From Leptospiraceae bacterium (lineage in GTDB: Bacteria > Spirochaetota > Leptospiria > Leptospirales > Leptospiraceae), in the NCBI GenBank assembly GCA_015075105.1, contig JABTUZ010000002.1:1226001-1290000 (forward strand): DNA of 64,000 bases, given 5' to 3'. The notes under the pieces were generated by a model. That model worked only from the letters and a program-made list of their open reading frames with translations, made no database searches and was not told where the DNA came from. This document shows, in pieces, positions 1 to 64,000 of the stretch (position 1 is its first letter; each line of letters starts with the position of its first letter). The position numbers and the translations under genes were made by a program.

Positions 1-90
1 GTAGTTTACAGATTCAGATGCTCTCATTAATTTGATAAAGCAATCAAGTGCTTGAATTTCTGTTTGGCTGCCTTTAAAATGAGTACCCAT
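1..90 (-). CDS. MarR-family transcriptional regulator, N-terminal fragment
   Basis: Only the first 30 codons lie in the window; the start codon is at 90 and the gene runs off the left edge. The peptide opens MGTHFKG and continues through a short helix (ALDCFIKLMRASESV). This resembles the N-terminus of leptospiral MarR-type regulators as I remember them, which is the only basis for the call. MarR proteins are dimeric winged-helix regulators, often ligand-responsive. The HTH itself is outside the window. It is divergent from the gene starting at 255, with about 165 bp between them that could hold both promoters. Confidence 0.55.
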   Translation of the reverse strand, partial: MGTHFKGSQTEIQALDCFIKLMRASESVNY

Positions 91-254
91 ACAATTCTAA
101 AATATAGAGTATAAATAAAGAGTTCTTATTGCAAGTGTAATTTTCGCTAGCTTTGCAAAGTCTAATTGTAATTTTAACTGTAGTTTTTTACCTATCAACC
201 GAAGATTAAAGTAGAAATCCTTAAAAACAGAATATATAGAATTTAAAAGAGAAT

Positions 255-839
255 ATGATGAATAGAAATTTACGATTTAACAATTTTGAAGAAGCAGTGA
301 GCGAGCTAAAAAAACTCGAAAAGGAAAAAGTGAGCACAACAAAACTATGGAGTTTTTTTCAGATACTTGATCATTGTGCTGATTCGATAGAATTTTCAAT
401 GACAGAGTATCCTAAGGTAGTGCCGAGTTTTATTCGTTTAACTATAGGAAAATTTATATTTAATAAAATGATGAAAGATGGGTATATGAGGACAAATGCT
501 CCGAATCCTTCCGCTCCAAAAGTAAGGGAAGAAGGAGATGAAAAATTTGCACTTTAAAGACTTTACAACGCTATCTCTGCATTTAAAGAATTTCAAGGAA
601 ATTTAGCTGTTCATCCTGTTTTTGGTAAGTTAAAAAAAGAAGAGTGGGAAAAACTCCACGTCTATCATATAGCCAACCATTTGGGGTTTGTTGATGTTGA
701 TAAAAATAAAGAATTAAAACCGGTACCAAGACCTTCTAAGGTAAAGAAATCTTTATCAGTAAAACCGAAATCAAAAGCAAAGTCTTCCGTAAAGAAAAAG
801 CCTTCAGTTGCAAAATCGAAAAAGAAAAAATCTCGCTAA
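255..839 (+). pseudogene. DUF1569 (DinB-superfamily) protein interrupted by an in-frame TAA
   Basis: The first 100 codons encode a DUF1569-like helix bundle with a metal-ligand type ILDHCADS segment. A TAA at 555-557 ends this frame. The same frame stays open from 558 to a TAA at 837-839, and the second part carries the rest of the family pattern (HPVFGKL, then EEWEKLHVYHIANHLGF). A single GAA-to-TAA change would explain the break. The last ~25 residues are a Lys/Ser/Pro-rich basic tail of histone-H1-like composition. The 3' end overlaps the convergent acyltransferase gene by 4 bp. Either it is a fresh pseudogene, a sequencing error or a readthrough case. The family assignment is fairly sure; DinB-type proteins are often thiol- or metal-dependent transferases, but this one's role is unknown. 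Confidence 0.75.
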
Positions 840-1978
840 TTGAAGAATATTTTTCTTAGCTTTTGAAAACTGATCCATAAAAAAATCGGAATTATTATAT
901 TGAGTAATAAAAAGAAAAAGAACCCGGAAACTTTTCCACCAAAAGAATATGGGTCTCTTCCGAAACTCAGATGTATTAAAATGGGGTGAATCAAAAAAAT
1001 AGATAAACTCATTTTTCCGATGAAAGAAAAAATAGAATAGATTTTTTGTAAAATATTAGAAACAGATTCTTCTAATTTGATTCCTATAGAAAATAAGAGT
1101 ATAAACATGGCTAATGGATAAAATATAAAATGGTTAGACAGTTCCGGTAATTTTTTCATTGATAAATATCCAACAAAAATTAAATAAAAAAGTAGGCTAA
1201 TGACTAAACTGAATAAAAAAATCTTTCCTGTTAAGATTGTATTTTTAAAATTACCCGAGTCTTTGAAAATATTTTTTGCAGAAAATCCTACTAAGAAGAA
1301 AAATACAAAGTTTCCAAAAAAAGCCGGAATAAGCCCGTTGATATACAAGTTTGTGCTTTGAAACCAATCTAAGTTAGAAAAAATATTTAGTACAAAAGAA
1401 ATCCATAGCACAATATAGATAGATTTTGTTTTTTCAAATCTTCGGACAAATAGAGCATAAATTAAATAGCATTGAACCATGAGAGGAACAAAATAAAAAG
1501 GAGCCATGATAGTTCCTGAAAATATTTTGTAAATATAATCGAATATTGTGTATATTGATTCCAACGGATATTTCAAAATATAAGCAATTGTACCGATGAT
1601 CAGATAGGGCATAATTAGGTTATTCCATTTAGATAGCCAGTATTCTTTTGGAGACTTATAGTTTAAAAAAAATGCTGAAGAAATAATAAATGCAGGAACG
1701 CTAAATCTGGAGGCATTCGACAAAAAAAATGTAATATTGGAAAAAGAATCGTTCGGGTGATAATATCGAAAATAGGAATCGAGGTGAATGATTACAATTC
1801 CAATAATAGATATTCCTCTAATAAAATCAATTATAGAGCTTCTTTTTTCTATAGCCTGAGGTGTTGTTTCAAATTTTGGAAAGAAAAATAATTTCCTGAA
1901 ATTAGAGAAAAGTAAAAATAAGAAACTGCACAGTATTAGTCCAAAAATTTCAGCAGAGTAGGAATTTGTCAGTGTCAT
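836..1978 (-). CDS. Acyltransferase family 3 (OafA-like) integral membrane protein
   Basis: This 380-residue polytopic protein has about ten hydrophobic segments. A first segment (residues ~8-30) precedes the family signature IDFIRGISIIGIVIIHLD at about 50-67, which carries the conserved Arg and His of acyltransferase-3 enzymes. These proteins move acyl groups, usually acetyl, onto sugars of lipopolysaccharide or other glycans at the inner membrane. The substrate here is unknown. Length matches the core family without an SGNH domain. It is transcribed alone and converges on the broken DUF1569 gene. Confidence 0.8.
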   Translation of the reverse strand: MTLTNSYSAEIFGLILCSFLFLLFSNFRKLFFFPKFETTPQAIEKRSSIIDFIRGISIIGIVIIHLDSYFRYYHPNDSFSNITFFLSNASRFSVPAFIISSAFFLNYKSPKEYWLSKWNNLIMPYLIIGTIAYILKYPLESIYTIFDYIYKIFSGTIMAPFYFVPLMVQCYLIYALFVRRFEKTKSIYIVLWISFVLNIFSNLDWFQSTNLYINGLIPAFFGNFVFFFLVGFSAKNIFKDSGNFKNTILTGKIFLFSLVISLLFYLIFVGYLSMKKLPELSNHFIFYPLAMFILLFSIGIKLEESVSNILQKIYSIFSFIGKMSLSIFLIHPILIHLSFGRDPYSFGGKVSGFFFFLLLNIIIPIFLWISFQKLRKIFFN

Positions 1979-2112
1979 GGGGATTCTCCAAATAGAATAG
2001 AGTAAAAAATTTGCTTAAATTTCTGAAAATAAAAAAATTGTGTCGATTTATATAAGGAAAAAGTATATAGTAAATTCAATTCAAAAATTTCCAATAAATA
2101 GGGGCTGAAGAC

Positions 2113-2520
2113 ATGCCTGCAACAGTATCATTAAAATCCGGAGAAGTTATATTTAGAGAAGGTGACTCTGAAAATTCTATGTATGTAATTCTCCAAGGAA
2201 GTGTTGAAATTTATTTCAAAATAAAAGCTCAAGAGACAAGGGTTGCAATTTTAAAGAAGGGTGATTTTTTTGGAGAAATGGCTTTATTTCGTGCAAAGCC
2301 AAGAACTGCGACCGCAAGGGCTATGACAGATACAGAGCTTGCAGTTATTGAGAGTAAACAGCAGTTGGAAAGATTTTTGATCCAAAATCCTACTTTCTCG
2401 GCAAAAATGGTTAGCATTATGGCGACAAGGCTTGCCAATACGAATGAACTTCTAATAGAAAAAATTAATGAAACTTCAGCAAAGGAAATCGAATACCAGC
2501 AACCGATTATTAACTCGTAG
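2113..2520 (+). CDS. Cyclic nucleotide-binding domain protein
   Basis: This 135-residue single-domain protein is a CRP-type cNMP-binding beta-barrel. It begins with the LKSGEVIFREGD strand pattern and has a phosphate-binding cassette at about residues 55-75 (FFGEMALF, then RTATARA), with the Glu and Arg that contact cyclic nucleotide. A C-terminal helix follows, but there is no DNA-binding winged helix, so it is not a CRP-type regulator by itself. It may act as a small effector or adaptor. A GGGGCTG ribosome-binding site lies ahead of the ATG. It converges on a diguanylate cyclase gene with a 7-bp gap. An adenylate cyclase is encoded at 51976, a possible source of its ligand. Confidence 0.85.
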   Translation: MPATVSLKSGEVIFREGDSENSMYVILQGSVEIYFKIKAQETRVAILKKGDFFGEMALFRAKPRTATARAMTDTELAVIESKQQLERFLIQNPTFSAKMVSIMATRLANTNELLIEKINETSAKEIEYQQPIINS

Positions 2521-2527
2521 TAGAACT

Positions 2528-3562
2528 TTATTTAGGAGCTTCAATGATTTGATCTTTACCTTGGCTTTTTGCCAAGTAGAGAGCCTTGTCTGCCTTCTGA
2601 AAAAGTATATCTGTAGAATCCCCGTGCTTTGGATAAGCAGATATTCCTCCACTTACTGTAATTTTTCTTTTTAGTAATTTTTCAGATTTCATTTTTAATT
2701 CTTGTGTAAATCTTTTTGCAGCGAGGATTGCAGAGGGTACTTCTAATTCAGGCAGAATCACGAGAAACTCTTCTCCTCCAACTCTAAAAGAGGAATCCTC
2801 TGATCGAAAAATTTTAAATAGAATTGTGCCTACCAATTTTAAAACCTTATCTCCTTCATGATGGCCAAAAGTATCGTTGTATGTTTTAAAATCATCTATA
2901 TCAAAAAGAAAAATCGAAAATACTCTGTTGTATCTTTGACCTCTTTTTAATTCTTTCTTAAATAGAATATCAAAATATCGTTTATTATAAATTCCTGTTA
3001 GCTCATCCGTGATTGAACTTCTGACAATATTTTCATAAATTGTAATATCTATGAATTTCGGATTTTTTAAAAGATTTGCATGATTTAATAAATAGTCGAG
3101 CATGGCGACTCTAAACCCAACCGGGTAACCCATTTTATGATTAAAGACTCTGATATTTTCTTGGATTTTCTCCCAATGAGATTTTGCTTCTTCCTCTTCT
3201 ATATTGAGGTGAGTCAAAATTCGGAATAGGTCCGAATAAAATCCTTTTTCTTCTTTTAGTTGCAGATTCTCTAAAGATTTGATGATATTTTCTTCTGTAT
3301 TATTTTTATCCCTCAGTATTTCTATGATTCCATTTTTTACGATGGAAGACTCGTCTAACTCGTGAAATACTTCGAGTTCAGAAATCATATTGATTTTTTC
3401 TTGGCGAGAAACTTCTTCTACTATTTCATAAGCACTGATTGCTTCGATAGCATCTTTTAATTCTTTATTTTGAAGTTTAGCAAGTTTCTCATAGGCATTG
3501 ATAATTCTTTGCAATTTTATGACTTCATTTTTTGTATCTTCTGAATTCGTATTTTGTATCAT
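2528..3562 (-). CDS. GGDEF diguanylate cyclase
   Basis: The protein has 344 residues. The first ~175 form a helical region with coiled-coil character and no recognised sensor or membrane segment, so it is probably cytoplasmic. The GGDEF domain starts at DELTGIYNKRYF (about 185) and holds the metal/GTP region FDIDDFKTYND and an active-site GGEEF at about residue 262, the variant compatible with activity. The end (ADKALYLAKSQG) is typical. It would make c-di-GMP from two GTP. I see no clear RxxD inhibitory site immediately before GGEEF. PilZ proteins at 37864 and 51589 are candidate receptors. Confidence 0.9.
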   Translation of the reverse strand: MIQNTNSEDTKNEVIKLQRIINAYEKLAKLQNKELKDAIEAISAYEIVEEVSRQEKINMISELEVFHELDESSIVKNGIIEILRDKNNTEENIIKSLENLQLKEEKGFYSDLFRILTHLNIEEEEAKSHWEKIQENIRVFNHKMGYPVGFRVAMLDYLLNHANLLKNPKFIDITIYENIVRSSITDELTGIYNKRYFDILFKKELKRGQRYNRVFSIFLFDIDDFKTYNDTFGHHEGDKVLKLVGTILFKIFRSEDSSFRVGGEEFLVILPELEVPSAILAAKRFTQELKMKSEKLLKRKITVSGGISAYPKHGDSTDILFQKADKALYLAKSQGKDQIIEAPK

Positions 3563-3707
3563 AATTGCTCTTGCAGATTACTATTTTTATAAAACTAAGA
3601 GATTTACAATAAATTTATCTGTCTAATATCCATAAAATTCAATTATTTCTATTGATTAAATCATTTCCATAAAACTAAGGAGGCGAAAGGAGATTTTTTG
3701 GTCTCTG

Positions 3708-4448
3708 TCATGCTTTCTTTTTTGCAACTATTAAAATTCTACCTCCATTGGATTTGAATTTATCCATCTTGTAATTACCGTAAACATTCAATATTTCAAA
3801 TTTAAAGTCTTCGAGTTTTGCTTTTATTTCATTCCAAAAAAATACCCTCATGGTATGTTTATCTTTTAATTCTCGTGCATCTAAGTTATAGACATAATTA
3901 ACATCGACTACAGTTGCTTGGTCAGAGCGAGTAAGACGAAACCCTCTATGTCTTTTGATTTGAATTTGACCGGATTTTAGAGTTGCTACATTTGTAATCG
4001 GTTTTCTTTTGATTTTTCGGATGGGTTCTGCATTCCAGATTTCAAAAATAGCAAGGCCTGAAGGTTTTAGATTTTGTTGCAAAAGTTTGAGAGCCGACTT
4101 AATTTCTTCGTCTGTGATTAAATAGTTGAAAGTTCCGAATAAAAATACAATTCCGTCGTAGTGGTGAGAGGCTTGGTAGCCTTGCATAAACCCGATGTCA
4201 AATTTGCAGTGAGGAAATCTTTTTTTGGCGACATTTACCATTTTATCGGAAGAATCTATTCCTACGATCTCGTACCCTCTTGACTGCAAAGCCTTAACAT
4301 GCTCTCCGGTTCCGCATCCCATATCAATTACAGATCGAATTTTATGCTTCTTAAAAAGGTCATCTAAGAAATAAATTTCTTCGTCAAACTTCCTTCCACT
4401 TTTCTCGATGTCAAAATAGTATTCGGCAAGCTCTGTATATAGTTTCAT
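3708..4448 (-). CDS. Class I SAM-dependent methyltransferase
   Basis: This is a Rossmann-fold methyltransferase of 246 residues from the ATG at 4448; a TTG at 4463 would add five residues. Motif I is VIDMGCGTGEHV (about 40-50), the acidic residue ending strand 2 is in IVGIDSS, and strand 4 is YDGIVFLFGTFNYL. The layout matches the UbiE/Methyltransf_25 group acting on small molecules, but the substrate cannot be read. It is divergent from the operon at 4508, and the 59-bp gap contains a perfect inverted repeat. Confidence 0.8.
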   Translation of the reverse strand: MKLYTELAEYYFDIEKSGRKFDEEIYFLDDLFKKHKIRSVIDMGCGTGEHVKALQSRGYEIVGIDSSDKMVNVAKKRFPHCKFDIGFMQGYQASHHYDGIVFLFGTFNYLITDEEIKSALKLLQQNLKPSGLAIFEIWNAEPIRKIKRKPITNVATLKSGQIQIKRHRGFRLTRSDQATVVDVNYVYNLDARELKDKHTMRVFFWNEIKAKLEDFKFEILNVYGNYKMDKFKSNGGRILIVAKKKA

Positions 4449-4475
4449 TTTTTCTCTGAACAAATTTTAAATTTA

Positions 4476-4500
4476 TGCCGTTACTTATATTATAACGGCA
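4476..4500. promoter_or_regulatory. Inverted repeat in a divergent promoter region
   Basis: TGCCGTTA and TAACGGCA form perfect 8-bp arms around a 9-bp A/T spacer, between the divergent methyltransferase (start 4448) and the GGDEF-like gene (start 4508). Position and symmetry suit an operator for a dimeric regulator controlling both directions. A transcribed hairpin is the alternative. No regulator is assigned. Confidence 0.45.
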
Positions 4501-4507
4501 CTTATCC

Positions 4508-5587
4508 ATGAAAATACAAGCTTTTCTATTTTTGTTTTTGACCTGCTCTGAAATATTATATGCTTCAGAAGGATTGGGTAAAGGCATGGGACATATTTTT
4601 ACTTGGTCGTTTTTTGCGTTTTCTTCTTTTTTAGGCCTTTTTTTTGTATTGTACGGCTTATTTTCCAAGTCTGAGAAGCTAAAAAAATCTAAAATTGTAG
4701 GAGCTCCTACAATTTTAGGCTCAAATAGAGAGTATAGCTTGGATGAAATGCGTAATCGGGAAGTATTCGGAAGAAAAGAAGAAGAATTATACTTGGAATA
4801 TACGGAGCAGATGGAGAAGTATAGGGCATTTGAAACAATTGTGCTGTATTTTTTCCAAGGAGAAAATCTTGTCCCGGCGTATATCAAGCGTTCAGGAATA
4901 CTCATTACCCCTACTGAAAACATCCAGATCGAAAACGAAGAGCAAGTTATAGAGAAGTTACTCAAAAAAGAAGGTGTGTTCAACAGGGATCACACTTCTT
5001 TATTTTTACCTTTGGCGGATGAGAGAAAATTGTATGGTGCTTTAGAATTTTGTTTTCAAAATCCGGATTCAGGTTTGAAAATTTCTTCCGTGTGGGCGGA
5101 TACCAAAGAATTTGCTAAAAATTTCTTAAAACTTCATTCCTACAATTCTTCCAAAAAAGATACCGCAACCGAAGTTTATAACTCTGAATATTTCTGGGAT
5201 ACAATTCAGTCTAAGAGTAAAGAAAAGACTGATGAAAATTTGACTTTAATTTCATTTTTTGATTATACAGATATTTCAATAGTAGCTTATTTATTAAAAT
5301 CTCAATTAGTAGATTGGTTTGGAGATGATTTTAAAATTTATAGACTCAGTGATTCTATTTTTAGTTTTTTTTTGAGAGAGAATGAAAATAGAAAATTTCA
5401 ATCTAAGGTCGAGGAAATTCTATCTGATTTGCAAAGATACGAAAATAGAATTTATATGTCGGTTGGGTCTGCGGACAAAAATATAAAGTACAGCTCATAT
5501 CAAAAATGGTTTCAGAGAGCAGAAAATGCTTTACAAGCTTCAGTTCTTCAAGGTCAAAATCACTATAAGCAATTTTCATTGAAATAA
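4508..5587 (+). CDS. Membrane-anchored protein with degenerate GGDEF domain
   Basis: The 359-residue protein has an N-terminal signal-like helix (residues 1-20) and a transmembrane helix (about 30-55), then a cytoplasmic part with a GAF-like middle and a GGDEF-like C-terminal fold. The fold is visible in NSEYFWDTIQ, ISFFDYTDIS and the closing RAENALQASVLQGQNHY. The catalytic loop, expected as GGDEF, reads RLSDSIFSFF, so it should not make c-di-GMP and may bind GTP or act as a scaffold. A 30-bp perfect palindrome (4689-4718) lies in frame and encodes KIVGAPTIL just after the membrane helix. It is first of an operon with the CheX-like gene (2-bp gap). Confidence 0.65.
   Translation: MKIQAFLFLFLTCSEILYASEGLGKGMGHIFTWSFFAFSSFLGLFFVLYGLFSKSEKLKKSKIVGAPTILGSNREYSLDEMRNREVFGRKEEELYLEYTEQMEKYRAFETIVLYFFQGENLVPAYIKRSGILITPTENIQIENEEQVIEKLLKKEGVFNRDHTSLFLPLADERKLYGALEFCFQNPDSGLKISSVWADTKEFAKNFLKLHSYNSSKKDTATEVYNSEYFWDTIQSKSKEKTDENLTLISFFDYTDISIVAYLLKSQLVDWFGDDFKIYRLSDSIFSFFLRENENRKFQSKVEEILSDLQRYENRIYMSVGSADKNIKYSSYQKWFQRAENALQASVLQGQNHYKQFSLK
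4689..4718. repeat. 30-bp perfect palindrome within a coding region
   Basis: Positions 4689-4703 are the exact reverse complement of 4704-4718, with the centre GGAGCTCC. It lies in frame inside the gene at 4508. The core TGTAGGAGCTCCTACA resembles the imperfect GGAGNTCCCACA elements near 28.4 kb and 54.6 kb, so it may be a member of the same repeat family that entered a gene. Confidence 0.8.
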
Positions 5588-5589
5588 TT

Positions 5590-6090
5590 ATGGATCCTCT
5601 TTTAGACGAAAAAATAGTGTTGATGATTTCTCAAATCTTCCCAGAATATTTCCGTGAGATTTTGGGAGTTGACGCAAAAAGAGAAGCATTTGGTCCTTCA
5701 AAAAATGAAGGGCTTTGTTATGAGAGTTGTACTTGTGTGGAGTATTCGGGAGAGATAAGCGGGAAATTATTTATAGGTATGGACGGATACACCAAATTAA
5801 AACTTCTGCCTCGAATAGCAAAAAGTTTTCAGATAGACCCAACTACAAAGACAACATCTGCTTCGATTATCATGGAGTTCAACAATCAGATTGCGGCTCG
5901 TCTGGCGGGTGAGATGCAAACAGGGGGTTTTTCTATGGAGATTTCTCCTCCGGAAAATCTAAATCATAAAATTGTTCCAATAGATTCTACTCAGTACAGG
6001 CAATACATCTTAATTTACTTCTTGAAATCGGTTGAAGAAAAATCGTATTTAGGCAGAATCTATTTAATACTACTTCAAAAAAAATTCTAA
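5590..6090 (+). CDS. CheX-like phosphatase-fold protein
   Basis: This 166-residue protein looks like the CheX/CheC/FliY fold: a strand pair (EYSGEISGKLFIGMD) followed by a long helix IIMEFNNQIAARLAGEM at about 97-113, in the position of the family's E-x2-N catalytic helix. CheX dephosphorylates CheY-P and so tunes motor switching. The match is by pattern and not strong, and the second half is divergent. It sits between the degenerate GGDEF gene (2 bp upstream) and the hydrolase gene (1-bp overlap), so all three are probably co-transcribed, a short way upstream of the flagellin genes. Confidence 0.5.
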   Translation: MDPLLDEKIVLMISQIFPEYFREILGVDAKREAFGPSKNEGLCYESCTCVEYSGEISGKLFIGMDGYTKLKLLPRIAKSFQIDPTTKTTSASIIMEFNNQIAARLAGEMQTGGFSMEISPPENLNHKIVPIDSTQYRQYILIYFLKSVEEKSYLGRIYLILLQKKF

Positions 6091-7127
6091 TGAAAAATAT
6101 TACACAAAGTATAAGAAGTATTCCTTTGCTATTGAGATCTGCAGGAGTATTAGACAATAATAAAATAGAGATACGAAAAGAGATTTTAAAAGGACAAAAA
6201 AAAGAGTATAGAGTGTATTATTATTTTCCTCAAAAGAAAAACATCTCTAACCTTCCGGGAATTTTACTTGTTCACGGGATGAGTGTTTATGGTATAGAAG
6301 ACAAGAGGTTGATTGAGCTGGCAAAAAATCTATCAGCCTCAGGATACGTCGTTGCGACTCCTGAATTTCCCGAAATCAAGCAACTTCAAATAAGAGAAGA
6401 GTCTGTTGATAATATATGTGATACAATTTTTGGATTTAAAAAAGAAAGAAATATATTCAATTCAGAAAGAATGGGTTTTTTTTCTATTAGTTTTTCAGGA
6501 GGGATGGGATTAGTATCTCTTACAAGAGAAAAGTTTAGAGACAATATTAATTCAATTTTTGTAGTAGGTCCTTATACAGATTTTCGGGAAACAGTTCCTT
6601 TTGTGCTTGGGAATCCCAACGCAGATGATTACGGGTACTGTATTTTTTTATATAACTATATTCATTTAGCAATTAAAAATTCCAAAAATTTAGAAGAAGT
6701 AATTTTGGAATCTGCCTTGGATAATGGGTTTCACAGAAATGAAAAATCTTTAGCTCCAAGTCTTGTCAATAAACTGTCTAAGAGAGATAGAGAAATATTT
6801 GTAAAAATTCAACGAGATCCGGAATTTAGAATTAGTATAGGGAATGAGTTTGTAACTAAAAAACCGGAGATTGCAAAAAATCTTTCTCCTATTTTTGAAA
6901 TTCATAAACTCAAAGCACATATATCATTGGTTCATGGTAGAAACGATAATGTAATTTCTTCTGAAGAATCAGTGAAGGCGGCAAGAATTTTGACCGAGCA
7001 CAACAAGCCGCATATTTTAGAGTTAACCGGATTACTTTCTCATGGAGATAAAGTTCCTGTACATTCTCAATTAGGAGATATTCCGGGAATGGCTAAGGCT
7101 TTCGGATATTTTTTTAGTCATATTTAA
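6090..7127 (+). CDS. Alpha/beta hydrolase (dienelactone-hydrolase-like)
   Basis: The 345-residue alpha/beta hydrolase has the oxyanion strand ILLVHGMSVYG (about 55-65), the nucleophile elbow SISFSGGMG (about 130, Ser), the acid region SLVHGRNDNV (about 280) and a catalytic His in LLSHGDK near the end. All three triad positions are therefore present. Substrate is unknown; cleavage of an ester is the usual family reaction. Its ATG overlaps the stop of the CheX-like gene by one base, indicating translational coupling. A 7-bp A/T hairpin at 7133-7153 follows the stop and could be a weak terminator. Confidence 0.75.
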   Translation: MKNITQSIRSIPLLLRSAGVLDNNKIEIRKEILKGQKKEYRVYYYFPQKKNISNLPGILLVHGMSVYGIEDKRLIELAKNLSASGYVVATPEFPEIKQLQIREESVDNICDTIFGFKKERNIFNSERMGFFSISFSGGMGLVSLTREKFRDNINSIFVVGPYTDFRETVPFVLGNPNADDYGYCIFLYNYIHLAIKNSKNLEEVILESALDNGFHRNEKSLAPSLVNKLSKRDREIFVKIQRDPEFRISIGNEFVTKKPEIAKNLSPIFEIHKLKAHISLVHGRNDNVISSEESVKAARILTEHNKPHILELTGLLSHGDKVPVHSQLGDIPGMAKAFGYFFSHI

Positions 7128-7157
7128 TACTTTTATTGTTTCAAATACAATAATATT

Positions 7158-7183
7158 TAAAAATATTCAGAAAAAGCCGATTT
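7158..7183 (+). promoter_or_regulatory. Sigma-28-like promoter upstream of the FapA-like gene
   Basis: TAAA at 7158 is followed after 14 bp by GCCGATTT at 7176-7183, close to the flagellar sigma-28 consensus TAAA-N15-GCCGATAA. It lies 30 bp before the ATG at 7213. A similar pair with the same spacing occurs ahead of the first flagellin. This is a pattern match only. Confidence 0.4.
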
Positions 7184-7212
7184 CTATTCGTAATATATAT
7201 ATAGAGATAGTT

Positions 7213-8724
7213 ATGGAAGACCAAAAAATACAGAATATTCCGGGAATTGGAGATTTTAATGCAGAAAGAGCATTGAGTCTAAGTATTTCAGAGGACACTT
7301 TGTCTGCGGAATTGACCATTAGCCCTGTAAAACTTTTTGGTCATCCACTTTCTCTTGGAGACCTGCAAGATTTTTTAGATAAGAGTGGGATTGCAGAAGA
7401 TCGAACAGACTATGAGGCAATCAGGATTTCACTTACAAAATTAGCTAATCGTGGCCCTAAGCCCACTGATGAAAGTCCTATTAAATTTATTGTTGCGACT
7501 GGAGTTCCTGCAACGCCCGGGGTAGATGGATTTTTGAAATTCTATCACCCAAGAGCTAAGAGAGTGGTAATCGCTGAAGATGGAAGCGCGGATTATAGAA
7601 ACACCGACAGATACATTCATGTAAAAAAAGATGAAAAGGTAGCTACTCTTTTTGAGGGGATAGCTGGTAAGCAAGGAGTGAGTGTATTTGGAAAACCAAT
7701 TTACCCCCCATCAATAAATCGACCTAAACTATCCATAGGGAAAAATGTTTATACAAAAAATATTCCTTCTATAGAAAATTCAGGGCATATCTATATAGAG
7801 CACTATTCTGTGACAGACGGTGTAATCTATCTTACAGACAATTCTGTATCTGTTTCGCCTGAATTAGAAATTCAATCGGATGTCGGGTTATCTACAGGAA
7901 ACGTAAAGTATGAAGGGAGCGTTCGTGTAAAGGGAAGTATAGAATCCGGATCCAATGTTTTTTGTACAGGGAGTTTAATTGTCGGAGGGAACATCGAGTC
8001 TGATGAGGTAACTGTATCGGAAGGACTGGAAGTAAAAGGTGGAATAAAAGTAAAAGGGAGAAGGGCAATAAAAATTGGAGGAGACTTAAAAGCTAAGTTC
8101 ATCGAGAACTCGGTTTTAGAAGTGGATGGAGATATTATCTTAGAAGGTTCTGTGCTAAATTCAAAAATTTATTGTCTTGGAAATGTAATTTTAAACGGGC
8201 CGTCGGCATCTGTGATCGGATCTGAAATCATCGCCTATGGAGGTGTGTCTGTATTGAATCTCGGATCGCTCGCAGGTCTTGAGGCTGTGGTAGAGCTTGG
8301 GTTTCATTTTAAAAATGAAAAATCTTACAAAGAGGGGATAGTTAGACTACAGGCTTTAGAAAAAGAAGTTGAAGAGCTATTGCCTAAGGTTCAACAAATC
8401 AAACGTGCAGTCATGGCAGCGAGAGGAAATTTAGACGAAGAAAAAAAGCAAAAGTTCAAGGAGTTTTTTGACTCTTATCAAGAGAAAGCAAAAAAAGCCA
8501 ATCTTATGGCAGAGCAGATCGAATCCTTGAAAATTAACAGATATAGCCAAGAAGCGGTAACTATGGTAGTTCGGGGAATGGCATTTCCGAATTCGGTTAT
8601 AAAATATAGACGGCAAATAGAAAAATTTACGGTTCAGCAAAGCTCTTTCATGTTGAAATTTTTTCCCGGACAAGACAAGGCAGTTCAGTCTGCCTTCATT
8701 GAAAAGAAAGTGCCTAAACGATGA
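7213..8724 (+). CDS. FapA-like DUF342 polymer-fold protein
   Basis: This 503-residue protein belongs to the DUF342/FapA family. The N-terminal region contains AEDGSADYRNTDRYIHV and a VSVFGKPI segment typical of the family; the middle (about 200-370) is a right-handed beta-helix of short strands (VKGSIESGSNVFCTG, LKAKFIENSVLEVDG); the C-terminus (380-460) is a charged coiled coil. FapA-type proteins are found beside flagellar or polar genes in many bacteria and are proposed scaffolds. A possible sigma-28 promoter and the flagellins 390 bp downstream support a motility-linked role. No signal peptide, so probably cytoplasmic. Confidence 0.8.
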   Translation: MEDQKIQNIPGIGDFNAERALSLSISEDTLSAELTISPVKLFGHPLSLGDLQDFLDKSGIAEDRTDYEAIRISLTKLANRGPKPTDESPIKFIVATGVPATPGVDGFLKFYHPRAKRVVIAEDGSADYRNTDRYIHVKKDEKVATLFEGIAGKQGVSVFGKPIYPPSINRPKLSIGKNVYTKNIPSIENSGHIYIEHYSVTDGVIYLTDNSVSVSPELEIQSDVGLSTGNVKYEGSVRVKGSIESGSNVFCTGSLIVGGNIESDEVTVSEGLEVKGGIKVKGRRAIKIGGDLKAKFIENSVLEVDGDIILEGSVLNSKIYCLGNVILNGPSASVIGSEIIAYGGVSVLNLGSLAGLEAVVELGFHFKNEKSYKEGIVRLQALEKEVEELLPKVQQIKRAVMAARGNLDEEKKQKFKEFFDSYQEKAKKANLMAEQIESLKINRYSQEAVTMVVRGMAFPNSVIKYRRQIEKFTVQQSSFMLKFFPGQDKAVQSAFIEKKVPKR

Positions 8725-8757
8725 TTGTTTTTTGGGTATTTAAATACTGAAAAGCCT

Positions 8758-8783
8758 TAATCATCAGACTATTATGCCGAATT
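8758..8783 (+). promoter_or_regulatory. Sigma-28-like promoter ahead of flagellin
   Basis: TAAT at 8758-8761 and GCCGAATT at 8776-8783 are separated by 14 bp, the same spacing as the pair before the FapA-like gene. The -10 part is close to the flagellar consensus GCCGATAA, and flagellin genes are usual sigma-28 targets. It is a weaker match than the sigma-70 promoter downstream. Confidence 0.35.
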
Positions 8784-8839
8784 TACGCAAATACACAAAA
8801 ACAAATAAGTTAAAATTTCAGAATAATCCAAAAAAATAC

Positions 8840-8868
8840 TTGACAAGATTCTGATTTTTTGAAATAAT
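8840..8868 (+). promoter_or_regulatory. Sigma-70 promoter ahead of flagellin
   Basis: A perfect TTGACA at 8840-8845 is followed by a 17-bp spacer and AATAAT at 8863-8868. It is one of the best housekeeping-type promoters in the window and points at the flagellin gene, 245 bp downstream. Confidence 0.6.
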
Positions 8869-9074
8869 CTGTAGATTTGAAGGGTTTGGTAAAGGAATAC
8901 CGGCTCAAAAATTTGAAACGGATTTTTAGTATATTCCCCCTGTATCTTTTATCGTCCCTTTAACGCTTTAGCTTTAGCGATTTTTTTCCAAAAATTTATT
9001 TAAGACAAAATTTGGGAATTTGTCTTTAGGAGTTTTTGGAACGGTCTGCAATCGTAAACCGGGAAATAAAGCTC

Positions 9075-9098
9075 CCCTTCAGGATGAAGGGTTTTTTT
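9075..9098 (+). promoter_or_regulatory. GGA-loop hairpin with T tract in the flagellin leader
   Basis: CCCTTC (9075-9080) pairs with GAAGGG (9086-9091) around the loop AGGAT, followed by seven T. The GGA in the loop is the classic CsrA/RsmA contact, and a second GGA lies in the Shine-Dalgarno AAGGAGGG (9102-9109). Hairpin plus T tract also has the form of an intrinsic terminator, so it could act as an attenuator. Both readings are inference. Confidence 0.55.
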
Positions 9099-9113
9099 AC
9101 AAAGGAGGGTAAG

Positions 9114-9956
9114 ATGATTATCAATCACAACATCAGCGCGATGAATGCAAGCAGAGCGTTGAAATTCAACACTACCGAAGTGGACAAGTCCATGGAGAAA
9201 TTGTCAAGCGGGCTTAGAATCAATAGAGCCGGCGACGATGCTTCCGGGCTTGCAGTTTCGGAAAAGTTGAGAACACAAGTTGCGGGTTTGCGACAAGCTG
9301 AGCGTAACACTGAAGACGGAATGTCCTTCATTCAGGTTGCCGAAGGCTTTTTGGAGCAGACTTCGCAAATTCTTCAGAGGGTCAGGGTTTTGGCAATTCA
9401 GACTTCTAATGGAATTTACACACCGGAAGACAGACAATTAGTACAAGTGGAAGTTTCCGGTCTTGTAGATGAATTGGATCGAATAGCTTCTCAAGCAGAG
9501 TTCAATCGTTTCAAAGTTTTGAACGGGGACTATGCAAGAGGATCAAAAACTGCAAGCATGTGGTTTCACATGGGTGCAAACCAGAACCAGAGAGAAAGAG
9601 TTTTCATAGGTACTATGAACGCTACTTCTCTTAAAATGAAAGCCGCAGGAAGAGCTACTTCCATTTCCACTCCCGGAAAAGCCAACGACACAATAGGTCT
9701 TGTGGATTCGGCTTTGCAAAGACTCGGAAAACAAAGAGCAGATCTCGGTGCTTATTACAATCGTCTCGAACATGCGGCGAAAGGTTTAATGAGCGCTTAT
9801 GAAAATGTTCAGGCTTCTGAGTCACGTATTAGGGATGCGGATATGGCAGAGACATTCGTAGAATACACAAAAAATAAAATTCTAACGGATACGAGTCTTG
9901 CAATGGTTTCGCAAACTACAGTCAGACCTGAGGCAGTGCTCAGGCTTTTGAGGTAG
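9114..9956 (+). CDS. flaB: FlaB-type periplasmic flagellin
   Basis: The start is the ATG at 9114 (MIINHN), after the strong ribosome site AAGGAGGG; the upstream in-frame ATG at 9036 lies in the leader and would add a non-flagellin peptide. The 280-residue product has the conserved N-terminal D0/D1 coil ([20 protein letters not shown]) and C-terminal coil ([12 protein letters not shown]), with only a short middle, as in spirochaete core flagellins that lack the exposed D2/D3 domains. It would polymerise in the periplasm as part of the endoflagellar filament. A paralogue follows at 10268. Confidence 0.95.
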
Positions 9957-10106
9957 GAGGTCTATCAACATTCTAACTGTCTATAGGGATTGAGTTTTCG
10001 ATAGATATTAGATATGATGAGGAATTTAGAAACCTCAGTTCTTGGGAGAGAAAGTTTAAAAAAATAGAATCCTTTTTTTAGGAAAAAGAGTTCTTTGACA
10101 ATACAC

Positions 10107-10128
10107 TCTCCACAAATTTTTGTGGAGA
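10107..10128 (+). terminator. Hairpin, possible terminator of the first flagellin
   Basis: TCTCCACA (10107-10114) pairs perfectly with TGTGGAGA (10121-10128), and the T-rich ACTTTTCTT follows. An 8-bp stem with a 6-nt loop fits an intrinsic terminator, though the T tract is broken by C residues. Confidence 0.45.
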
Positions 10129-10226
10129 ACTTTTCTTGTAAATGATTGTCTGCCGCCCATTCGGGATAAAATCCATACGAAGCGGGGGCGGATAAGGGGC
10201 GGTTAGTAACTAACGCACCAAAGCCC

Positions 10227-10245
10227 TGGGTTATGGATGAACCCA
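10227..10245 (+). promoter_or_regulatory. GGA-loop hairpin before the second flagellin
   Basis: TGGGTT (10227-10232) and AACCCA (10240-10245) enclose the loop ATGGATG, with GGA at 10235-10237. It sits 9 nt before the Shine-Dalgarno AGGGAGGG (10255-10262), which carries a second GGA. The arrangement repeats that of the first flagellin leader although the sequences differ. Confidence 0.5.
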
Positions 10246-10267
10246 CATTTACGCAGGGAGGGTGTAT

Positions 10268-11116
10268 ATGATTATAGGTCACAACCTGGGCGCACTAAAA
10301 GCAAACAGGGTACTAAGGACTGTAAGTGAAGAGATGGATAAGTCTATGGAAAAACTTTCCACAGGACTTAGGATCAATAGAGCAGGGGACGACGCAACCG
10401 GATTTTCTGTATCAGAAAAAATGAGAACTCAAATCCGAGGGCTTGCCCAAGCAGAAAAAAATGCCATGAATGGAATTTCTTTCATTCAGGTGACAGAAGG
10501 ATCTTTAGAGCAGGTGAATGATATTCTTCAAAGGCTCAGGGAACTTTCTGTTCAATCTGCGAATGGGATATATTCTAATATGGACAGGCAACAAGTCCAG
10601 TTGGAAGTGTCCCAGCTCATTGATGAAGTTGAGAGAATTGGGAACACGGCAGAGTTTAATAATGTAAAAACTCTAAACGGGCAATTTTCAAGAGCTTCTA
10701 AAAATCCATTGTCTCTTCATGTAGGACCCAACCAGAATGAAAAACTCGACATTTATGTCGGTACAATGAATTCTGGTTCATTAAAATTGCAGTCTGCGGG
10801 AAAAAGAGAAACAATTTCTTCACCTGCAAACGCAAACAAGATGATAGGTGTAGTGGACGAAGCGATAGGAAAACTTTCAAAGCAAAGAGCCGATCTCGGA
10901 GCCTATTACAATAGAATTGAGGTCACTGCAAAGTCATTGGATACTCGGTACATGAATATGGTCGCCGCAGAAAGTCGAATTCGGGACGCTGATATGGCTA
11001 CTGAAATGGTTGAGTACACTAAAAATCAAATTCTGTCAAAGAGTGCGATGGCTATGCTTGTTCAGGCGAATGCAAGGCCCGAACAGGTTGTAAAACTTCT
11101 CACTGACAGATTCTAA
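10268..11116 (+). CDS. flaB: FlaB-type periplasmic flagellin, second copy
   Basis: The start is the ATG at 10268, five bases after AGGGAGGG; a GTG at 10262 falls inside that ribosome site. The 282-residue product shares the flagellin ends ([42 protein letters not shown]) with the neighbour but differs widely between them, so this is an old duplication. Spirochaetes commonly build the filament from several FlaB isoforms. It has its own leader and is closed by a strong terminator at 11138-11165. Confidence 0.95.
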   Translation: MIIGHNLGALKANRVLRTVSEEMDKSMEKLSTGLRINRAGDDATGFSVSEKMRTQIRGLAQAEKNAMNGISFIQVTEGSLEQVNDILQRLRELSVQSANGIYSNMDRQQVQLEVSQLIDEVERIGNTAEFNNVKTLNGQFSRASKNPLSLHVGPNQNEKLDIYVGTMNSGSLKLQSAGKRETISSPANANKMIGVVDEAIGKLSKQRADLGAYYNRIEVTAKSLDTRYMNMVAAESRIRDADMATEMVEYTKNQILSKSAMAMLVQANARPEQVVKLLTDRF

Positions 11117-11137
11117 AAAGGGAAGCAGTGTGAATTT

Positions 11138-11165
11138 CCCCGCTAAACTTAGCGGGGATTTTTTT
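11138..11165 (+). terminator. Intrinsic terminator after the flagellin pair
   Basis: CCCCGCTA (11138-11145) pairs with TAGCGGGG (11150-11157), followed by A and seven T. This is the clearest rho-independent terminator in the window and marks the end of the flagellin unit. Confidence 0.9.
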
Positions 11166-11173
11166 AATCTACT

Positions 11174-11422
<249 letters not shown>

Positions 11423-11571
11423 TCAAAAAGCCAATAAAAGTGCCATTTTCTAGCGTTGTAAAAAGCCCTGAAAGGGGTTTTTGCAGTAGCGTCATAAATA
11501 GGACTGATATTCGAAAATTATTTTCTCTATTTTTTGCAAATCAGATATATTGACATCAAATTCTCTTGTAC

Positions 11572-11941
11572 CTATCTGAGAGGATAGTCATGAATCAATG
11601 AATCCGCGGGTATCTTAAGATTCGTCGACAATGAACGTATCATTTTGATTGTCAGTTTTCTTTTTATTCAGAATCTCGGATGCTCGGCCTCGACTCCCGA
11701 TATAATTGCCCAAATCGGTTGTAGTCAGATCCATTTCTTCCATCCTGAACTTGATTGCCTCTATAGGGTCTGGATCGTGTATTGGAAAATTCTCTTTCTC
11801 ATACTTCTCTGCCAAGGTTGATAATACATCCAGTTTGTCATACTTTGACGTCCCCGGCATAGGATCTTTCTCCAATAAAGCATCAATTTCCCGTATAGCC
11901 GCTTCATAATCTTTTCGACTCTTCAATGGTTTAATATCCAT
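11572..11941 (-). pseudogene. higA: HigA-family antitoxin, frameshifted
   Basis: From the ATG at 11941 the frame encodes a HigA-type antitoxin (COG5499 style) through the helix-turn-helix segment YIGSRGRASEILNKKK, then ends early at 11615 with an unrelated tail. In the next frame, from about 11655 to a TAG at 11572-11574, the canonical end of the family appears (LTIKMIRSLSTNLKIPADSL). One extra A in the AAAA run at 11656-11659 (TTTT on the plus strand) explains it; the 370-bp span is a multiple of three plus one. The start lies 2 bp from the end of the higB remnant. The antitoxin would normally bind the toxin and repress the operon. Confidence 0.8.
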
Positions 11942-11943
11942 AG

Positions 11944-12063
11944 TCACACCTCATTTGCATTAATTCGATCATATTGGCTATGCGTCCCAATAAAACGAAT
12001 ATAAACTATTCCGATTCCGTAATGTATTTTCACAATCAATCGATATTTATTCTCACAAATATT
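11944..12063 (-). pseudogene. higB: HigB-family toxin, C-terminal remnant
   Basis: Only the last ~39 codons remain. They include NKYRLIVKIHYGIGIVYIRFIGTH, the core strands and His of the HigB mRNA-interferase fold, ending in a TGA at 11944-11946. The homology stops at about 12063, exactly where a 150-bp sequence repeated at 14388 begins, so the 5' two-thirds were lost in a rearrangement involving that repeat. Gene order (toxin then antitoxin) is that of higBA. With no start and no N-terminal half the toxin is dead. Confidence 0.75.
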
Positions 12064-12210
12064 AAAACTACTACATTTGTGGTATTGACAAAAAATAAAA
12101 AAATTAACAGCTATGGTCAAAATTGGTAAAATTTTTTTACGGAAATTTATTTTTTCTTTTTATCGGGGTAGTCTGGCAAAAAATTTTCAGGAGAAAATAT
12201 ATGAATAAAA
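12064..12210 (+). repeat. Duplicated promoter/leader segment, copy A
   Basis: This ~147-bp segment is nearly identical to 14388-14535, apart from small indels in A and T runs. It holds a TTGACA at 12085-12090 and a ribosome site TTCAGGAG before the lipoprotein ATG at 12201. It therefore seems to carry the promoter and translation start of a lipoprotein gene. Its left edge cuts the higB remnant. Confidence 0.8.
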
Positions 12211-12641
12211 AAAATTTAATGAAAGTTGTTTCAATGCTATGTATTCTTATGGTAGTAGCAGGGAGCTTAGTCGGCTGCGCTGACTATAATGCAACGGCAA
12301 AGGCAAAAAAAGATGCAGACGCTTTTTGGAATTTGTGGTTTTTATTGATGCTACTTAGCAGTGTGTCAAGAACAAGCTCCACATCTTCTTCTTCAAGCTG
12401 TTCGGATTCTTGCTCCAATTCATTGGCTTGTTGCACTTCGAGATGTTGTTCATACACAATTCAGGGCAATCTATCAAAATTAAGTGGTGATACATCAAAA
12501 GGAGTCTCCAAGTGCCAAAGTCCTTTAGGAGATAAATACGCTTGTACCCCTCTTAATAGAGATGGATTAAAAATCGGAAATACAACTTGTGTGGGTAGTG
12601 GAGATTTAGCAAACTATACTTGTAATGTAGTTGCTCCGTAA
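12201..12641 (+). CDS. Small Ser/Cys-rich lipoprotein, unknown function
   Basis: The start at 12201 follows AGGAG; a longer in-frame start at 12123 would lie in the duplicated leader and spoil the signal peptide. The 146-residue product has a lipoprotein signal (residues 1-26, lipobox LVGC). After a hydrophobic stretch (WFLLMLLSSV) it carries a run of Ser and Cys around residues 54-82 with about eight cysteines, then a compact end with four more. Such a Cys cluster suggests disulfides or metal in the periplasm or on the surface. I recognise no family. The next gene follows 6 bp later. Confidence 0.7.
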   Translation: MNKKNLMKVVSMLCILMVVAGSLVGCADYNATAKAKKDADAFWNLWFLLMLLSSVSRTSSTSSSSSCSDSCSNSLACCTSRCCSYTIQGNLSKLSGDTSKGVSKCQSPLGDKYACTPLNRDGLKIGNTTCVGSGDLANYTCNVVAP

Positions 12642-12647
12642 ATTCCC

Positions 12648-13409
12648 ATGAAAATATCTGCTTCCATTTTAACTGTAAGATGGAGGCAGTTATTTAGAGG
12701 AAGTATTTGTGTCTATTCAATATTAGTAGTGCTTAATATTCATTGTTCAGATAAGAAGTCTTTTGAATCGCAAATTAAAAATTTTCCCATAATCCTTTCA
12801 TTATTGAATCAGAGAAATTGCATTAGTTATCCAAAAAAATATTTGGTGACAGAGCAATCCTTAGTTAATGGAAGAAGTGATTGGGAAACAATAAACTATG
12901 TTACAAGAGAATGTATTTTTACAAGGGAATTTATTTATCATTGTACAATAGGTCGCGATCTTTCGGCTAAATATTTTTTCCAGAATAGTGATAAATTTTC
13001 TCAAAAGATTACTTCCCTTGTCGGACCGATAAATAATTTAGTTAGAAAAGAAACTCTCCAATTTCAGGAAATTTATACTCACAATGAAAATGGTTTGTTA
13101 ATAGAATATTCAAGAATAGATGAATCTTATGGAGAAAAATATTTTACGTGGGATGAAAAAGGAAGAGTATTAGGAGGTATTATTACAAAAGGAAATTGTC
13201 AAAATACGAATATTATTTGGACGTATAATGAAAACCAGAATATTATTTCTTATCGCGCTATATCAGAAAATATTGACTGCAATAATTATACAGTTTATTC
13301 TTACGATGAAAAATATATTTTGCGTAACAGAACTGTAAAAACACATTATCAAAGCCAAAATTATTCCTACTCAAATTATGAATTTGCGAATTTGTGTCAA
13401 AATAATTAG
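12648..13409 (+). CDS. Hypothetical exported protein with YD-like repeats
   Basis: This 253-residue protein starts 6 bp after the lipoprotein gene and is probably co-transcribed. An N-terminal hydrophobic segment (about 15-33) ends LNIHC, a poor lipobox, so it may be exported without lipidation or use a loose spirochaetal lipobox. The second half has repeated aromatic/polar units (YTHNENGLLIEYSR, YFTWDEKGRVLGG, WTYNENQNIISYR) that look like YD/RHS-type repeats. Function is unknown. Its 3' end overlaps the convergent HEPN remnant by about 39 bp. Confidence 0.6.
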   Translation: MKISASILTVRWRQLFRGSICVYSILVVLNIHCSDKKSFESQIKNFPIILSLLNQRNCISYPKKYLVTEQSLVNGRSDWETINYVTRECIFTREFIYHCTIGRDLSAKYFFQNSDKFSQKITSLVGPINNLVRKETLQFQEIYTHNENGLLIEYSRIDESYGEKYFTWDEKGRVLGGIITKGNCQNTNIIWTYNENQNIISYRAISENIDCNNYTVYSYDEKYILRNRTVKTHYQSQNYSYSNYEFANLCQNN

Positions 13410-13592
13410 GAGTGGGATGTTTCGCATCGTTCGGGCTTGTTGGCGATTCAGGTTTTTTCTCCATTCAGGATTTTCAATTTTTCCCAGGGCTTCACCTAAT
13501 TGTTGTAAGCACATCAAAAGTGCGTGTCTCCCCTCAATATCGCCTAACGCATAATGTATTAGGTTTTCTTCATTTGTCATTCTAATTTTCAT
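13371..13592 (-). pseudogene. HEPN (DUF86)-like toxin remnant
   Basis: The 73-residue frame starts with a fair ribosome site (GGAAAA) at 13592. It contains a helix pattern like HEPN/DUF86 proteins (ALLMCLQQLGEALGKIENPEW, then QARTMRN). The catalytic R-x4-6-H motif should follow MRN, but the frame runs into unrelated sequence belonging to the convergent gene. The N-terminal helices are also short. No MNT nucleotidyltransferase partner is nearby. I read it as a truncated toxin gene; the family call is tentative. Confidence 0.4.
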
Positions 13593-13625
13593 AAATTTTT
13601 TCCGAAAGGATCAGATAAGAAAAAA

Positions 13626-13898
13626 TTATTCAAAAAGGTCCGAGTGAGTTCCCGTTCGTTCAAAAATTATTTCATTCCCGCGAACTTTATAAATTAACAG
13701 CCAATCTGGCTCAATATGACATTCTCTTCTACCAACATAAGAGCCGGATAATTTATGATCTTTATTTCTTGCTGGAAGTGCTGTTTTATCGATTAATAAA
13801 GAAACGACTGTTTTAAGTTTTGTTAAATCTTTATTTCTCTTTCTACAAAGTTTAATATCTTTTTCAAACTGATTTGTGTAGGAAGGCAAAAGACTCAT
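13626..13898 (-). CDS. yafQ: YafQ/RelE-superfamily mRNA-interferase toxin
   Basis: This 90-residue protein matches YafQ-type toxins in length and pattern: an N-terminal QFEKDIKLCRKRNKDLTKL helix, the central DHKLSGSYVGRRECHIEPDWLLIY and the end IIFERTGTHSDLF. The His and acidic residues of the central and terminal motifs are those used by YafQ to cut mRNA on the ribosome. It overlaps the upstream antitoxin gene by 4 bp, the normal DinJ-YafQ arrangement. Both genes look intact. Confidence 0.88.
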   Translation of the reverse strand: MSLLPSYTNQFEKDIKLCRKRNKDLTKLKTVVSLLIDKTALPARNKDHKLSGSYVGRRECHIEPDWLLIYKVRGNEIIFERTGTHSDLFE

Positions 13899-14152
13899 AG
13901 TTTTAAAGATTGAAAAAGGTCAGCTTTATTTTTGAATTTTTTTACGCCTTTGTTTTTATCAGTATTTTTAAAAGTTTTTAAAGTGGTGTAATTTGGAACT
14001 TTTACATCAAAAGGAATGCCATTATTCAAACGAATTTGACTGTAAAAAATATTAATTGCCTCTGAAGGGGATATACCAAGAGAATAAAGAATATCTTCTA
14101 CATCTTTTTTAAGTTTGTCCTCAACCCTAGCACGAATCATAGCAGATTTCAT
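13895..14152 (-). CDS. dinJ: DinJ/RelB-family antitoxin
   Basis: The 85-residue antitoxin begins with a ribbon-helix-helix fold (MIRARVEDKLKKDVEDILYSLGISPSEAINIFYSQI), typical of DinJ/RelB, with the toxin-binding tail after residue 50. The ATG at 14152 has a GAGG ribosome site. The antitoxin should neutralise YafQ and, with it, repress its own promoter. An inverted repeat at 14170-14189, just upstream, is a fitting operator. A Lys-rich tail is the only oddity. Confidence 0.88.
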   Translation of the reverse strand: MKSAMIRARVEDKLKKDVEDILYSLGISPSEAINIFYSQIRLNNGIPFDVKVPNYTTLKTFKNTDKNKGVKKFKNKADLFQSLKL

Positions 14153-14169
14153 AAAAACCTCATGGAAAA

Positions 14170-14189
14170 TGTATCACGATTGGGATACA
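14170..14189. promoter_or_regulatory. Likely operator of the dinJ-yafQ operon
   Basis: TGTATC (14170-14175) and GATACA (14184-14189) form a 6-bp inverted repeat with 8-bp spacing, 18 bp before the dinJ start. Ribbon-helix-helix antitoxins bind such palindromes to autorepress. This is inferred from position and symmetry. Confidence 0.5.
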
Positions 14190-14387
14190 CATGTCAACAA
14201 AAAAATAATCCAAATAAAAAATCATGCACGAAATGCCGATCCACGCTGGTTATAAAATCACCTGCGAGGAGATAGAAAGCTAGCGCTCAATAATCTTTAA
14301 GCAACCCGAAAACCGGCTCGACGCTCAAAAAGCAGTCATACTGAAATTACTCGAAGCTGTGCACAAATCCAGAAAAAAACTTTCCCC
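14190..14387. other. Gap with a decayed reading frame
   Basis: No intact gene is visible. On the plus strand from 14225 a frame reads MHEMPIHAGYKITCEEIE, meets a TAG, and stays open afterwards into the duplicated leader (FKQPENRLDAQKAVILKLLEAV). The composition looks protein-like, so it may be a gene fragment, but I do not recognise it. Confidence 0.3.
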
Positions 14388-14535
14388 AAAACTACTACAT
14401 TTGTGGTATTGACAAAAAATAAAAAATTAACAGCTATGGTCAAAATTGGTGAAAAATTTTTTTACGGAAATTTATTTTTTCTTTTATCAGGGGGTAGTCT
14501 GGCAAAAATTTTCAGGAGAAGATATATGATAAAAA
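14388..14535 (+). repeat. Duplicated promoter/leader segment, copy B
   Basis: This is the second copy of the segment at 12064-12210, with TTGACA at 14409-14414 and TTCAGGAG before the ATG at 14526. The copies differ mainly in homopolymer lengths. Both lead into a lipoprotein gene, but the coding sequences diverge after the first few codons. Confidence 0.8.
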
Positions 14536-14969
14536 AAACTCTATTTTCAATTCTACTTGTGGCTGGTTTCATCGGATGTAGTACACCGAATACTAAATCA
14601 ACAGATATTTGGGGAACAAGATCAGCAAATCTGGGTACTGTGACTCCGAATTATAAGCTTCTCGGTAAAGTGCAAGGCACTGGATGCACTATCGATGGAA
14701 CCCCGGAAAAATATACTTTTTACGCCGGTTATCTGGGAAAAAAATCTACTGCTTTTGATTTTGCACAAAGCATAGCAATGTACAATGCAATGTCCCAGCA
14801 GGAAGATGCAGATCTTGTTATCCATTCTACAACAAAATATGAAGTTACAAATTCTGGAGATAAAATTTGCGCAAATGTTCGCGGACTTGCGGTCAAAATT
14901 ACAGATATCAATGGAGCTAAAACTGATAATATTGAAAAAGCTGAAGAAACCAATAAAAAGAGGAAATAA
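14526..14969 (+). CDS. Small lipoprotein, paralogue of the next gene
   Basis: Start at 14526 follows AGGAGA; the longer in-frame start at 14403 lies in the duplicated leader. The 147-residue product has a lipoprotein signal with lipobox FIGC at about residue 18. The mature part contains LGKVQGTGC, an AGYLGKKSTAF region, ADLVIHSTTKYE and ICANVRGLAVKITDI. The same pattern recurs in the gene 1 bp downstream, so the two are tandem paralogues. Function unknown; exposure on the outer membrane or periplasmic face is expected. Confidence 0.7.
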   Translation: MIKKTLFSILLVAGFIGCSTPNTKSTDIWGTRSANLGTVTPNYKLLGKVQGTGCTIDGTPEKYTFYAGYLGKKSTAFDFAQSIAMYNAMSQQEDADLVIHSTTKYEVTNSGDKICANVRGLAVKITDINGAKTDNIEKAEETNKKRK

Positions 14970-14970
14970 T

Positions 14971-15618
14971 ATGAAATATAATTTTTTACTTTCTTTGTTA
15001 GCATTGGCTTTTTCGTGCTCTTCTCCAATCGTCAAAACCTACGACATTCCAGTAATGAGCGTAAAATCACTTCCATACCCTTTGATTACGTCATATGAAT
15101 CCTTGGGCAAAGTAATAGGTAAAGCTTGTGTAAAAAATAACGAATCAAATTCTTTTGTCAATGCTTCACATATCGGAAATCTATCTCCTGCAGAACAAGC
15201 GGCGTATTTTCAGGGGCTTTCAACAAAACCGGAAGCGGATCTATTAGTATCAATAAAAACGGTTCAAACAACAAACCCCGATACAAACGAGGTTTGTGCT
15301 GAGGTTAGAGGCGAAGCCGTGGCAATTAAAGAGATCAGTAAAGAAGGGAAATATAAACAAGTTGATTTAGAAAATCAGAACGCAGGAATAAACCCTCTTG
15401 CAACAAATCAGTCAAATAAAAAGAGTTTTGATGGGATATGCAATATTCCTTTTATTGGTGGAATGGTAAATGCGGTGACGATAGGTCTGATATGTATTCC
15501 TTCGATAAGAAGAAAAAATAATATGACTGCATGTGAAATTCCACTCTTCGGTGTATATCCAAATTTGTTTACACTTGGTTGGGTGTGCCAGGAAAAATAT
15601 CGAATATTTAGTTTTTAA
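14971..15618 (+). CDS. Lipoprotein, paralogue of the preceding gene with C-terminal extension
   Basis: The ATG at 14971 lies one base after the previous stop, with AGAGGAAA as ribosome site. The 215-residue product has a lipobox AFSC at residue 16. Residues ~45-130 repeat the pattern of the upstream lipoprotein (LGKVIGKAC, EADLLVSIKTVQ, VCAEVRGEAVAIKEI). An extra C-terminal part contains two similar short segments, CNIPFIGGMVNAVTIGLIC and CEIPLFGVYPNLFTLGWVC, each a hydrophobic turn bounded by cysteines. Unknown function. Confidence 0.7.
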   Translation: MKYNFLLSLLALAFSCSSPIVKTYDIPVMSVKSLPYPLITSYESLGKVIGKACVKNNESNSFVNASHIGNLSPAEQAAYFQGLSTKPEADLLVSIKTVQTTNPDTNEVCAEVRGEAVAIKEISKEGKYKQVDLENQNAGINPLATNQSNKKSFDGICNIPFIGGMVNAVTIGLICIPSIRRKNNMTACEIPLFGVYPNLFTLGWVCQEKYRIFSF

Positions 15619-16006
15619 AAGAAAAAATTTCCAAATGGTATGTTTAAAAAGGAATAAAGTAAAAGGCTTTGATTTTACTGACTTGAATTGCTCACCGGTG
15701 GAATTTATATTGAATCCGCCGGTTTGATTTTGATGGAACCTGATTTATCAAAACCTTCTATTCTCTATTTCCTGCAAAAACTTGTACTAAAAAGAGCCAA
15801 CAGAAAACCCTTGACAATAGGAAATGCAAATCAATTTAATACCACAGAGAAAACATCAAAGCCTTTTTTTAGTTGCAAAGAAATCCGTGTCATCCAAGTA
15901 TAAACCCAAATATTTTACTGGAATAAAAAGACTGGACTGAATTCTTTCAATTTCACTTAGCTTATCATGCTGGACAAAATTCAGATAACAAATCAAAAGG
16001 GAAAGC
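15619..16006. other. Gap with a promoter for the DUF3592 gene
   Basis: No gene is supported in these 388 bp; two short overlapping frames have no recognisable content. A good promoter (15811-15840) lies in it. An ACCGG/CCGGT pairing around 15694-15723 may form a hairpin after the lipoprotein genes, without a T tract. Confidence 0.5.
15811..15840 (+). promoter_or_regulatory. Sigma-70 promoter
   Basis: TTGACA (15811-15816), an 18-bp spacer and TTTAAT (15835-15840) face the gene at 16007, about 165 bp downstream. Confidence 0.45.
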
Positions 16007-16456
16007 ATGAATACGAATAATACCAACGAAAAAAAGTCATCCAAGAATTTTGGAAAATTTCTTGTTGCGATTGGAGGATTTTCAATCTTTTTTCAGTTTG
16101 TGGGAACTTGCGGGAGCTTTCTAAAATACAACACTTGGCCACATACTACAGGAGTCTATACAGGAAAAGTTTCTATTCCATCTCCGGGTAGAAATACAAT
16201 GCCGAGTTGTAGCCATTCTTATAGCTTTGCATTCCATGGACAACAGAATACAGGAACACAATTTGCGGAATGTAAATATTTCTTTTACGGGAGTCAGGAA
16301 GTAGGCCAAAAATATGAAATCGCATACGATCCGAATAACGGGAAAAATGTAATCTCTAAAGAAATACTTTTTGGATTGGATTTATATCGTTTTCTTTCTC
16401 TATTCGTTCTACCGTTTGCTATTGGATTTGGAGTAATCCTGTGGAGAAAAAAATAA
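16007..16456 (+). CDS. DUF3592-like membrane protein
   Basis: This 149-residue protein has one transmembrane helix near residues 17-37 and a second near 125-145. Between them lies a beta-rich periplasmic or extracytoplasmic part with TGVYTGK, a Cys-containing SCSHSYSFAF strand and GQKYEIAYDPNNGKN, which is the usual DUF3592 pattern. The family has no assigned biochemical role. A similar two-helix protein is encoded on the other strand at 16517, suggesting a divergent paralogous pair. Confidence 0.65.
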   Translation: MNTNNTNEKKSSKNFGKFLVAIGGFSIFFQFVGTCGSFLKYNTWPHTTGVYTGKVSIPSPGRNTMPSCSHSYSFAFHGQQNTGTQFAECKYFFYGSQEVGQKYEIAYDPNNGKNVISKEILFGLDLYRFLSLFVLPFAIGFGVILWRKK

Positions 16457-16516
16457 TTCTACGATTTGTGTTTTAGATGTTCTGGAATCTTATTTTTGAA
16501 AAAACATTCATTAAAC

Positions 16517-17026
16517 TTATACGCTACCATTATCTACAACTTTCAACCCAAAACTCGTAAGTAGAAAAATCATTCCAAATCCTATCCCAAAATAACCAAT
16601 GTGTAGAGGTACTGTGGAGATAGAAACTGATTCAGAATTATTTTCTATTTTAGCGATGACAATTTTCTTGGAGAAGTAGTAAATAATTTTTTTCCGAATA
16701 GGGATGCTGTCTCCCACTCTAAGTCTTTTGTGTAAAATAGGATCTGCCATTTCTACAACCTCGTACAATTTACCTTTGTTGTCGGGGACAAGATAGGTAT
16801 AGATATGTTTTTTTCTTCCAGCTACTACAATCGGATGATATTCTGAAAGAGTTGCAAAACTCGGTTGCGTTTCGGAGAGATTTTTATAATTTTCTTCAAG
16901 GAATAGTTTTTTATGAAAAGAGAACAATGTCAGTAAACCAAAAAATATCAGAAAAGCAATAGACAAAACAAAAAATATTTTGTATAGGTGAGTGTAATTT
17001 TGTTTTTTATTCTGAGAATTTTTCAA
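16517..17026 (-). CDS. DUF3592-like membrane protein
   Basis: The product of about 169 residues has a transmembrane helix at the N-terminus (IFFVLSIAFLIFFGLLTLF) and one at the C-terminus (IGYFGIGFGMIFLL), with a beta-rich loop between them (KHIYTYLVPDNKGKLYEVVE, then RVGDSIPIRK). There is no ATG; a TTG at 17026 after GGGG is the best start and a TTG at 17038 the alternative. It resembles its neighbour at 16007 in layout, so the DUF3592 label is by analogy. Confidence 0.5.
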   Translation of the reverse strand: MKNSQNKKQNYTHLYKIFFVLSIAFLIFFGLLTLFSFHKKLFLEENYKNLSETQPSFATLSEYHPIVVAGRKKHIYTYLVPDNKGKLYEVVEMADPILHKRLRVGDSIPIRKKIIYYFSKKIVIAKIENNSESVSISTVPLHIGYFGIGFGMIFLLTSFGLKVVDNGSV

Positions 17027-17146
17027 TCTAATCCCCAAATTATCAATATCCTGAAAAATTACAACTTTGGAAATAGAAATTTTAATTTTTTCTTTTAAAA
17101 TATACAGTATTTATAAAGTATAGTTCTTGAGTGAGAGGTGGTTTCT

Positions 17147-18829
17147 ATGAGTCCTTTTAATAAAATTTTTGGGATTTTTGCTTTTATTTTATCTGTTTTT
17201 TGGGTTTCTTCCTGTTGCAAAAAAGATTTTGGGCTAATTTCTAAAATAGAAAGATCGGCTACTGACGAAATAGATTTATTTTTGATTCCTGAAAAGTACA
17301 ATATTTTAGAAAGTAGCTGGATTAGCAAAAATACAAAATCCAATTTTAGGAAAAAAGATTTGGTTCGTTATCTCGCAGAGCATGGTAGATATATTTCTGA
17401 TTTGCAATCCAATCCGAGTCTTGAATTTTCCGAAAAAGAAGGAGTTGTGACTATGAGGGTAGGGAGGACTTCTCATTCTACTGACTATTCTTACGACAAA
17501 CAAATTCCTATTCTTTTTTATGGGGACAAATGGTTTCAAAAGGGAGTATATTCCGAAAAAATCCCTCAACAAAAAATTGCTCCTACACTCGCAAAAATTA
17601 TAAATACACCTAAGCCAAACGGAGCAAAAGAATCTGAACTTTCTCAAATTTTAAAAGAGAGTAGTGAACTGCCGGAAATTATTGTAACGATTGTAATAGA
17701 CCAAGGAGGTCAACAATTATACAAAGCTCATCCAAATTCTTATCCTAATATAAAATCTATTATGGCAAGAAGTGCTTACTTCCCAAATGCAGAGGTAGGT
17801 CATCTTGATGCACACACTGCCGTAGGTCATGCAGCAATAGGGACAGGTGCATATCCAAGAGAGAATGGAGTAGTGGGGAATACTTTTTATACACTTGAAA
17901 ATGGGAAATTTCATCAAAGTGAAATTTATTCTCACGATGAGACGAATGTAAATATTTCAGACCTCAGAACTGAGACCTTGGCTGATGTTGCAGACTTGTA
18001 TTTTAAAAACCAATTGGAAGTTATCAGTCAGGCTTATGCACTTCGTGCGTCTATCGGAATGGGTGGGCATGGTTTTGGACAACTTTCCGGTACAGATAAG
18101 GACTATGTATATTGGTTAGATGCTCATGATTGCAAGTGGAAGTCGGACGTTAGGTACTATTCATACCCTGAATTTGCGAATGAATTTTCTCCATGTGAGA
18201 ATTTTATTTTAAATTATCCGAATGGTTGGAAGGATATACATAACTTCAGAAAAGAGGACTCTAAAAAATATTGGAGTCAAATTATGGCAACCCCAAAAGA
18301 AGTAGAGTTGGAAGCGGGTCTATTTAAAAAAATGATCGAAGAAAAGATTATCAAAAAAGGGAAGGCAAGCGATAATTTACCGGATCTGGCTTATATGACG
18401 ATCAAGGCTACTGATGCAGCCGGACACTATTTTGGTTGGGAGTCCTTGGAAGCAGAAAATACCTTTCAAGAAGCAGACAAACAAGTTGGGCTTATCTTAG
18501 AATTTTTAAAATCAAATTTTAGTGATAGGTTTGTATTTGTGTTGACTGCCGACCATGGTTGCGCTCCACTTCCTGAAATTTCGGGAGGGGAAAGGTATTT
18601 GATTGAGGATTTTTACAAGGAAGTGAATTCTCTTCTTGGTTCCAAGAATACGTTAGGCGAAAGCCTGATCAAGACAATGACAGTAGGTCAAGTCGGGTTA
18701 AATAGAGAAGTTATGAATAAATATGGAATTTCTGAAGGTCAGATTATTTCAAAAATATTGAAAATTCAATCCAATGGGAAAAGATTTTTTAAGCAAGTAA
18801 TTCGTAAGAATGCAGAGTTAAGAAGATAG
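17147..18829 (+). CDS. Alkaline-phosphatase-superfamily lipoprotein
   Basis: This protein of about 560 residues starts at ATG 17147 (AGAGG site); a GTG at 17138 is the alternative. It has a lipoprotein-type signal ending VSSC. The catalytic core resembles type I phosphodiesterase/alkaline phosphatase enzymes: the metal Asp in VTIVIDQGG, a Thr nucleophile in LDAHTAVGHAAIGTGAYP, a metal His/Asp set in KATDAAGHYFG and ADHGCAPLP. It would hydrolyse phosphate mono- or diesters in the periplasm; substrate unknown. It overlaps the convergent STAS gene by 12 bp. Confidence 0.85.
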   Translation: MSPFNKIFGIFAFILSVFWVSSCCKKDFGLISKIERSATDEIDLFLIPEKYNILESSWISKNTKSNFRKKDLVRYLAEHGRYISDLQSNPSLEFSEKEGVVTMRVGRTSHSTDYSYDKQIPILFYGDKWFQKGVYSEKIPQQKIAPTLAKIINTPKPNGAKESELSQILKESSELPEIIVTIVIDQGGQQLYKAHPNSYPNIKSIMARSAYFPNAEVGHLDAHTAVGHAAIGTGAYPRENGVVGNTFYTLENGKFHQSEIYSHDETNVNISDLRTETLADVADLYFKNQLEVISQAYALRASIGMGGHGFGQLSGTDKDYVYWLDAHDCKWKSDVRYYSYPEFANEFSPCENFILNYPNGWKDIHNFRKEDSKKYWSQIMATPKEVELEAGLFKKMIEEKIIKKGKASDNLPDLAYMTIKATDAAGHYFGWESLEAENTFQEADKQVGLILEFLKSNFSDRFVFVLTADHGCAPLPEISGGERYLIEDFYKEVNSLLGSKNTLGESLIKTMTVGQVGLNREVMNKYGISEGQIISKILKIQSNGKRFFKQVIRKNAELRR

Positions 18830-19162
18830 CTCTTTTACTGCCTCATCGATTGTGTTGTAATGGGTGAATGATTTCCATAAATCCAATATAGTGAAAATAC
18901 GGATAATATTTTCTGAGGCTTCTGCAAGATACATTTTTTTATTATTCAACTCTTGTTTATTTTTCATATCAAACAACGAGCGAATTCCTGAACTGGAAAT
19001 ATATTTTAATTTCGATAGATTTAATATTAAGTGTATCGACTCGGAAATTTCATCGTACTTTTTTTGTAATACATCAAATGAACTTTCGTCGAGTCTTCCC
19101 TGAAGCTCAAATATTTTTACGTCATTTTTATGTATTGTTTGAATTATTAAATGTTCATTCAT
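18818..19162 (-). CDS. STAS-domain anti-anti-sigma factor
   Basis: The 114-residue protein is a single STAS domain of SpoIIAA/RsbV type. The phosphorylatable serine lies in LKYISSSGIRSLFDM (about residues 53-60), and the GRLD start of the fold is clear. Such proteins bind an RsbW-like kinase when unphosphorylated, and SpoIIE-type phosphatases restore that form. It overlaps the NAD-kinase-like gene by 4 bp. An RsbW-like kinase is encoded at 20240, 1.1 kb away, so the two may work as a pair. Confidence 0.88.
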   Translation of the reverse strand: MNEHLIIQTIHKNDVKIFELQGRLDESSFDVLQKKYDEISESIHLILNLSKLKYISSSGIRSLFDMKNKQELNNKKMYLAEASENIIRIFTILDLWKSFTHYNTIDEAVKELSS

Positions 19163-20061
19163 CGTAATGTAAGTACTCTTAATTTATCTTTAGACAGTTG
19201 AAAACTCGCTTTAGCACCTGCTGGAAAATCATAAATACGCTCGCTCAAAGAGTCAATCGAAATTCCACCATTCATTTCAGAAATAATTTCTAATTTTTCA
19301 TTTACTGGGAAGTCCATGAGTTTGTATTTTTGCCTGTACCTTGCTCCCAACTCTCTTGAGTAGGCTCTGAAAATAGATTTGGTTTTGGAGAATGTAGAAT
19401 TTTTTTTATTGGTTTGCATACAAGAATTCACCCAGCCTGTAGATCCTGCACCCGTGTACAACAAAAACCCGGAGCTTTTTTGTTCTTCTAGAATTTTTCC
19501 GATTTTTATCAAATATCTGCTGATTAGGTCGGGGCTATTGTTTCGGATATGGATTTCGCTTACTGCCTTTACGGTTTCGATTTTTTTCCCGTTTGGGTAT
19601 TCAATCTTCGACGAGATCAAAGCCCAGTTTTCAATTTTTGTATTTTTCCAAAATTGCTCTTTGGACTCTTTTAGGGATTTTGGTGTAAAACTGAGCAAAG
19701 CTCCCACAGAGGATTCGGGGTCTGAATTGCAGCCGAGTAAAAGATTTTGGTAAGTATAGTGAGAGACATAAGTGAAATGGTTGTCTCCCCCAAGTGCGAT
19801 TACAAGGTCATAATTTTTCAGATTTCTGTTTCTGATATTTTCCCTGAAAATAAAGTCACCCTTTGGAAAAGTATATTTTAAAATCTCTCTACTTTTTAGC
19901 TGTCGCAAGTGCGAGGAGTGGATTTTATGAAAGCAATTATTTTGGACTTGGCATATTTTCTTTAATGTAGCCAAGCTACCATATTTTTCTAAGTCTAATT
20001 CATATTTAGATCTTTTTAGAACGATAAGTACGCTTTGGATTTTTGTTAAATTGCTTTTCAT
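19159..20061 (-). CDS. NAD kinase-like protein (NADK2 type)
   Basis: The 300-residue protein follows the NAD kinase layout: LVIALGGDNHFTYVSH at about 85-100 in place of the usual GGDGT, then LLGCNSDPESSVGAL matching the GVNTDP motif of mitochondrial-type NADK2, and GFLLYTGAGSTGWVNS matching the TGSTAW region. It would phosphorylate NAD to NADP, though Asn-His instead of Gly-Thr in the first motif could change donor or acceptor. Another kinase of the same superfamily (lipid or sugar) is possible. It is translated just ahead of the STAS gene. Confidence 0.7.
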   Translation of the reverse strand: MKSNLTKIQSVLIVLKRSKYELDLEKYGSLATLKKICQVQNNCFHKIHSSHLRQLKSREILKYTFPKGDFIFRENIRNRNLKNYDLVIALGGDNHFTYVSHYTYQNLLLGCNSDPESSVGALLSFTPKSLKESKEQFWKNTKIENWALISSKIEYPNGKKIETVKAVSEIHIRNNSPDLISRYLIKIGKILEEQKSSGFLLYTGAGSTGWVNSCMQTNKKNSTFSKTKSIFRAYSRELGARYRQKYKLMDFPVNEKLEIISEMNGGISIDSLSERIYDFPAGAKASFQLSKDKLRVLTLR

Positions 20062-20239
20062 GGATTATGTATCTAAAATAATTTATTTTATGGGTTTTAG
20101 TATTCTATATTTGGGGCTATTTGGTAAACAAATAAATTTTTGTATTTCAGTATAATATTGGACAAAATTCCTAATTTAATTTTTATTTTTACAAATAATA
20201 ATTGCATTTTAAATAAAGTAAAAACCATCATGGAATTGA

Positions 20240-21193
20240 ATGAGTAATGTAATGGAACAAATAAACACTGACGAATTATTGAAAAAAATTTCCAAATTAG
20301 AATTTGAAAATAAAAACCTTAAAGACGAATTGAATGCAGTAGCTAAATCGCCTTATCTCCCTAATACAATCGCCGATCTGTATTTCAAAATCATCCTAAG
20401 AAGAGAAGAAATTTTGAAACACGAGATAGGGGCAGGGATTAATGAAAAAGAAGGCTCTCTATACGATATTAAAAACCAGATCAAGAAATACGCACCTATC
20501 ATCGGACTTGATCCAGATTCGGTAAGAATTGCAGTGACCGAAGCTATTCAGAATATTGTAGAGCACGGATACGGAACTTTTGCAGAGATTGAATTGGAGA
20601 TTAATAATAAAATCCATAACCCGTATTTAAAAATGACATTCAAGCATGAAATGGAGTTAGGAGCAAAATACACACTTTCGCAGATTGATGAAAATGCCAA
20701 GAAAGGCGATATCACCTCAGAGCATTTTGATTTTGAAAGCTCAAGAGGCAGAGGTGAATTTTTGATGAGAGAATTAGCCGATGAGAGGAGAGTGGTCAAT
20801 GGAGTGGAGATTGCTCCTGATGGAAGAAAGATCCACTACTTCAAGAGAGTTTTGATAAACTACAAAGACCCGAAAGGAACAAGAGCAGAAACAAGTTTTG
20901 ATGAAATTCGTACTGAAATCGACAGATTGGATTATGAAGATGTAGTTTGTTATTTTCATATAGATCACAAACAAAATAAATTGAATACGATCACAATAGT
21001 TACTCATAAAAACAAAGAAGAAAAGGTACGTCAAATTATGGAAGAAGCAGGATTTGCTTTATCGCATAAAGACACTTATTACAGAACTTTATTTTCTTCC
21101 TTTGTTCCCACTAGAGATCAAACAGATAAAGAGTTAGAAGATTTATTTGCAAAAGTGAAGCGTAGCGTAAGCGCTGAATACGATGTAAAATAG
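20240..21193 (+). CDS. RsbW-like ATP-binding anti-sigma/switch kinase
   Basis: The 317-residue protein begins with a short coiled coil (10-35), then a GHKL ATPase domain. The N box is VTEAIQNIVEHGYG (about 95-108) and the G box SSRGRGEFLMRELADE (about 172-187). A C-terminal part of ~100 residues (from about 218) has no clear match. Kinases of this type phosphorylate STAS proteins and bind sigma factors. No sigma factor is adjacent; STAS proteins at 18818 and 23629 are candidate partners. Confidence 0.82.
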   Translation: MSNVMEQINTDELLKKISKLEFENKNLKDELNAVAKSPYLPNTIADLYFKIILRREEILKHEIGAGINEKEGSLYDIKNQIKKYAPIIGLDPDSVRIAVTEAIQNIVEHGYGTFAEIELEINNKIHNPYLKMTFKHEMELGAKYTLSQIDENAKKGDITSEHFDFESSRGRGEFLMRELADERRVVNGVEIAPDGRKIHYFKRVLINYKDPKGTRAETSFDEIRTEIDRLDYEDVVCYFHIDHKQNKLNTITIVTHKNKEEKVRQIMEEAGFALSHKDTYYRTLFSSFVPTRDQTDKELEDLFAKVKRSVSAEYDVK

Positions 21194-21299
21194 GGCTTTT
21201 CTATAGGTTTTTTTAGATTTTTCATAAAAATTGAAAATAAAGTTTGCATGTATTTGAAAATTCTTTCCGATTGTAAAAAAGGAACATAATTTTATGGTT

Positions 21300-21325
21300 C
21301 GACTGCGAGGAAACGAAAGCAGTTG
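21300..21325 (+). promoter_or_regulatory. Hairpin in the HU gene leader
   Basis: CGACTGC (21300-21306) pairs with GCAGTTG (21319-21325), with one G-T wobble and a 12-nt purine-rich loop. It lies about 60 bp before the HU start and may influence its translation. The evidence is the fold only. Confidence 0.25.
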
Positions 21326-21383
21326 TACTGTAAATTCAATTTTTTAAAACAAGAATTTTGATTTTGTTAAAGGATTTTCAAAT

Positions 21384-21692
21384 ATGACAAACGGCAAACC
21401 AACACCAATTAAAAAAGCACAGATTTTATCAGAGCTTTCAACTGAATTAGATATTTCAAAAAAGGATGCGGGTGCATTTCTTGATGCTCTTGTGAATCTT
21501 GCTTATAAAGAAACAAAAAAGAATGGTGCTTTTATAGTCCCCGGACTTGGTAAATTAGTTCTTAGAAAAACGAAAAAAAGAAAAGGACGAAATCCTGCGA
21601 CTGGTGCAGAGATAGAAATCCCTGCAAAAACTGTAGTTCGATTTTCTTTATTCAAAGCGTGTAAAGAAGCAATCGTTCCATCTAAAAAATAA
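21384..21692 (+). CDS. HU/IHF-family DNA-binding protein
   Basis: The 102-residue protein is a standard HU-fold nucleoid protein: helices 1-2 with KKDAGAFLDALVNLAYKE, the saddle strands FIVPGLGKLVLRK, and the DNA-binding arm RKGRNPATGAEIEIPAKTVV with its conserved RNPxTG tip. It bends and compacts DNA as a dimer. It is the first gene of a tight three-gene unit (gaps of 7 and 2 bp) with two short proteins of unknown function. Confidence 0.93.
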   Translation: MTNGKPTPIKKAQILSELSTELDISKKDAGAFLDALVNLAYKETKKNGAFIVPGLGKLVLRKTKKRKGRNPATGAEIEIPAKTVVRFSLFKACKEAIVPSKK

Positions 21693-21699
21693 TTTTTTA

Positions 21700-22152
21700 A
21701 TGTCAAGCTATGCCTATCATCCACTTGAAGATTCTTTCTTCGGGAAACTGATAGGTGAAGTTTTGCATTCTAATGGAATTTCCAGAGAGGAGATTCTAAA
21801 TTCTATACATTCCAACCTTGAGTTTCCAGAAAAAAAGTTTTCTTTTACAGGAACTCCCAAAGCAGATAAACAAATTCAAATGAGTATCCTTCCAGTGAAA
21901 ATTAGAAAGTGGATCTCTGAAAAAAAATACAAAGAGATTCAAGATGAATTTCGAGGACTTGCCTTCGGAAAAAATCAAGAGAAACCAAAGATAGATTTGG
22001 CTTTGGAAATTTTGGAGTGGATTGTTTCGGGCTTTGAAGAAGATGAGCTTGTCTTAGAGTTAATAAAAATTCTAACAGGTCATAAAATTCCAGTAGAATT
22101 AAATTTAGTTGAAAGTTTAAAATCAGAATATGAAACTGCAATTCAGGGATAA
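21700..22152 (+). CDS. Hypothetical cytoplasmic protein
   Basis: This 150-residue soluble protein has mixed helical content and no signal or membrane segment. Features are an N-terminal LEDSFFGKLIGEVLHSNGISREEIL helix pair and a C-terminal acidic helix (VSGFEEDELVLELIKIL). I recognise no family. It begins 7 bp after the HU gene and ends 2 bp before the next gene, so it is co-transcribed with HU. Confidence 0.65.
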   Translation: MSSYAYHPLEDSFFGKLIGEVLHSNGISREEILNSIHSNLEFPEKKFSFTGTPKADKQIQMSILPVKIRKWISEKKYKEIQDEFRGLAFGKNQEKPKIDLALEILEWIVSGFEEDELVLELIKILTGHKIPVELNLVESLKSEYETAIQG

Positions 22153-22154
22153 AG

Positions 22155-22397
22155 ATGAGCTCCGATAAAGAAAAAATTCAAATTTTAAATACAATGACTC
22201 GGATCATTGATGAAAAAGCAGCCAAGTACAAAAGCGAACGAAAAGGGATGAACCCATCAAGGGTAAATTCAGAAAAAAAACTCATTCTGGATTCTATTGA
22301 CGACGCTGTAAAACTTGCAAAAACGATCCAACCAATTCCACAGGATTTGATTGCTGACCTAGAAAAACTGAGTAAACAATTCTTTAATATGATTTAA
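22155..22397 (+). CDS. Hypothetical small helical protein
   Basis: The product has 80 residues, is charged, and is predicted to be mostly helical (ILNTMTRIIDEKAAKYKSE, then ILDSIDDAVKLAKTI). No known motif is visible. Its ATG is 2 bp from the previous stop, which supports a real gene in the HU operon. It converges with the response-regulator gene, 14 bp away. Confidence 0.6.
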   Translation: MSSDKEKIQILNTMTRIIDEKAAKYKSERKGMNPSRVNSEKKLILDSIDDAVKLAKTIQPIPQDLIADLEKLSKQFFNMI

Positions 22398-22411
22398 TGA
22401 ACTTTTATAAA

Positions 22412-23131
22412 TTACTCGGCTGGAGTTAGAGTTTCGTATTTGTCGTTGAACCTGTAACCCACTCCCCAGATAGTTTCTATCCATTCCGGTTGCTCTGCGT
22501 TCTTTTCTAATTTAGAACGAATTCTTTTGATATGGCTATCAATCATTCTTGCAAACCCATCCCATTCAGTTCCCCAGAGAGCCTCTAAGATTTTTTCTCT
22601 GGTGAATACCTTCCCTGGGGCTGATGCGAGAAGTTGTAGAATCTCAAATTCTTTTCTGGAAATATTAATAATCTTGGAGCCAATGGTCACTCTTCTGCGA
22701 ACGGGGTCAATTTTTAAGGCTCCTCGAATAATCTCTCCCTCAGAATCATTTCTAATCTGATTCTTATTGTCCCATCTTCTGAAAAATACATCAATCCTTG
22801 CTTTTAGTTCCCTTAGTGAAAATGGTTTAGTGATATAGTCGTCTGCCCCCAGCTCTAACCCCATGATCTTATCAATCTCATCATTTCTTGCGGATAGAAT
22901 AAAAATTGGAGTGATTTCATCGTTTTTGCGGATAGTTCTACAAATTTCGATACCGTCTATATCGGGCAAAGATAGATCCAATAAAAGCATATCCGGGCGA
23001 TTCTCTTTAAATAGAGTGAGTCCTTCTTCGCCAGTTGGACTTACTGTGGTGACATAATGAGCAGAATTCAGAGTTTTTCTAATTAGATTTCCTATATCAG
23101 GATCATCTTCTATGACTAATATATTTTTCAT
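22412..23131 (-). CDS. OmpR/PhoB-family response regulator (orphan)
   Basis: The 239-residue protein has a receiver domain with the acidic pocket EDDPD, phospho-acceptor Asp in [12 protein letters not shown] (about 52), Thr/Ser switch in FILSAR and Lys in YITKPFS, followed by a winged-helix DNA-binding domain (from about 140; [41 protein letters not shown]). No histidine kinase gene adjoins it, so its partner is elsewhere. The gap to the divergent DUF4279 gene is about 110 bp. Confidence 0.92.
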
Positions 23132-23242
23132 TTATATTGGAAATTTAACTATTTGCATAATTCTGTCAAGAATATTTCAGTTTTAAATTATCATTGACAC
23201 AATTTAGTCGTTCGTTGTAATTTTTTATAAAGGTTTAAGAAA

Positions 23243-23656
23243 TTGCAAAAACCAAAAAGCTGGGCTGTACTTACGGTTGCAGGAAATTTTCGTCCTGATG
23301 AATTTAGCCGTGATTTGGGGATTTCTCCTGATTTTTTTGAAGAAACTAACTCTAAGTCTGGAACTACCGGGTTTTGGCAGATCCATTCTAAATTAAGTGC
23401 TGACCATGCTTTAGAAGAGCATCTTTGGGAAATTTTAAAAAGACTTGCACCTGTAAGACTTATCTTTAAAAAAATGATTATTGGAATAGAATGTACAATT
23501 TATGCAAGTGTAGAATTTTCGGATGAAAGCACCCGGGGGATTGATTTCAGTCCAAGGATTCTTTCCATATTGGGAAATTTAGGGATTCGATTTGAGTTAA
23601 ATCCTTGGTTGAATAAAAGCAATCAAGGTCAAGCCGGGCTAATGGGCACTAACTGA
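23243..23656 (+). CDS. DUF4279-like protein
   Basis: This 137-residue protein fits DUF4279: an opening WAVLTVAGNFRPDEFSRDLGISPDFF, a conserved Trp in GFWQIHS, paired strands around LAPVRLIFKKMIIGIECTIY and an end with RILSILGNLGIRFEL. Function of the family is unknown. No ATG is available at the N-terminus; a TTG at 23243 with AAAGG about 9 bp upstream is the start. The 3' end overlaps the convergent STAS-like gene by 28 bp. Confidence 0.65.
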   Translation: MQKPKSWAVLTVAGNFRPDEFSRDLGISPDFFEETNSKSGTTGFWQIHSKLSADHALEEHLWEILKRLAPVRLIFKKMIIGIECTIYASVEFSDESTRGIDFSPRILSILGNLGIRFELNPWLNKSNQGQAGLMGTN

Positions 23657-23955
23657 TCTAAGTTGAACCTATTTAAGTATCTTTGAAAACTATTTGTGAT
23701 TTCATAAATGAAAAATTTTCTTTTTTTTTCTTTTAATCCTTTTGCAAAATTTAAAATTTCATTGATAAGGGTATGGTCGAAATATGCAACTTTAATCGTA
23801 TTTAGTTTTATATTTTCATTCGATCCAAAAAAAACTAAATTGAATACACTTTTGATTTCTTGTAAAATATCTTCATTAGCTTCTTCAAATAGACAAATTA
23901 TTTCTATAAACCCACGTTTTTTTTCTATTTTAAAATATTTTAGATCCTTAGCCAT
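23629..23955 (-). CDS. STAS-like protein
   Basis: This 108-residue protein has the strand-helix order of a STAS domain (GFIEIICLFEEAN, IKVAYFDHTLINEILNFAKGL, KRKFFIYEITNSFQRYLNRFN). The usual phospho-acceptor Ser/Thr loop reads FDHTLINE and is not typical, so it may be a divergent member or one that cannot be phosphorylated. It is divergent from the lysyl-transferase gene by only 6 bp. The call rests on pattern and the presence of other partner-switching genes. Confidence 0.45.
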   Translation of the reverse strand: MAKDLKYFKIEKKRGFIEIICLFEEANEDILQEIKSVFNLVFFGSNENIKLNTIKVAYFDHTLINEILNFAKGLKEKKRKFFIYEITNSFQRYLNRFNLDQLVPISPA

Positions 23956-23961
23956 AATTCG

Positions 23962-24954
23962 ATGAATCTACTTCCTTTTGAAATTTTACAAATCCGATCT
24001 CAATTTTTATATTCTATCAGAACATTTTTTCATGAAAATCATTTTTTTGAAATAGACACACCTACATTAAAAAAAACGCCGGGAATGGAGCCTTATTTAG
24101 ATCCATTTTTAGTTTCTTCTCCTCATTCCAAAAATGAAGGTTATTTAATTACCTCTCCTGAGTATTCTTTAAAACAGGTTCTTTCAAAAGGATTGGAAAG
24201 AATTTACGAAATCGCTCATGTATATCGCTCCGGGGAAAAAGGTGTTTTACATACAAAAGAGTTTTTAATGTTAGAGTTTTATATATCTAATACTGATGAA
24301 AAAGGATTAATCCAATTTTGTATTCAGTTACTCGAACACTTAAATAATCATTTTAAAAATATTGGTTTTTCAACTTCTGATTGTCTTGTCATCTCTATGG
24401 AAGAATTATTTTTTCAAAAAACGGGTAGGGGGTTTTCAAGAGAAGATTTGGTATTTACAATAAAAAAAAATAGATTATTGGATGATTTTTCTATTCAAAC
24501 ATATTCTTACGATGATTTATTTTTTTTAACCTTTTTAAATTGTGTGGAAAATCGTCTTGGTGAGAATCCAACTTTTGTGTATGACTACCCTCAAGAGCTT
24601 GCCTCTCTTGCAAAAGTAGAAAACGGTAGAGCAAAGCGATTTGAAATCTATTGGAAGAAAATCGAAATTGCAAATGGATTTTATGAGTTATCCGATCCAT
24701 ATTTACAGAGAAAAAGATTTGAAGAAGAAAAAGCCTTACGAAAAAAATTAGGGAAAGAAGTTTTTGATATTGATGAAGATTTGATTCAGGCACTTATAGC
24801 CGGAATAGGAAACTCTTCAGGTATATCTTTTGGATTGGATAGACTTTTTATGATTTTCCTAAACCATAAAGATTTGCGCTTTGTTAGCCCTTATTACCAA
24901 TCTCCACCACCTGAATCACCTCCATCGAAAGAGCCTGAATCTCCCGATGAGTAA
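23962..24954 (+). CDS. epmA: EF-P lysyl-transferase EpmA (GenX/PoxA type)
   Basis: The 330-residue protein is a class II lysyl-tRNA-synthetase catalytic domain without the anticodon-binding part. Motif 2 is YEIAHVYRSGEKG with HTKEFLMLEFY (about 87-113), and motif 3 is GISFGLDRLFMI (about 293). EpmA attaches beta-lysine to elongation factor P and helps ribosomes through polyproline stretches. No efp or epmB is in the window. The last ~18 residues (SPPPESPPSKEPESPDE) are a Pro-rich tail lying entirely in the antisense overlap with the TPM gene, and are not part of the usual fold. Confidence 0.85.
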   Translation: MNLLPFEILQIRSQFLYSIRTFFHENHFFEIDTPTLKKTPGMEPYLDPFLVSSPHSKNEGYLITSPEYSLKQVLSKGLERIYEIAHVYRSGEKGVLHTKEFLMLEFYISNTDEKGLIQFCIQLLEHLNNHFKNIGFSTSDCLVISMEELFFQKTGRGFSREDLVFTIKKNRLLDDFSIQTYSYDDLFFLTFLNCVENRLGENPTFVYDYPQELASLAKVENGRAKRFEIYWKKIEIANGFYELSDPYLQRKRFEEEKALRKKLGKEVFDIDEDLIQALIAGIGNSSGISFGLDRLFMIFLNHKDLRFVSPYYQSPPPESPPSKEPESPDE

Positions 24955-25769
24955 TCACTTCCGTCATCGGACTCTGACCACGAATCGGAAGAAAGGTCAT
25001 TGTTGCCGTAATAGGAGGAATTGTCTGAGTATCTGTCGTTTCCATACAAGTTGTCTCTGCCTGTCAATTTATCGTAGATCCAGTTCCCTGCAATCGCTCC
25101 AAATATTCCGCCAAGGATTCCTCCCATGATTCCTCTTCCTCCTGCAAACATACCATTTTGCTCTCCTTGACTTTGAGGGCGGTTACGACTTGTGAAATTT
25201 TTAATAAGTCGGATTATTATAAATGCTATTAATACAAAAAAAAGAATTGTGAGAATTCCAGAAAATTTACTACCAGAGTTATTTTTCATTGAATTGTAAG
25301 TTTCCCCTCGAACAGGGCGTGTATCTTTTGTGAGAGGAGCACTTCCCGATAAAACTTGCGAATAGTAGTCAATCGCTGAATTTAAACCGGAGTCAAATTT
25401 CCCGGCTTTAAATTCACTCGCTAATTTTTCTTTCAGAGTACCGGACTCAAAACTACCAAAAATTTCTCTTGTTTTACTTCCAACTTTGATTTCAATTTTT
25501 TTTTCTTTCTTTGCAATTAGAATGTAAACACCGTTAACTTTTTTCTCTCTTGCTCTTTGTAAAGCAAACTCAGAAGGATGAAAATTTTTTATTTCAGGGA
25601 AAGTTTCTATTACTAAATTTTTCCCGAACTTGGATTGGATTTCAGAAATTTTCTGATTCGCAGAACTCACTGCTTCGTTATGAAACATCCCGGCGGTATC
25701 TGAAACTTCTCCAAACACGGATTGGGTATATAAAAAAAATATTAAAAAAATTGTAAAAATTTTATTCAT
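24894..25769 (-). CDS. TPM-domain (YgcG-type) membrane protein
   Basis: The 291-residue protein has a signal peptide (1-20), then a TPM/Psb32 domain (about 22-145; VSDTAGMFHNEAVSS, GVYILIAKKEKKIEIKVG), a transmembrane helix (about 168-187), a Gly-rich hydrophobic region (GGRGIMGGILGGIFGAIAGNWI) and a Ser/Gly/Asp-rich tail ending GGGDW, the common tail of YgcG-like proteins. It is tied to the inner membrane and exported; the biochemical role is unsettled. Its last 61 bp overlap the convergent epmA gene. Confidence 0.8.
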   Translation of the reverse strand: MNKIFTIFLIFFLYTQSVFGEVSDTAGMFHNEAVSSANQKISEIQSKFGKNLVIETFPEIKNFHPSEFALQRAREKKVNGVYILIAKKEKKIEIKVGSKTREIFGSFESGTLKEKLASEFKAGKFDSGLNSAIDYYSQVLSGSAPLTKDTRPVRGETYNSMKNNSGSKFSGILTILFFVLIAFIIIRLIKNFTSRNRPQSQGEQNGMFAGGRGIMGGILGGIFGAIAGNWIYDKLTGRDNLYGNDRYSDNSSYYGNNDLSSDSWSESDDGSDYSSGDSGSFDGGDSGGGDW

Positions 25770-25900
25770 TTTTTCTCCTACTGCTTTTTATAAAAAGTCA
25801 TGCGAATAGATTTGCAATTATAATTTACTTTTCTTTGATTAGACGGAGTAAAATATATATTGATTCATCTACCATACAAAAAAGACTAGAAAATAGAATT

Positions 25901-27142
25901 ATGAAAACCGTAAAAAAGAAACCACCTTTGAAAAAAAAATCTATTACAAGCACAACTTCTAAAACTAAGGGAACGACACTCCACTCTGAGCCTATCCGAA
26001 ATTTAAAGATCGGAAAATGCAGCGTAACTATTCTTGGCACCGCACATGTAAGCAAAAAAAGTATAGAAGCTGTAGAAGAAATCGTAAAAAAAGAAAAACC
26101 TGATACAATCTGTGTCGAGCTTTGTGATTCAAGACTTACATCTGTCAGAGACCCGGAGCACTGGAAGAAACTTGATATATTCAAAGTGTTCAAACAAAGA
26201 AAAATGTATTTACTTTTATCGACTTTGATACTTTCCTCATTTCAAAAAAAAATCGGAAAAGGAGAGGTCAAGCCCGGCGACGAGATGCGTAAAGCAATCC
26301 AAGAAGCAGATAGAACGAAAGCAAAACTTATTACTGTGGATAGGGAAGTGCAGACTACTTTAAAAAGAGCGTGGGGGAATGTTGGATTTTTTTCCAAGAT
26401 GTATTTGCTTAGTGCTCTTATTACTTCTCTCCTTGTAAAGGAAGATGTTACAGAAGAAAAAATTGAAGAGATGAAATCAGACGATGCTTTAAAAGACCTT
26501 TTTTCGCAATTACCCAAACGTTATGAACATATTAAGAATGTAATCATTGATGAAAGAGATGAATACCTTGCAGAAAAAATCCGTAACGCTGCTTCTAATT
26601 CAAAAAAACTTTTGGCAGTCGTCGGAGCAGGCCACTTAGAAGGGATTTTAACGCACATCCATGAACCAAAAGATATTTCTCATTTAGACATTATCCCGGT
26701 GAAAACTATCTTGCAGAGAATTTCTGGTTTTGTATTGCCCCTCTTAATACTTGGTTTGTTGTCTTATACTTTTTATTCAGGTGGAAAAGAAAAGGCAATG
26801 GAATTTGCAATCAATTGGGTTGTAGTCAAGGGAAGTCTTGCCGCACTCGGTGCACTCATTGCACTTGCCCATCCGGTTTCTATTCTACTTGCATTTGTAG
26901 TTGCTCCGCTTGGAAATTTTAATCCAATTTTAAAACCTGGTTGGGTGGCTGCACTTTCCGAATCGTATTTTAGGAAGCCTATTGTTGAAGATTTTGAAAA
27001 TATTGCAACAGACTCCGAAAACTTTACAGGCTACTGGAAAAATAGAGTGATTAGAATATTTTTGGTTTTTATGCTTCCACAACTTGGGAGCAGTATCGGA
27101 ACATTTATCGTAACCTACAAAGGATTCACCGGATTATTCTGA
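25901..27142 (+). CDS. TraB/PrgY-family membrane protein
   Basis: I place the start at ATG 25901; a TTG at 25835 would add 22 residues. The product of about 413 residues has a basic N-terminus, the TraB motif [21 protein letters not shown] with ICVELCDSR, a second motif [15 protein letters not shown] (about residue 240), and three to four C-terminal transmembrane helices. PrgY-type proteins reduce peptide pheromone activity in enterococci; the wider TraB/GumN fold is likely a metal-dependent hydrolase. The role in spirochaetes is unknown. Converges on the lytic transglycosylase gene (9-bp overlap). Confidence 0.82.
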
Positions 27143-27712
27143 TTTGAATTGGTTGTAGAATTTATTTACCTTCTCTACATAGTTCTTTGTTTCTTTGTAG
27201 GGAGGAATACTTCCAAACTTTTGAACTCTTCCAGGCCCGGCGTTATACGCTGCAAGTGCGAGATTTTTATTTCCAAAAATATTCAACATATCTTTTAAAT
27301 ATTCAGTCCCGCCTGAAATATTTTCTTCAGGGTCAAGTGGGTTGTTGACACCGAGCATCTCCGCAGTTTTTGGCATTAGCTGCATGAGACCAAGTGCACC
27401 TTTTTTGGATTCTGCTTTCGGATTAAAATTTGATTCGGCTTTGATTACAGCTTTGACTAAATTCGGATCTAAATTTTTTTCTTTTGAATTTTCCTCTATA
27501 ATAGATAATAAGTCTTTGTTTTTTGAAGAAGGACTTTTTTCTTCTGTGATTACTTTTTTTAGTTCTTTTTCAAATCCTGAAATTTCTTGTTTTTTAAAAA
27601 ATTGTTTGGAATAGTTGTCTTCTAATTTTTCGGGAAGAGTTTCAATTTCTTTGATTCTCACAAGAATACTTGTTACTTGAGGTAAATTTTCGATTCTCAT
27701 ATTATGTCTCAT
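27134..27712 (-). CDS. SLT-family lytic transglycosylase
   Basis: The 192-residue protein carries a lysozyme-like SLT domain in its C-terminal half: catalytic Glu in [15 protein letters not shown] (about 92), then [18 protein letters not shown] and [14 protein letters not shown]. It would cleave peptidoglycan with formation of 1,6-anhydro-muramic acid. The first ~65 residues are charged, with no clear signal peptide, so its export route is not visible. Start could be 27712 or the Met at 27700. Confidence 0.85.
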
Positions 27713-27779
27713 CGGTAAATTTTCAGAAAAGTTGAGATTTTTTTTAGATTCTTTTCATAAAGAGTAGGGCGTTTTTTCT

Positions 27780-28254
27780 CTAGCCTCCCGGTTTTGGTCT
27801 TCTATATCGTTTTAGTCTGTCGTAACGAGTCGTTTTTCTCTTGGAAAGGTAAGCTCCCCCCGCAATCGTGGTTACCGGGGTGGGAACTCCATTCTCGAAG
27901 AATCTGCTGGGGAGAATTATGTCCCATTCGGCAAGGTCAAGCACTAACAAAAGAGTAAAAAGAGCTGTCTTTGTGGTGCCAAGCCAGTCTGCAAGAATGC
28001 CCAAGCTCAATCCAGTCTTCGTTATTCGGGGTAAAATTCTTTTTCTGCAAATTTTGCCCGACTTCTTGATACGCTTTCTTTACTCTATCCATTTTCTCAA
28101 AAGTCCCCCAAAGAATCACATTTCTGTATCTGTTCAACAATACGTTTAGGTATTTCCTCCTTGATAAACCTGTCGTTCTTCTATTGAACTCGTCCATATA
28201 TTTTGCTGGAACAAGCAAGCTCGATTGGGTTTCTGTAAATTTTTGTGGGTTCAT
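27780..28254 (-). pseudogene. DUF1564-like gene, copy 1, frameshifted
   Basis: From the ATG at 28254 (AAGGAG site) the frame follows the intact copy at 53909-54394 closely until about 28005, where it carries one extra base relative to that copy. After this point the match continues in another frame to a stop at 27780. The family is DUF1564-like: SLLVPAKYMDEFNRRT, NRYRNVILWGTFEK, NNEDWIELG. I know the family only from leptospiral genomes, where it is multicopy; no function is established. The upstream 400 bp are also shared by the two copies. Confidence 0.8.
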
Positions 28255-29053
28255 AAATTTCTCCTTAAAGTAAAATTTTCTGCTCTTCTTTATAAGGTAA
28301 AAAAATATCACGATAGAAATAAAATTTTTGCAATTTTAGAAAATTTTTTTTAGTTTTTACAGAAAAAGTCTCAAATCTGCACTAAATGTGTAATCTTTTT
28401 TTAATCCCCCAAAAAAGTGGAGTTCCCACATTTTCGCACGAAAAGTGTAAGATCTGCACTAAACGCGAAATTTCAAAAACTCTACTAAAGCTCAAAACCT
28501 CATCCTAAAAGATAAACGTATTTGCAAAGATTCTACCTCCACTATTTCCGACCTCAGACTTTCGTTATCAGTCCTCTGAATTGGAGTTTCCACATTTTTG
28601 CATAAAAGGTTCACAATTGGTATAAAACATGCACTTTACAGAAAAGAGTGGAGATCCCACATTTTTACATAAAATCTCCACTATTAGTATCAAACACTAA
28701 AATTCTTCGAAAAACATGAAGTTTCTGGCATATAAGGCAAAAGCTACCGAATCAAATCTTAACGTGTAATTCTCTAAACTAAAAAAACTTATCCTAAAAG
28801 CGAATCAAATTGAAAAAGATTTCAGTCTTCAAACCTCAGAATAGTTCCCACATATTATAGGAATTCAACTTATGTCTCTATAGAAAGCAAAAACAGTTTA
28901 AATGAGTAAAGAGAAAGATCGAGAACGCACTCGCAAAAAGTAACCATACTGTAATAATTCAGGTTAGATTTATTCTTGAATAAAAAAAAGCAAATGGAAA
29001 TTTTTATTCAGAGTGGACGGAGTAGTCGTTTATTCGGAAATTGGAGAAAATAT
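28255..29053. repeat. Gene-free region with degenerate palindromic repeats
   Basis: No gene is supported in these ~800 bp. The first ~130 bp match the region upstream of the second DUF1564 copy. Between 28360 and 28680 are degenerate repeats carrying GGAG-T-CCCACA elements at 28417-28430, 28581-28594 and 28648-28661, a partial one at 28843-28852, and related ATCTGCACTAAA boxes at 28374 and 28452. The elements at 28581 and 28648 are 67 bp apart, as are the two at 54556 and 54623. Confidence 0.7.
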
Positions 29054-29758
29054 TTGACAAAGAAAATATTTCAAAATGGTAAAAAGATACTGGTGGTGGA
29101 TGATGAGGAAGACATTGCCGATCTTATTCAATTTCATTTAGAAGAGGAAGGCTACGAGGTATCTGTTTGTCATAATGGTCTTGAAGCTCTTCCTCGAATC
29201 GAGAAGCATTCTCCTGACTTAGTGATTTTAGATTTAATGTTACCCGGTATAGGCGGAATAGACCTTTGTAAGAAAATCAAAGAGAAATATTCTATGCCTG
29301 TGATAATGGTTACTGCAAAAAATACAGAAACTGAAGCGGTGATCGGCTTAGAAATCGGAGCAGATGACTACGTCAGGAAACCTTTTTCTATTAAGGAATT
29401 AATGGCAAGAGTGAGGACTGTTTTAAGAAGGACTTTAGTCGAAAAAAATGATGAAAAGAGTTTAGGAAATATATCTATCGGAAAGATTTTTGTAAATCAG
29501 AAAGCCCATAAAGTTTATATTGATAACGAAGAAATTGAATTGACCCTCATCGAATACAAAATTTTAAATTTATTTATGACAAATCCCGGTATTGCTTTTA
29601 CAAGAGACAGGTTACTCGATAGTATTTGGGGGAAGGATATTTTTGTCACAGATAGAGCAATTGATGTAAATATCAAAAGGCTTAGAGATAAACTTCTTTC
29701 TGAAAAAGAAAGACTTGAAACTATTCGGGGGGTTGGATACAGATTCAAACATGCGTAG
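29054..29758 (+). CDS. PhoB-type response regulator
   Basis: I start at TTG 29054, with GGAG seven bases before it, just ahead of the receiver domain (KKILVVDDEED); the frame stays open to 28976 but that stretch looks non-coding. The 234-residue product has the phospho-acceptor in LVILDLMLPGIGG (about residue 58), VTAKN and YVRKPFS, and a winged-helix domain (IEYKILNLFMTNPGIAFTRDRLLDSIWG). The kinase gene overlaps its end by 8 bp, so they form a two-component operon of PhoBR type. The trigger is unknown; phosphate is only one possibility. Confidence 0.9.
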   Translation: MTKKIFQNGKKILVVDDEEDIADLIQFHLEEEGYEVSVCHNGLEALPRIEKHSPDLVILDLMLPGIGGIDLCKKIKEKYSMPVIMVTAKNTETEAVIGLEIGADDYVRKPFSIKELMARVRTVLRRTLVEKNDEKSLGNISIGKIFVNQKAHKVYIDNEEIELTLIEYKILNLFMTNPGIAFTRDRLLDSIWGKDIFVTDRAIDVNIKRLRDKLLSEKERLETIRGVGYRFKHA

Positions 29759-31112
29759 TTTTTTTTCCCGACTTCTACTTAGCAATTGGCTTTTCTTATT
29801 AATTCTGCTATCTTCTGCAATTTGTGTGTGGTACATAGAGAAAATTATTCCTTCAGATTATAAGATTCTACTATTTGGAATGTATTTTATTTTAGCTTTG
29901 TTTGGTTCATTTTACATTTCTTATTCCATTGCGATGAGTATCACTGAGCCATTAAAGCTCATTGAAAAAAAGACAAATGAAATCAATGCGGGTGATTTTG
30001 GTACTGCTTTGATCACTTCAGAAATTGATGAGCTTGCCCATTTGAGTGAGACAATCAATTCCATGTCGCAAAGATTAAAAATTCAGTTTACAGACCTATC
30101 TATTGAAAAAGAAAAATTCAATTCTCTCTTACAGAATTTGAAAGAGGGCGTTTTTGCTATCAGTCCAGAAATGGAAATTCTATACCAAAATAAAAGTATC
30201 CCTTCGAGTTTAATACCTCCAAATTCTAATTCAAGGCAAATTTTTCAAGTTGTGAAAAACCAAGAATTTCTCAATTTTTTGAAAAAAAATATTTCTAATG
30301 AAACGGATGAAAAAATTGAGTTAGAGGTTGGAGAAAAATTTTACAATATTCGCTTTTATCATTTGAAGTCAGATAGTAAAAGAATTATTTCTATAGGTAT
30401 TATCAGGGACAAAACTGAAGAAAGACAAACACAGATTATTCGAGAGCAATTTGTTCAAAACGCATCCCACGAGCTTAAATCTCCAATTACATCTATTAAA
30501 GGATTTGCAGAAACCCTTAGTCAAAAATTGCCTACTTCCCCGGACAATCCTGAAAGAAAATTCTTGGATGCGATTCTTCGTAACACAGATAGAATGGTAA
30601 GAATTGTGGACGACATGCTTCTTATTTCAAGAATTGAAAATTATGAAACTGCATTTCAGCCGGAAAAATTTTTCTTAAACGACTTGGTTGGTGACATTCA
30701 ATTGACAATTGAAGGGTTAATTAAACCTAAAAATCAAACTTTTACAATCAATATCCCTGAGAAAATGGAAATTTTTGCAGATAGAGTTCTTCTTGAACAC
30801 TTGCTGTTAAATCTATTACAGAATGCTTCTGCTTATTCTCCTGAAAATAAAAAGATCGAGTTAAAAGCTATTTACGAAAAAAATAATGTTTTGATTCAGG
30901 TGATTGACGAAGGAATTGGAGTAGATACTGAATTTAAACAGAGAATTTTTGAAAGATTTTTCAGAGTAGATACAAATAGATCAAGAAAAGAAGGCGGGAC
31001 GGGTCTTGGTCTTTCTATTGTAAAACATGTCGCAAAAATTCATAAAGGTTGGGTCGATGTTTCTTCTCGTGAAGAAGGGGGATCTATTTTTACTGTTTCA
31101 ATTCCAATTTGA
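29751..31112 (+). CDS. PhoR-type sensor histidine kinase
   Basis: Starting at ATG 29751, inside the end of the regulator gene, the product has about 453 residues. Two transmembrane helices (about 10-28 and 40-62) with a very short loop imply that there is no large periplasmic sensor. HAMP (about 65-115), a PAS-like segment (130-230) and the kinase core follow: H box FVQNASHELKSPITSIKGF (about 240), N box LLLNLLQNASAYS, G1 DEGIGVD, G2 GGTGLGLSIV. The design matches PhoR kinases that sense via a partner in the membrane. Confidence 0.9.
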   Translation: MRSFFSRLLLSNWLFLLILLSSAICVWYIEKIIPSDYKILLFGMYFILALFGSFYISYSIAMSITEPLKLIEKKTNEINAGDFGTALITSEIDELAHLSETINSMSQRLKIQFTDLSIEKEKFNSLLQNLKEGVFAISPEMEILYQNKSIPSSLIPPNSNSRQIFQVVKNQEFLNFLKKNISNETDEKIELEVGEKFYNIRFYHLKSDSKRIISIGIIRDKTEERQTQIIREQFVQNASHELKSPITSIKGFAETLSQKLPTSPDNPERKFLDAILRNTDRMVRIVDDMLLISRIENYETAFQPEKFFLNDLVGDIQLTIEGLIKPKNQTFTINIPEKMEIFADRVLLEHLLLNLLQNASAYSPENKKIELKAIYEKNNVLIQVIDEGIGVDTEFKQRIFERFFRVDTNRSRKEGGTGLGLSIVKHVAKIHKGWVDVSSREEGGSIFTVSIPI

Positions 31113-31197
31113 AGCAGGATGGATATTAACTCTTGACAATAGCACCAAGCATTGGACTTAAAAGAATAGTCCAAACATTTCGATTTTGGAGATTTGC

Positions 31198-32352
31198 ATG
31201 AAGTGTCCCAAAGGATTTTTTTCGTTTGGAAGAAATATTGGAATTAAAGATAAGACAAAAGATTTTGCAGTTATATATTCAGACGTTAGTTGCGATGCGT
31301 CTGCTGTTTTTACGAAAAATAATTTTCCCGGTGCTCCTATTATTGTAGGGCGAGAGCATATCAAAAACTCAAAACTTCGTGCAATTGTAATCAACTCAAA
31401 AAATTCAAATGTCGCTACAGGTGAAAGAGGGATTATGGATTCAAAAAAAATTTGTGAATCCATAGCTGGATCACTTGGTGTTCGTTCTGAAGAAGTCTTA
31501 CCTTCTTCAACGGGTGTAATCGGCGTTCCTCTCCCTATGGATAAAATTTTGCCGGCTTGTCAGGAAGCAAAAAATTTTCTTAAAATCGGGAATCTTGAAG
31601 AAGTAGCCGAAGCAATTATGACTACCGATACCCAAAAAAAAATATCATGGAGAGAAATACAAACGAGCACACACACAGGAGTGATGTACGGGATCGCAAA
31701 GGGAGCCGGAATGATCGAGCCGAACATGGCAACAATGCTTTCTTATATTCTAACTGATGTTAAACCAAAAAGTGAAAATTTTTATGACATATTAAAGAAG
31801 TCTGTCGATAAAAGTTTTAATTGTATAAGCATTGATTCAGATACTTCTACGAGCGATACAGTCGTACTTATGTCATCAGGGTTAGCAGGTGAAGTAGAAG
31901 TAGATATTTTTCAAGATACGTTAGACGATATATGTATTGATCTCGCTAAAAAAATTGCTTCTGATGGAGAAGGCGCTACTAAACTTATCGAACTAAGAAT
32001 TTTCGAGTCTAGAGATGAAGACCAATTAAGAAAAATAGGTAAGTCAATCATCAACTCTCCACTAATTAAAACTGCAATTTATGGGGGAGACCCAAATTGG
32101 GGGAGGTTTATCATGGCAATAGGAAAGGTTTTTGATGAGCCGATTTCTTATGACTCTCTTCAATTACATATAGGCGGCATTAACGTAAAAGATGCAGACA
32201 AGGCGGTAAAAGAAAAATTATCCGAGTATTTAAAAAAGAATACAGAAATTATAATCGAAGTGAAACTTGGATGCGGAAATCATTCGGGGAAATTCTGGGG
32301 TTGTGATTTGACCGAAGGGTATGTAAAAGAAAATGCGTTCTATACTACTTGA
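31198..32352 (+). CDS. argJ: ArgJ glutamate N-acetyltransferase/amino-acid acetyltransferase
   Basis: The ATG at 31198 follows GGAG; a TTG at 31186 is less likely. The 384-residue protein is ArgJ, which transfers acetyl from N-acetylornithine to glutamate in the cyclic arginine pathway and may also use acetyl-CoA. Visible motifs are the oxyanion region LPSSTGVIGVPLP and the autocleavage site AGMIEPNMATMLSYILTD, where the Thr becomes the N-terminal nucleophile of the beta chain. A TTGACA at 31133 may belong to its own promoter. Its end overlaps the next gene by 20 bp. Confidence 0.95.
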   Translation: MKCPKGFFSFGRNIGIKDKTKDFAVIYSDVSCDASAVFTKNNFPGAPIIVGREHIKNSKLRAIVINSKNSNVATGERGIMDSKKICESIAGSLGVRSEEVLPSSTGVIGVPLPMDKILPACQEAKNFLKIGNLEEVAEAIMTTDTQKKISWREIQTSTHTGVMYGIAKGAGMIEPNMATMLSYILTDVKPKSENFYDILKKSVDKSFNCISIDSDTSTSDTVVLMSSGLAGEVEVDIFQDTLDDICIDLAKKIASDGEGATKLIELRIFESRDEDQLRKIGKSIINSPLIKTAIYGGDPNWGRFIMAIGKVFDEPISYDSLQLHIGGINVKDADKAVKEKLSEYLKKNTEIIIEVKLGCGNHSGKFWGCDLTEGYVKENAFYTT

Positions 32353-33607
32353 ACCGATTTTCAAGTCAATTTATCAGTATTTGTCTCTATTTGATTATAG
32401 AATCAAGTCTTCACTGATTTCTTTTTCCTTAAAATTAACTTCTGGTTTTATCAGTATAATTATTTATTTAATGATCAAGAAAAAAATTCCTTCGGACATA
32501 ACGTATCCAGATGAAATTAGTTTATTGGTGACTATTGTAATTTCTATTATTGGGATTTTTCCTGTTCAAGAATATTTATATTCATATTTTAGAAATTTAT
32601 TTCTATCAGAATATCTTACCGATGACAGTCTAAGTGCAAAAATAGCATATAGAAGATTTGATGCAGACTCTCTTATTAAAAACGTATTTCCTGTGATGGT
32701 AAAAATGTCCAGCAGTCCTTCCGGGGTACTTGCAGTTTTAAATAAATCAGAAACACAATACGATATCTATTCCTATTCCAGTGGTCGTCAGAGAAAAGTA
32801 AAGATACGTGGAGAAAATTTTAATACAAGACTTACAAATCTACTCAGATCAAAAAAGCAAAGCATTTCTGTTGCAGATGTGATGAAGTTTCCTGAATTGA
32901 ATGAAGATTTTACGACATTAAAATCCAGTTTTATCATCCCTTTTATTTTTCGTGAAAAACTTTTTGGATTTCTTGCTACCACAAATATACCTTCCGAAGA
33001 AGTAAAGGCTGACCTTTCTTTTCTTTCTAGTAAAGCTGCATTAGCCGTGCACAACCACATCCTTTCATTCAAAGTCGCAGAAAATAAAAAATATAAGCGA
33101 GAGTTTGAGACTGCGGAAAGGATACAGTTTTCTATTCAATCGACTAAGGTTCCTGTAATTCCTGATTTAGAAATTCAATTATTAGAAAAAGACCAGCGAC
33201 TATTGTCTGAATTCTATACTATTAAAGAGAACGGAATAGTATTTGTGATTTTTGCTTTACCGAGTAATAGAAAAGGAGAAGGTTTGGTTCTTGCGTATAT
33301 TGCAGGCGCTTTGTATATTCAACTAAGACAATTTAATAATAATTTGAACGAGATAAAAAAGGCTATAGAGAACACCTTAGCAGAGATTTATTATACAGAC
33401 CATTATGAGTTTCTTATTGGGTATATCGAAAACGATAAAAATATATTACAAGTCTTAGCAAGTGGACACAGCCTTACTGCAACAAAATCCGACATGCCGG
33501 AAAAAAATATTATTTCTTTAGGATGGAAAAATCTTATTGATTTGGACTCTAATTCAATTTTATTCAAACTGCAAGATAAAAATATTCTATTAGTGAGAAA
33601 AAAATGA
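32333..33607 (+). CDS. Membrane GAF protein with degenerate SpoIIE-type phosphatase domain
   Basis: The 424-residue protein has two transmembrane helices (about 30-48 and 63-83), a GAF-like domain (about 120-250; SFIIPFIFREKLFGFLATTN) and a C-terminal PP2C/SpoIIE-like fold that lacks the metal-binding residues. Where active members have GGDY and GDVAGHG, it shows SEFYTI and FALPSNRKGEG, and no SDG motif follows. It is therefore probably a pseudophosphatase. It overlaps argJ by 20 bp and the active SpoIIE gene by 4 bp, suggesting a two-protein complex. Confidence 0.65.
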   Translation: MRSILLEPIFKSIYQYLSLFDYRIKSSLISFSLKLTSGFISIIIYLMIKKKIPSDITYPDEISLLVTIVISIIGIFPVQEYLYSYFRNLFLSEYLTDDSLSAKIAYRRFDADSLIKNVFPVMVKMSSSPSGVLAVLNKSETQYDIYSYSSGRQRKVKIRGENFNTRLTNLLRSKKQSISVADVMKFPELNEDFTTLKSSFIIPFIFREKLFGFLATTNIPSEEVKADLSFLSSKAALAVHNHILSFKVAENKKYKREFETAERIQFSIQSTKVPVIPDLEIQLLEKDQRLLSEFYTIKENGIVFVIFALPSNRKGEGLVLAYIAGALYIQLRQFNNNLNEIKKAIENTLAEIYYTDHYEFLIGYIENDKNILQVLASGHSLTATKSDMPEKNIISLGWKNLIDLDSNSILFKLQDKNILLVRKK

Positions 33608-35982
33608 GAACCTATTCGAGTATAATTCTCACCTTATTTATACTTTCTATTTTTTCATTTGTAATAATTTTAAAGTTAGATTCTAAGAAATCTTCAACTC
33701 CTTTTTATTATTTTCCAAACGGGTTTATTGCTAATACAAGTGCAGAGTATTCCAATCTATTGGGGAAAAGAATTTATATTTCTCAAGTTTCTTTTTCCGA
33801 AAAACAATTCAAGTCAACAGGAGAAAGTATATACGATATTTATATAATAGATAAAAATCATGATTTTCAAATACTATCTGTAAATTTCACAGATAAAACA
33901 AAATGGAAAATTTTGTACGATTTTCTACCATTTATACTTTTATCATGCATTAGTATGTTTGTTTCAATTTGGTTTTTCTTACAAGACAGAGACATCCACA
34001 TTTTTTTTCTATTTTCTTCTATAGCGTCTGCCATATTTAGTTCGTTTATAGTACTAGCTTATAACGATTTATATACTCCATTTTACTTTACACTATTTCT
34101 GATTCCCTGTTTCATTTTAAATATTTCTTTTCGATTAAATGGACAAGAAATTTCTGCAAAATGGATTGTAGTCGAAATTATATTTGCCTTTATCTTGTCT
34201 TTTATCGGATATTCGGAAAAAGAAGATCCTTTAATTTTTGAAAATTTAACCAACTTTGCTATTTATTTAATTTTAATTTTTTCTTTTGTATTTATCATTA
34301 TTGTTCTCTACGATTTGTTAAAATATGGAAGTGGATTTTCGATCTTATTAAAGAAATTATCTTTGGTGTTTTCAATAATTTTAATTTCATTTCTGCCGTT
34401 CTGGATTTTTAATTACGATATAGGTATTTTTCAAAATTATTCACAAAATATTTTATTCGTTTCATTTCTTTTATTTCCTGTACTTTTTATTTATGGAACA
34501 TACAGATATACATTTATCCCTGTCCAGCTTTTCTTTAGTAACTCGCTTACAACTGCATATCTCATCAGTTTTTTCCTTCTTATGTACCTTACATTTTATT
34601 TTTTACTTACTACTTTTAAGCCTCTCTTTTTTCATCATATCCGATCTGCTTTCAATATTTGCTATATATTTTTATCTATGTTATTACTTCCTTTGGCAAA
34701 AGAAAAACTGTCAGATTGGATTGATTACTGGACTTTTAAAAGAAATCAGAAGCTAAACCATTCGTTAAAAGAATTGGCAGATCTTATTTCTAATCCGATT
34801 TCTTTAAAGGGAACAATTTCTTCTCTTATTTCTAAAATTATGAAAACATTAGAGGTAGGAAAAATCATTGTTTTGATTCCGGGAGAGAGATTTCCAAAAA
34901 TGGAATTGGGGAAAATTTCACTTATGAGAATTCCTTTTGATTCAGAAATATGGAAATACTTTTCGAGTGAGTTTCAAATAACTGTTACCTCGTACCTAAC
35001 GTATGGAGTTGGAATCAGAGAGTCAGTTTATGAATTTTTAAGAGATTTAGAAATCCAACTTGCCTACCCGATGATTTCATCGAATGGTAAAAAAGTTGAA
35101 TCTGTGTTTTTAGTAGGTGAAAAACTCAATAGAAAAAATTTTAGTCTGGGAGAGTTGCGTTATATTAAAGAGTGCACGAGGTTTGCAAATTTACTTTTAG
35201 AAAATTATACTTTGCTCAATGAAGAAGTAGAGAAGAAAAAACTTGTTCGAGAGTTAAATTTTGCAAGTATCGTTGATAATATTATTCACCCTTTGAATGA
35301 TACAAATATATCGGGTATAGGTCTTAGCTATTTAGCCATTCCTGCAGTCGGTATATCCGGTGATTATTTGGAAATTGTAAAGCTTAGCGAAACAAAAATG
35401 CTGATACTTCTTGGTGATGTTGCAGGGCATGGACTTGGAAGCGGGTATATCGTAAGTGCAATCAAAGCAATTACTCGACAAAATCTTAAGGCAGACTTAA
35501 ACATTGAAAAACTTTTTTCACAGATAAGCGATTTCTTAATCGAGAGGTATTCAGGAAATGAATTTCTTACTCTGATTGGTGGAATAATGGACATTGAGAC
35601 AGGTATATTTTCTTATGCCAATGCAGGACATCTGCCTCTAATCATTCTTCGGAAATCTAAAGAGGTAGAGGTAGTTTCTGAAAGTCAAAGAGTGCTTGGA
35701 ATACGTCATACCCAGTACGACTTGCGTGAGATTAAAATATTCCCCAGCGAAAAACTTATTCTTTTTTCAGATGGTGTGACTGAAACATTTAATAAAGAAG
35801 AAGAAACCTATGGTGAAGAGAAGTTCATCACATTTCTAAAAGAAAATTCTGAAAAAAGTCCTAAGCAGATTGTTACACTGTTAACCCACGAGTTAAAAAA
35901 TTTTCGTAATGGAGTGGATATCAGTGACGATATTTCTGTGATATGTATTTCTATTGAAAATTTAGCACGTCCTTTAAAATAG
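33604..35982 (+). CDS. Membrane SpoIIE/RsbU-type serine phosphatase
   Basis: This 792-residue protein has an N-terminal membrane helix, an extracytoplasmic segment (about 30-110), seven or so further helices (110-380, 7TM-like), a GAF-like domain (about 390-540) and an intact PP2C phosphatase domain (570-785). Metal ligands are in GISGDYLEI, LLGDVAGHGLGSGY and LFSDGVTE. It should dephosphorylate a STAS anti-anti-sigma protein in response to a membrane signal. The gene is translationally coupled to the degenerate homologue before it. Confidence 0.88.
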   Translation: MRTYSSIILTLFILSIFSFVIILKLDSKKSSTPFYYFPNGFIANTSAEYSNLLGKRIYISQVSFSEKQFKSTGESIYDIYIIDKNHDFQILSVNFTDKTKWKILYDFLPFILLSCISMFVSIWFFLQDRDIHIFFLFSSIASAIFSSFIVLAYNDLYTPFYFTLFLIPCFILNISFRLNGQEISAKWIVVEIIFAFILSFIGYSEKEDPLIFENLTNFAIYLILIFSFVFIIIVLYDLLKYGSGFSILLKKLSLVFSIILISFLPFWIFNYDIGIFQNYSQNILFVSFLLFPVLFIYGTYRYTFIPVQLFFSNSLTTAYLISFFLLMYLTFYFLLTTFKPLFFHHIRSAFNICYIFLSMLLLPLAKEKLSDWIDYWTFKRNQKLNHSLKELADLISNPISLKGTISSLISKIMKTLEVGKIIVLIPGERFPKMELGKISLMRIPFDSEIWKYFSSEFQITVTSYLTYGVGIRESVYEFLRDLEIQLAYPMISSNGKKVESVFLVGEKLNRKNFSLGELRYIKECTRFANLLLENYTLLNEEVEKKKLVRELNFASIVDNIIHPLNDTNISGIGLSYLAIPAVGISGDYLEIVKLSETKMLILLGDVAGHGLGSGYIVSAIKAITRQNLKADLNIEKLFSQISDFLIERYSGNEFLTLIGGIMDIETGIFSYANAGHLPLIILRKSKEVEVVSESQRVLGIRHTQYDLREIKIFPSEKLILFSDGVTETFNKEEETYGEEKFITFLKENSEKSPKQIVTLLTHELKNFRNGVDISDDISVICISIENLARPLK

Positions 35983-36522
35983 AAATGAAGTAAACATTTC
36001 TAATTGAATAATTTGAAATGCAAGAATACCAATTCCTCCTCCGATAATCCATCCACCTGCAACATCACTCACATAATGATGAAGAGAGAGAAGCCTTCCA
36101 ATTCCGGCAAAAAGTGGAAACAAGAAGAAATATCCCGGCAAGTGAAAACCCAAAACTAATATGACTACAACTACCATAGAATTGGCAGCGTGTGCAGACG
36201 GGAAGGAGTGCTTCATGTCGGGATTTTTGTCTTCTTTTCCACTAACGCTTAGAAGTGGTCTTTTTCTTGAAATAATTTTTTTTATTAACAGTACCAATCT
36301 ATCGGTAATAAAAGCAAATACGCCTGTAAACAGCATACACAAAATAATTTTTGAAATCTGAAAAGAAAAAAAATAAGACAATAAAACAACTAACACCAGC
36401 AAGAAAACTTCTCCTCTGTTGATTCTGGATAGCCACCAACTTAGTTTTTCATTGTTGATATAACTCTGGATATATACAGAGACACGATGATCAAAATTCT
36501 CGATTAGATTTTGCTTTTTCAA
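35974..36522 (-). CDS. PAP2-family membrane phosphatase
   Basis: The 182-residue protein has about five transmembrane helices and the three PAP2 motifs: KKIISRKRP (about 87), SFPSAHAANS (about 115) and SLHHYVSDVAGG (about 155), with the catalytic His residues in place. It would dephosphorylate lipid phosphates such as undecaprenyl-pyrophosphate or phosphatidic acid at the membrane. It follows hisS by 25 bp on the same strand, the last gene of the OmpA-PilZ-hisS group, and overlaps the SpoIIE gene end by 9 bp. Confidence 0.9.
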   Translation of the reverse strand: MKKQNLIENFDHRVSVYIQSYINNEKLSWWLSRINRGEVFLLVLVVLLSYFFSFQISKIILCMLFTGVFAFITDRLVLLIKKIISRKRPLLSVSGKEDKNPDMKHSFPSAHAANSMVVVVILVLGFHLPGYFFLFPLFAGIGRLLSLHHYVSDVAGGWIIGGGIGILAFQIIQLEMFTSFLF

Positions 36523-36547
36523 AAAATATCCTTAGGCTTTCGGTGAA

Positions 36548-37867
36548 CTAAATTAGCTTTTCCTTTAAATAACTGACTAACTTTTCGTTTTCGATGAAAC
36601 TTTCTTCACCTGTGAACAAATTTTTAAGATTTACTTTCCCGGATTGGATTTCATTTTCACCAAGAATCAAAATAAATTTATGTCCTTTCTTTTCAGCGTT
36701 GGAGATTTGCTTTCCAATTTTTGCTTTCCCGTCTAAAGTCATTTCACAGTTGATTTTATTTTTTCGGAGTAAGACTGCTAATTTATATACTTCTTCATAC
36801 AAGTTGTCATCCAGTAATAAAAGCATCACTTGGCACTCTGATTTTAAATCGGGTATTAAATTATGAACTTTTAAAAAATTTTCTAAGGTAACATCACCAA
36901 GTCCAAAACCAATTCCTGAAAGCTCTTCATTGGAAAAAAGTCCGATTAAGTTGTCGTATCTTCCTCCACCATAAAGCGATCTTTTATTGCTTGGGTTTGT
37001 ATCAAAAATTTCAAAAATAAATCCGGTATAATAGTCAAACCCGCGTACAATGGAAGGATCAAATTCTATTTGATTCGAAAGACCAGAGTTTGATAAATGT
37101 AGAAATAAATCACCAATGTCCTGCAAAATAGATTTCCCAAGCCCTTCTATACTTGAAATTTCATCAATATCTGAAGTCAGAAATTTATTAACTAATTGAA
37201 TTTGGGTATCAGGCTTGTGAAGAATTTCTTTCAATAGACTTTCAAATTCTTCGGCAGAAATTTTATTTTTCTTGTCCAATACTTTAGATAACGCTATCCT
37301 ATTTGATTCATTTAAGCCGAGAGAATTTTTTAAGAAATCATCTAAAAGTTTTCTATGAGAAATTTTTACTTTAAAACTAGAGGGAGGAGCTTTAAAAGCA
37401 TAAAGAATTTCGCATGCAAGTTGAATAATTTCTACTTCTGCTTTTAAAGAGTTCACACCAAAAATATCTACATTCAATTGCCAATGCTCTCTGAGTCTTC
37501 CATGTCCCGGTGCTTCGTATCTCCAAAGATTTGGAATGGAGAACCAACGAATCGGCTTTGGTAGGTTTCTGTTTTGTGCGGCTACCATCCTTGCAAGAGT
37601 GGGAGTCATCTCTGGACGGATTGCGACTCTTCTCTCTCCCTTATCTATAAAATCATAAAGCTGTCTTTGTACGATTTCTTCACCTGTTTTTGCAGCGTAG
37701 AGGTCAAAAGATTCTAAAATAGGGCCATCGTATTCTTGATAGCCAAAAGATTTTACTGTCTCTCGCATAACAGAAAACATCCAGTTGCGGAGTCGCATAT
37801 CATCCGGATAAAAATCTCTTGTGCCTTTATAGCCTGTTGTAGGTAGTTTTGACTTTTTTTCGGTCAC
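36548..37867 (-). CDS. hisS: Histidyl-tRNA synthetase
   Basis: The 439-residue class II synthetase charges tRNA-His. Visible motifs are the N-terminal [16 protein letters not shown], the motif 2 loop [24 protein letters not shown], the histidine A loop [22 protein letters not shown] and motif 3 [12 protein letters not shown]; the anticodon-binding domain makes up the last 95 residues. Length is normal. It overlaps the PilZ gene before it by 4 bp (ATGA). Confidence 0.96.
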
Positions 37868-39024
37868 TGAGTATTTTTCTTATTTATGAAGTGTAGAAAA
37901 CTTCTGTAATTTTCCATAGCTTTTTCTGTATCGTTGGAGCCGGCTATTGCTACTCCGACAAATAATGACGTACCGAACTTATGAACATGCTTTACTTCTA
38001 CCGCAAATCGAAGGGGAGGCTGTAATTTAAAAGTAATATCCATCGTAAAACTTGGCTTAATCAATATTGATTTTTGCAGATTAGGATCAGTAATATCTAA
38101 AAGCATTCCGCCTTCACAAATATTTATAATGTTCTGCTTAACCGATAAAACCGTTATATTAAAATCCATAATTTTTTTATTTAGGTTTTCTTCAATATCT
38201 TTATATGTAGAGAGAATTTCTATCGGTAAACTTTGTGATGAATAAGTATAGCCGTAACCGATTAAAAGTTTCTTTTGGTCAATCTGAAAAGAAATCGGGT
38301 AGTAAACAAAAGACTTGATTTTCTCTTTTCTGAACTGTGTAATTTTTTCATCCAAAGAGCCTTCTTCTAAGTAGTGTGTTATTAAATCAAAACAATTCAG
38401 ATTTTTAGGAGAAGTCATTGTGTCAATATCGGTTACAAAAACTATTTGATTTTTTCTTCTAACAATTTCTACTTCTTCGTTTAAAGGTGTTTGTTTTGTA
38501 AGAGGAACTAATTTAGAATTTGGATAACTTAACTTCAGCTCTTTTTCAATATCACTAAAAATCAACTGGCCTGAAAAGCCAAGAATTTTTGAAATATCTA
38601 CATTTTCTTTTGCAACCATAAAATTGCTCGAAATGATCATATTTTCTCTATCCAATATTCTGGATTGTTTTCGGTTCTCTTTTGCAATTCTTGCAATTAC
38701 CGGTTTACATCGCAATACACCATTTGAAATTATTGAAGTAACTTCCATATCAATTTCAATGTGTTTGTTTAGAGTTTTGTAGATAGTGAAATGCTTTTCA
38801 GAAAATGAAATAGTAGGCTCTGTTTTAAAAATATATGTACCGTCAGATTTTCTTTCAGAGTAATAAATCTCCGGTTTTTGTTCAAAACCTTTTAAAGTCA
38901 AATCTTTCAACATGAGATATTCTTTTAGTATGTACTCAACTTTAGCAGGTACAGTAACTGTTTCCCAGGATCTTTTGTCCTGTTTTATAATCTCTAAAGG
39001 AGAAATCTTTTCTACTTTTTCCAT
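37864..39024 (-). CDS. PilZ-type protein, DUF1577-like
   Basis: This soluble 386-residue protein looks like a leptospiral family with a C-terminal PilZ domain. The middle shows a possible RxxxR c-di-GMP site in [16 protein letters not shown] (about 112-125), and the end has a PilZ-like barrel ([11 protein letters not shown] and [23 protein letters not shown]). The N-terminal ~250 residues resemble an old YcgR-type or GAF-like part. Naming it DUF1577-like is from memory. It is 1 bp after the OmpA gene and overlaps hisS, so it is co-transcribed with both. Confidence 0.6.
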
Positions 39025-39025
39025 T

Positions 39026-40948
39026 TTATTCCAGTTTGCGAAAATTTACTCTTCTGTTTTTTCTTCTGCCTTCTTCTGTTTGGTTATCAGATTCCGGTTG
39101 AGAATACCAATACGCTTGTTTACGCATCCTATTCTCGTGTATGCCTTTTTTACGAAAATATGCAAATACTTCTTCAGACCTTTTTTGACTTAATGCAACA
39201 TTAAACTCTTTACTCGCTATATTGTCTGTATGCCCACCAATTTCTATTTTGTCCTTGGGATTTTTTAACAGAAACTCTGCTATTTTATCTAATGCAATTT
39301 TTTGATTATTTGTCAATTTGTATTCATTAAATTTAAAATATATTCTTTCATTATAAATGGAATGCAATTGGTTTAGACTTTTCAAATACACCACTATGGT
39401 GCTCTTAGTTTTAAACTCATTGCTATTCTTGGAAATAATCACAGTGCTATCTTTATAGCCTTTTTTTTGCGCAAGAATTTCAAATTCCTCTTCTGGGTAC
39501 TTAGAAAGCCCGTATATTTCTTTTTTATCTTCATGAATTTTTAACTGAACTCCGTTTTTATTTTTTTCGGTAAATAAAGTTACGGTAGCATTGACAATAT
39601 CTTGCTTCGTGTCTTGGTCTTTTACCAAAACATTGAGTTTATCTTCTGCAATTTTGTCATTTTCGTGTTTTTTCTTTGTCGGGTCATCCGACTTGTCAAT
39701 TTTTTTCTTATTTTTGATTGGTTGCAAGATAATTCTAAGATAGTGCTTTTTACCTTGCCCTATATTTCCTCTCAGGTCAAGGGTCAACTCAGTCGGATGA
39801 AAACCCGGAGCAGAAACTTCTATCCTGTAAAATTTTCCTGTTGAGAGATTTGTTTCAAAATTTTTATTATCCGATTTAGTTAGGTCTCCACCAATTCTCT
39901 TAGAAGTAACAATTTTCACCGGTCTTGACTCGTCGTAAATTTTTAGTGTAGATTCAATTCCAATCATAATCGGCTCTGATCCGTCTAAAACAAGACCGGA
40001 TAATTCAAACGGATACGATCTTCGCATATCTTCCGGGACTTGGGTTCTATAAATATCAAATTGTCCTTCACCGGATAGTCGATTGGACGAAAAGTAAGCC
40101 CAGTTTCCATCATGAGTTAAAGAGATTCCTTCATCGTCGTCTTTGCTGTTGAAAGGTTTTCCGAGACTATAGATTTCTTCAAAATGATTTTTTACAAGAT
40201 CCGATCCATACAAATTGAATTTGTTATTTTCATCTCGAACGTTAGAGCTGAAATATAGAGTGTTGCCATCGTAATGATAGGAAGGCATAATTTCATCAGA
40301 AGGGGAATTGATTGGGCTACCTAAATTTTTAGGTTTAGACCACACCCCGGTTTCTTTGTCTCGTACACTTTTCCATAAATCGAAACCACCAAACCCACCG
40401 GGTCTGTTAGATACAAAGATCAAGCTATTTCCATCGGGAGAAATAGTCGGCATTTTATCTTCAAAATTAGAATTTATTTCATTTAGGTGGATTGGGCTGT
40501 ACCATTTTTCATTTCTTGGATTTTTTTTTGTATAATATATATTTAACCCTGGGTAGCCTTCTCTTTTTCCTGCAATGTATTCCGAAGTAAAGAATATCTC
40601 ATCCGGTTTGCCATCTGTTCCAAAATGAATCGAAAACATTCCTTCAAAATGATCAGTGTTCAGTTCAGTAAAATTTCTAGGCAAGGTCCATTCTGCATCT
40701 CCTGTTCTGTCTCTGAAGTTTTTATTTTCTGAAATCCAAATATCCATCCCTCCTTGTCCGCCAGGACGATTGGATTGAAATACGATATACCTTCCGTTTG
40801 GGCTAATCACTGGATTGTATTCTACGTTCCCGGTATTTAGAGGAGGACCAAAAATTCCATCTGACAAAGAGGGCATAGGTTGAGCGTTAAAAATAGAAAT
40901 TTTTGCCACTAAAAAGAAAATGAGTAAGCTTAAAAATTTTAAAAACAT
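39026..40948 (-). CDS. OmpA-family protein with PD40/TolB-like propeller
   Basis: The start is taken as ATG 40948, giving a clean signal peptide (about 1-22); a GTG at 40972 is possible. The 640-residue product has several PD40 beta-propeller repeats in its first half (PVISPNGRYIVFQSNRPGGQGG, PTISPDGNSLIFVSNRPGG, LTHDGNWAYFSSNR), carboxypeptidase-regulatory-like strands in the middle, and a C-terminal OmpA peptidoglycan-binding domain (KIEIGGHTDN, NVALSQKRSEEVFAYF, RRKNRRVNF). It should link the outer envelope to peptidoglycan. Confidence 0.88.
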   Translation of the reverse strand: MFLKFLSLLIFFLVAKISIFNAQPMPSLSDGIFGPPLNTGNVEYNPVISPNGRYIVFQSNRPGGQGGMDIWISENKNFRDRTGDAEWTLPRNFTELNTDHFEGMFSIHFGTDGKPDEIFFTSEYIAGKREGYPGLNIYYTKKNPRNEKWYSPIHLNEINSNFEDKMPTISPDGNSLIFVSNRPGGFGGFDLWKSVRDKETGVWSKPKNLGSPINSPSDEIMPSYHYDGNTLYFSSNVRDENNKFNLYGSDLVKNHFEEIYSLGKPFNSKDDDEGISLTHDGNWAYFSSNRLSGEGQFDIYRTQVPEDMRRSYPFELSGLVLDGSEPIMIGIESTLKIYDESRPVKIVTSKRIGGDLTKSDNKNFETNLSTGKFYRIEVSAPGFHPTELTLDLRGNIGQGKKHYLRIILQPIKNKKKIDKSDDPTKKKHENDKIAEDKLNVLVKDQDTKQDIVNATVTLFTEKNKNGVQLKIHEDKKEIYGLSKYPEEEFEILAQKKGYKDSTVIISKNSNEFKTKSTIVVYLKSLNQLHSIYNERIYFKFNEYKLTNNQKIALDKIAEFLLKNPKDKIEIGGHTDNIASKEFNVALSQKRSEEVFAYFRKKGIHENRMRKQAYWYSQPESDNQTEEGRRKNRRVNFRKLE

Positions 40949-41022
40949 ATTTCTGAAAAGAGTATATTTCACTAATTCAATTATCGACAGAAAAGCCCTC
41001 TTTCAGATACAGTAAAATTTCA

Positions 41023-41643
41023 ATGATACAACATATTTATTTGATTCGACACGGAGAAACTGACTATAACAGAGAAGGTAGGATACAGGGAGGGGGAATC
41101 AATTCTGAATTGTCGGACAAGGGGCGAATTCAAGCAGAAATGCTAAGAAAAAGATTGGAACGAGAAAGCCTTCAATTTGATTATATTTTTTCCAGCCCTC
41201 TTAACAGAGCTTATGAAACTGCAAAAATTGCCGCATCCGACATAAAACAAGATATTTTAACAGATGATTTGCTAAAAGAAATAGATTGTGGAGAGTATGA
41301 GGGACTGCTTACAAAAGAAATTGATCCGAGTATTCTGCAAAAATTGCGAGAAGACCCATACTACAAATATCCAGGTGGAGAAAATTGCGAAGATGTTCAA
41401 AAAAGAGCCAAACAATTTTTAAACAAGTTAAACAACTTAGAGAAAAAATCTGCACTAATTTTTTCACACGGAAATTTTAACCGTGCCTTTATGAGCGCTA
41501 TATTGGATTTGTCGATTGAAATTGCAGTGAAAACGATCCAGCACAACACAGGGCTGAACTATTTTCAAAAGATTCAGTCCTCGTTTAAATTGATTACTTG
41601 GAACGATATTTCTCATATTGACGATCTGGCTACATGGCGATGA
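41023..41643 (+). CDS. Histidine phosphatase-superfamily protein
   Basis: The 206-residue protein is a phosphoglycerate-mutase-like phosphatase. The phosphohistidine motif is IYLIRHGETDYNREGRIQG at residues 5-23, with SSPLNRAYETAKI, a catalytic acid in KEIDCGEYEG and the second His in IFSHGNFNRA. It may be cofactor-independent phosphatase or act on sugar, cobalamin or pterin phosphates. It overlaps folP by 10 bp, so a role in folate-precursor dephosphorylation is conceivable but unproven. Confidence 0.88.
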   Translation: MIQHIYLIRHGETDYNREGRIQGGGINSELSDKGRIQAEMLRKRLERESLQFDYIFSSPLNRAYETAKIAASDIKQDILTDDLLKEIDCGEYEGLLTKEIDPSILQKLREDPYYKYPGGENCEDVQKRAKQFLNKLNNLEKKSALIFSHGNFNRAFMSAILDLSIEIAVKTIQHNTGLNYFQKIQSSFKLITWNDISHIDDLATWR

Positions 41644-42446
41644 CTCAAATTGTAGGAATTTTGAATATCACTTCTGATTCTTTTTCTGACGGGGGAAGAT
41701 ATTTCGATACAGATTCTGCAATTTCTTGGGTAGATTTTCTTTCACAAAATGGTGCAGATATTATAGAGCTTAGTTCTCAATCTTCGAATATTCACTCCTT
41801 GCAAATTCCAGACAAATTGGAGTGGGAAAGAATTTATCCTATTTTGCAGTACTGTCAAACGAATAAGTTAAAAATTTCAGTAGATACTTACAAGCCTTAT
41901 GTAATCCAAAAATGCATAGAAAGCCAAGTAGATTATATAAACAGTATAAATTCTTTTAGAGATGAATTGTCTCAAAATATATTAAAAGAATTATCAAGTT
42001 CACTTCCTGAATTGATATTGATGTATTCTCAAAACAAAGGAGATACGGCGATTAGTGAATCGAAACTAACAAGAGAAAATGTATTGAATGAAATAGTAGT
42101 ATTTTTTGAAAAAAAACTTAAAGACTTAGAAAAAATAAATATCTCAAAAGATAAAATAATAGTCGATCCTGGAATGGGGTTATTTTTGAGTCCTGACCCT
42201 GATATCAGTATTCACGTTTTAAAAAATATTAATACTTTTAAAGAGAAGTTTCAAAGAGTAATGGTGTCTGTATCCAGAAAATCTTTTATAGGTGCGTTAT
42301 GCGATAGCGCAAAACCTATAGAAAGAAGTGGAGGCACTCTTGCTTGTGAGAATTATCTAATCGAAAAAGGTGTCGATTTTATACGGACTCACGATCCAAG
42401 ACAGATAAGACAATTTATTCATTTGAATTCTATTTTGAGAAATTGA
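41634..42446 (+). CDS. folP: Dihydropteroate synthase with a divergent substrate loop
   Basis: This 270-residue TIM-barrel protein is FolP-like, joining p-aminobenzoate to hydroxymethyl-dihydropterin diphosphate. The first signature VGILNITSDSFSDGG is intact, as are DPGMGL and SRKSFIG. The second signature, usually GGESTRPG, reads LSSQSSNIHS, so the Thr and Arg that contact pABA and the pterin diphosphate are missing. It may still be a synthase with altered sulfonamide response, or a paralogue with a changed reaction. Starts are ATG 41634 or 41640. Confidence 0.8.
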   Translation: MAMTQIVGILNITSDSFSDGGRYFDTDSAISWVDFLSQNGADIIELSSQSSNIHSLQIPDKLEWERIYPILQYCQTNKLKISVDTYKPYVIQKCIESQVDYINSINSFRDELSQNILKELSSSLPELILMYSQNKGDTAISESKLTRENVLNEIVVFFEKKLKDLEKINISKDKIIVDPGMGLFLSPDPDISIHVLKNINTFKEKFQRVMVSVSRKSFIGALCDSAKPIERSGGTLACENYLIEKGVDFIRTHDPRQIRQFIHLNSILRN

Positions 42447-42479
42447 AAGAATGAGAGATTATTTACTATTGAGTGTCGC

Positions 42480-42929
42480 CTAACGTATAAAATATCTTTT
42501 TCTAATGAGTTCTATCAGCAAAGAGCAGGCAATGACTCCTGTAGCAAGAATAGAAAAATACATAAAAAAAGACCCGAAGGAACTGAGATTTGCAAAACTT
42601 AGAGTTATTGCATTGTAAAAAAGAATGAGTGAGGCTCCAAAATTGCTGATGACTCCCATGATTACGATACCTTCAGGGAAAATATTTTTACGAATTAGCT
42701 GCAGTGCATACACATAACCAATAGTAAGAGACAAATAGGCAAATCCAAGAAGCTGGCTAAAATATTTTGGAGAAACAATCGGGAGTCCAAGTGCTTGAAT
42801 GAGAGAGTCCGGGAATAAAAGCAAGGGCAGTGCCCAGAAAAAAAAAGTCAATACTATCTTGCAGTATAAAGCGTAAGTCAAAAAATGGTAGTTTACTGTA
42901 GTTTCTTTTTCGTTTGAATTTTCAATCAT
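42480..42929 (-). CDS. Hypothetical membrane protein with four helices
   Basis: The product from ATG 42929 has 149 residues and four transmembrane segments (about 15-35, 55-75, 85-105 and 115-140). A TTG at 42998 would add 23 residues rich in hydrophobic and basic side chains. I recognise no family, though the size and four-helix layout recall small DoxX-like or DUF4345-like proteins. It converges with folP, 33 bp away. Confidence 0.6.
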   Translation of the reverse strand: MIENSNEKETTVNYHFLTYALYCKIVLTFFFWALPLLLFPDSLIQALGLPIVSPKYFSQLLGFAYLSLTIGYVYALQLIRKNIFPEGIVIMGVISNFGASLILFYNAITLSFANLSSFGSFFMYFSILATGVIACSLLIELIRKRYFIR

Positions 42930-43218
42930 AAATTTTTTAAAGAATTTAGAAAATATTCCTATTAGGCTAACTTTAGTCAATAAAATGATTTTCTCCAAGA
43001 ATACACTTTTGTATATATTTTCTTTGACAAAATAATAAAAACAATTCCACTAAGATTTTCAAAGCATATTCAGAGGGTCAACACATTGGTAAATAATTCT
43101 ATGGATGGCACAACTCCAAAAAGTCTTTCTTGGAAGTATATATGCTTAAATATTCTCAGAAATCGCCATTTACTATCAATGTCCGGCTCTTGCAACTCAA
43201 TGGCTGGGCAGTAGCGTC

Positions 43219-44568
43219 ATGGATATACAAACACTTAATTACTCGATAGCGTTTTTGACCTTTACTGCATTTTTTATATCTCTATTGATGTTTTCAAAAA
43301 TAAGAAATTTTCCCGGGTCTCTTCAGTGGCTTTTGTCTATTCTGAATATTTCTATCGGGAATTTTTTGCTTGGGTTAAGAGACGTGATTCCAGACTTGCT
43401 TAGCATTCATCTTGCAAATCTGCTATTGTATTTTGTTCCTGCTTTCATGATTCAGAGTTTTCGATTGTTGCTTGGAATCCCAAACAAGATCAAAATAGAA
43501 TACTGGTTGTCTGGTATAGTTTTTATCGGGTTTGTTGTTACAGCTGAAATTGGCTCTACTCGAGAAAGGGTTATTTATTATAGCTTGGTTAATATTTTGA
43601 TGTGGGGGTGGGGAGGAGTTACATTTTTATTTATAAAAGAAATAAAAGCAAAGTTACTTATTTCGGTCAATTTTTTTTCTACATCGATCTTATCTTTAGT
43701 GAATGTTATATCCTCTTGGAATATGGAAAGAAATATTAGTCTATTGCATATTCATGGTTTTTATGGAATTTATTTATTGTTTATGCTTGGATTTATTTTT
43801 GCTATATTCTCCAGTTATGTAATTATTGTAAATCAAAAACTAATGGATATGGTGGAAAGTGAAAAGGAATCTTTACTCTATGCAAATCAGAGTAAAGAGA
43901 AATTGTTCAATATCATTGCTCACGATTTAAAGGGGCCATTTAGTGCAATACTTCAGGGTTTAGGTTTTGCAATAGAAGAAAAAAATCTTGCAGAGAAAAA
44001 TCTTATATTAGAAAGAATTTCTTACCAAGCGAAAGTCCTATTTCAATTTTTAGAAAATATTTTGCGATGGGTCAAGACTCAACAAAATGGGGTCAAATAC
44101 AATAAGACCGAGATTTCGTTAAAAGAATTGATTGAAGGTGAGATTCAAACCTGTATGGGTATGGCTAATGAAAAGCATATCAAGGTATTGATTTCTGAAC
44201 TGAATCCGGATCTTGAGTTTTATGGAGATAAGGTTACTTCTGGAACAGTGATTCGAAATTTGCTAAGCAATTCAATTAAATTTACTCCTATACATGGTAG
44301 CATACAATTTTTTATTCAAGAAATAGACGAACAGGTTCAAATAATTATTGAAGATTCAGGAATCGGTTTGTCAGAAACTCAAATAGAAAGTTTCAATAAA
44401 AGGCAACTCTTAAATTCTACTTTTGGTACTCAAGGAGAAGCAGGCCACGGTCTTGGTCTTGCAATTTGTCGAGAATATGTTGAAGGAAATGGCGGCACGA
44501 TTCAATTTGAGAAAAGTAAAAAATTGGGCACTAAAGTTATAGTTTCATTTCCAAAACAAAAAAATTAA
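43219..44568 (+). CDS. Membrane sensor histidine kinase (orphan)
   Basis: The 449-residue protein has about six to seven transmembrane helices (residues 1-210), then a kinase core. The H box is KLFNIIAHDLKGPFSAILQGLG (about 232-252), the N box VIRNLLSNSIKFTP, G1 EDSGIGLS and G2 GHGLGLAIC. The membrane domain resembles 7TMR-type sensors and has no extracellular domain. No regulator gene adjoins it; the orphan PhoB-type regulator at 22412 is one possible partner in the window. Confidence 0.9.
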   Translation: MDIQTLNYSIAFLTFTAFFISLLMFSKIRNFPGSLQWLLSILNISIGNFLLGLRDVIPDLLSIHLANLLLYFVPAFMIQSFRLLLGIPNKIKIEYWLSGIVFIGFVVTAEIGSTRERVIYYSLVNILMWGWGGVTFLFIKEIKAKLLISVNFFSTSILSLVNVISSWNMERNISLLHIHGFYGIYLLFMLGFIFAIFSSYVIIVNQKLMDMVESEKESLLYANQSKEKLFNIIAHDLKGPFSAILQGLGFAIEEKNLAEKNLILERISYQAKVLFQFLENILRWVKTQQNGVKYNKTEISLKELIEGEIQTCMGMANEKHIKVLISELNPDLEFYGDKVTSGTVIRNLLSNSIKFTPIHGSIQFFIQEIDEQVQIIIEDSGIGLSETQIESFNKRQLLNSTFGTQGEAGHGLGLAICREYVEGNGGTIQFEKSKKLGTKVIVSFPKQKN

Positions 44569-44572
44569 ACTT

Positions 44573-45820
44573 TTACCAGATATCATCTTTTAGGTTTAGG
44601 TTCCTGAGTTTAGGCGCTTTGAACGATGAGATAATTACAACCAACACAGTGATTGCCCCTCCAAAAATTACTGAAGGCACAGTACCAAGTAGTTTGGCAG
44701 CCACACCAGATTCAAAAGCTCCAAGTTCGTTGGAAGAGCCGATAAAAATACTATTTACTGCGGATACTCTGCCACGCATATTTTCCGGAGTATTCGTTTG
44801 AACTACCGTTGATCGAATTACAACACTTACCATGTCCAACATTCCACTGACCGCAAGAATAAATACAGACAAGAAAAATGATTTGGATAAAGCAAAAAGA
44901 ATCATACAAACTCCAAAACCAGCAACAGAAAAAAGAAGAAATTTGCCTGCTTTTTTTAATGGAGGTTTGTAAGCTAAAAAAACTGCCATGATCGATGCGC
45001 CGATACTCGGTGATGCTCTGAGTAGTCCTAAGCCCTCCGGTCCAACCATTAATATTTCGCCTGCAAAGATTGGTAAAAGAGCAACGGCTCCACCGAATAA
45101 AACTGCAAATAAATCAAGAGTCAAAGCTCCTAATATGATTTGATTTCTAAATACATATCGAATTCCGGAAAAAAGTCTTTCGCTAATTGTATCGTCAATA
45201 GAAGTTTTAGGGATTTCTTTTTTGGAAACTCTTAAAAATAAAAATAAAGAAATACAAATCAATATCGCTACAATAGAAAAAGTATGGGTTGCATCAAAAA
45301 ATCCGTAGATAGCTCCACCAAGTGCAGGACCGCCTACTGCTGCGATTTGCCATGCTGTGCTATTCCATGTTGCAGCATTTGGAAAAATATCTTTCGGAAC
45401 AAGTTGTGCTGCAAATGCAGAAAGTGACGGGACTAAAAATCCTCTTACTATTCCACTAAAAAATATGACGAGGTAGATTTCCCATACGGAAGAATTATAA
45501 CTTGGTAAAGATAGTCCGACTAAAGCCAGATAGCACAACAGAAGTCCGATGATGCAAGTGACTATAATAAATCTTCGATCGGTCTTGTCTGCTATATGCC
45601 CTGCATAGAGCGCCACAGATATTGCAGGGACAACTTCACAAAGACCGATGAGTCCGAGAGACAGCGGGTCTTTTGTTTTTTCGTAAACTAACCAACCCAC
45701 TACAACAGCCTGCATTTGAATTGCAAAAACAGATACAAACCGAGCCACTAAAAAATATCGGAAGTCTTGAAATCTTAAAGATGAGTAAGGGTCTCTTTTT
45801 TCTTCGTTTGAGATTTTCAT
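44573..45820 (-). CDS. MFS transporter (EntS/DUF894-like)
   Basis: The 415-residue protein has about 12 transmembrane helices and MFS loop motifs: AGHIADKTDRRFII between helices 2 and 3 and the opening FRYFLVARFVSVFAIQMQAVVVGWLVYE typical of the EntS group. It would export a small molecule by proton exchange; the substrate is not evident. The start overlaps the Nudix gene by 4 bp, so the two are translationally coupled. Confidence 0.88.
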   Translation of the reverse strand: MKISNEEKRDPYSSLRFQDFRYFLVARFVSVFAIQMQAVVVGWLVYEKTKDPLSLGLIGLCEVVPAISVALYAGHIADKTDRRFIIVTCIIGLLLCYLALVGLSLPSYNSSVWEIYLVIFFSGIVRGFLVPSLSAFAAQLVPKDIFPNAATWNSTAWQIAAVGGPALGGAIYGFFDATHTFSIVAILICISLFLFLRVSKKEIPKTSIDDTISERLFSGIRYVFRNQIILGALTLDLFAVLFGGAVALLPIFAGEILMVGPEGLGLLRASPSIGASIMAVFLAYKPPLKKAGKFLLFSVAGFGVCMILFALSKSFFLSVFILAVSGMLDMVSVVIRSTVVQTNTPENMRGRVSAVNSIFIGSSNELGAFESGVAAKLLGTVPSVIFGGAITVLVVIISSFKAPKLRNLNLKDDIW

Positions 45821-46407
45821 TTTACAATATGTTTTTCACAAAGAAAATACAAACCAAGTGCAGCTACCATAAGAGAATGATGAAAAATTCCTTTTTGAAT
45901 CAGATCGGGAATTTCATTTATAGAAATTTCGTGTATCTCTATCATTTCATGAATGTCTAAATTTTGCTTGTTGGTTCTTTCTGCGTTCTTGGCTAAAAAA
46001 GTATGACTAAAATTATTTAGGATACCGGGGTTTGCGCTTAATTTTCCGAGATATTTCCAGTCATTAGAAGTGTATCCGCATTCTTCCGTAAGCTCTGCTT
46101 TTGCGGCTCTTAATAATTTATCTTCACCTTCAAATTCACAAATCCCTCCGGGAAGTTCCAAGCTCATCTGGTTTATCCCATGTCTATACTGTTCAACTAA
46201 AATAAGTTTCTCGTTATTGTTAAAACAAATTACATTCACCCAATCATTGGTTTCTAATCCGTAAAATGTGCCTTTGATTTTTTTATCGGGAGATTCTGAA
46301 TCCCAAGAAATTGTGTCAAAAATTCTGTTTGAATGGAGCCGATTTTTATTTTCTCTTTTCCATAGTTTACCGGGGTTAAAAAAATCAGAAAGGTTAAAAT
46401 TACTCAT
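45817..46407 (-). CDS. Nudix hydrolase (ADP-ribose pyrophosphatase-like)
   Basis: The 196-residue protein has the Nudix box region at about 100-122: ELPGGICEFEGEDKLLRAAKAELTEECGY. The REUxEExGU part reads AELTEECGY, with the usual Arg replaced by Ala while the catalytic Glu pair remains. The N-terminal strands and the VEQYRHG motif fit the ADP-ribose pyrophosphatase/NudF group. It hydrolyses nucleoside diphosphates linked to other groups. Substrate uncertain. It heads a two-gene unit with the MFS transporter. Confidence 0.85.
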   Translation of the reverse strand: MSNFNLSDFFNPGKLWKRENKNRLHSNRIFDTISWDSESPDKKIKGTFYGLETNDWVNVICFNNNEKLILVEQYRHGINQMSLELPGGICEFEGEDKLLRAAKAELTEECGYTSNDWKYLGKLSANPGILNNFSHTFLAKNAERTNKQNLDIHEMIEIHEISINEIPDLIQKGIFHHSLMVAALGLYFLCEKHIVK

Positions 46408-46493
46408 AAATCCATATTTTTAAAAAATCACAGATTGTCATTTTTTATTATAGTTATACTTGCCAGAAAAATGAAATATTATAAAATATAAAT

Positions 46494-47054
46494 GTGTTTG
46501 AATTAGACTCAAATCTGAATCTGTCTGCGAAAGGAATGATTCCTGACGAATTGGCAAAAGACATCTCTTTTAGAGATTGGGCTTCCATAGTTATTCAAAA
46601 ATTTATTGAACTCGGAACGTATTACGAAAAATCTATTGGAGGAGATGGTAAAATCATCGGAGGCGAAAAAAAAGAAATCATAGATCAACTTTGTATCATT
46701 TTTCAATCTATTCTGTCTTTAAGGATACGAACTCTATCCGAAAAAGAATTTCAATTTATGTTGACTCACGAAAATCGTGGCTCTGTCAGTTTTAATTTTT
46801 CCAGTTATAATTTCTGGGAAATGACGGGTACTCTACCCATGAATTATAAAATACAACCTACTAAATTTAGTAATTGGATTAATAAAAAACTTTTACCTCA
46901 AATTAAAGAACTGATCTCTGTTTATGGGAAGGCACTGGAAGACGGGGTTATCACTCCAAAGGAGAGAGGTGAAATTTATAAAGTGATAGACCCTTTACTC
47001 TTTGAAATAATAATTATAGTGATCTATCTCGAAAGATACTTGGTAGTGAAATGA
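46494..47054 (+). CDS. Hypothetical cytoplasmic protein
   Basis: This 186-residue protein begins with GTG at 46494, with no strong ribosome site visible. It is mostly helical, with no signal peptide; the end is a hydrophobic helix (LLFEIIIIVIYLERYLVV). Segments such as SIGGDGKIIGGEKKEIIDQL look like a phage- or Mor-like small acidic fold, but I do not recognise a family. Its stop overlaps the radical SAM start (ATGA), which supports translational coupling and a shared task. Confidence 0.6.
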   Translation: MFELDSNLNLSAKGMIPDELAKDISFRDWASIVIQKFIELGTYYEKSIGGDGKIIGGEKKEIIDQLCIIFQSILSLRIRTLSEKEFQFMLTHENRGSVSFNFSSYNFWEMTGTLPMNYKIQPTKFSNWINKKLLPQIKELISVYGKALEDGVITPKERGEIYKVIDPLLFEIIIIVIYLERYLVVK

Positions 47055-47920
47055 ATAAAAAAGAAATGCCCGCGTATTTCACACACCATGAAAGAAATTT
47101 CGAGGATCATCTCTATACCTATCCTGTTATTTCCAGAAGAGCAGGAGGTCTGTCGATAGGAATTAATTTATCTTTGATTAAAGAGTGCAATTTTGCTTGT
47201 GAGTATTGCCAAGTAGATAGAAATATTCCTATTTCGAGAAACAGAAAAGTTGATTTTCAAATTTTGTTGGATGAATTAAACACACTAACTAATCTTGCCG
47301 TATCCAAAGAATTATTTATGTATAAAATTTTTGAAAGTACTCCTGAAAATTTTCAAGTAATACGAGATATTTCTTTTAGTGGAGATGGAGAATCTACAGC
47401 CAGTCCTTACTTCATAGAATCTGCAAAACTTGTAATGCATTTTATTGCACAAAAAAAATCTTCAGGAATTGAGATAAAGCCGATAGTGATTACAAATGGA
47501 ACCATGCTCCACAAAGAAGCGATATGCGACATCCTACGTCAGATGTATGCAATGGGAGGAGGAGCTTGGATAAAACTTGATGCAGGGAATGAAAGGGAAT
47601 TTCAAAAGGTTTCAGATACAAGTATCTCTTTTGAAAAAATTCAAAATAATATTATAGAGTTTTCTAAAACAACTCCTGTCATTCTTCAAACTATACTTTA
47701 TCAATATAGCAATGGAAATTATTCATTTACCTTAGATGACTATATAGATTGTATCTTAAAGCTAACCTCAAAAGAAGCTCAATTGGAGTGCATTCAACTC
47801 TACACTCTTGCAAGATCAACAAAAGTAAAAGGCCTTGAGTCTGCGTCTGTAGAAGAGCTTGAAAGGCGAGCAAAATCTATAAAAGAAAGATCAGGAGTAG
47901 AGGTTAAAATCTATCCTTAA
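47051..47920 (+). CDS. Radical SAM protein
   Basis: This 289-residue protein has a radical SAM cluster motif CNFACEYC at about residues 45-52 (Cys-x3-Cys-x2-Cys) and the SAM-contact region ISFSGDGESTASP at about 100-112. The layout resembles COG0731-type (wyosine-like) enzymes. There is no extra SPASM cluster. Chemistry and substrate cannot be told. It is coupled to the unknown protein before it and is 7 bp before an ABC ATPase gene. Confidence 0.82.
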   Translation: MNKKEMPAYFTHHERNFEDHLYTYPVISRRAGGLSIGINLSLIKECNFACEYCQVDRNIPISRNRKVDFQILLDELNTLTNLAVSKELFMYKIFESTPENFQVIRDISFSGDGESTASPYFIESAKLVMHFIAQKKSSGIEIKPIVITNGTMLHKEAICDILRQMYAMGGGAWIKLDAGNEREFQKVSDTSISFEKIQNNIIEFSKTTPVILQTILYQYSNGNYSFTLDDYIDCILKLTSKEAQLECIQLYTLARSTKVKGLESASVEELERRAKSIKERSGVEVKIYP

Positions 47921-47927
47921 TAATTAG

Positions 47928-48674
47928 ATGCGAATTGCCCTTGAAATAAAAAATATCAATGTGCGAATATTTGATAAATTTCTCCTAAAAGATATAAATG
48001 TAAAAATTTCAAATAACACCATAACAGGTTTAATTGGAAATTCGGGATCAGGGAAATCAACATTATTCAAATGTATTTTTGGAATTCAGATCCCGCATAA
48101 CGCCAATGTTACTGGTGAGATTTTTATTTTTGGAGAGAAATTGAATAGAGTAAATATTCAACAAATTCAGCCTGTTTTTCAAGACCCTATTAGCTATTTT
48201 AATCCACGCTGGAATCTATTCAAGATATTGAAAGAACCTTTAGATATTCGATTTCATCTTACTGAAAATGAAAAAAGACAGAGAATAGTTTCCTTACTCG
48301 AAGAATTTGGATTTTATGAGAGTTCGCTAAATAAAAATATCGGTAAATTTTCCGGTGGAGAGATGCAAAGACTATCTATTCTACGCGCAATCTTAGCAGA
48401 ACCAAAAATTATTCTAATGGATGAGCCGGTGAGTGCGTTAGACCCCCTTGTTCAAAAAGAAGCGGTAATATTTATAAAAAAAATTTGTGAATTAAAAAAA
48501 CTCACAATTCTATTTATTTCCCATGATATTGAAATTGTCCGATGGCTTTGTGAAGAAATATACGTTATGCGAAATGGTCAGATTGTGGAAAATGGAAAAA
48601 CAAAAAAAGTCTTTCTTGACCCGGAACAAGAATACACTAAGTCTTTATTGGATTTAACATACTCTACTAACTGA
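47928..48674 (+). CDS. ABC transporter ATPase (Dpp/Opp type), orphan
   Basis: The 248-residue protein has Walker A GNSGSGKST (about 36-44), the Q loop in PVFQDP, signature FSGGEMQRLSILRA, Walker B IILMDEPVSALD and the switch His in LFISHDIE. It most resembles the ATPase subunits of peptide or nickel importers (DppD/DppF, NikE). No permease or binding protein is near, which is unusual. It shares the unit with the radical SAM gene and overlaps the convergent ThiF/MoeB gene by 21 bp. Confidence 0.88.
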   Translation: MRIALEIKNINVRIFDKFLLKDINVKISNNTITGLIGNSGSGKSTLFKCIFGIQIPHNANVTGEIFIFGEKLNRVNIQQIQPVFQDPISYFNPRWNLFKILKEPLDIRFHLTENEKRQRIVSLLEEFGFYESSLNKNIGKFSGGEMQRLSILRAILAEPKIILMDEPVSALDPLVQKEAVIFIKKICELKKLTILFISHDIEIVRWLCEEIYVMRNGQIVENGKTKKVFLDPEQEYTKSLLDLTYSTN

Positions 48675-49493
48675 ATCGTGTAATTCTGTTATCAAAGGAT
48701 TTTTTCCGCAAAGAGGACAGTTTGGATTTTTGTTTATAGAAATTTTACGAAAGTCTAAACTTTTTGCATCGTAATTTAAAATTTTTCCGAAAACCCTGGA
48801 CTCTTCTATTTTTAAAATGAATTTAATTGCTTCAGTTGCTTGAAGACTGCCAATTACTCCCGCTACCCCTCCAATTACTCCAGCCTCTGCACAGCTCGGT
48901 ATTTCATCTGGAGGAGGAGGAGAATGAAAAATGCATCTATAACAGGGAGTACTATCCGGGAGAATTCCAATCAATTGCCCTTCAAATCTTAAAATCCCGC
49001 CGATAATTAGAGGAATTTTTAAAAAATAGCAAGCGTCATTGATCAAAAATTTTGTTTCAAAGTTATCCGATCCTTCAAGCACGATATCAGAGCCTTCAAT
49101 AATCGAAAGGATATTGTCGGCTTTTCCCCTGAAAGAAAATTTTTTTATATTGATCCATGGATTTAGACTATGGAGTGTTTCTTCGGCTGAATCGGTTTTG
49201 AGTTTGGAAATATTTTCTGTACGGTGCAAAATTTGTCTTTGCAGATTTGTTAAATCTAAAATATCCGAATCAATGATTCGAATGTTCCCGATACCACAAG
49301 CAGCCAAATAAAAAAGAGCAGGGCTACCCAAGCCTCCTGCTCCCATAACGGTTACTGTAGAATTTTTAAGTTTCTCTTGCCCTTTTTTACCAACTTCATT
49401 TAGAAGTATGTTTCTTGAATATCTTGTTATCTCTTCTTTAGAAAGAGTGAAGTTAGGATTTTTTTGCTCGTTTTTTGATTTTGTCGATTGCAT
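48654..49493 (-). CDS. ThiF/MoeB/HesA-type adenylyltransferase
   Basis: This 279-residue E1-like enzyme activates the C-terminus of a ubiquitin-like sulfur carrier (ThiS or MoaD) with ATP. The nucleotide loop is VTVMGAGGLGSPALFYLAACG (about 47-67) with DSDILDLTNLQRQ, the substrate-Asp region GSDNFETKFLIND, and zinc Cys pairs CYRC and CPLC. The rhodanese domain of some MoeB proteins is absent. The start overlaps the HEAT gene by 41 bp and no later ATG fits the fold. Confidence 0.88.
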   Translation of the reverse strand: MQSTKSKNEQKNPNFTLSKEEITRYSRNILLNEVGKKGQEKLKNSTVTVMGAGGLGSPALFYLAACGIGNIRIIDSDILDLTNLQRQILHRTENISKLKTDSAEETLHSLNPWINIKKFSFRGKADNILSIIEGSDIVLEGSDNFETKFLINDACYFLKIPLIIGGILRFEGQLIGILPDSTPCYRCIFHSPPPPDEIPSCAEAGVIGGVAGVIGSLQATEAIKFILKIEESRVFGKILNYDAKSLDFRKISINKNPNCPLCGKNPLITELHDSVSRVC

Positions 49494-49932
49494 CAGCTAC
49501 AAACTCATTTTGTCTGTGATGAATGTCTGCATATTCTAATGCTGCCCTTGCATCGTCTTCAAGAACTTCATTGGCAACTTCGATATTGTAAATTCCCAAA
49601 AGACAAGCGTAAACAATATTTGAGTCTGTTTCACTCATTATTTTTTCTTTTAGTGCCTTTGTAGATGGCCCTTTTTCTTTGATGTAACCCAATGCAACTG
49701 CTGCAGAAACCGCAACTTTAGAATTATCTGTAGCTTTTAACAATGCAATAATCTGTGGAAGTGCATCCTTTCCCTTTTTCACTTCTTTACCAAAATAAAC
49801 ACAGGCTGCGATTTTTTCTTCGTCTGTACCAGAACTAAGTGCTTTTAAATGCTCATCAGCAGATTTCTCTGCGGCAATCAAGCCGGTACTAAAAATAATA
49901 GAAATTAAAGTAATCGTAAAAATTTTTCTCAT
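49453..49932 (-). CDS. Exported HEAT-repeat protein
   Basis: The 159-residue protein has a signal peptide (1-21, ending GLIAA) and two to three HEAT-like helical pairs (ALPQIIALLKATDNSKVAVSAAVALGYIKE, then NIVYACLLGIYNIEV). It should be periplasmic and act through protein contacts. A Lys-rich end (DKIKKRAKKS) overlaps the ThiF/MoeB start by 41 bp. Confidence 0.75.
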   Translation of the reverse strand: MRKIFTITLISIIFSTGLIAAEKSADEHLKALSSGTDEEKIAACVYFGKEVKKGKDALPQIIALLKATDNSKVAVSAAVALGYIKEKGPSTKALKEKIMSETDSNIVYACLLGIYNIEVANEVLEDDARAALEYADIHHRQNEFVADAIDKIKKRAKKS

Positions 49933-50005
49933 GGCGACCTCTATGAGTATTTTTTAATAGGACTTACTTTTTAGTCAAGTGAAAAAAAATTGTGAAATCT
50001 AAAAA

Positions 50006-50674
50006 TCACCTTTCTTTCAAAAGATACAATAAAATCACCGTCAAAACAAAAAAAACCAAATTTAGGGAAAAGCCGTTCCTAAGTTTTTTTCTGTCGTTTG
50101 AATTTAAAAAATACGCTGCAATAAAAACCGAAAAAAATCCCCCTAGATGAGAATAGTGGGCTACGTAATCTGTAGTAGAGGAAAACCCGGTCAGATCAGA
50201 ATAGATCATAATCCAAGAGACAAGAAAAACAGGAAAAGGGATTGTTTTTCCTGAAACCTTAAAGCTAAAAGGGGATAAAAGTGCCGAAACAGCCGCAATT
50301 CCTGAAATCGCACCACTTGCACCAACAGTCGGTAAATTATATCCTGAAACAATAAATCCTCTAATTATTGAATCTGTAATCACCGAAATAAACCCTGCCA
50401 TAAAATAAAAAAACAGCCACTTTAACTTACCGATTCTATCTTCTACAATTCTCCCCAAAAAAAAAAGATAAGCCATGTTGGATAATAGATGGAATGGAGA
50501 ACCATGGAAAAAAGTGCTGAGTAGCCAATTTATCGGAATGAATTGTCCGGGATAGGAAACAAAATAGTTTTGAATGATTTCTTTTGGAACAAAAGCTATT
50601 GTTATAAAATAAAATGCAATCGTGAACAACACAAAAGAAGATGTCAAGGGGAACTCCCAGAATATCTTTTTCAT
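50006..50674 (-). CDS. Rhomboid-family intramembrane protease
   Basis: I start at ATG 50674 (MKKIFWEFP); a longer frame to 50746 overlaps the DinB gene heavily. The 222-residue product has six transmembrane helices, the HGSPFHLLSNMAYL motif of helix 2, the catalytic Ser in VGASGAISGI (about 125) and the catalytic His in HYSHLGGFF (about 180). It cleaves membrane-spanning segments of protein substrates. The ATG overlaps the DinB stop by 4 bp. Confidence 0.9.
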   Translation of the reverse strand: MKKIFWEFPLTSSFVLFTIAFYFITIAFVPKEIIQNYFVSYPGQFIPINWLLSTFFHGSPFHLLSNMAYLFFLGRIVEDRIGKLKWLFFYFMAGFISVITDSIIRGFIVSGYNLPTVGASGAISGIAAVSALLSPFSFKVSGKTIPFPVFLVSWIMIYSDLTGFSSTTDYVAHYSHLGGFFSVFIAAYFLNSNDRKKLRNGFSLNLVFFVLTVILLYLLKER

Positions 50675-51240
50675 ACAGATGGATAGTTTTTGATTTTTTC
50701 CTTTAGGGCAACTAAGTGAGAATATTCGTGTAAAGACATAACCCAAAACCAGTTAAATAAATTCAATGGACCGAGTATTGGATGTTCAAATCCTCTTTTT
50801 TGAAGATCGCTTTTAGAAAAGTTTTTGATTGAGGAACCTATTTTCTCTTCTGATTTTTGGAGAAGTTTTAATACCTCATTTAGAGGGTATTTGTTTAAAG
50901 GATTTACAGTATCCGGATTTTTTATTCCACTGGGTTTTAGAAATCCGTCTCGGATTTTTTCGTACTGTAGATTGGGTTGTTCGTCCATATCGTTTCCGAA
51001 CTTTCTACTCATCACAACAGGAATCATTCTGGCTAAGTTGAATTGTGAAAGGTATAAATGCTCGGCTATTTCAGATACAGACCATTTGTCTGGAGTTGGA
51101 TTTTCAGTAAAATTTTCTTGAGGGGTTTTTTTAAAACAGGTAATTACCTCTTCGCGAACTTGTTTCCAGAATTCAAAAACTTCATTTGGTGTTTTGTATT
51201 CGGAAGCAGTCTTTAAAATTAAGCTACCTTCCTGAGACAT
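50671..51240 (-). CDS. DinB-family protein
   Basis: The 189-residue protein is a DinB/YfiT-like four-helix bundle. The metal His residues are in WSVSEIAEHLYLSQ (about 52-65) and in SLHEYSHLVAL near the end. Some members are mycothiol- or bacillithiol-dependent transferases, but the role here is unknown. The broken DUF1569 gene at 255 is a distant member of the superfamily. It is translationally coupled to the rhomboid gene. Confidence 0.85.
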   Translation of the reverse strand: MSQEGSLILKTASEYKTPNEVFEFWKQVREEVITCFKKTPQENFTENPTPDKWSVSEIAEHLYLSQFNLARMIPVVMSRKFGNDMDEQPNLQYEKIRDGFLKPSGIKNPDTVNPLNKYPLNEVLKLLQKSEEKIGSSIKNFSKSDLQKRGFEHPILGPLNLFNWFWVMSLHEYSHLVALKEKIKNYPSV

Positions 51241-51295
51241 AAATAATATTTAATCGTAGAATTAAATTTTGTAAAAAATATTTTACGAAAATTGA

Positions 51296-51475
51296 TTATT
51301 TCTTCTTAAATTTTTCTAAAAGGTTGCCTTCTTGAATTTGTGCAGTTACATTTCCGCCAAATGCAGCAAGAACTAACTTTACTACAATCGCAGGACAAAC
51401 TCCAAGCCCGATGAATGGAATCCCAAATCCTATAAAAGCAATCACCCAAAGTGAATAATGAACAACATTTTCCAT
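51296..51475 (-). CDS. Small membrane protein
   Basis: The 59-residue product starts at ATG 51475 after GAGGAG. It has one or two hydrophobic segments (YSLWVIAFIGFGIPFIGLG and AIVVKLVLAAFGG) and a charged C-terminus (EGNLLEKFKKK). A longer frame to 51523 lacks a ribosome site. No family is recognised. Confidence 0.55.
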   Translation of the reverse strand: MENVVHYSLWVIAFIGFGIPFIGLGVCPAIVVKLVLAAFGGNVTAQIQEGNLLEKFKKK

Positions 51476-51588
51476 TTTTTCTCCTCTTTTACGCCAATAT
51501 AGAAGAGATATTTTGAAAAACAAGAAGGTTTTTCAGTTGTTTAAAAAAATTCTTGAAATAATCGTATCGGATGATATTCTATAGCAAT

Positions 51589-51939
51589 ATGAATAAAAGA
51601 AAATATATCAGGATTTCAGAGTTAATTGGAGTTAAATGCAAAATCTTATCCAAATCAGAAGACTCAGACGTAAACCAAAAAATTTCAATCAAAGGGTTGA
51701 CGGAGAATATTTCAGGTGGTGGAATTCTCATGGTATTAACTGAAAATCTAAAAGTTGATACAATTTTAGAATTGGAATTGGAATTGGGAAAATCTATTCA
51801 TCCGATTCAAGTCATCGGAAATGTTGTACGCTCTGAAAAAGTAGATGCTGGTGTTTATGAATCTGGAATTGAATTTACTCACTATTCTTTAAACGATAAA
51901 AAATTATTGGATGAGTTTTTAAATAACAAGATGGAGTAG
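51589..51939 (+). CDS. PilZ-domain protein
   Basis: This 116-residue protein (122 from ATG 51571) is a single PilZ domain. The RKYIRI box at the N-terminus matches the RxxxR c-di-GMP motif loosely, and TENISGGGILM fits the D/NxSxxG part. A typical barrel end follows (GVYESGIEFTHYS). It is a likely c-di-GMP receptor, though the RxxxR motif is incomplete. It precedes the adenylate cyclase gene by 36 bp. Confidence 0.8.
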   Translation: MNKRKYIRISELIGVKCKILSKSEDSDVNQKISIKGLTENISGGGILMVLTENLKVDTILELELELGKSIHPIQVIGNVVRSEKVDAGVYESGIEFTHYSLNDKKLLDEFLNNKME

Positions 51940-51975
51940 CTCTTACGTGTTATATGCAGAGAATCAATTTTTACC

Positions 51976-53895
51976 ATGATCGTTAATCGAGATGCAATTC
52001 TTAATTTTACAAGTAATTCAGTTATAGTAATAGATACAAGTGACGTAATTCTTTATTGGAATCCTGCTGCCGAAAAAACTTTCGGTTGGTCAAATTCGGA
52101 AATTATCGGAAAGAAAATATACACTATTATCCCTCCAGAATTCCACGAAGCACATTTTATAGGAAGGACTCGAGCTACGGCTGGTGAATACAGGTCTATC
52201 GGAAAAACCTTAGAAGTCCGAGGTCTTCATAAAGAAGGATATGAATTTCCAATTGAGCTAACACTTTCTACTTGGACAGACGACGAGGGAACGTTCTTTG
52301 GTGGAATCATACGAAATATCTCTGAAAGAAAATTTGCAGAAGAAAAACAAAATATACTTGTAGAGCGAATGCAAGCTCTGACAAATTCAGCGCAAGATGC
52401 GATCATTTCTATAGCCTCTGACAACAAGGTACTTTCCTGGAACAATGGTGCAAAAAAATTATTTGGATATTCAGAAGAAGAAATATTGGGAAGTGAAATT
52501 TTAAAAATTATCCCAAAGAGATTTCACGACTTACACAATAATGGGATCCGGCGATTTCTTTCTACAGGAATTCCAAGTTCCATTGGAAAAACTGTTGAAG
52601 TCGCAGGACTTCATAAAGATGGACATGAATTTCCTATTGAATTAACTCTTTCTACTTGGAGCGAAGGGAATATTAAATTTTTTTCTGGTATAATTCGAGA
52701 TATTACCGAAAGAAAAAAAGCAGAAGAAAATCAAACTATTTTTATGGAGCGTTTGCAAGCAATCACAAGCTCGGCTCAAGACGCAATCATATCTATTGCA
52801 AAAAACAATGAGGTGCTTTCTTGGAATAAGGGAGCTGTAAAAATGTTCGGATATTCGGAAGAAGAAATCATTGGAAAAGAAATCTTAGTAATCATCCCTG
52901 AAAGGTTTCGTAAATTTCACAATGAAGGAATCCAAAGATTTTTGAAAACGAAAGTCCCAAGCTCAATAGGGAAAACTGTAGAGGTGGCCGGTCTCCATAA
53001 AGATGGGCATGAGTTTCCGATTGAGTTGACTCTATCTACTTGGAATGAAGGGCAAGTTCCATTTTTTGCCGGAATTATCCGTAATATTTCAGAAAGAAAA
53101 AAAATCGAGAGTGAATTAGAAAAAGAAAGAAAGCTGTTAGTTACAGAAAAAGAATTATCGGATAAATTAATTTTAAATATTTTACCGGAAAAAATCGCCC
53201 ATGAATTAAGATATACTGGTCAAGTAATCCCACAAAGACACAACGACGTAACTATTCTCTTTTCTGATTTTGTAGGATTTAGTAGAATTGCATCTACAAT
53301 GGAGCCTGCACTTTTAGTTGGGGAGTTAAATTATTATTTCAATGAATTTGATAAAATTATCGGAAAATATAGATTAGAAAAAATTAAAACAATCGGTGAT
53401 TCTTACATGTGTGCCGCAGGTGTACCGGAAGAGAATAAAGGATGTGCAGTGGATGTGGTACTAGCTGCGATTGAAATGCAACGAATTGTAAAAAAACAAA
53501 CTGCTACAAAATCTGAAGGCTTGCAATGGAAATTAAGAATAGGGATAAATACCGGCAATGTAGTAGCAGGTGTTGTTGGCAGCAAAAAATTTGTTTACGA
53601 TATTTGGGGAGATTCAGTAAATCTTGCCAGTCGAATTGAGAATTCCGGAGAGCCGGATAAAATATGCGTTTCAGGAAGTACTCGAGATAGATTAGGTGAC
53701 TTGTTTGAGTTTGAAAAAAGAGGCTCAGTCTTTATGAAAAATATGGGGGAATTTGATGTGTTTACGATAAAAAATTTCCATCCAAAAGTGTCTCGAGATG
53801 AAAAAGGTTCGAGGCCTTCTCGTGAATTTTATTTTTCATGTAAAAAATTAGCCAAATGTGAAAGCACAAGTTGTGCAGTTTCTCGTTTGCAATAG
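51976..53895 (+). CDS. Triple-PAS class III adenylate cyclase
   Basis: The 639-residue soluble protein has three successive PAS domains (about 8-115, 135-245, 265-375), a short coiled coil (375-405), and a class III cyclase domain (about 420-600). PAS 2 and 3 are strikingly alike, sharing GLHKDGHEFPIELTLSTW. The cyclase has the metal Asp in LFSDFVGFS, Lys in EKIKTIGDSYM and Asp in YDIWGDSVNLASR, a Lys/Asp pair that favours ATP. A C-terminal ~40 residues contain three cysteines (SCKKLAKCESTSC). Product cAMP may be read by the protein at 2113. Confidence 0.9.
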   Translation: MIVNRDAILNFTSNSVIVIDTSDVILYWNPAAEKTFGWSNSEIIGKKIYTIIPPEFHEAHFIGRTRATAGEYRSIGKTLEVRGLHKEGYEFPIELTLSTWTDDEGTFFGGIIRNISERKFAEEKQNILVERMQALTNSAQDAIISIASDNKVLSWNNGAKKLFGYSEEEILGSEILKIIPKRFHDLHNNGIRRFLSTGIPSSIGKTVEVAGLHKDGHEFPIELTLSTWSEGNIKFFSGIIRDITERKKAEENQTIFMERLQAITSSAQDAIISIAKNNEVLSWNKGAVKMFGYSEEEIIGKEILVIIPERFRKFHNEGIQRFLKTKVPSSIGKTVEVAGLHKDGHEFPIELTLSTWNEGQVPFFAGIIRNISERKKIESELEKERKLLVTEKELSDKLILNILPEKIAHELRYTGQVIPQRHNDVTILFSDFVGFSRIASTMEPALLVGELNYYFNEFDKIIGKYRLEKIKTIGDSYMCAAGVPEENKGCAVDVVLAAIEMQRIVKKQTATKSEGLQWKLRIGINTGNVVAGVVGSKKFVYDIWGDSVNLASRIENSGEPDKICVSGSTRDRLGDLFEFEKRGSVFMKNMGEFDVFTIKNFHPKVSRDEKGSRPSREFYFSCKKLAKCESTSCAVSRLQ

Positions 53896-53908
53896 CAATG
53901 GATTTTTA

Positions 53909-54394
53909 TTATTGTGCTGAGGTTTTTTGTTTTTCGTCGGGTTTATGTCGTTTTAGTCTATTGTAGCGGGTCGTTTTTCTCTTGGAAAGGTAGGCTCCTC
54001 CCGCAATCGTGGTTACCGGGGTGGGAACTCCATTCTCGAAGAATCTGGTGAGGAGAATTATGTCCCATTCGGCAAGGTCAAGCACTAACAGAAGAGTAAA
54101 AAGAGCGGTCTTTGTGGTACCAAGCCAGTCTGCAAGAATCCCCAATTCAATCCAGTCCTCGTTATTTGGGGTAAAATTCTTCTTCTGCAAATTTTGCCCG
54201 ACTTCTTGATACGCTTTCTTTACCCTCTCCATCTTCTCAAAAGTCCCCCAAAGAATCACATTTCTGTATCTGTTCAGCAATGCGTGCAAATATTTTCGTC
54301 TCGAAAAACCCGTCGTTCTTCTATTGAACTCGTCCATATATTTTGCTGGAACAAGCAAGCTCGATTGGGTTTCTGTAAATTTTTGTGGGTTCAT
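53909..54394 (-). CDS. DUF1564-like protein, intact copy
   Basis: The 161-residue protein is the intact version of the frameshifted copy at 27780-28254. It has SLLVPAKYMDEFNRRT, SRRKYLHALLNRYRNVILWG, NNEDWIELGILADWLGTTKTALFTLLLVLDLAEW, and a basic C-terminus. It looks like a small helical protein, perhaps with a DNA-binding ribbon-helix-helix-like part, but this is a guess. The start at 54394 has AAGGAG. Upstream repeats at 54395-54640 match those of copy 1. Multicopy expansion in leptospires is known to me; function is not. Confidence 0.8.
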   Translation of the reverse strand: MNPQKFTETQSSLLVPAKYMDEFNRRTTGFSRRKYLHALLNRYRNVILWGTFEKMERVKKAYQEVGQNLQKKNFTPNNEDWIELGILADWLGTTKTALFTLLLVLDLAEWDIILLTRFFENGVPTPVTTIAGGAYLSKRKTTRYNRLKRHKPDEKQKTSAQ

Positions 54395-54741
54395 AAATTT
54401 CTCCTTAAAGTAAAATTTTCTGCTCTCCTTTATAAGGTAAAAAAAGTTTGCTTTAGAAAAAAAATTTTTGCAATTTTTGGAAAATTTTTTTAGCTTTTAC
54501 AGAAAAAGTCCCAAATCTGCACTAAATGCGTAATTTTTTTTAATCCCCCAAAAAAGTGGAGATCCCACATTTTTGCGTGAAAGGTGAACAATTGGTATAA
54601 AACATGCACTTTACAGAAAAGAGTGGAGATCCCACATTGGAGGCAGAGGACAAAAGATAGATTTGTAGATTTTGAAGGCTGAAGAATAAAAGAGGATTTA
54701 AGTTAAGGAGAAAAGCCTTTTATTGTGTAGGAAGTATGATT
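54395..54741. repeat. Upstream region of DUF1564 copy 2, with palindromic repeats
   Basis: No gene is supported in these 347 bp. The first ~250 bp match copy 1 (28255-28665), except that ~165 bp between two GGAG-T-CCCACA elements are missing here. The elements are at 54556-54569 and 54623-54636, identical 14-mers 67 bp apart. The rest to 54741 shows nothing. Confidence 0.75.
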
Positions 54742-55287
54742 TTACCTTGCTTCCCAGAAAATATCCTGAAGCCCATTTTCAAAATTAGAAAATCTAGCTG
54801 CTACAAAAAAATAATCAGATAGACGGTTGATATACTGAATAGAAATTTCAGGAATTGAATCACCGGTTTCAATCGCGAGAACCATTTTTCTTTCTAGTCT
54901 TCTACAAATCGTTCTAGACAGGTGTAAAAATGAAGAAGGCTGGGAGCCACCAGGTAAAATAAAATTTTTGATTGGAGAAAGACTTTCTTGCATCTTGTCG
55001 ATTGAGTTTTCTAAAAATTGTACATCGGATTGGAGTAGGGCAGACTCTCTTTCTTGATTTTTGTAGCCCGCAAGTTCTGAGCCTAATTCAAATAAAATAT
55101 TTTGTATTTGTGTTAAATCGCTAATTATTTTGGAGCCTTCAGGTAAAAAAGAAATCACAATTCCTACAGTAGAATTTAGCTCATCACAGGTTCCATACAA
55201 GTCAACTTTGGGACTAGACTTAGATACTCTTTTCCCAGAAGCAAGAGAAGTCTGACCCTTGTCCCCTGTTTTAGTATAAATTTTCAT
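54742..55287 (-). CDS. PduO-type cob(I)alamin adenosyltransferase
   Basis: The 181-residue protein opens with MKIYTKTGDKGQTSLASGKRV, the ATP-binding motif of the PduO/Cob(II)yrinic adenosyltransferase family, and has DLYGTCDELNSTVG, then LSRTICRRLERKM and YINRLSDYFFVAARF. The Arg and Asn positions of the active site are present. It makes adenosylcobalamin from cob(I)alamin and ATP. It stands alone here, about 90 bp from the DUF1016-nuclease gene. Confidence 0.93.
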   Translation of the reverse strand: MKIYTKTGDKGQTSLASGKRVSKSSPKVDLYGTCDELNSTVGIVISFLPEGSKIISDLTQIQNILFELGSELAGYKNQERESALLQSDVQFLENSIDKMQESLSPIKNFILPGGSQPSSFLHLSRTICRRLERKMVLAIETGDSIPEISIQYINRLSDYFFVAARFSNFENGLQDIFWEAR

Positions 55288-55376
55288 AAATAGACATTTT
55301 CCTTAAAATTAGACTTTGGAGAATACAATATTGAAGAAAATAAAAAATTAAGAAACTCATAAATTTCCCCTTAAAA

Positions 55377-56483
55377 TTACGCAGGAAGAGCTAAACCTTT
55401 TTCTAACATCTCGTTATTTAAAAAAATCCCCTCTTCAATAATTTTTTGTGCGTTAGTTTCATTTTCCAGATAAAATATATCTACCAAATATCTGCCATAT
55501 TTATCAGACCCGTGAGTCTTAATGATTAAAAAAGGAAGGTCTTTTAATTTAGACTCTAAAAATTTTTTAGCCTTAGCTCCTTGTCTAGTTCCAAGCTCAA
55601 AAGCGTCAAGTCCCCTAAGCCGTAATCTCTCTTCAATAAAAATATCAAACCCAAGATCAATGGTCACAACTAGAGTATCTCCATCCACAATTTTTTCTAG
55701 AAAGGCCTTGTAAGTAAAAAGCTCTTTTGGATTTGTTCGTTCCTCAAATAGAAAACCTTCACTATTTTTGATAATTTTTACAATAGAGCCAATTTTTAAT
55801 CCACTTAAAACTAACCCCTCTTGACTATCTTTTTTATCTTTTACGATGCCGTCTAACGTCCTCATTCTAATATAGAACCCTAAGTCTAGATTTTGCACAC
55901 TGTGTGCAAAATCAGAAGAAAATTTTTGTAAAACACGGTATGTATAAAGAGACATAACCGGGCGTTTTAACCTGTCTTTTAAAGGCTTATCTGCACTTTC
56001 AACCCCTGTTTTTGGAGCTTGGTCTTTTAGTGTTTTGCGAATGACATTTTTAAACTCAAATACAGATAAGTTACTCTGAATTGCCTTTTTTTCTAACCCA
56101 ATTCGTTTTTCCATATCCGAAACTAATAACAACAATTTATAGTGTGACCAAGTAAGCTCTGAATGGATTTCACCTAAATCATACATAGAAAAAAATGTTC
56201 TCATATAGGCTAAATTCCTTTCTGAAAAGCCCTTCCCATATTTTTTATTCAAATCTTTTGATAATTGTAACAACACCCTGTCCCCATACCCGGCTCTTGT
56301 TTGATTTTTTTGCTCTATAGTTACAATACTTTCTCCAATTTTCCAATTAGAATAAAGCGTAGCCTTGTTCCAATTAGAATTACCATCACTCATAGCATCA
56401 TCATAGATTTGGGAAATATCTTTAAACAAAGAACGATAAAGAGAAGGCGAAATCCCTGTGCCTTTTTTAGAATTCATACTCAT
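55377..56483 (-). CDS. DUF1016_N-SNase fusion nuclease
   Basis: From the ATG at 56483 the product has 368 residues. Residues ~10-180 resemble the N-terminal domain of DUF1016/YhcG proteins (WKIGESIVTIEQ, YGDRVLLQLSKDLNKKYGKGFSERNLAYMRTFF, LTWSHYKLLLLV). Instead of the usual PD-(D/E)xK nuclease, the C-terminus (about 258-368) is a staphylococcal-nuclease domain: IVDGDTLVV, LRLRGLDAFE and DKYGR, so the Arg35, Glu43 and Arg87 equivalents (residues ~288, 296, 331) are all kept. It lacks a signal peptide and is probably cytoplasmic. Its ribosome site lies in the hairpin repeat bounding the adjacent transposase. Role in defence is a guess. Confidence 0.8.
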   Translation of the reverse strand: MSMNSKKGTGISPSLYRSLFKDISQIYDDAMSDGNSNWNKATLYSNWKIGESIVTIEQKNQTRAGYGDRVLLQLSKDLNKKYGKGFSERNLAYMRTFFSMYDLGEIHSELTWSHYKLLLLVSDMEKRIGLEKKAIQSNLSVFEFKNVIRKTLKDQAPKTGVESADKPLKDRLKRPVMSLYTYRVLQKFSSDFAHSVQNLDLGFYIRMRTLDGIVKDKKDSQEGLVLSGLKIGSIVKIIKNSEGFLFEERTNPKELFTYKAFLEKIVDGDTLVVTIDLGFDIFIEERLRLRGLDAFELGTRQGAKAKKFLESKLKDLPFLIIKTHGSDKYGRYLVDIFYLENETNAQKIIEEGIFLNNEMLEKGLALPA

Positions 56484-56495
56484 AACCCATAATCC

Positions 56496-56529
56496 CCCTC
56501 CATGAATTCCCTCCAGCTTTAGCTGGAGG
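56496..56529. repeat. 34-bp repeat with hairpin, left end of the transposase element
   Basis: This segment is identical to 57084-57117 in the same orientation. It ends in CCTCCAGC-TTTA-GCTGGAGG, an 8-bp stem with a 4-nt loop (56510-56529). The two repeats bracket the Y1 transposase gene, as subterminal hairpins do in IS200/IS605 elements and as REPs do around RAYT genes. The minus-strand GGAGGG also serves as the ribosome site of the nuclease gene. Confidence 0.85.
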
Positions 56530-56566
56530 AAAAAACACAAAAAAATACTACATTTTAGTCAAAATA

Positions 56567-57004
56567 CTATCCATCAAATACATCAAAACCATATTTGTAA
56601 ATAAATTCATCGTACTCTTGTTGAAACAATATATTTTTATGATGCTCTTCTTGGTTTTTGATATATTCTCTAATATGGTTCACCATTGATTCAGAAACAG
56701 AAACTGCAAAATATTCGTCTTGCCATTCAAATTTTTCTTTAGTCAATTTATTTTTATTAATCCAAAAACTCGATTCACCTTTGATTAACTGTATCACTTT
56801 TTCTATTGACCAGTCTGTACCCATTGAAACTAAACAATGGCAGTGGTCAAAATAGCCATTTACAAAATCAACAAAAATTCCCTTACTTTTTGCATTCTCT
56901 CTAATATGGTTCCACACTTTTTGCCTCAATTCTTTGGAATCAAGAAAAGGAAATCTATTTTTCGTACTCCAAACAAAATGGATATATACTTTTACAAAAG
57001 GCAT
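56567..57004 (-). CDS. Y1 (HUH) transposase, IS200/RAYT-like
   Basis: This 145-residue protein is a single-domain HUH tyrosine transposase. The HUH motif reads HCH (residues 54-56, in GYFDHCHCLVS) and the nucleophile Tyr is at 114 in HIREYIKNQEE; helices and strand order fit TnpA/RAYT proteins. The N-terminal VKVYIHFVWSTKNRFPFL is characteristic. It would cut single-stranded DNA at the hairpins at 56510-56529 and 57098-57117. No TnpB or IscB companion is present, so it is either IS200-like or a RAYT. The gene appears intact. Confidence 0.9.
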   Translation of the reverse strand: MPFVKVYIHFVWSTKNRFPFLDSKELRQKVWNHIRENAKSKGIFVDFVNGYFDHCHCLVSMGTDWSIEKVIQLIKGESSFWINKNKLTKEKFEWQDEYFAVSVSESMVNHIREYIKNQEEHHKNILFQQEYDEFIYKYGFDVFDG

Positions 57005-57083
57005 TTCAAAAAAAAGTAATACCTAATACCAATTTAGTATGACTAAACTACAACCCGCAACCATTGAAATCCCTCCATGAAAT

Positions 57084-57117
57084 CCCTCCATGAATTCCCT
57101 CCAGCTTTAGCTGGAGG
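57084..57117. repeat. 34-bp repeat with hairpin, right end of the transposase element
   Basis: Identical to 56496-56529, with the hairpin at 57098-57117. Its last bases GG begin the first unit of the 15-bp tandem repeat that follows. Confidence 0.85.
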
Positions 57118-57175
57118 TAAAGATAGAGAAGGTAAAGATAGAGAAGGTAAAGATAGAGAAAGTAGAGATAGAGAA
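57116..57175. repeat. 15-bp tandem repeat (minisatellite)
   Basis: GGTAAAGATAGAGAA is repeated three times exactly (57116-57160), with a fourth degenerate unit AGTAGAGATAGAGAA (57161-57175). The tail reads GAGATAGCTGGAG, which repeats part of the hairpin sequence. It lies between the element and the 3' end of the MORN lipoprotein gene and may vary in copy number. Confidence 0.9.
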
Positions 57176-57203
57176 GAGATAGCTGGAGTGTTAAAACTAT
57201 CTA

Positions 57204-58577
57204 CTACTTACAACCCTGCATATCTCCCATTTTTGCGTTAGGTTTGTCCATAACGTAGTACACTTTTTTCCCGCCCTCAGTCCAGCATCCGTTTTTCTTT
57301 CTATTCATGGCGATCACAGGGCCTCTGCCGATTTCTCTTCCGCTTGAGTCGTACTGTACTCCCATAACGTTTCCTTCTTTGTCTTCTCCCAATACATCAA
57401 AGTCTTTTTTTCCATCTTTGTAATAGGTGTATGGGTTACTCGGTTTGAATCCTGCTTTAATATTTTGGGTTTCTTCGTCTATCTTTATAAGATTAAAAAA
57501 CAGTTTTCCTTTTCCAATAATCTCACCTGTTTTCTCGTCATAGACTTCTGCGGATTCCATCCCAGCTTCGTTTGCCATTTTTCCTTTGAAGCGAAGTTTT
57601 CCGGTGTTATCAAAAAATTTCCATTCTCCTTTTCGGGTGTGCTCTCTTTGTCCTTCAGCAAAAACTTGACCGTTTTTGTAATATTCTTTCCAGTGTCCCA
57701 TACGAAAGGCTTTCTTTTCAGGCTCTGGAGCAGTAACATCTCCACCGGGAGGAGGGGTAGCTGGTTTGACTGTTTCCTTTTCTCCCTTATCTTTAGGAGC
57801 TTCCCTTGGCGCATAACTTCCTTCGCTTTCGGGTTTTCCATTGTCGTAATAATTTTTCCAAGCGCCTGATTTCAAGCCATCTTTATACAACCCTTCTGCG
57901 CTTACTGTTGTTCCGTCTTTGTGGTAGCTTGTGGACTTTCCATTTTTTTTGTCTTTGGAATATTCAGACACATTCTTTTTTATCATGTCTGCTTCTTTAG
58001 CATGGTATTCAGTCCAAGTACCTTCTCTCAGATCATTTTTAAATAGACCTTCTGTTTCCATAAAGCCTTTGGAGTTTTTCTTCCAGTATTTACCGTCTTT
58101 TTTATTGTCAACAAAGTTGGTTTCTTCTGTTTGTTCGCCCTTCAGGTTGAATTTTTTTTCGACTCCATCTTTTTTTCCGAGTTTATAAGTAGTTTCTCTT
58201 AACTTCTCACCCTTCTCTCCGAGTTTTGTCCAGACACCATCTCTTTGTCCATCGACGTAGTTTCCTTGCATATCGAGTACGGAAAATTTTTTTTTCGATT
58301 CGTCTTCTTTCTCAACATATTCTTTCCATTCACCGTGTTTTTTCAGTGCTTTGATTTGGTCAGGTTTCAGGTTATCAATATCTCCATCGGTACAAGGTTT
58401 ACCCCCGCAATCTTTTACGGGTCCCTCTCCTTTCATATTGAAAGTATCCTTGAACTTATCAATTCGGATGTTTGGTTTGATCATGGAAAATTCTGCTTTT
58501 TTCCCTTTCGATGTAACCCCCAAGGTAGCACAACCGCTAACAAGTGATATTGACAGTATAGTAATAATTATTTTCAT
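57204..58577 (-). CDS. Lipoprotein with MORN-variant (YwqK-like) repeats
   Basis: The 457-residue protein has a lipoprotein signal (1-15, lipobox VSGC). It contains many short repeats of the YwqK/MORN-variant kind, such as GVWTKLGEKGEKLRETTYKLG, GKYWKKNSKGFMETEGLFKN and GEWKFFDNTGKLRFKG, with a Pro/Glu-rich linker in the middle (about 270-300). These repeats usually form an open beta-sheet surface for binding. Membrane attachment and abundance of Lys suggest an envelope role; no enzyme motif is visible. The ATG overlaps the thioesterase stop by 4 bp. Confidence 0.75.
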   Translation of the reverse strand: MKIIITILSISLVSGCATLGVTSKGKKAEFSMIKPNIRIDKFKDTFNMKGEGPVKDCGGKPCTDGDIDNLKPDQIKALKKHGEWKEYVEKEDESKKKFSVLDMQGNYVDGQRDGVWTKLGEKGEKLRETTYKLGKKDGVEKKFNLKGEQTEETNFVDNKKDGKYWKKNSKGFMETEGLFKNDLREGTWTEYHAKEADMIKKNVSEYSKDKKNGKSTSYHKDGTTVSAEGLYKDGLKSGAWKNYYDNGKPESEGSYAPREAPKDKGEKETVKPATPPPGGDVTAPEPEKKAFRMGHWKEYYKNGQVFAEGQREHTRKGEWKFFDNTGKLRFKGKMANEAGMESAEVYDEKTGEIIGKGKLFFNLIKIDEETQNIKAGFKPSNPYTYYKDGKKDFDVLGEDKEGNVMGVQYDSSGREIGRGPVIAMNRKKNGCWTEGGKKVYYVMDKPNAKMGDMQGCK

Positions 58578-59122
58578 AAAATCTCCTTTAGTAATTTCTC
58601 AAAACGAGTTCTCTTATTTTCTTCTAAAACTCCCTCTAAGTTAGGGTGTTTTCCTCCATCTATCTTTCTTAGAAAAAATCTTGGGGGTAGAATATGAAAA
58701 GAACCGTATCCATCTACATAAGATAAACTTTCGTCAAGTTTCGTCAACCTACATTCAAGGTGAATTTTTCGCTTTTCCTTGCTTTTGAACCAAGATGTGA
58801 CAAGTAAGTCTTCCTCTATTGGTGTAGCTTTATGGAACTTAAAGGTCATTTGATCTGTCATTACAATATAACCCAAGTGAAAACAAAGTGCTCCCATAGC
58901 TTCATCCAACAATGTAGAAATAGCTCCACCATGAGCAAAGCCCGGAGCCCCATTGTAGTCTTTTCTAAATTTGTAGATGAACTTAACTTGGTTTAATTTT
59001 TCGTTGTAGGTAAAATCTGCTTTCAGTCCCAAAGGGTTGTTATGCCCGCATCCAAAGCATTGGTCGTGGTGGATTTCATGCCCATGAAAAGATGGGGATA
59101 TTTTTTGTATTTCTTTTTCCAT
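58574..59122 (-). CDS. PaaI-type hotdog thioesterase
   Basis: The 182-residue protein is a hotdog-fold thioesterase. Its signature is GAPGFAHGGAISTLLDEAMGAL (about 68-89), with the catalytic Asp/Glu, and a Cys-rich start CFGCGHNNPLGL, known from this subfamily. It hydrolyses acyl-CoA thioesters. It is the upstream gene of a two-gene unit with the MORN lipoprotein; the functional link is unclear. Confidence 0.85.
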   Translation of the reverse strand: MEKEIQKISPSFHGHEIHHDQCFGCGHNNPLGLKADFTYNEKLNQVKFIYKFRKDYNGAPGFAHGGAISTLLDEAMGALCFHLGYIVMTDQMTFKFHKATPIEEDLLVTSWFKSKEKRKIHLECRLTKLDESLSYVDGYGSFHILPPRFFLRKIDGGKHPNLEGVLEENKRTRFEKLLKEIL

Positions 59123-59174
59123 TAATTGTCAGGATGAAAATAGTTTTTGATTCTGCAATTAGGAAACATTTTCT

Positions 59175-60566
59175 CTAAAACTGAAAATACACAAATTCTT
59201 TTCCCGATCTGGAATATAGCCCAATGGATACGAGTAACACAATAGAGCTAAATAGAATTAGAGGTTTTTGGTATTTTACAATTCCACTTGGTAGTTTGTC
59301 GAAATATTGAGGCAGCTGGGAAAGAAACCCAAGAATAAATAGGTACACCAGTGTTTCTGAGCCGGTTGCATTTACTCCCGGACTAATTGTAAGAATTTTT
59401 TTTACCATCACCCATAGTGAGGTCATGTTGTTGGAACGAAAAAACAACACACCTACTAAAAATATGTGATAGGTGAATACAATTCTGAAATATTTGCCTG
59501 CTTTGTTTTGCAAGGTGAGAGTCAATTGAAATCGCTCGGTTAGTCTTTCTAAGGCGAGCATAACTCCGTGAAAAAATCCCCAGAGTATATATGTCCAGTT
59601 GGCTCCGTGCCAAAAACCTCCAAGAGTAAATGTAACGATTAAATTAAAATAGGATCGAAGTTCACTTGTTCTACTGCCACCGAGTGGAATATATAGATAA
59701 TCACGAAGCCAAGTTGCAAGCGTTATGTGCCATCGCCTCCATAGGTCTTTTGGAGATTCAGCTAAATAGGGGGCTTTAAAATTTTCTGGGATTTGAAAAC
59801 CGAGAAGATAGGCGACACCTCGAGCGATGTCTGTGTATCCGCTAAAATCACAATACACTTGCCACGAAAAACCATAAATGGAAAGTATCAGACTAATTGC
59901 GGAATATTCAGAAGGGTTGTTCCATATTGGGTCAATGATACCTGCAATACTATCGGCGATTAATACTTTTTTGAATACTCCAAGAATTATGAAAGACATA
60001 CCCGGATAGATAAACTCTTTGTTGGGTTTGATTTTTTTTAATTCAGGGATAAAATCTCCCGATCTCATAATGGGTCCTGCGATTAGCTGTGGGAAAAACA
60101 TTATAAAAATCGTAAAGTCTAACAGGCTTTCCTTTTCTTTGATGTCTCCTCTATAAGAGTCGATAACGTATGCTAACATTTGGAAAGTATAAAAGCTAAT
60201 TGCGAGAGGGAGTAGAATTTTAAATGAGCCTTTGGATAGCTCTGTAAAAAAAGACGAGCCTGAAATATGGTAGAGTGTATCCGTAAAAAAATAAAAGTAT
60301 TTGAATACCCCAAGATTGAGTAAATTAATGATTACTGCCAGTCGTAAGATAGATTTACTTTTGTGTTGTAGTAAATAGACAGAAAAGATATAGTTGATCA
60401 ACACAAAAAATAAAAAATGGAATAGAAACGAAACACTCCAAGTGCCATAAAAGACAAAAGACGACAATAACAGAATCCATTTTTTCCCTTTATCGGAAGG
60501 AATAGACCAGTAAATTAGATATACGATAGAGAAAAATATCAGAAATGTAATAGATGTAAATAGCAT
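59175..60566 (-). CDS. MBOAT-family O-acyltransferase (AlgI-like)
   Basis: The 463-residue protein has about ten transmembrane helices and the AlgI-type MBOAT motifs: FFPQLIAGPIMR, YCDFSGYTDIARG, LWRRWHITLATWLRDYLYIPLGGSR and the catalytic His in GGFWHGANWTYILWG. It moves acetyl (or other acyl) groups across the inner membrane for sugar modification. Its start overlaps the SGNH gene stop by 1 bp; a second MBOAT precedes that gene. The acceptor glycan is not known. Confidence 0.93.
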   Translation of the reverse strand: MLFTSITFLIFFSIVYLIYWSIPSDKGKKWILLLSSFVFYGTWSVSFLFHFLFFVLINYIFSVYLLQHKSKSILRLAVIINLLNLGVFKYFYFFTDTLYHISGSSFFTELSKGSFKILLPLAISFYTFQMLAYVIDSYRGDIKEKESLLDFTIFIMFFPQLIAGPIMRSGDFIPELKKIKPNKEFIYPGMSFIILGVFKKVLIADSIAGIIDPIWNNPSEYSAISLILSIYGFSWQVYCDFSGYTDIARGVAYLLGFQIPENFKAPYLAESPKDLWRRWHITLATWLRDYLYIPLGGSRTSELRSYFNLIVTFTLGGFWHGANWTYILWGFFHGVMLALERLTERFQLTLTLQNKAGKYFRIVFTYHIFLVGVLFFRSNNMTSLWVMVKKILTISPGVNATGSETLVYLFILGFLSQLPQYFDKLPSGIVKYQKPLILFSSIVLLVSIGLYSRSGKEFVYFQF

Positions 60567-61711
60567 TATGGAATCAGAGTCCTTATATTTTTATTTAGAT
60601 AGTCGCCTAACGCTTCTGAAAATTTTTCCATTCCATACATATTCAAATGGACTATATCATAGTAGTAGTCTCCATTATTTTTGTTTGGCAGGATATTTTG
60701 CATATCAACTACTATTGTATTTTCTTTCCCTTGTATTTTTTCGAGTTCTTTAGTCCAAAGTTCAACTCTTTCTTTTCCGCCTAAATTGTTCATCAGTGTG
60801 CTATAGGGCGCAAAAACATTTATAGTCTTTATGCCACGTTTTTGGAATTCAGAAAAAAGTTGTGACAACCTTTTAAAATACAGGTTAGTTTTATCGGTTT
60901 GTTTTGATTCGGTGGAAGTAACTCCTGCAAGCGCACAGGTTTTAAATAACGCAATTTTATGCTCTGCGTTAGACGAAATCGGGATAGGGTCTGCATTTTC
61001 CTGGGAGGTTTTGGCTTTGCATTCTTCTATTGTTTTTACATTGTAGGAGCTGATTTTTTCGTTGTATGAGTTTTCATAATCCCAAGGATTCAGGTTTGGC
61101 TCTTTTTTCATTTTCTTAAGGTGTTTCAGCCTTTTGTTTGGGTCCAAAACAAATTCTCTGAAATCTCTTCTGTAAGCAATACTCCTCGATAAAATATAAA
61201 AGATATCTTCTGCGCGAACATCGTAATCGTAATTATAAGCTCTCTTTATTGCGTCAATTCGGTTGAATTCTGAAATCATGGAAAGGGTAGGTAGAGAAAG
61301 ATCTGTTTGGCTTACCCAAGGGATTAGCACTTCACCTACATAGATTATCAGTTTCACTTTTTTGAATTTTGGCAGAGACTTTGAGATGACTTGGTGTTGA
61401 ACTATCACCTCTGAACCGGGGATGGCAATAGATTGAATTTTCAGTCCTGTGCTATGAACTTTTTCATTTAAAATTTTTACGCTTAATCCTTGATAGGCAA
61501 CCGATGTACCTACAATTAAAATATCGGGATCGAATTCAGTTTGTTTGTTTAAAATATGGTTTGTAATTCTGTTTACGTTTGCTGCGTAAGAATTCTTTTT
61601 TAAGAAAGGAGAATATATCCCCGTTTGGAGAATTGCCTCAAATAGCAAAATAGTTAGTATTGGGATGAAAAATCTTTTATCTTTGTAAAATGTGTTAAAT
61701 TCTTTTTTCAT
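60566..61711 (-). CDS. SGNH/AlgJ-like acetylation partner protein
   Basis: The 381-residue protein has an N-terminal membrane helix (about 14-34) and a periplasmic SGNH-hydrolase-like domain: block I DILIVGTSVAYQGLS (Ser at about residue 70) and block V DIVHLNMYGMEKF (Asp and His, about 355). It probably takes acyl groups delivered by an MBOAT protein and transfers them to a glycan, as AlgJ/AlgX or DltD proteins do. It lies 1 bp from one MBOAT gene and overlaps the other by 1 bp. Confidence 0.8.
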   Translation of the reverse strand: MKKEFNTFYKDKRFFIPILTILLFEAILQTGIYSPFLKKNSYAANVNRITNHILNKQTEFDPDILIVGTSVAYQGLSVKILNEKVHSTGLKIQSIAIPGSEVIVQHQVISKSLPKFKKVKLIIYVGEVLIPWVSQTDLSLPTLSMISEFNRIDAIKRAYNYDYDVRAEDIFYILSRSIAYRRDFREFVLDPNKRLKHLKKMKKEPNLNPWDYENSYNEKISSYNVKTIEECKAKTSQENADPIPISSNAEHKIALFKTCALAGVTSTESKQTDKTNLYFKRLSQLFSEFQKRGIKTINVFAPYSTLMNNLGGKERVELWTKELEKIQGKENTIVVDMQNILPNKNNGDYYYDIVHLNMYGMEKFSEALGDYLNKNIRTLIP

Positions 61712-61712
61712 A

Positions 61713-63122
61713 TCAGAATGCGAAGTATAGGAAATTTTGACTTTCGGTTACGCCAAATATCAACAGCAAAAATATTGCAGCAATATTCAGATAGGTGAGC
61801 TTATTTTTACTTGTAGCCATAAACTCGATATTCCTTTTAGAAAAAAAGGAGCTTGCAAAAAAGCAAATTATAAGTAAAACTCCATATTCCCAATTCGCAT
61901 AACGCTTGATTTGCGAAATATTTTTTAGAAATAGCATTGATTGTATCATCTCCCATGCTTTTGTCATTGTCTCTGCTCGAAACATTACAAAGCCAAACCC
62001 AAGACAGTACATCGTTAAGAATCTGGAAAATATATTGTAAATGAGCCCTCCCTTTGAGTGAAAAAATTCTCTTAGTTTTGTTTTTGAGTATTCCCGATGA
62101 ATTGTAATCATAATACCTTGCCACACACCCCATGCAATGTAATGGTAGGCAGCACCGTGCCAAACTCCACCAAACAACCAGGTAATAAATATATTTCTAT
62201 AAGTAAAAAGAACAGAGCCTCTTGAGCCTCCGAGAGGTATAAAAATATAGTCTCGAATCCAAGTAGTGAATGATATGTGCCATTTAGTCCAATGCTCTGA
62301 AATATTTCTCACAGTCATTGGAAACTGGAAATTTGCATCGAACTTAAAACCAAAAAGTCGAGCTACTCCTATGGCAATATCTGTGTACCCAGCAAAATCA
62401 AAATAGATCTGCCAGCCAAATGCAATAGCACCAGTCCAGATTTCAAGAGGATTCATCATAGAATAGTTTCTAAAAGTTTCATCTACCACTTTTCCAAGGT
62501 TATCTGCAAAAACAATTTTTCTCGTAAAGCCGATAAGAATTCTGGAAATTGCAATTTGTATATCTTCGTTTAAGATATTGAGCCGGTCATCCAAGTCGCG
62601 AAAAAAAGTAGTAGCTCGAACTATCGGACCTGCTACAAGCTGCGGGAAAAATGCCACATACAAAGAAAAATCTATAAAAGATTTTCTGGCTTCGATTTGT
62701 TTTCTGTAAACATCAATCGTATAGCTCATAGATTGAAATGTATAAAATGAAATCCCGACAGGCAAAGTGATATTGTATATCGGGAATCTATAAGAGTTTA
62801 TAAAATTGAGGTCGCCGACTACACCGAGTAAAAAATTTGTGTATTTAAAATAAGACAATAGACCAAGATTTCCGAATATAGAAAGGCTTAGTAAAAGTTT
62901 CCTTTGTTTTTCGCTTGCTCCAACTTTATCAATTCCGAGAGCAACAAGATAGTCTAAAACTGTGGATGAAAGTAGCAGTACGATAAAATTTATATTCCAA
63001 GCCATGTAAAAATAAAAACTTGCGAATAGTAAAAATATTCTTTGGGGTCTTTGTTTTAAGATATTGCCGATTACAATAGTTACTAAAAAAAAACCTAAGA
63101 AGTGGACTGAGTTAAAGAGCAT
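61713..63122 (-). CDS. MBOAT-family O-acyltransferase (AlgI-like), second copy
   Basis: The 469-residue paralogue carries the same motif set: FFPQLVAGPIVR, YFDFAGYTDIAIG, HWTKWHISFTTWIRDYIFIPLGGSR and the His in GGVWHGAAYHYIAWG. It differs enough from the enzyme at 59175 to be an old duplication, so the two could have different donors or acceptors. The SGNH gene starts 1 bp after its stop. First of the three-gene cassette. Confidence 0.93.
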   Translation of the reverse strand: MLFNSVHFLGFFLVTIVIGNILKQRPQRIFLLFASFYFYMAWNINFIVLLLSSTVLDYLVALGIDKVGASEKQRKLLLSLSIFGNLGLLSYFKYTNFLLGVVGDLNFINSYRFPIYNITLPVGISFYTFQSMSYTIDVYRKQIEARKSFIDFSLYVAFFPQLVAGPIVRATTFFRDLDDRLNILNEDIQIAISRILIGFTRKIVFADNLGKVVDETFRNYSMMNPLEIWTGAIAFGWQIYFDFAGYTDIAIGVARLFGFKFDANFQFPMTVRNISEHWTKWHISFTTWIRDYIFIPLGGSRGSVLFTYRNIFITWLFGGVWHGAAYHYIAWGVWQGIMITIHREYSKTKLREFFHSKGGLIYNIFSRFLTMYCLGFGFVMFRAETMTKAWEMIQSMLFLKNISQIKRYANWEYGVLLIICFFASSFFSKRNIEFMATSKNKLTYLNIAAIFLLLIFGVTESQNFLYFAF

Positions 63123-63194
63123 TTTTTATAATTATTATCTTAAGATTCACGATTTATTTTTTTTCGTTTTCTTACAAATAAAATATTTTAAAAA

Positions 63195-63938
63195 TTATTC
63201 TAATAAACTTTTTCTTTTATCGTTTAGGATGATTAGAAAATCTCCGATTTCTACGCCTTCAGCAATATAACTTCCTGAAGAGTCAACTGTTTCTTGAACT
63301 TGCACAGGAATCTTTTTATTAGAATTTCTTTTTTCTATATATTGAGTTGAGCCTTTTCTTGTTTGGTTGAGTCTCAGTCCCCAGCTTGTAAAATTTTTGC
63401 TGTCGGTTAAAATTACAATAGACTGTATATAGTTTGGATTGGTTTGGATTCTCTGAAAATTCTCCGAAGCATGAAAATTCATCGAAGGAGTCAAGGTCAT
63501 TTCTTGGTCGGTTGAAATTTTAGAATAAAAAATCAGATGATCGCAGTCAAACGCACGGATAAGAGCCCATCTTTTGCCAAGCTCTGATGTTGCGTACACA
63601 GAGCAATTTTCGGCTTGCAGTCGAATAGAGTCATTCTTTTCATTCTCATAACTCCATTTGCCGAAATATCTGGTTTCTTCCCATTTTCTGGTTTCGTTGA
63701 AGTTAATTTGGCTGAGTACAAACTTTCTTGAATGAAAAGTTTTGAATACATACAGCTCTCTTACAGAAAAACCTTTTGGTTCGCGGCTCACATTTGAAAA
63801 CCATTCTCCTTCATAGGGAGGTAAGTTTTCTTTGTTTTTTGCAGATAAGAAAGAATTTACAAGTCCAAGAATTAATAGGGAAAAAAGTAAGACTCTTTTT
63901 TTAGAAAGAATTTTCTTTACATGAATATTTGGGATCAA
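63195..63938 (-). CDS. Hypothetical exported protein
   Basis: The 247-residue product has a membrane or signal helix (about 15-33, ending SFLSA). The rest is beta-rich with paired aromatic strands (YEGEWFSNVSRE, RYFGKWSYENEKNDSIRL). Two similar GEW/GKWSY strands suggest a lipocalin-like or repeat barrel, but I do not recognise a family. No ATG is available near the N-terminus, so TTG 63938 is used and uncertain. It is 72 bp upstream of the MBOAT cassette on the same strand. Confidence 0.55.
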   Translation of the reverse strand: MIPNIHVKKILSKKRVLLFSLLILGLVNSFLSAKNKENLPPYEGEWFSNVSREPKGFSVRELYVFKTFHSRKFVLSQINFNETRKWEETRYFGKWSYENEKNDSIRLQAENCSVYATSELGKRWALIRAFDCDHLIFYSKISTDQEMTLTPSMNFHASENFQRIQTNPNYIQSIVILTDSKNFTSWGLRLNQTRKGSTQYIEKRNSNKKIPVQVQETVDSSGSYIAEGVEIGDFLIILNDKRKSLLE

Positions 63939-63949
63939 TACTAAAAAAA

Positions 63950-64000
63950 TTAGTCTCTGTAATTTCTTCCGGTAAACATTCTAAGAATCATGCTGATAAT
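63950..64000 (-). CDS. C-terminal end of an unidentified gene
   Basis: A frame enters from the right edge and ends at a TAA (63950-63952) after 16 visible codons, ISMILRMFTGRNYRD at its end. It is too short to identify. It lies 11 bp from the next start on the same strand, consistent with an operon. Confidence 0.3.
   Translation of the reverse strand: MISMILRMFTGRNYRD

Follow-up and report, generated by a model that had tools for sequence, protein, structure and literature searches.

What does a gene do that joins the N-terminal domain of one nuclease family to the catalytic domain of another? Such a gene lies in the window, by which we mean the whole stretch of DNA analyzed here (64,000 nucleotides of a Leptospiraceae bacterium; assembly GCA_015075105.1, contig JABTUZ010000002.1, positions 1,226,001 to 1,290,000). 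The initial annotation described it as a DUF1016_N domain fused to a staphylococcal-type nuclease (SNase), and proposed a role in recognition for the first half and possibly in defence or mobile-element control for the whole. The DUF1016/YhcG family (PF17761 + PF06250; COG4804; PADLOC PDC-S02), whose members occur widely in bacteria and on mobile elements, is a nuclease type already known, in which an N-terminal DUF1016_N is likewise followed by a nuclease. Like the fusion, it is found near type I restriction-modification (RM) genes: one canonical member (locus L060) lies between HsdM- and HsdS-like genes, and a Methanosarcina case has been reported (PMC1189080). The gene and the parts of its product are as follows.

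55377..56483, minus strand: DUF1016_N-SNase fusion gene, 368 amino acids, ATG at 56483, stop at 55377-55379
56031..56417, minus strand: DUF1016_N domain, residues 23-151, all-helical in the model
56028..56270, minus strand: half of DUF1016_N that resembles the ParB/Noc-type helix-turn-helix (HTH), residues 72-152
55734..55970, minus strand: small beta-rich middle domain, residues 172-250
55380..55733, minus strand: SNase (OB-fold) nuclease domain, residues 251-368
55677..55685, minus strand: DGD, with D267 and D269 (SNase D19, D21)
55620..55622, minus strand: R288 (SNase R35)
55596..55598, minus strand: E296 (SNase E43, the catalytic Glu)
55491..55493, minus strand: R331 (SNase R87)

Pfam placed DUF1016_N at residues 23-151 (E = 2.2e-27; 96.3 bits against a cut-off of 32.8) and SNase at residues 287-366 (E = 2.1e-5; 25.4 bits against 21) within one open frame, which bears out the annotated fusion. 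The canonical DUF1016 proteins that we checked in related and distant genomes carry a C-terminal YhcG_C domain (PD-(D/E)XK), as had been assumed, whereas YhcG_C (PF06250) gave no Pfam match in the window protein at E ≤ 1. The window protein has the N domain of YhcG but is not a canonical YhcG, and the replacement of PD-(D/E)XK by SNase, usually with an extra beta domain in between, is the variant. The PDC-S02 models, which represent a candidate single-gene defence family in PADLOC whose status is itself a prediction, matched the protein in its N domain only (E = 7e-33). An AlphaFold model built with 43 relatives (mean pLDDT 87) has helices at residues 13-155, a beta-rich middle at 181-249, and an SNase OB-fold at 257-367. 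A sequence search of PDB gave no direct match to the window protein, and a profile of the fusion family matched PDB entries (thermonucleases) over the SNase half only.

The nuclease half shares the OB-fold and active-site residues of staphylococcal nuclease and phage SNase endonucleases (PF00565, phrog_452). A Foldseek search of PDB returned Staphylococcus aureus nuclease (probability 1.00, TMt 0.67, 25% identity). A phage endonuclease family in PHROGs matched residues 195-353 (E = 4e-30), and phage nucleases are about 40% identical to the nuclease part of the fusion. Where they align, these matches contain nuclease alone, whereas the fusion adds a domain that looks DNA-binding. We also considered a phage-borne fusion and rejected it: viral-contig matches in IMG/VR were confined to the nuclease part, and nowhere in a collection of phage records was 80% of the query covered.

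The residues of the SNase active site are present in the window protein as D267/D269 (D19/D21), R288 (R35), D293 (D40), E296 (E43), and R331 (R87), so that the Arg/Glu/Arg set was correctly said to be kept. In an alignment of 46 fusions, D19, D21, R35, D83, and R87 are invariant, and E43 is retained in 43. The position of D40, in contrast to staphylococcal and phage SNases, is often occupied by asparagine (24 of 46, against 19 with Asp); the other three, all Leptospira plasmid proteins, have tryptophan. The start of the middle domain aligned with that of the SNase domain (LYTY...DLGF segment; hhalign 73% and 92%), a result that hints at a degenerate repeat of the N-terminal half of SNase in the first part of the middle domain. 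Two 'Deltaproteobacteria'-like members, seen or measured in full, lack the middle domain (L099 and L105).

For the DUF1016_N half, an earlier analysis of YhcG reported no confident fold of this type of N domain (PMC1189080). What is new here is that this half appears, from profile comparison and a predicted structure, to resemble the DNA-binding HTH of ParB/Noc. When the model of residues 1-154 (pLDDT 90) was compared with PDB by Foldseek, the first 20 matches were all DNA-binding domains of ParB/Noc/Spo0J, with probabilities of 0.93-1.00 but weak E-values (0.03-0.7). By hhalign, we also aligned a profile built from 68 DUF1016_N domains with one for the ParB HTH drawn from Spirochaetota genomes, and obtained a probability of 94% over residues 72-152; reversing the profile lowered this to 0.7%, and none of 30 column-shuffled profiles exceeded 1.6%. 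Canonical DUF1016_N members alone gave 87%, in a subset whose first sequence is still that of the window protein. The window protein did not reach the Pfam cut-off for HTH_ParB (PF17762), scoring 13.7 bits where 22.6 are needed (E = 0.07), and 4 of 46 fusions matched at E ≤ 0.01 (best 2e-6). Unlike ParB, the fusion carries a nuclease, and the N-terminal CTPase domain of ParB was not found in it. A ParB-type HTH is therefore probably part of DUF1016_N, which would read DNA with it, and the likeness in fold and profile supports the recognition role first proposed for this domain. That the cutter has been exchanged in nature while the N domain is conserved also argues that the N domain carries specificity. 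A testable target would be a parS-like DNA site or feature.

The search for further DUF1016_N-SNase fusions, which the initial annotation had called for, covered a genome scan, sister genomes, and plasmids, and yielded the 46 full-length proteins from several phyla (Leptospirales, Leptospira plasmids, Omnitrophota, Alphaproteobacteria/Rickettsiales, Opitutaceae, and 'Deltaproteobacteria'). Pfam detected DUF1016_N in all 46 and SNase in 41. The distribution is patchy: among 296 Spirochaetota genomes sampled, only a handful have full-length or near-full-length matches. Copy number is high in sister genomes, where as many as 15 matches were counted and fragments are frequent, and some Alphaproteobacterial bins have four full-length, diverged copies each. 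The genome of the window has a second copy (L009), which is 62% identical and contains one in-frame TGA. Sister-genome paralogues are under purifying selection (dN/dS approximately 0.05-0.26 in all three computable regions, some values being saturated), and in several pairs the SNase half has changed less than the N half at the protein level. Independent origins of the fusion were considered: the N-domain tree has two clusters, with four 'Deltaproteobacteria'-like members apart in the free tree, but a single origin was not rejected by the AU test (P = 0.53). We found neither a published DUF1016_N-SNase fusion nor a functional study of DUF1016 in literature naming DUF1016, YhcG, or PDC-S02, which is weak evidence because subscription papers were mostly outside its scope.

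Most fusion copies in Leptospirales adjoin defence genes; those named next are intact or nearly so. The second copy of the window genome directly follows an HsdR gene; in sister genomes, two copies at orthologous loci adjoin HsdM (L038 and L039), one an HsdS-like gene (L042), one IetA and IetS (L043; E = 1e-102 and 7e-160), and one an AbiL-type ATPase (L050; E = 8e-86). Beyond Leptospirales, an HsdM-like gene with PDC-S01 (L093), AbiEii (L096), and HipA (L114) were found near the fusion, and ResIII helicases lie near two copies (L059 and L099). Many copies outside Leptospirales are single genes amid housekeeping genes, with no defence neighbour. In a survey of 141 neighbouring proteins, N6_Mtase occurred in four, HsdM_N in three, and Methylase_S in two, which by informal judgement looked like an enrichment over background, although N6_Mtase genes are numerous in these genomes (3-37 matches in seven of eight and one in the eighth).

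Around the window copy lie an IS200-like element and genes for a cobalamin adenosyltransferase and DUF1564, and none of the few close neighbours examined is a defence gene. The suggested link to defence is thus supported by relatives of the gene and not by its own surroundings. The single-strand transposase noted beside the gene is real:

56496..57121, minus strand: IS200-like element with a copy of a 38-bp direct repeat at each end, within which lies a 20-bp palindrome
56567..57004, minus strand: Y1_Tnp (IS200-like) transposase, single copy in the genome, Pfam E = 2e-27

The two copies of the repeat (56496-56533 and 57084-57121) are 97% identical. The 3.4-Mb genome contains the palindrome at just two places, one on each side of tnpA, and the transposase has just one weak match elsewhere in the genome, so that any link to transposition looks incidental. 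Y1_Tnp is also absent from the 25 commonest neighbour families of other fusion copies. A partnership with the transposase was therefore rejected, and the IS200-like element is probably not part of the fusion system. Two almost identical DUF1564 genes (94% identity over 714 bp) lie at 53909-54394 and at L009:15260-15721, within approximately 3 kb of both fusion copies of the genome, and short repeats were seen upstream of the L009 copy. Rfam found nothing in the window and one unrelated tRNA across six fusion loci.

As the likeliest reading, a modular nuclease may be proposed, in which DUF1016_N would bind a DNA site or feature through its ParB/Noc-like HTH, the small beta domain would serve as a spacer, and the SNase domain, probably Ca2+-dependent, would cut the nucleic acid so marked. 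The nuclease might move between defence loci and distinguish self from non-self. This variant of the DUF1016/YhcG (PDC-S02) family probably acts on its own, as an accessory nuclease in defence; we put the odds of this reading at about even. SNase is usually nonspecific, which has to be reconciled with sparing of the host and was counted against the defence reading, as were the housekeeping surroundings of the window copy and of many copies outside Leptospirales, the predicted status of PDC-S02, the lack of any experiment on DUF1016 function in the literature covered, the weak Foldseek E-values for ParB, and the frequent replacement of D40. A broader and more tentative reading, somewhat doubtful in our view, is that DUF1016_N is a ParB-derived DNA-recognition module with interchangeable cutters (PD-(D/E)XK or SNase), and would define an as yet unrecognised class of single-protein nucleases for defence that are modular and site-directed; if true, one domain would account for targeting throughout a large candidate family of defence nucleases.

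Numerous and often broken copies are expected of defence genes that are rapidly gained and lost, and the same turnover fits selfish genes. The nuclease might instead spread its own gene between sites in the fashion of a homing endonuclease, leaving scattered solitary copies and decayed remnants. The many fragments among the matches of a single genome, the lone insertions amid housekeeping genes, a conserved 3' non-coding flank common to different copies in three sister genomes, and the palindromic repeats flanking all four copies in REEB439 are consistent with this. However, the flank also occurs without the fusion gene, beside toxin-antitoxin and RM genes, and may be a general dispersed repeat, and neither a common insertion site nor a target duplication has been shown. 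We regard a selfish gene as unlikely, yet as deserving more weight than the explanations that follow.

On Leptospira plasmids, the fusion gene lies just upstream of an RHS or Rpn gene at all four loci examined (L005, L006, L007, and L008), and HTH-regulator and 7TM-kinase-like genes adjoin it in several of them, in an arrangement that looks like a repeated module. One explanation is that the fusion works in association with toxin or conflict cassettes, as an effector or regulator. The linkage to RHS/Rpn was seen on Leptospira plasmids only, however, and the window copy has no such neighbours; moreover, the plasmid proteins, with tryptophan for D40, score below the Pfam cut-off for SNase. As an account of the family, this seems distinctly improbable. 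We give still less credence to a housekeeping enzyme of the host for DNA processing or recombination. An older profile analysis placed YhcG among nucleases resembling Holliday-junction resolvases (PMC1189080), but the rarity of the fusion in Spirochaetota and its multiple, frequently broken copies do not suit such a role. Finally, two genes joined by a frame or assembly error were rejected as an explanation: nothing was found in its favour, the frame is uninterrupted, and the architecture recurs in 46 proteins from independent genomes.

Several minor observations concern the flanks of the fusion copies. The 3' flank shared in the three sister genomes is approximately 100-500 bp long; it was located at L038:7516-8100, with similar segments in L039, L040, L042, L050, L056, and L043, and the solo copies beside toxin-antitoxin and RM genes are weaker (L202-L219). 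We compared its ends by eye with the core pattern of attC and found the two cores in an order unlike that of attC; the idea of an integron cassette was rejected on that comparison. The repeat in REEB439, CTGGATCCCCGCCTGCGCGGGGATGACG, lies within approximately 350 bp of each fusion copy (L083, L085, L088, and L089). In an Omnitrophota locus (L081), a separate SNase-like gene (8995-9618) is located directly upstream of a full fusion gene (9631-10650).
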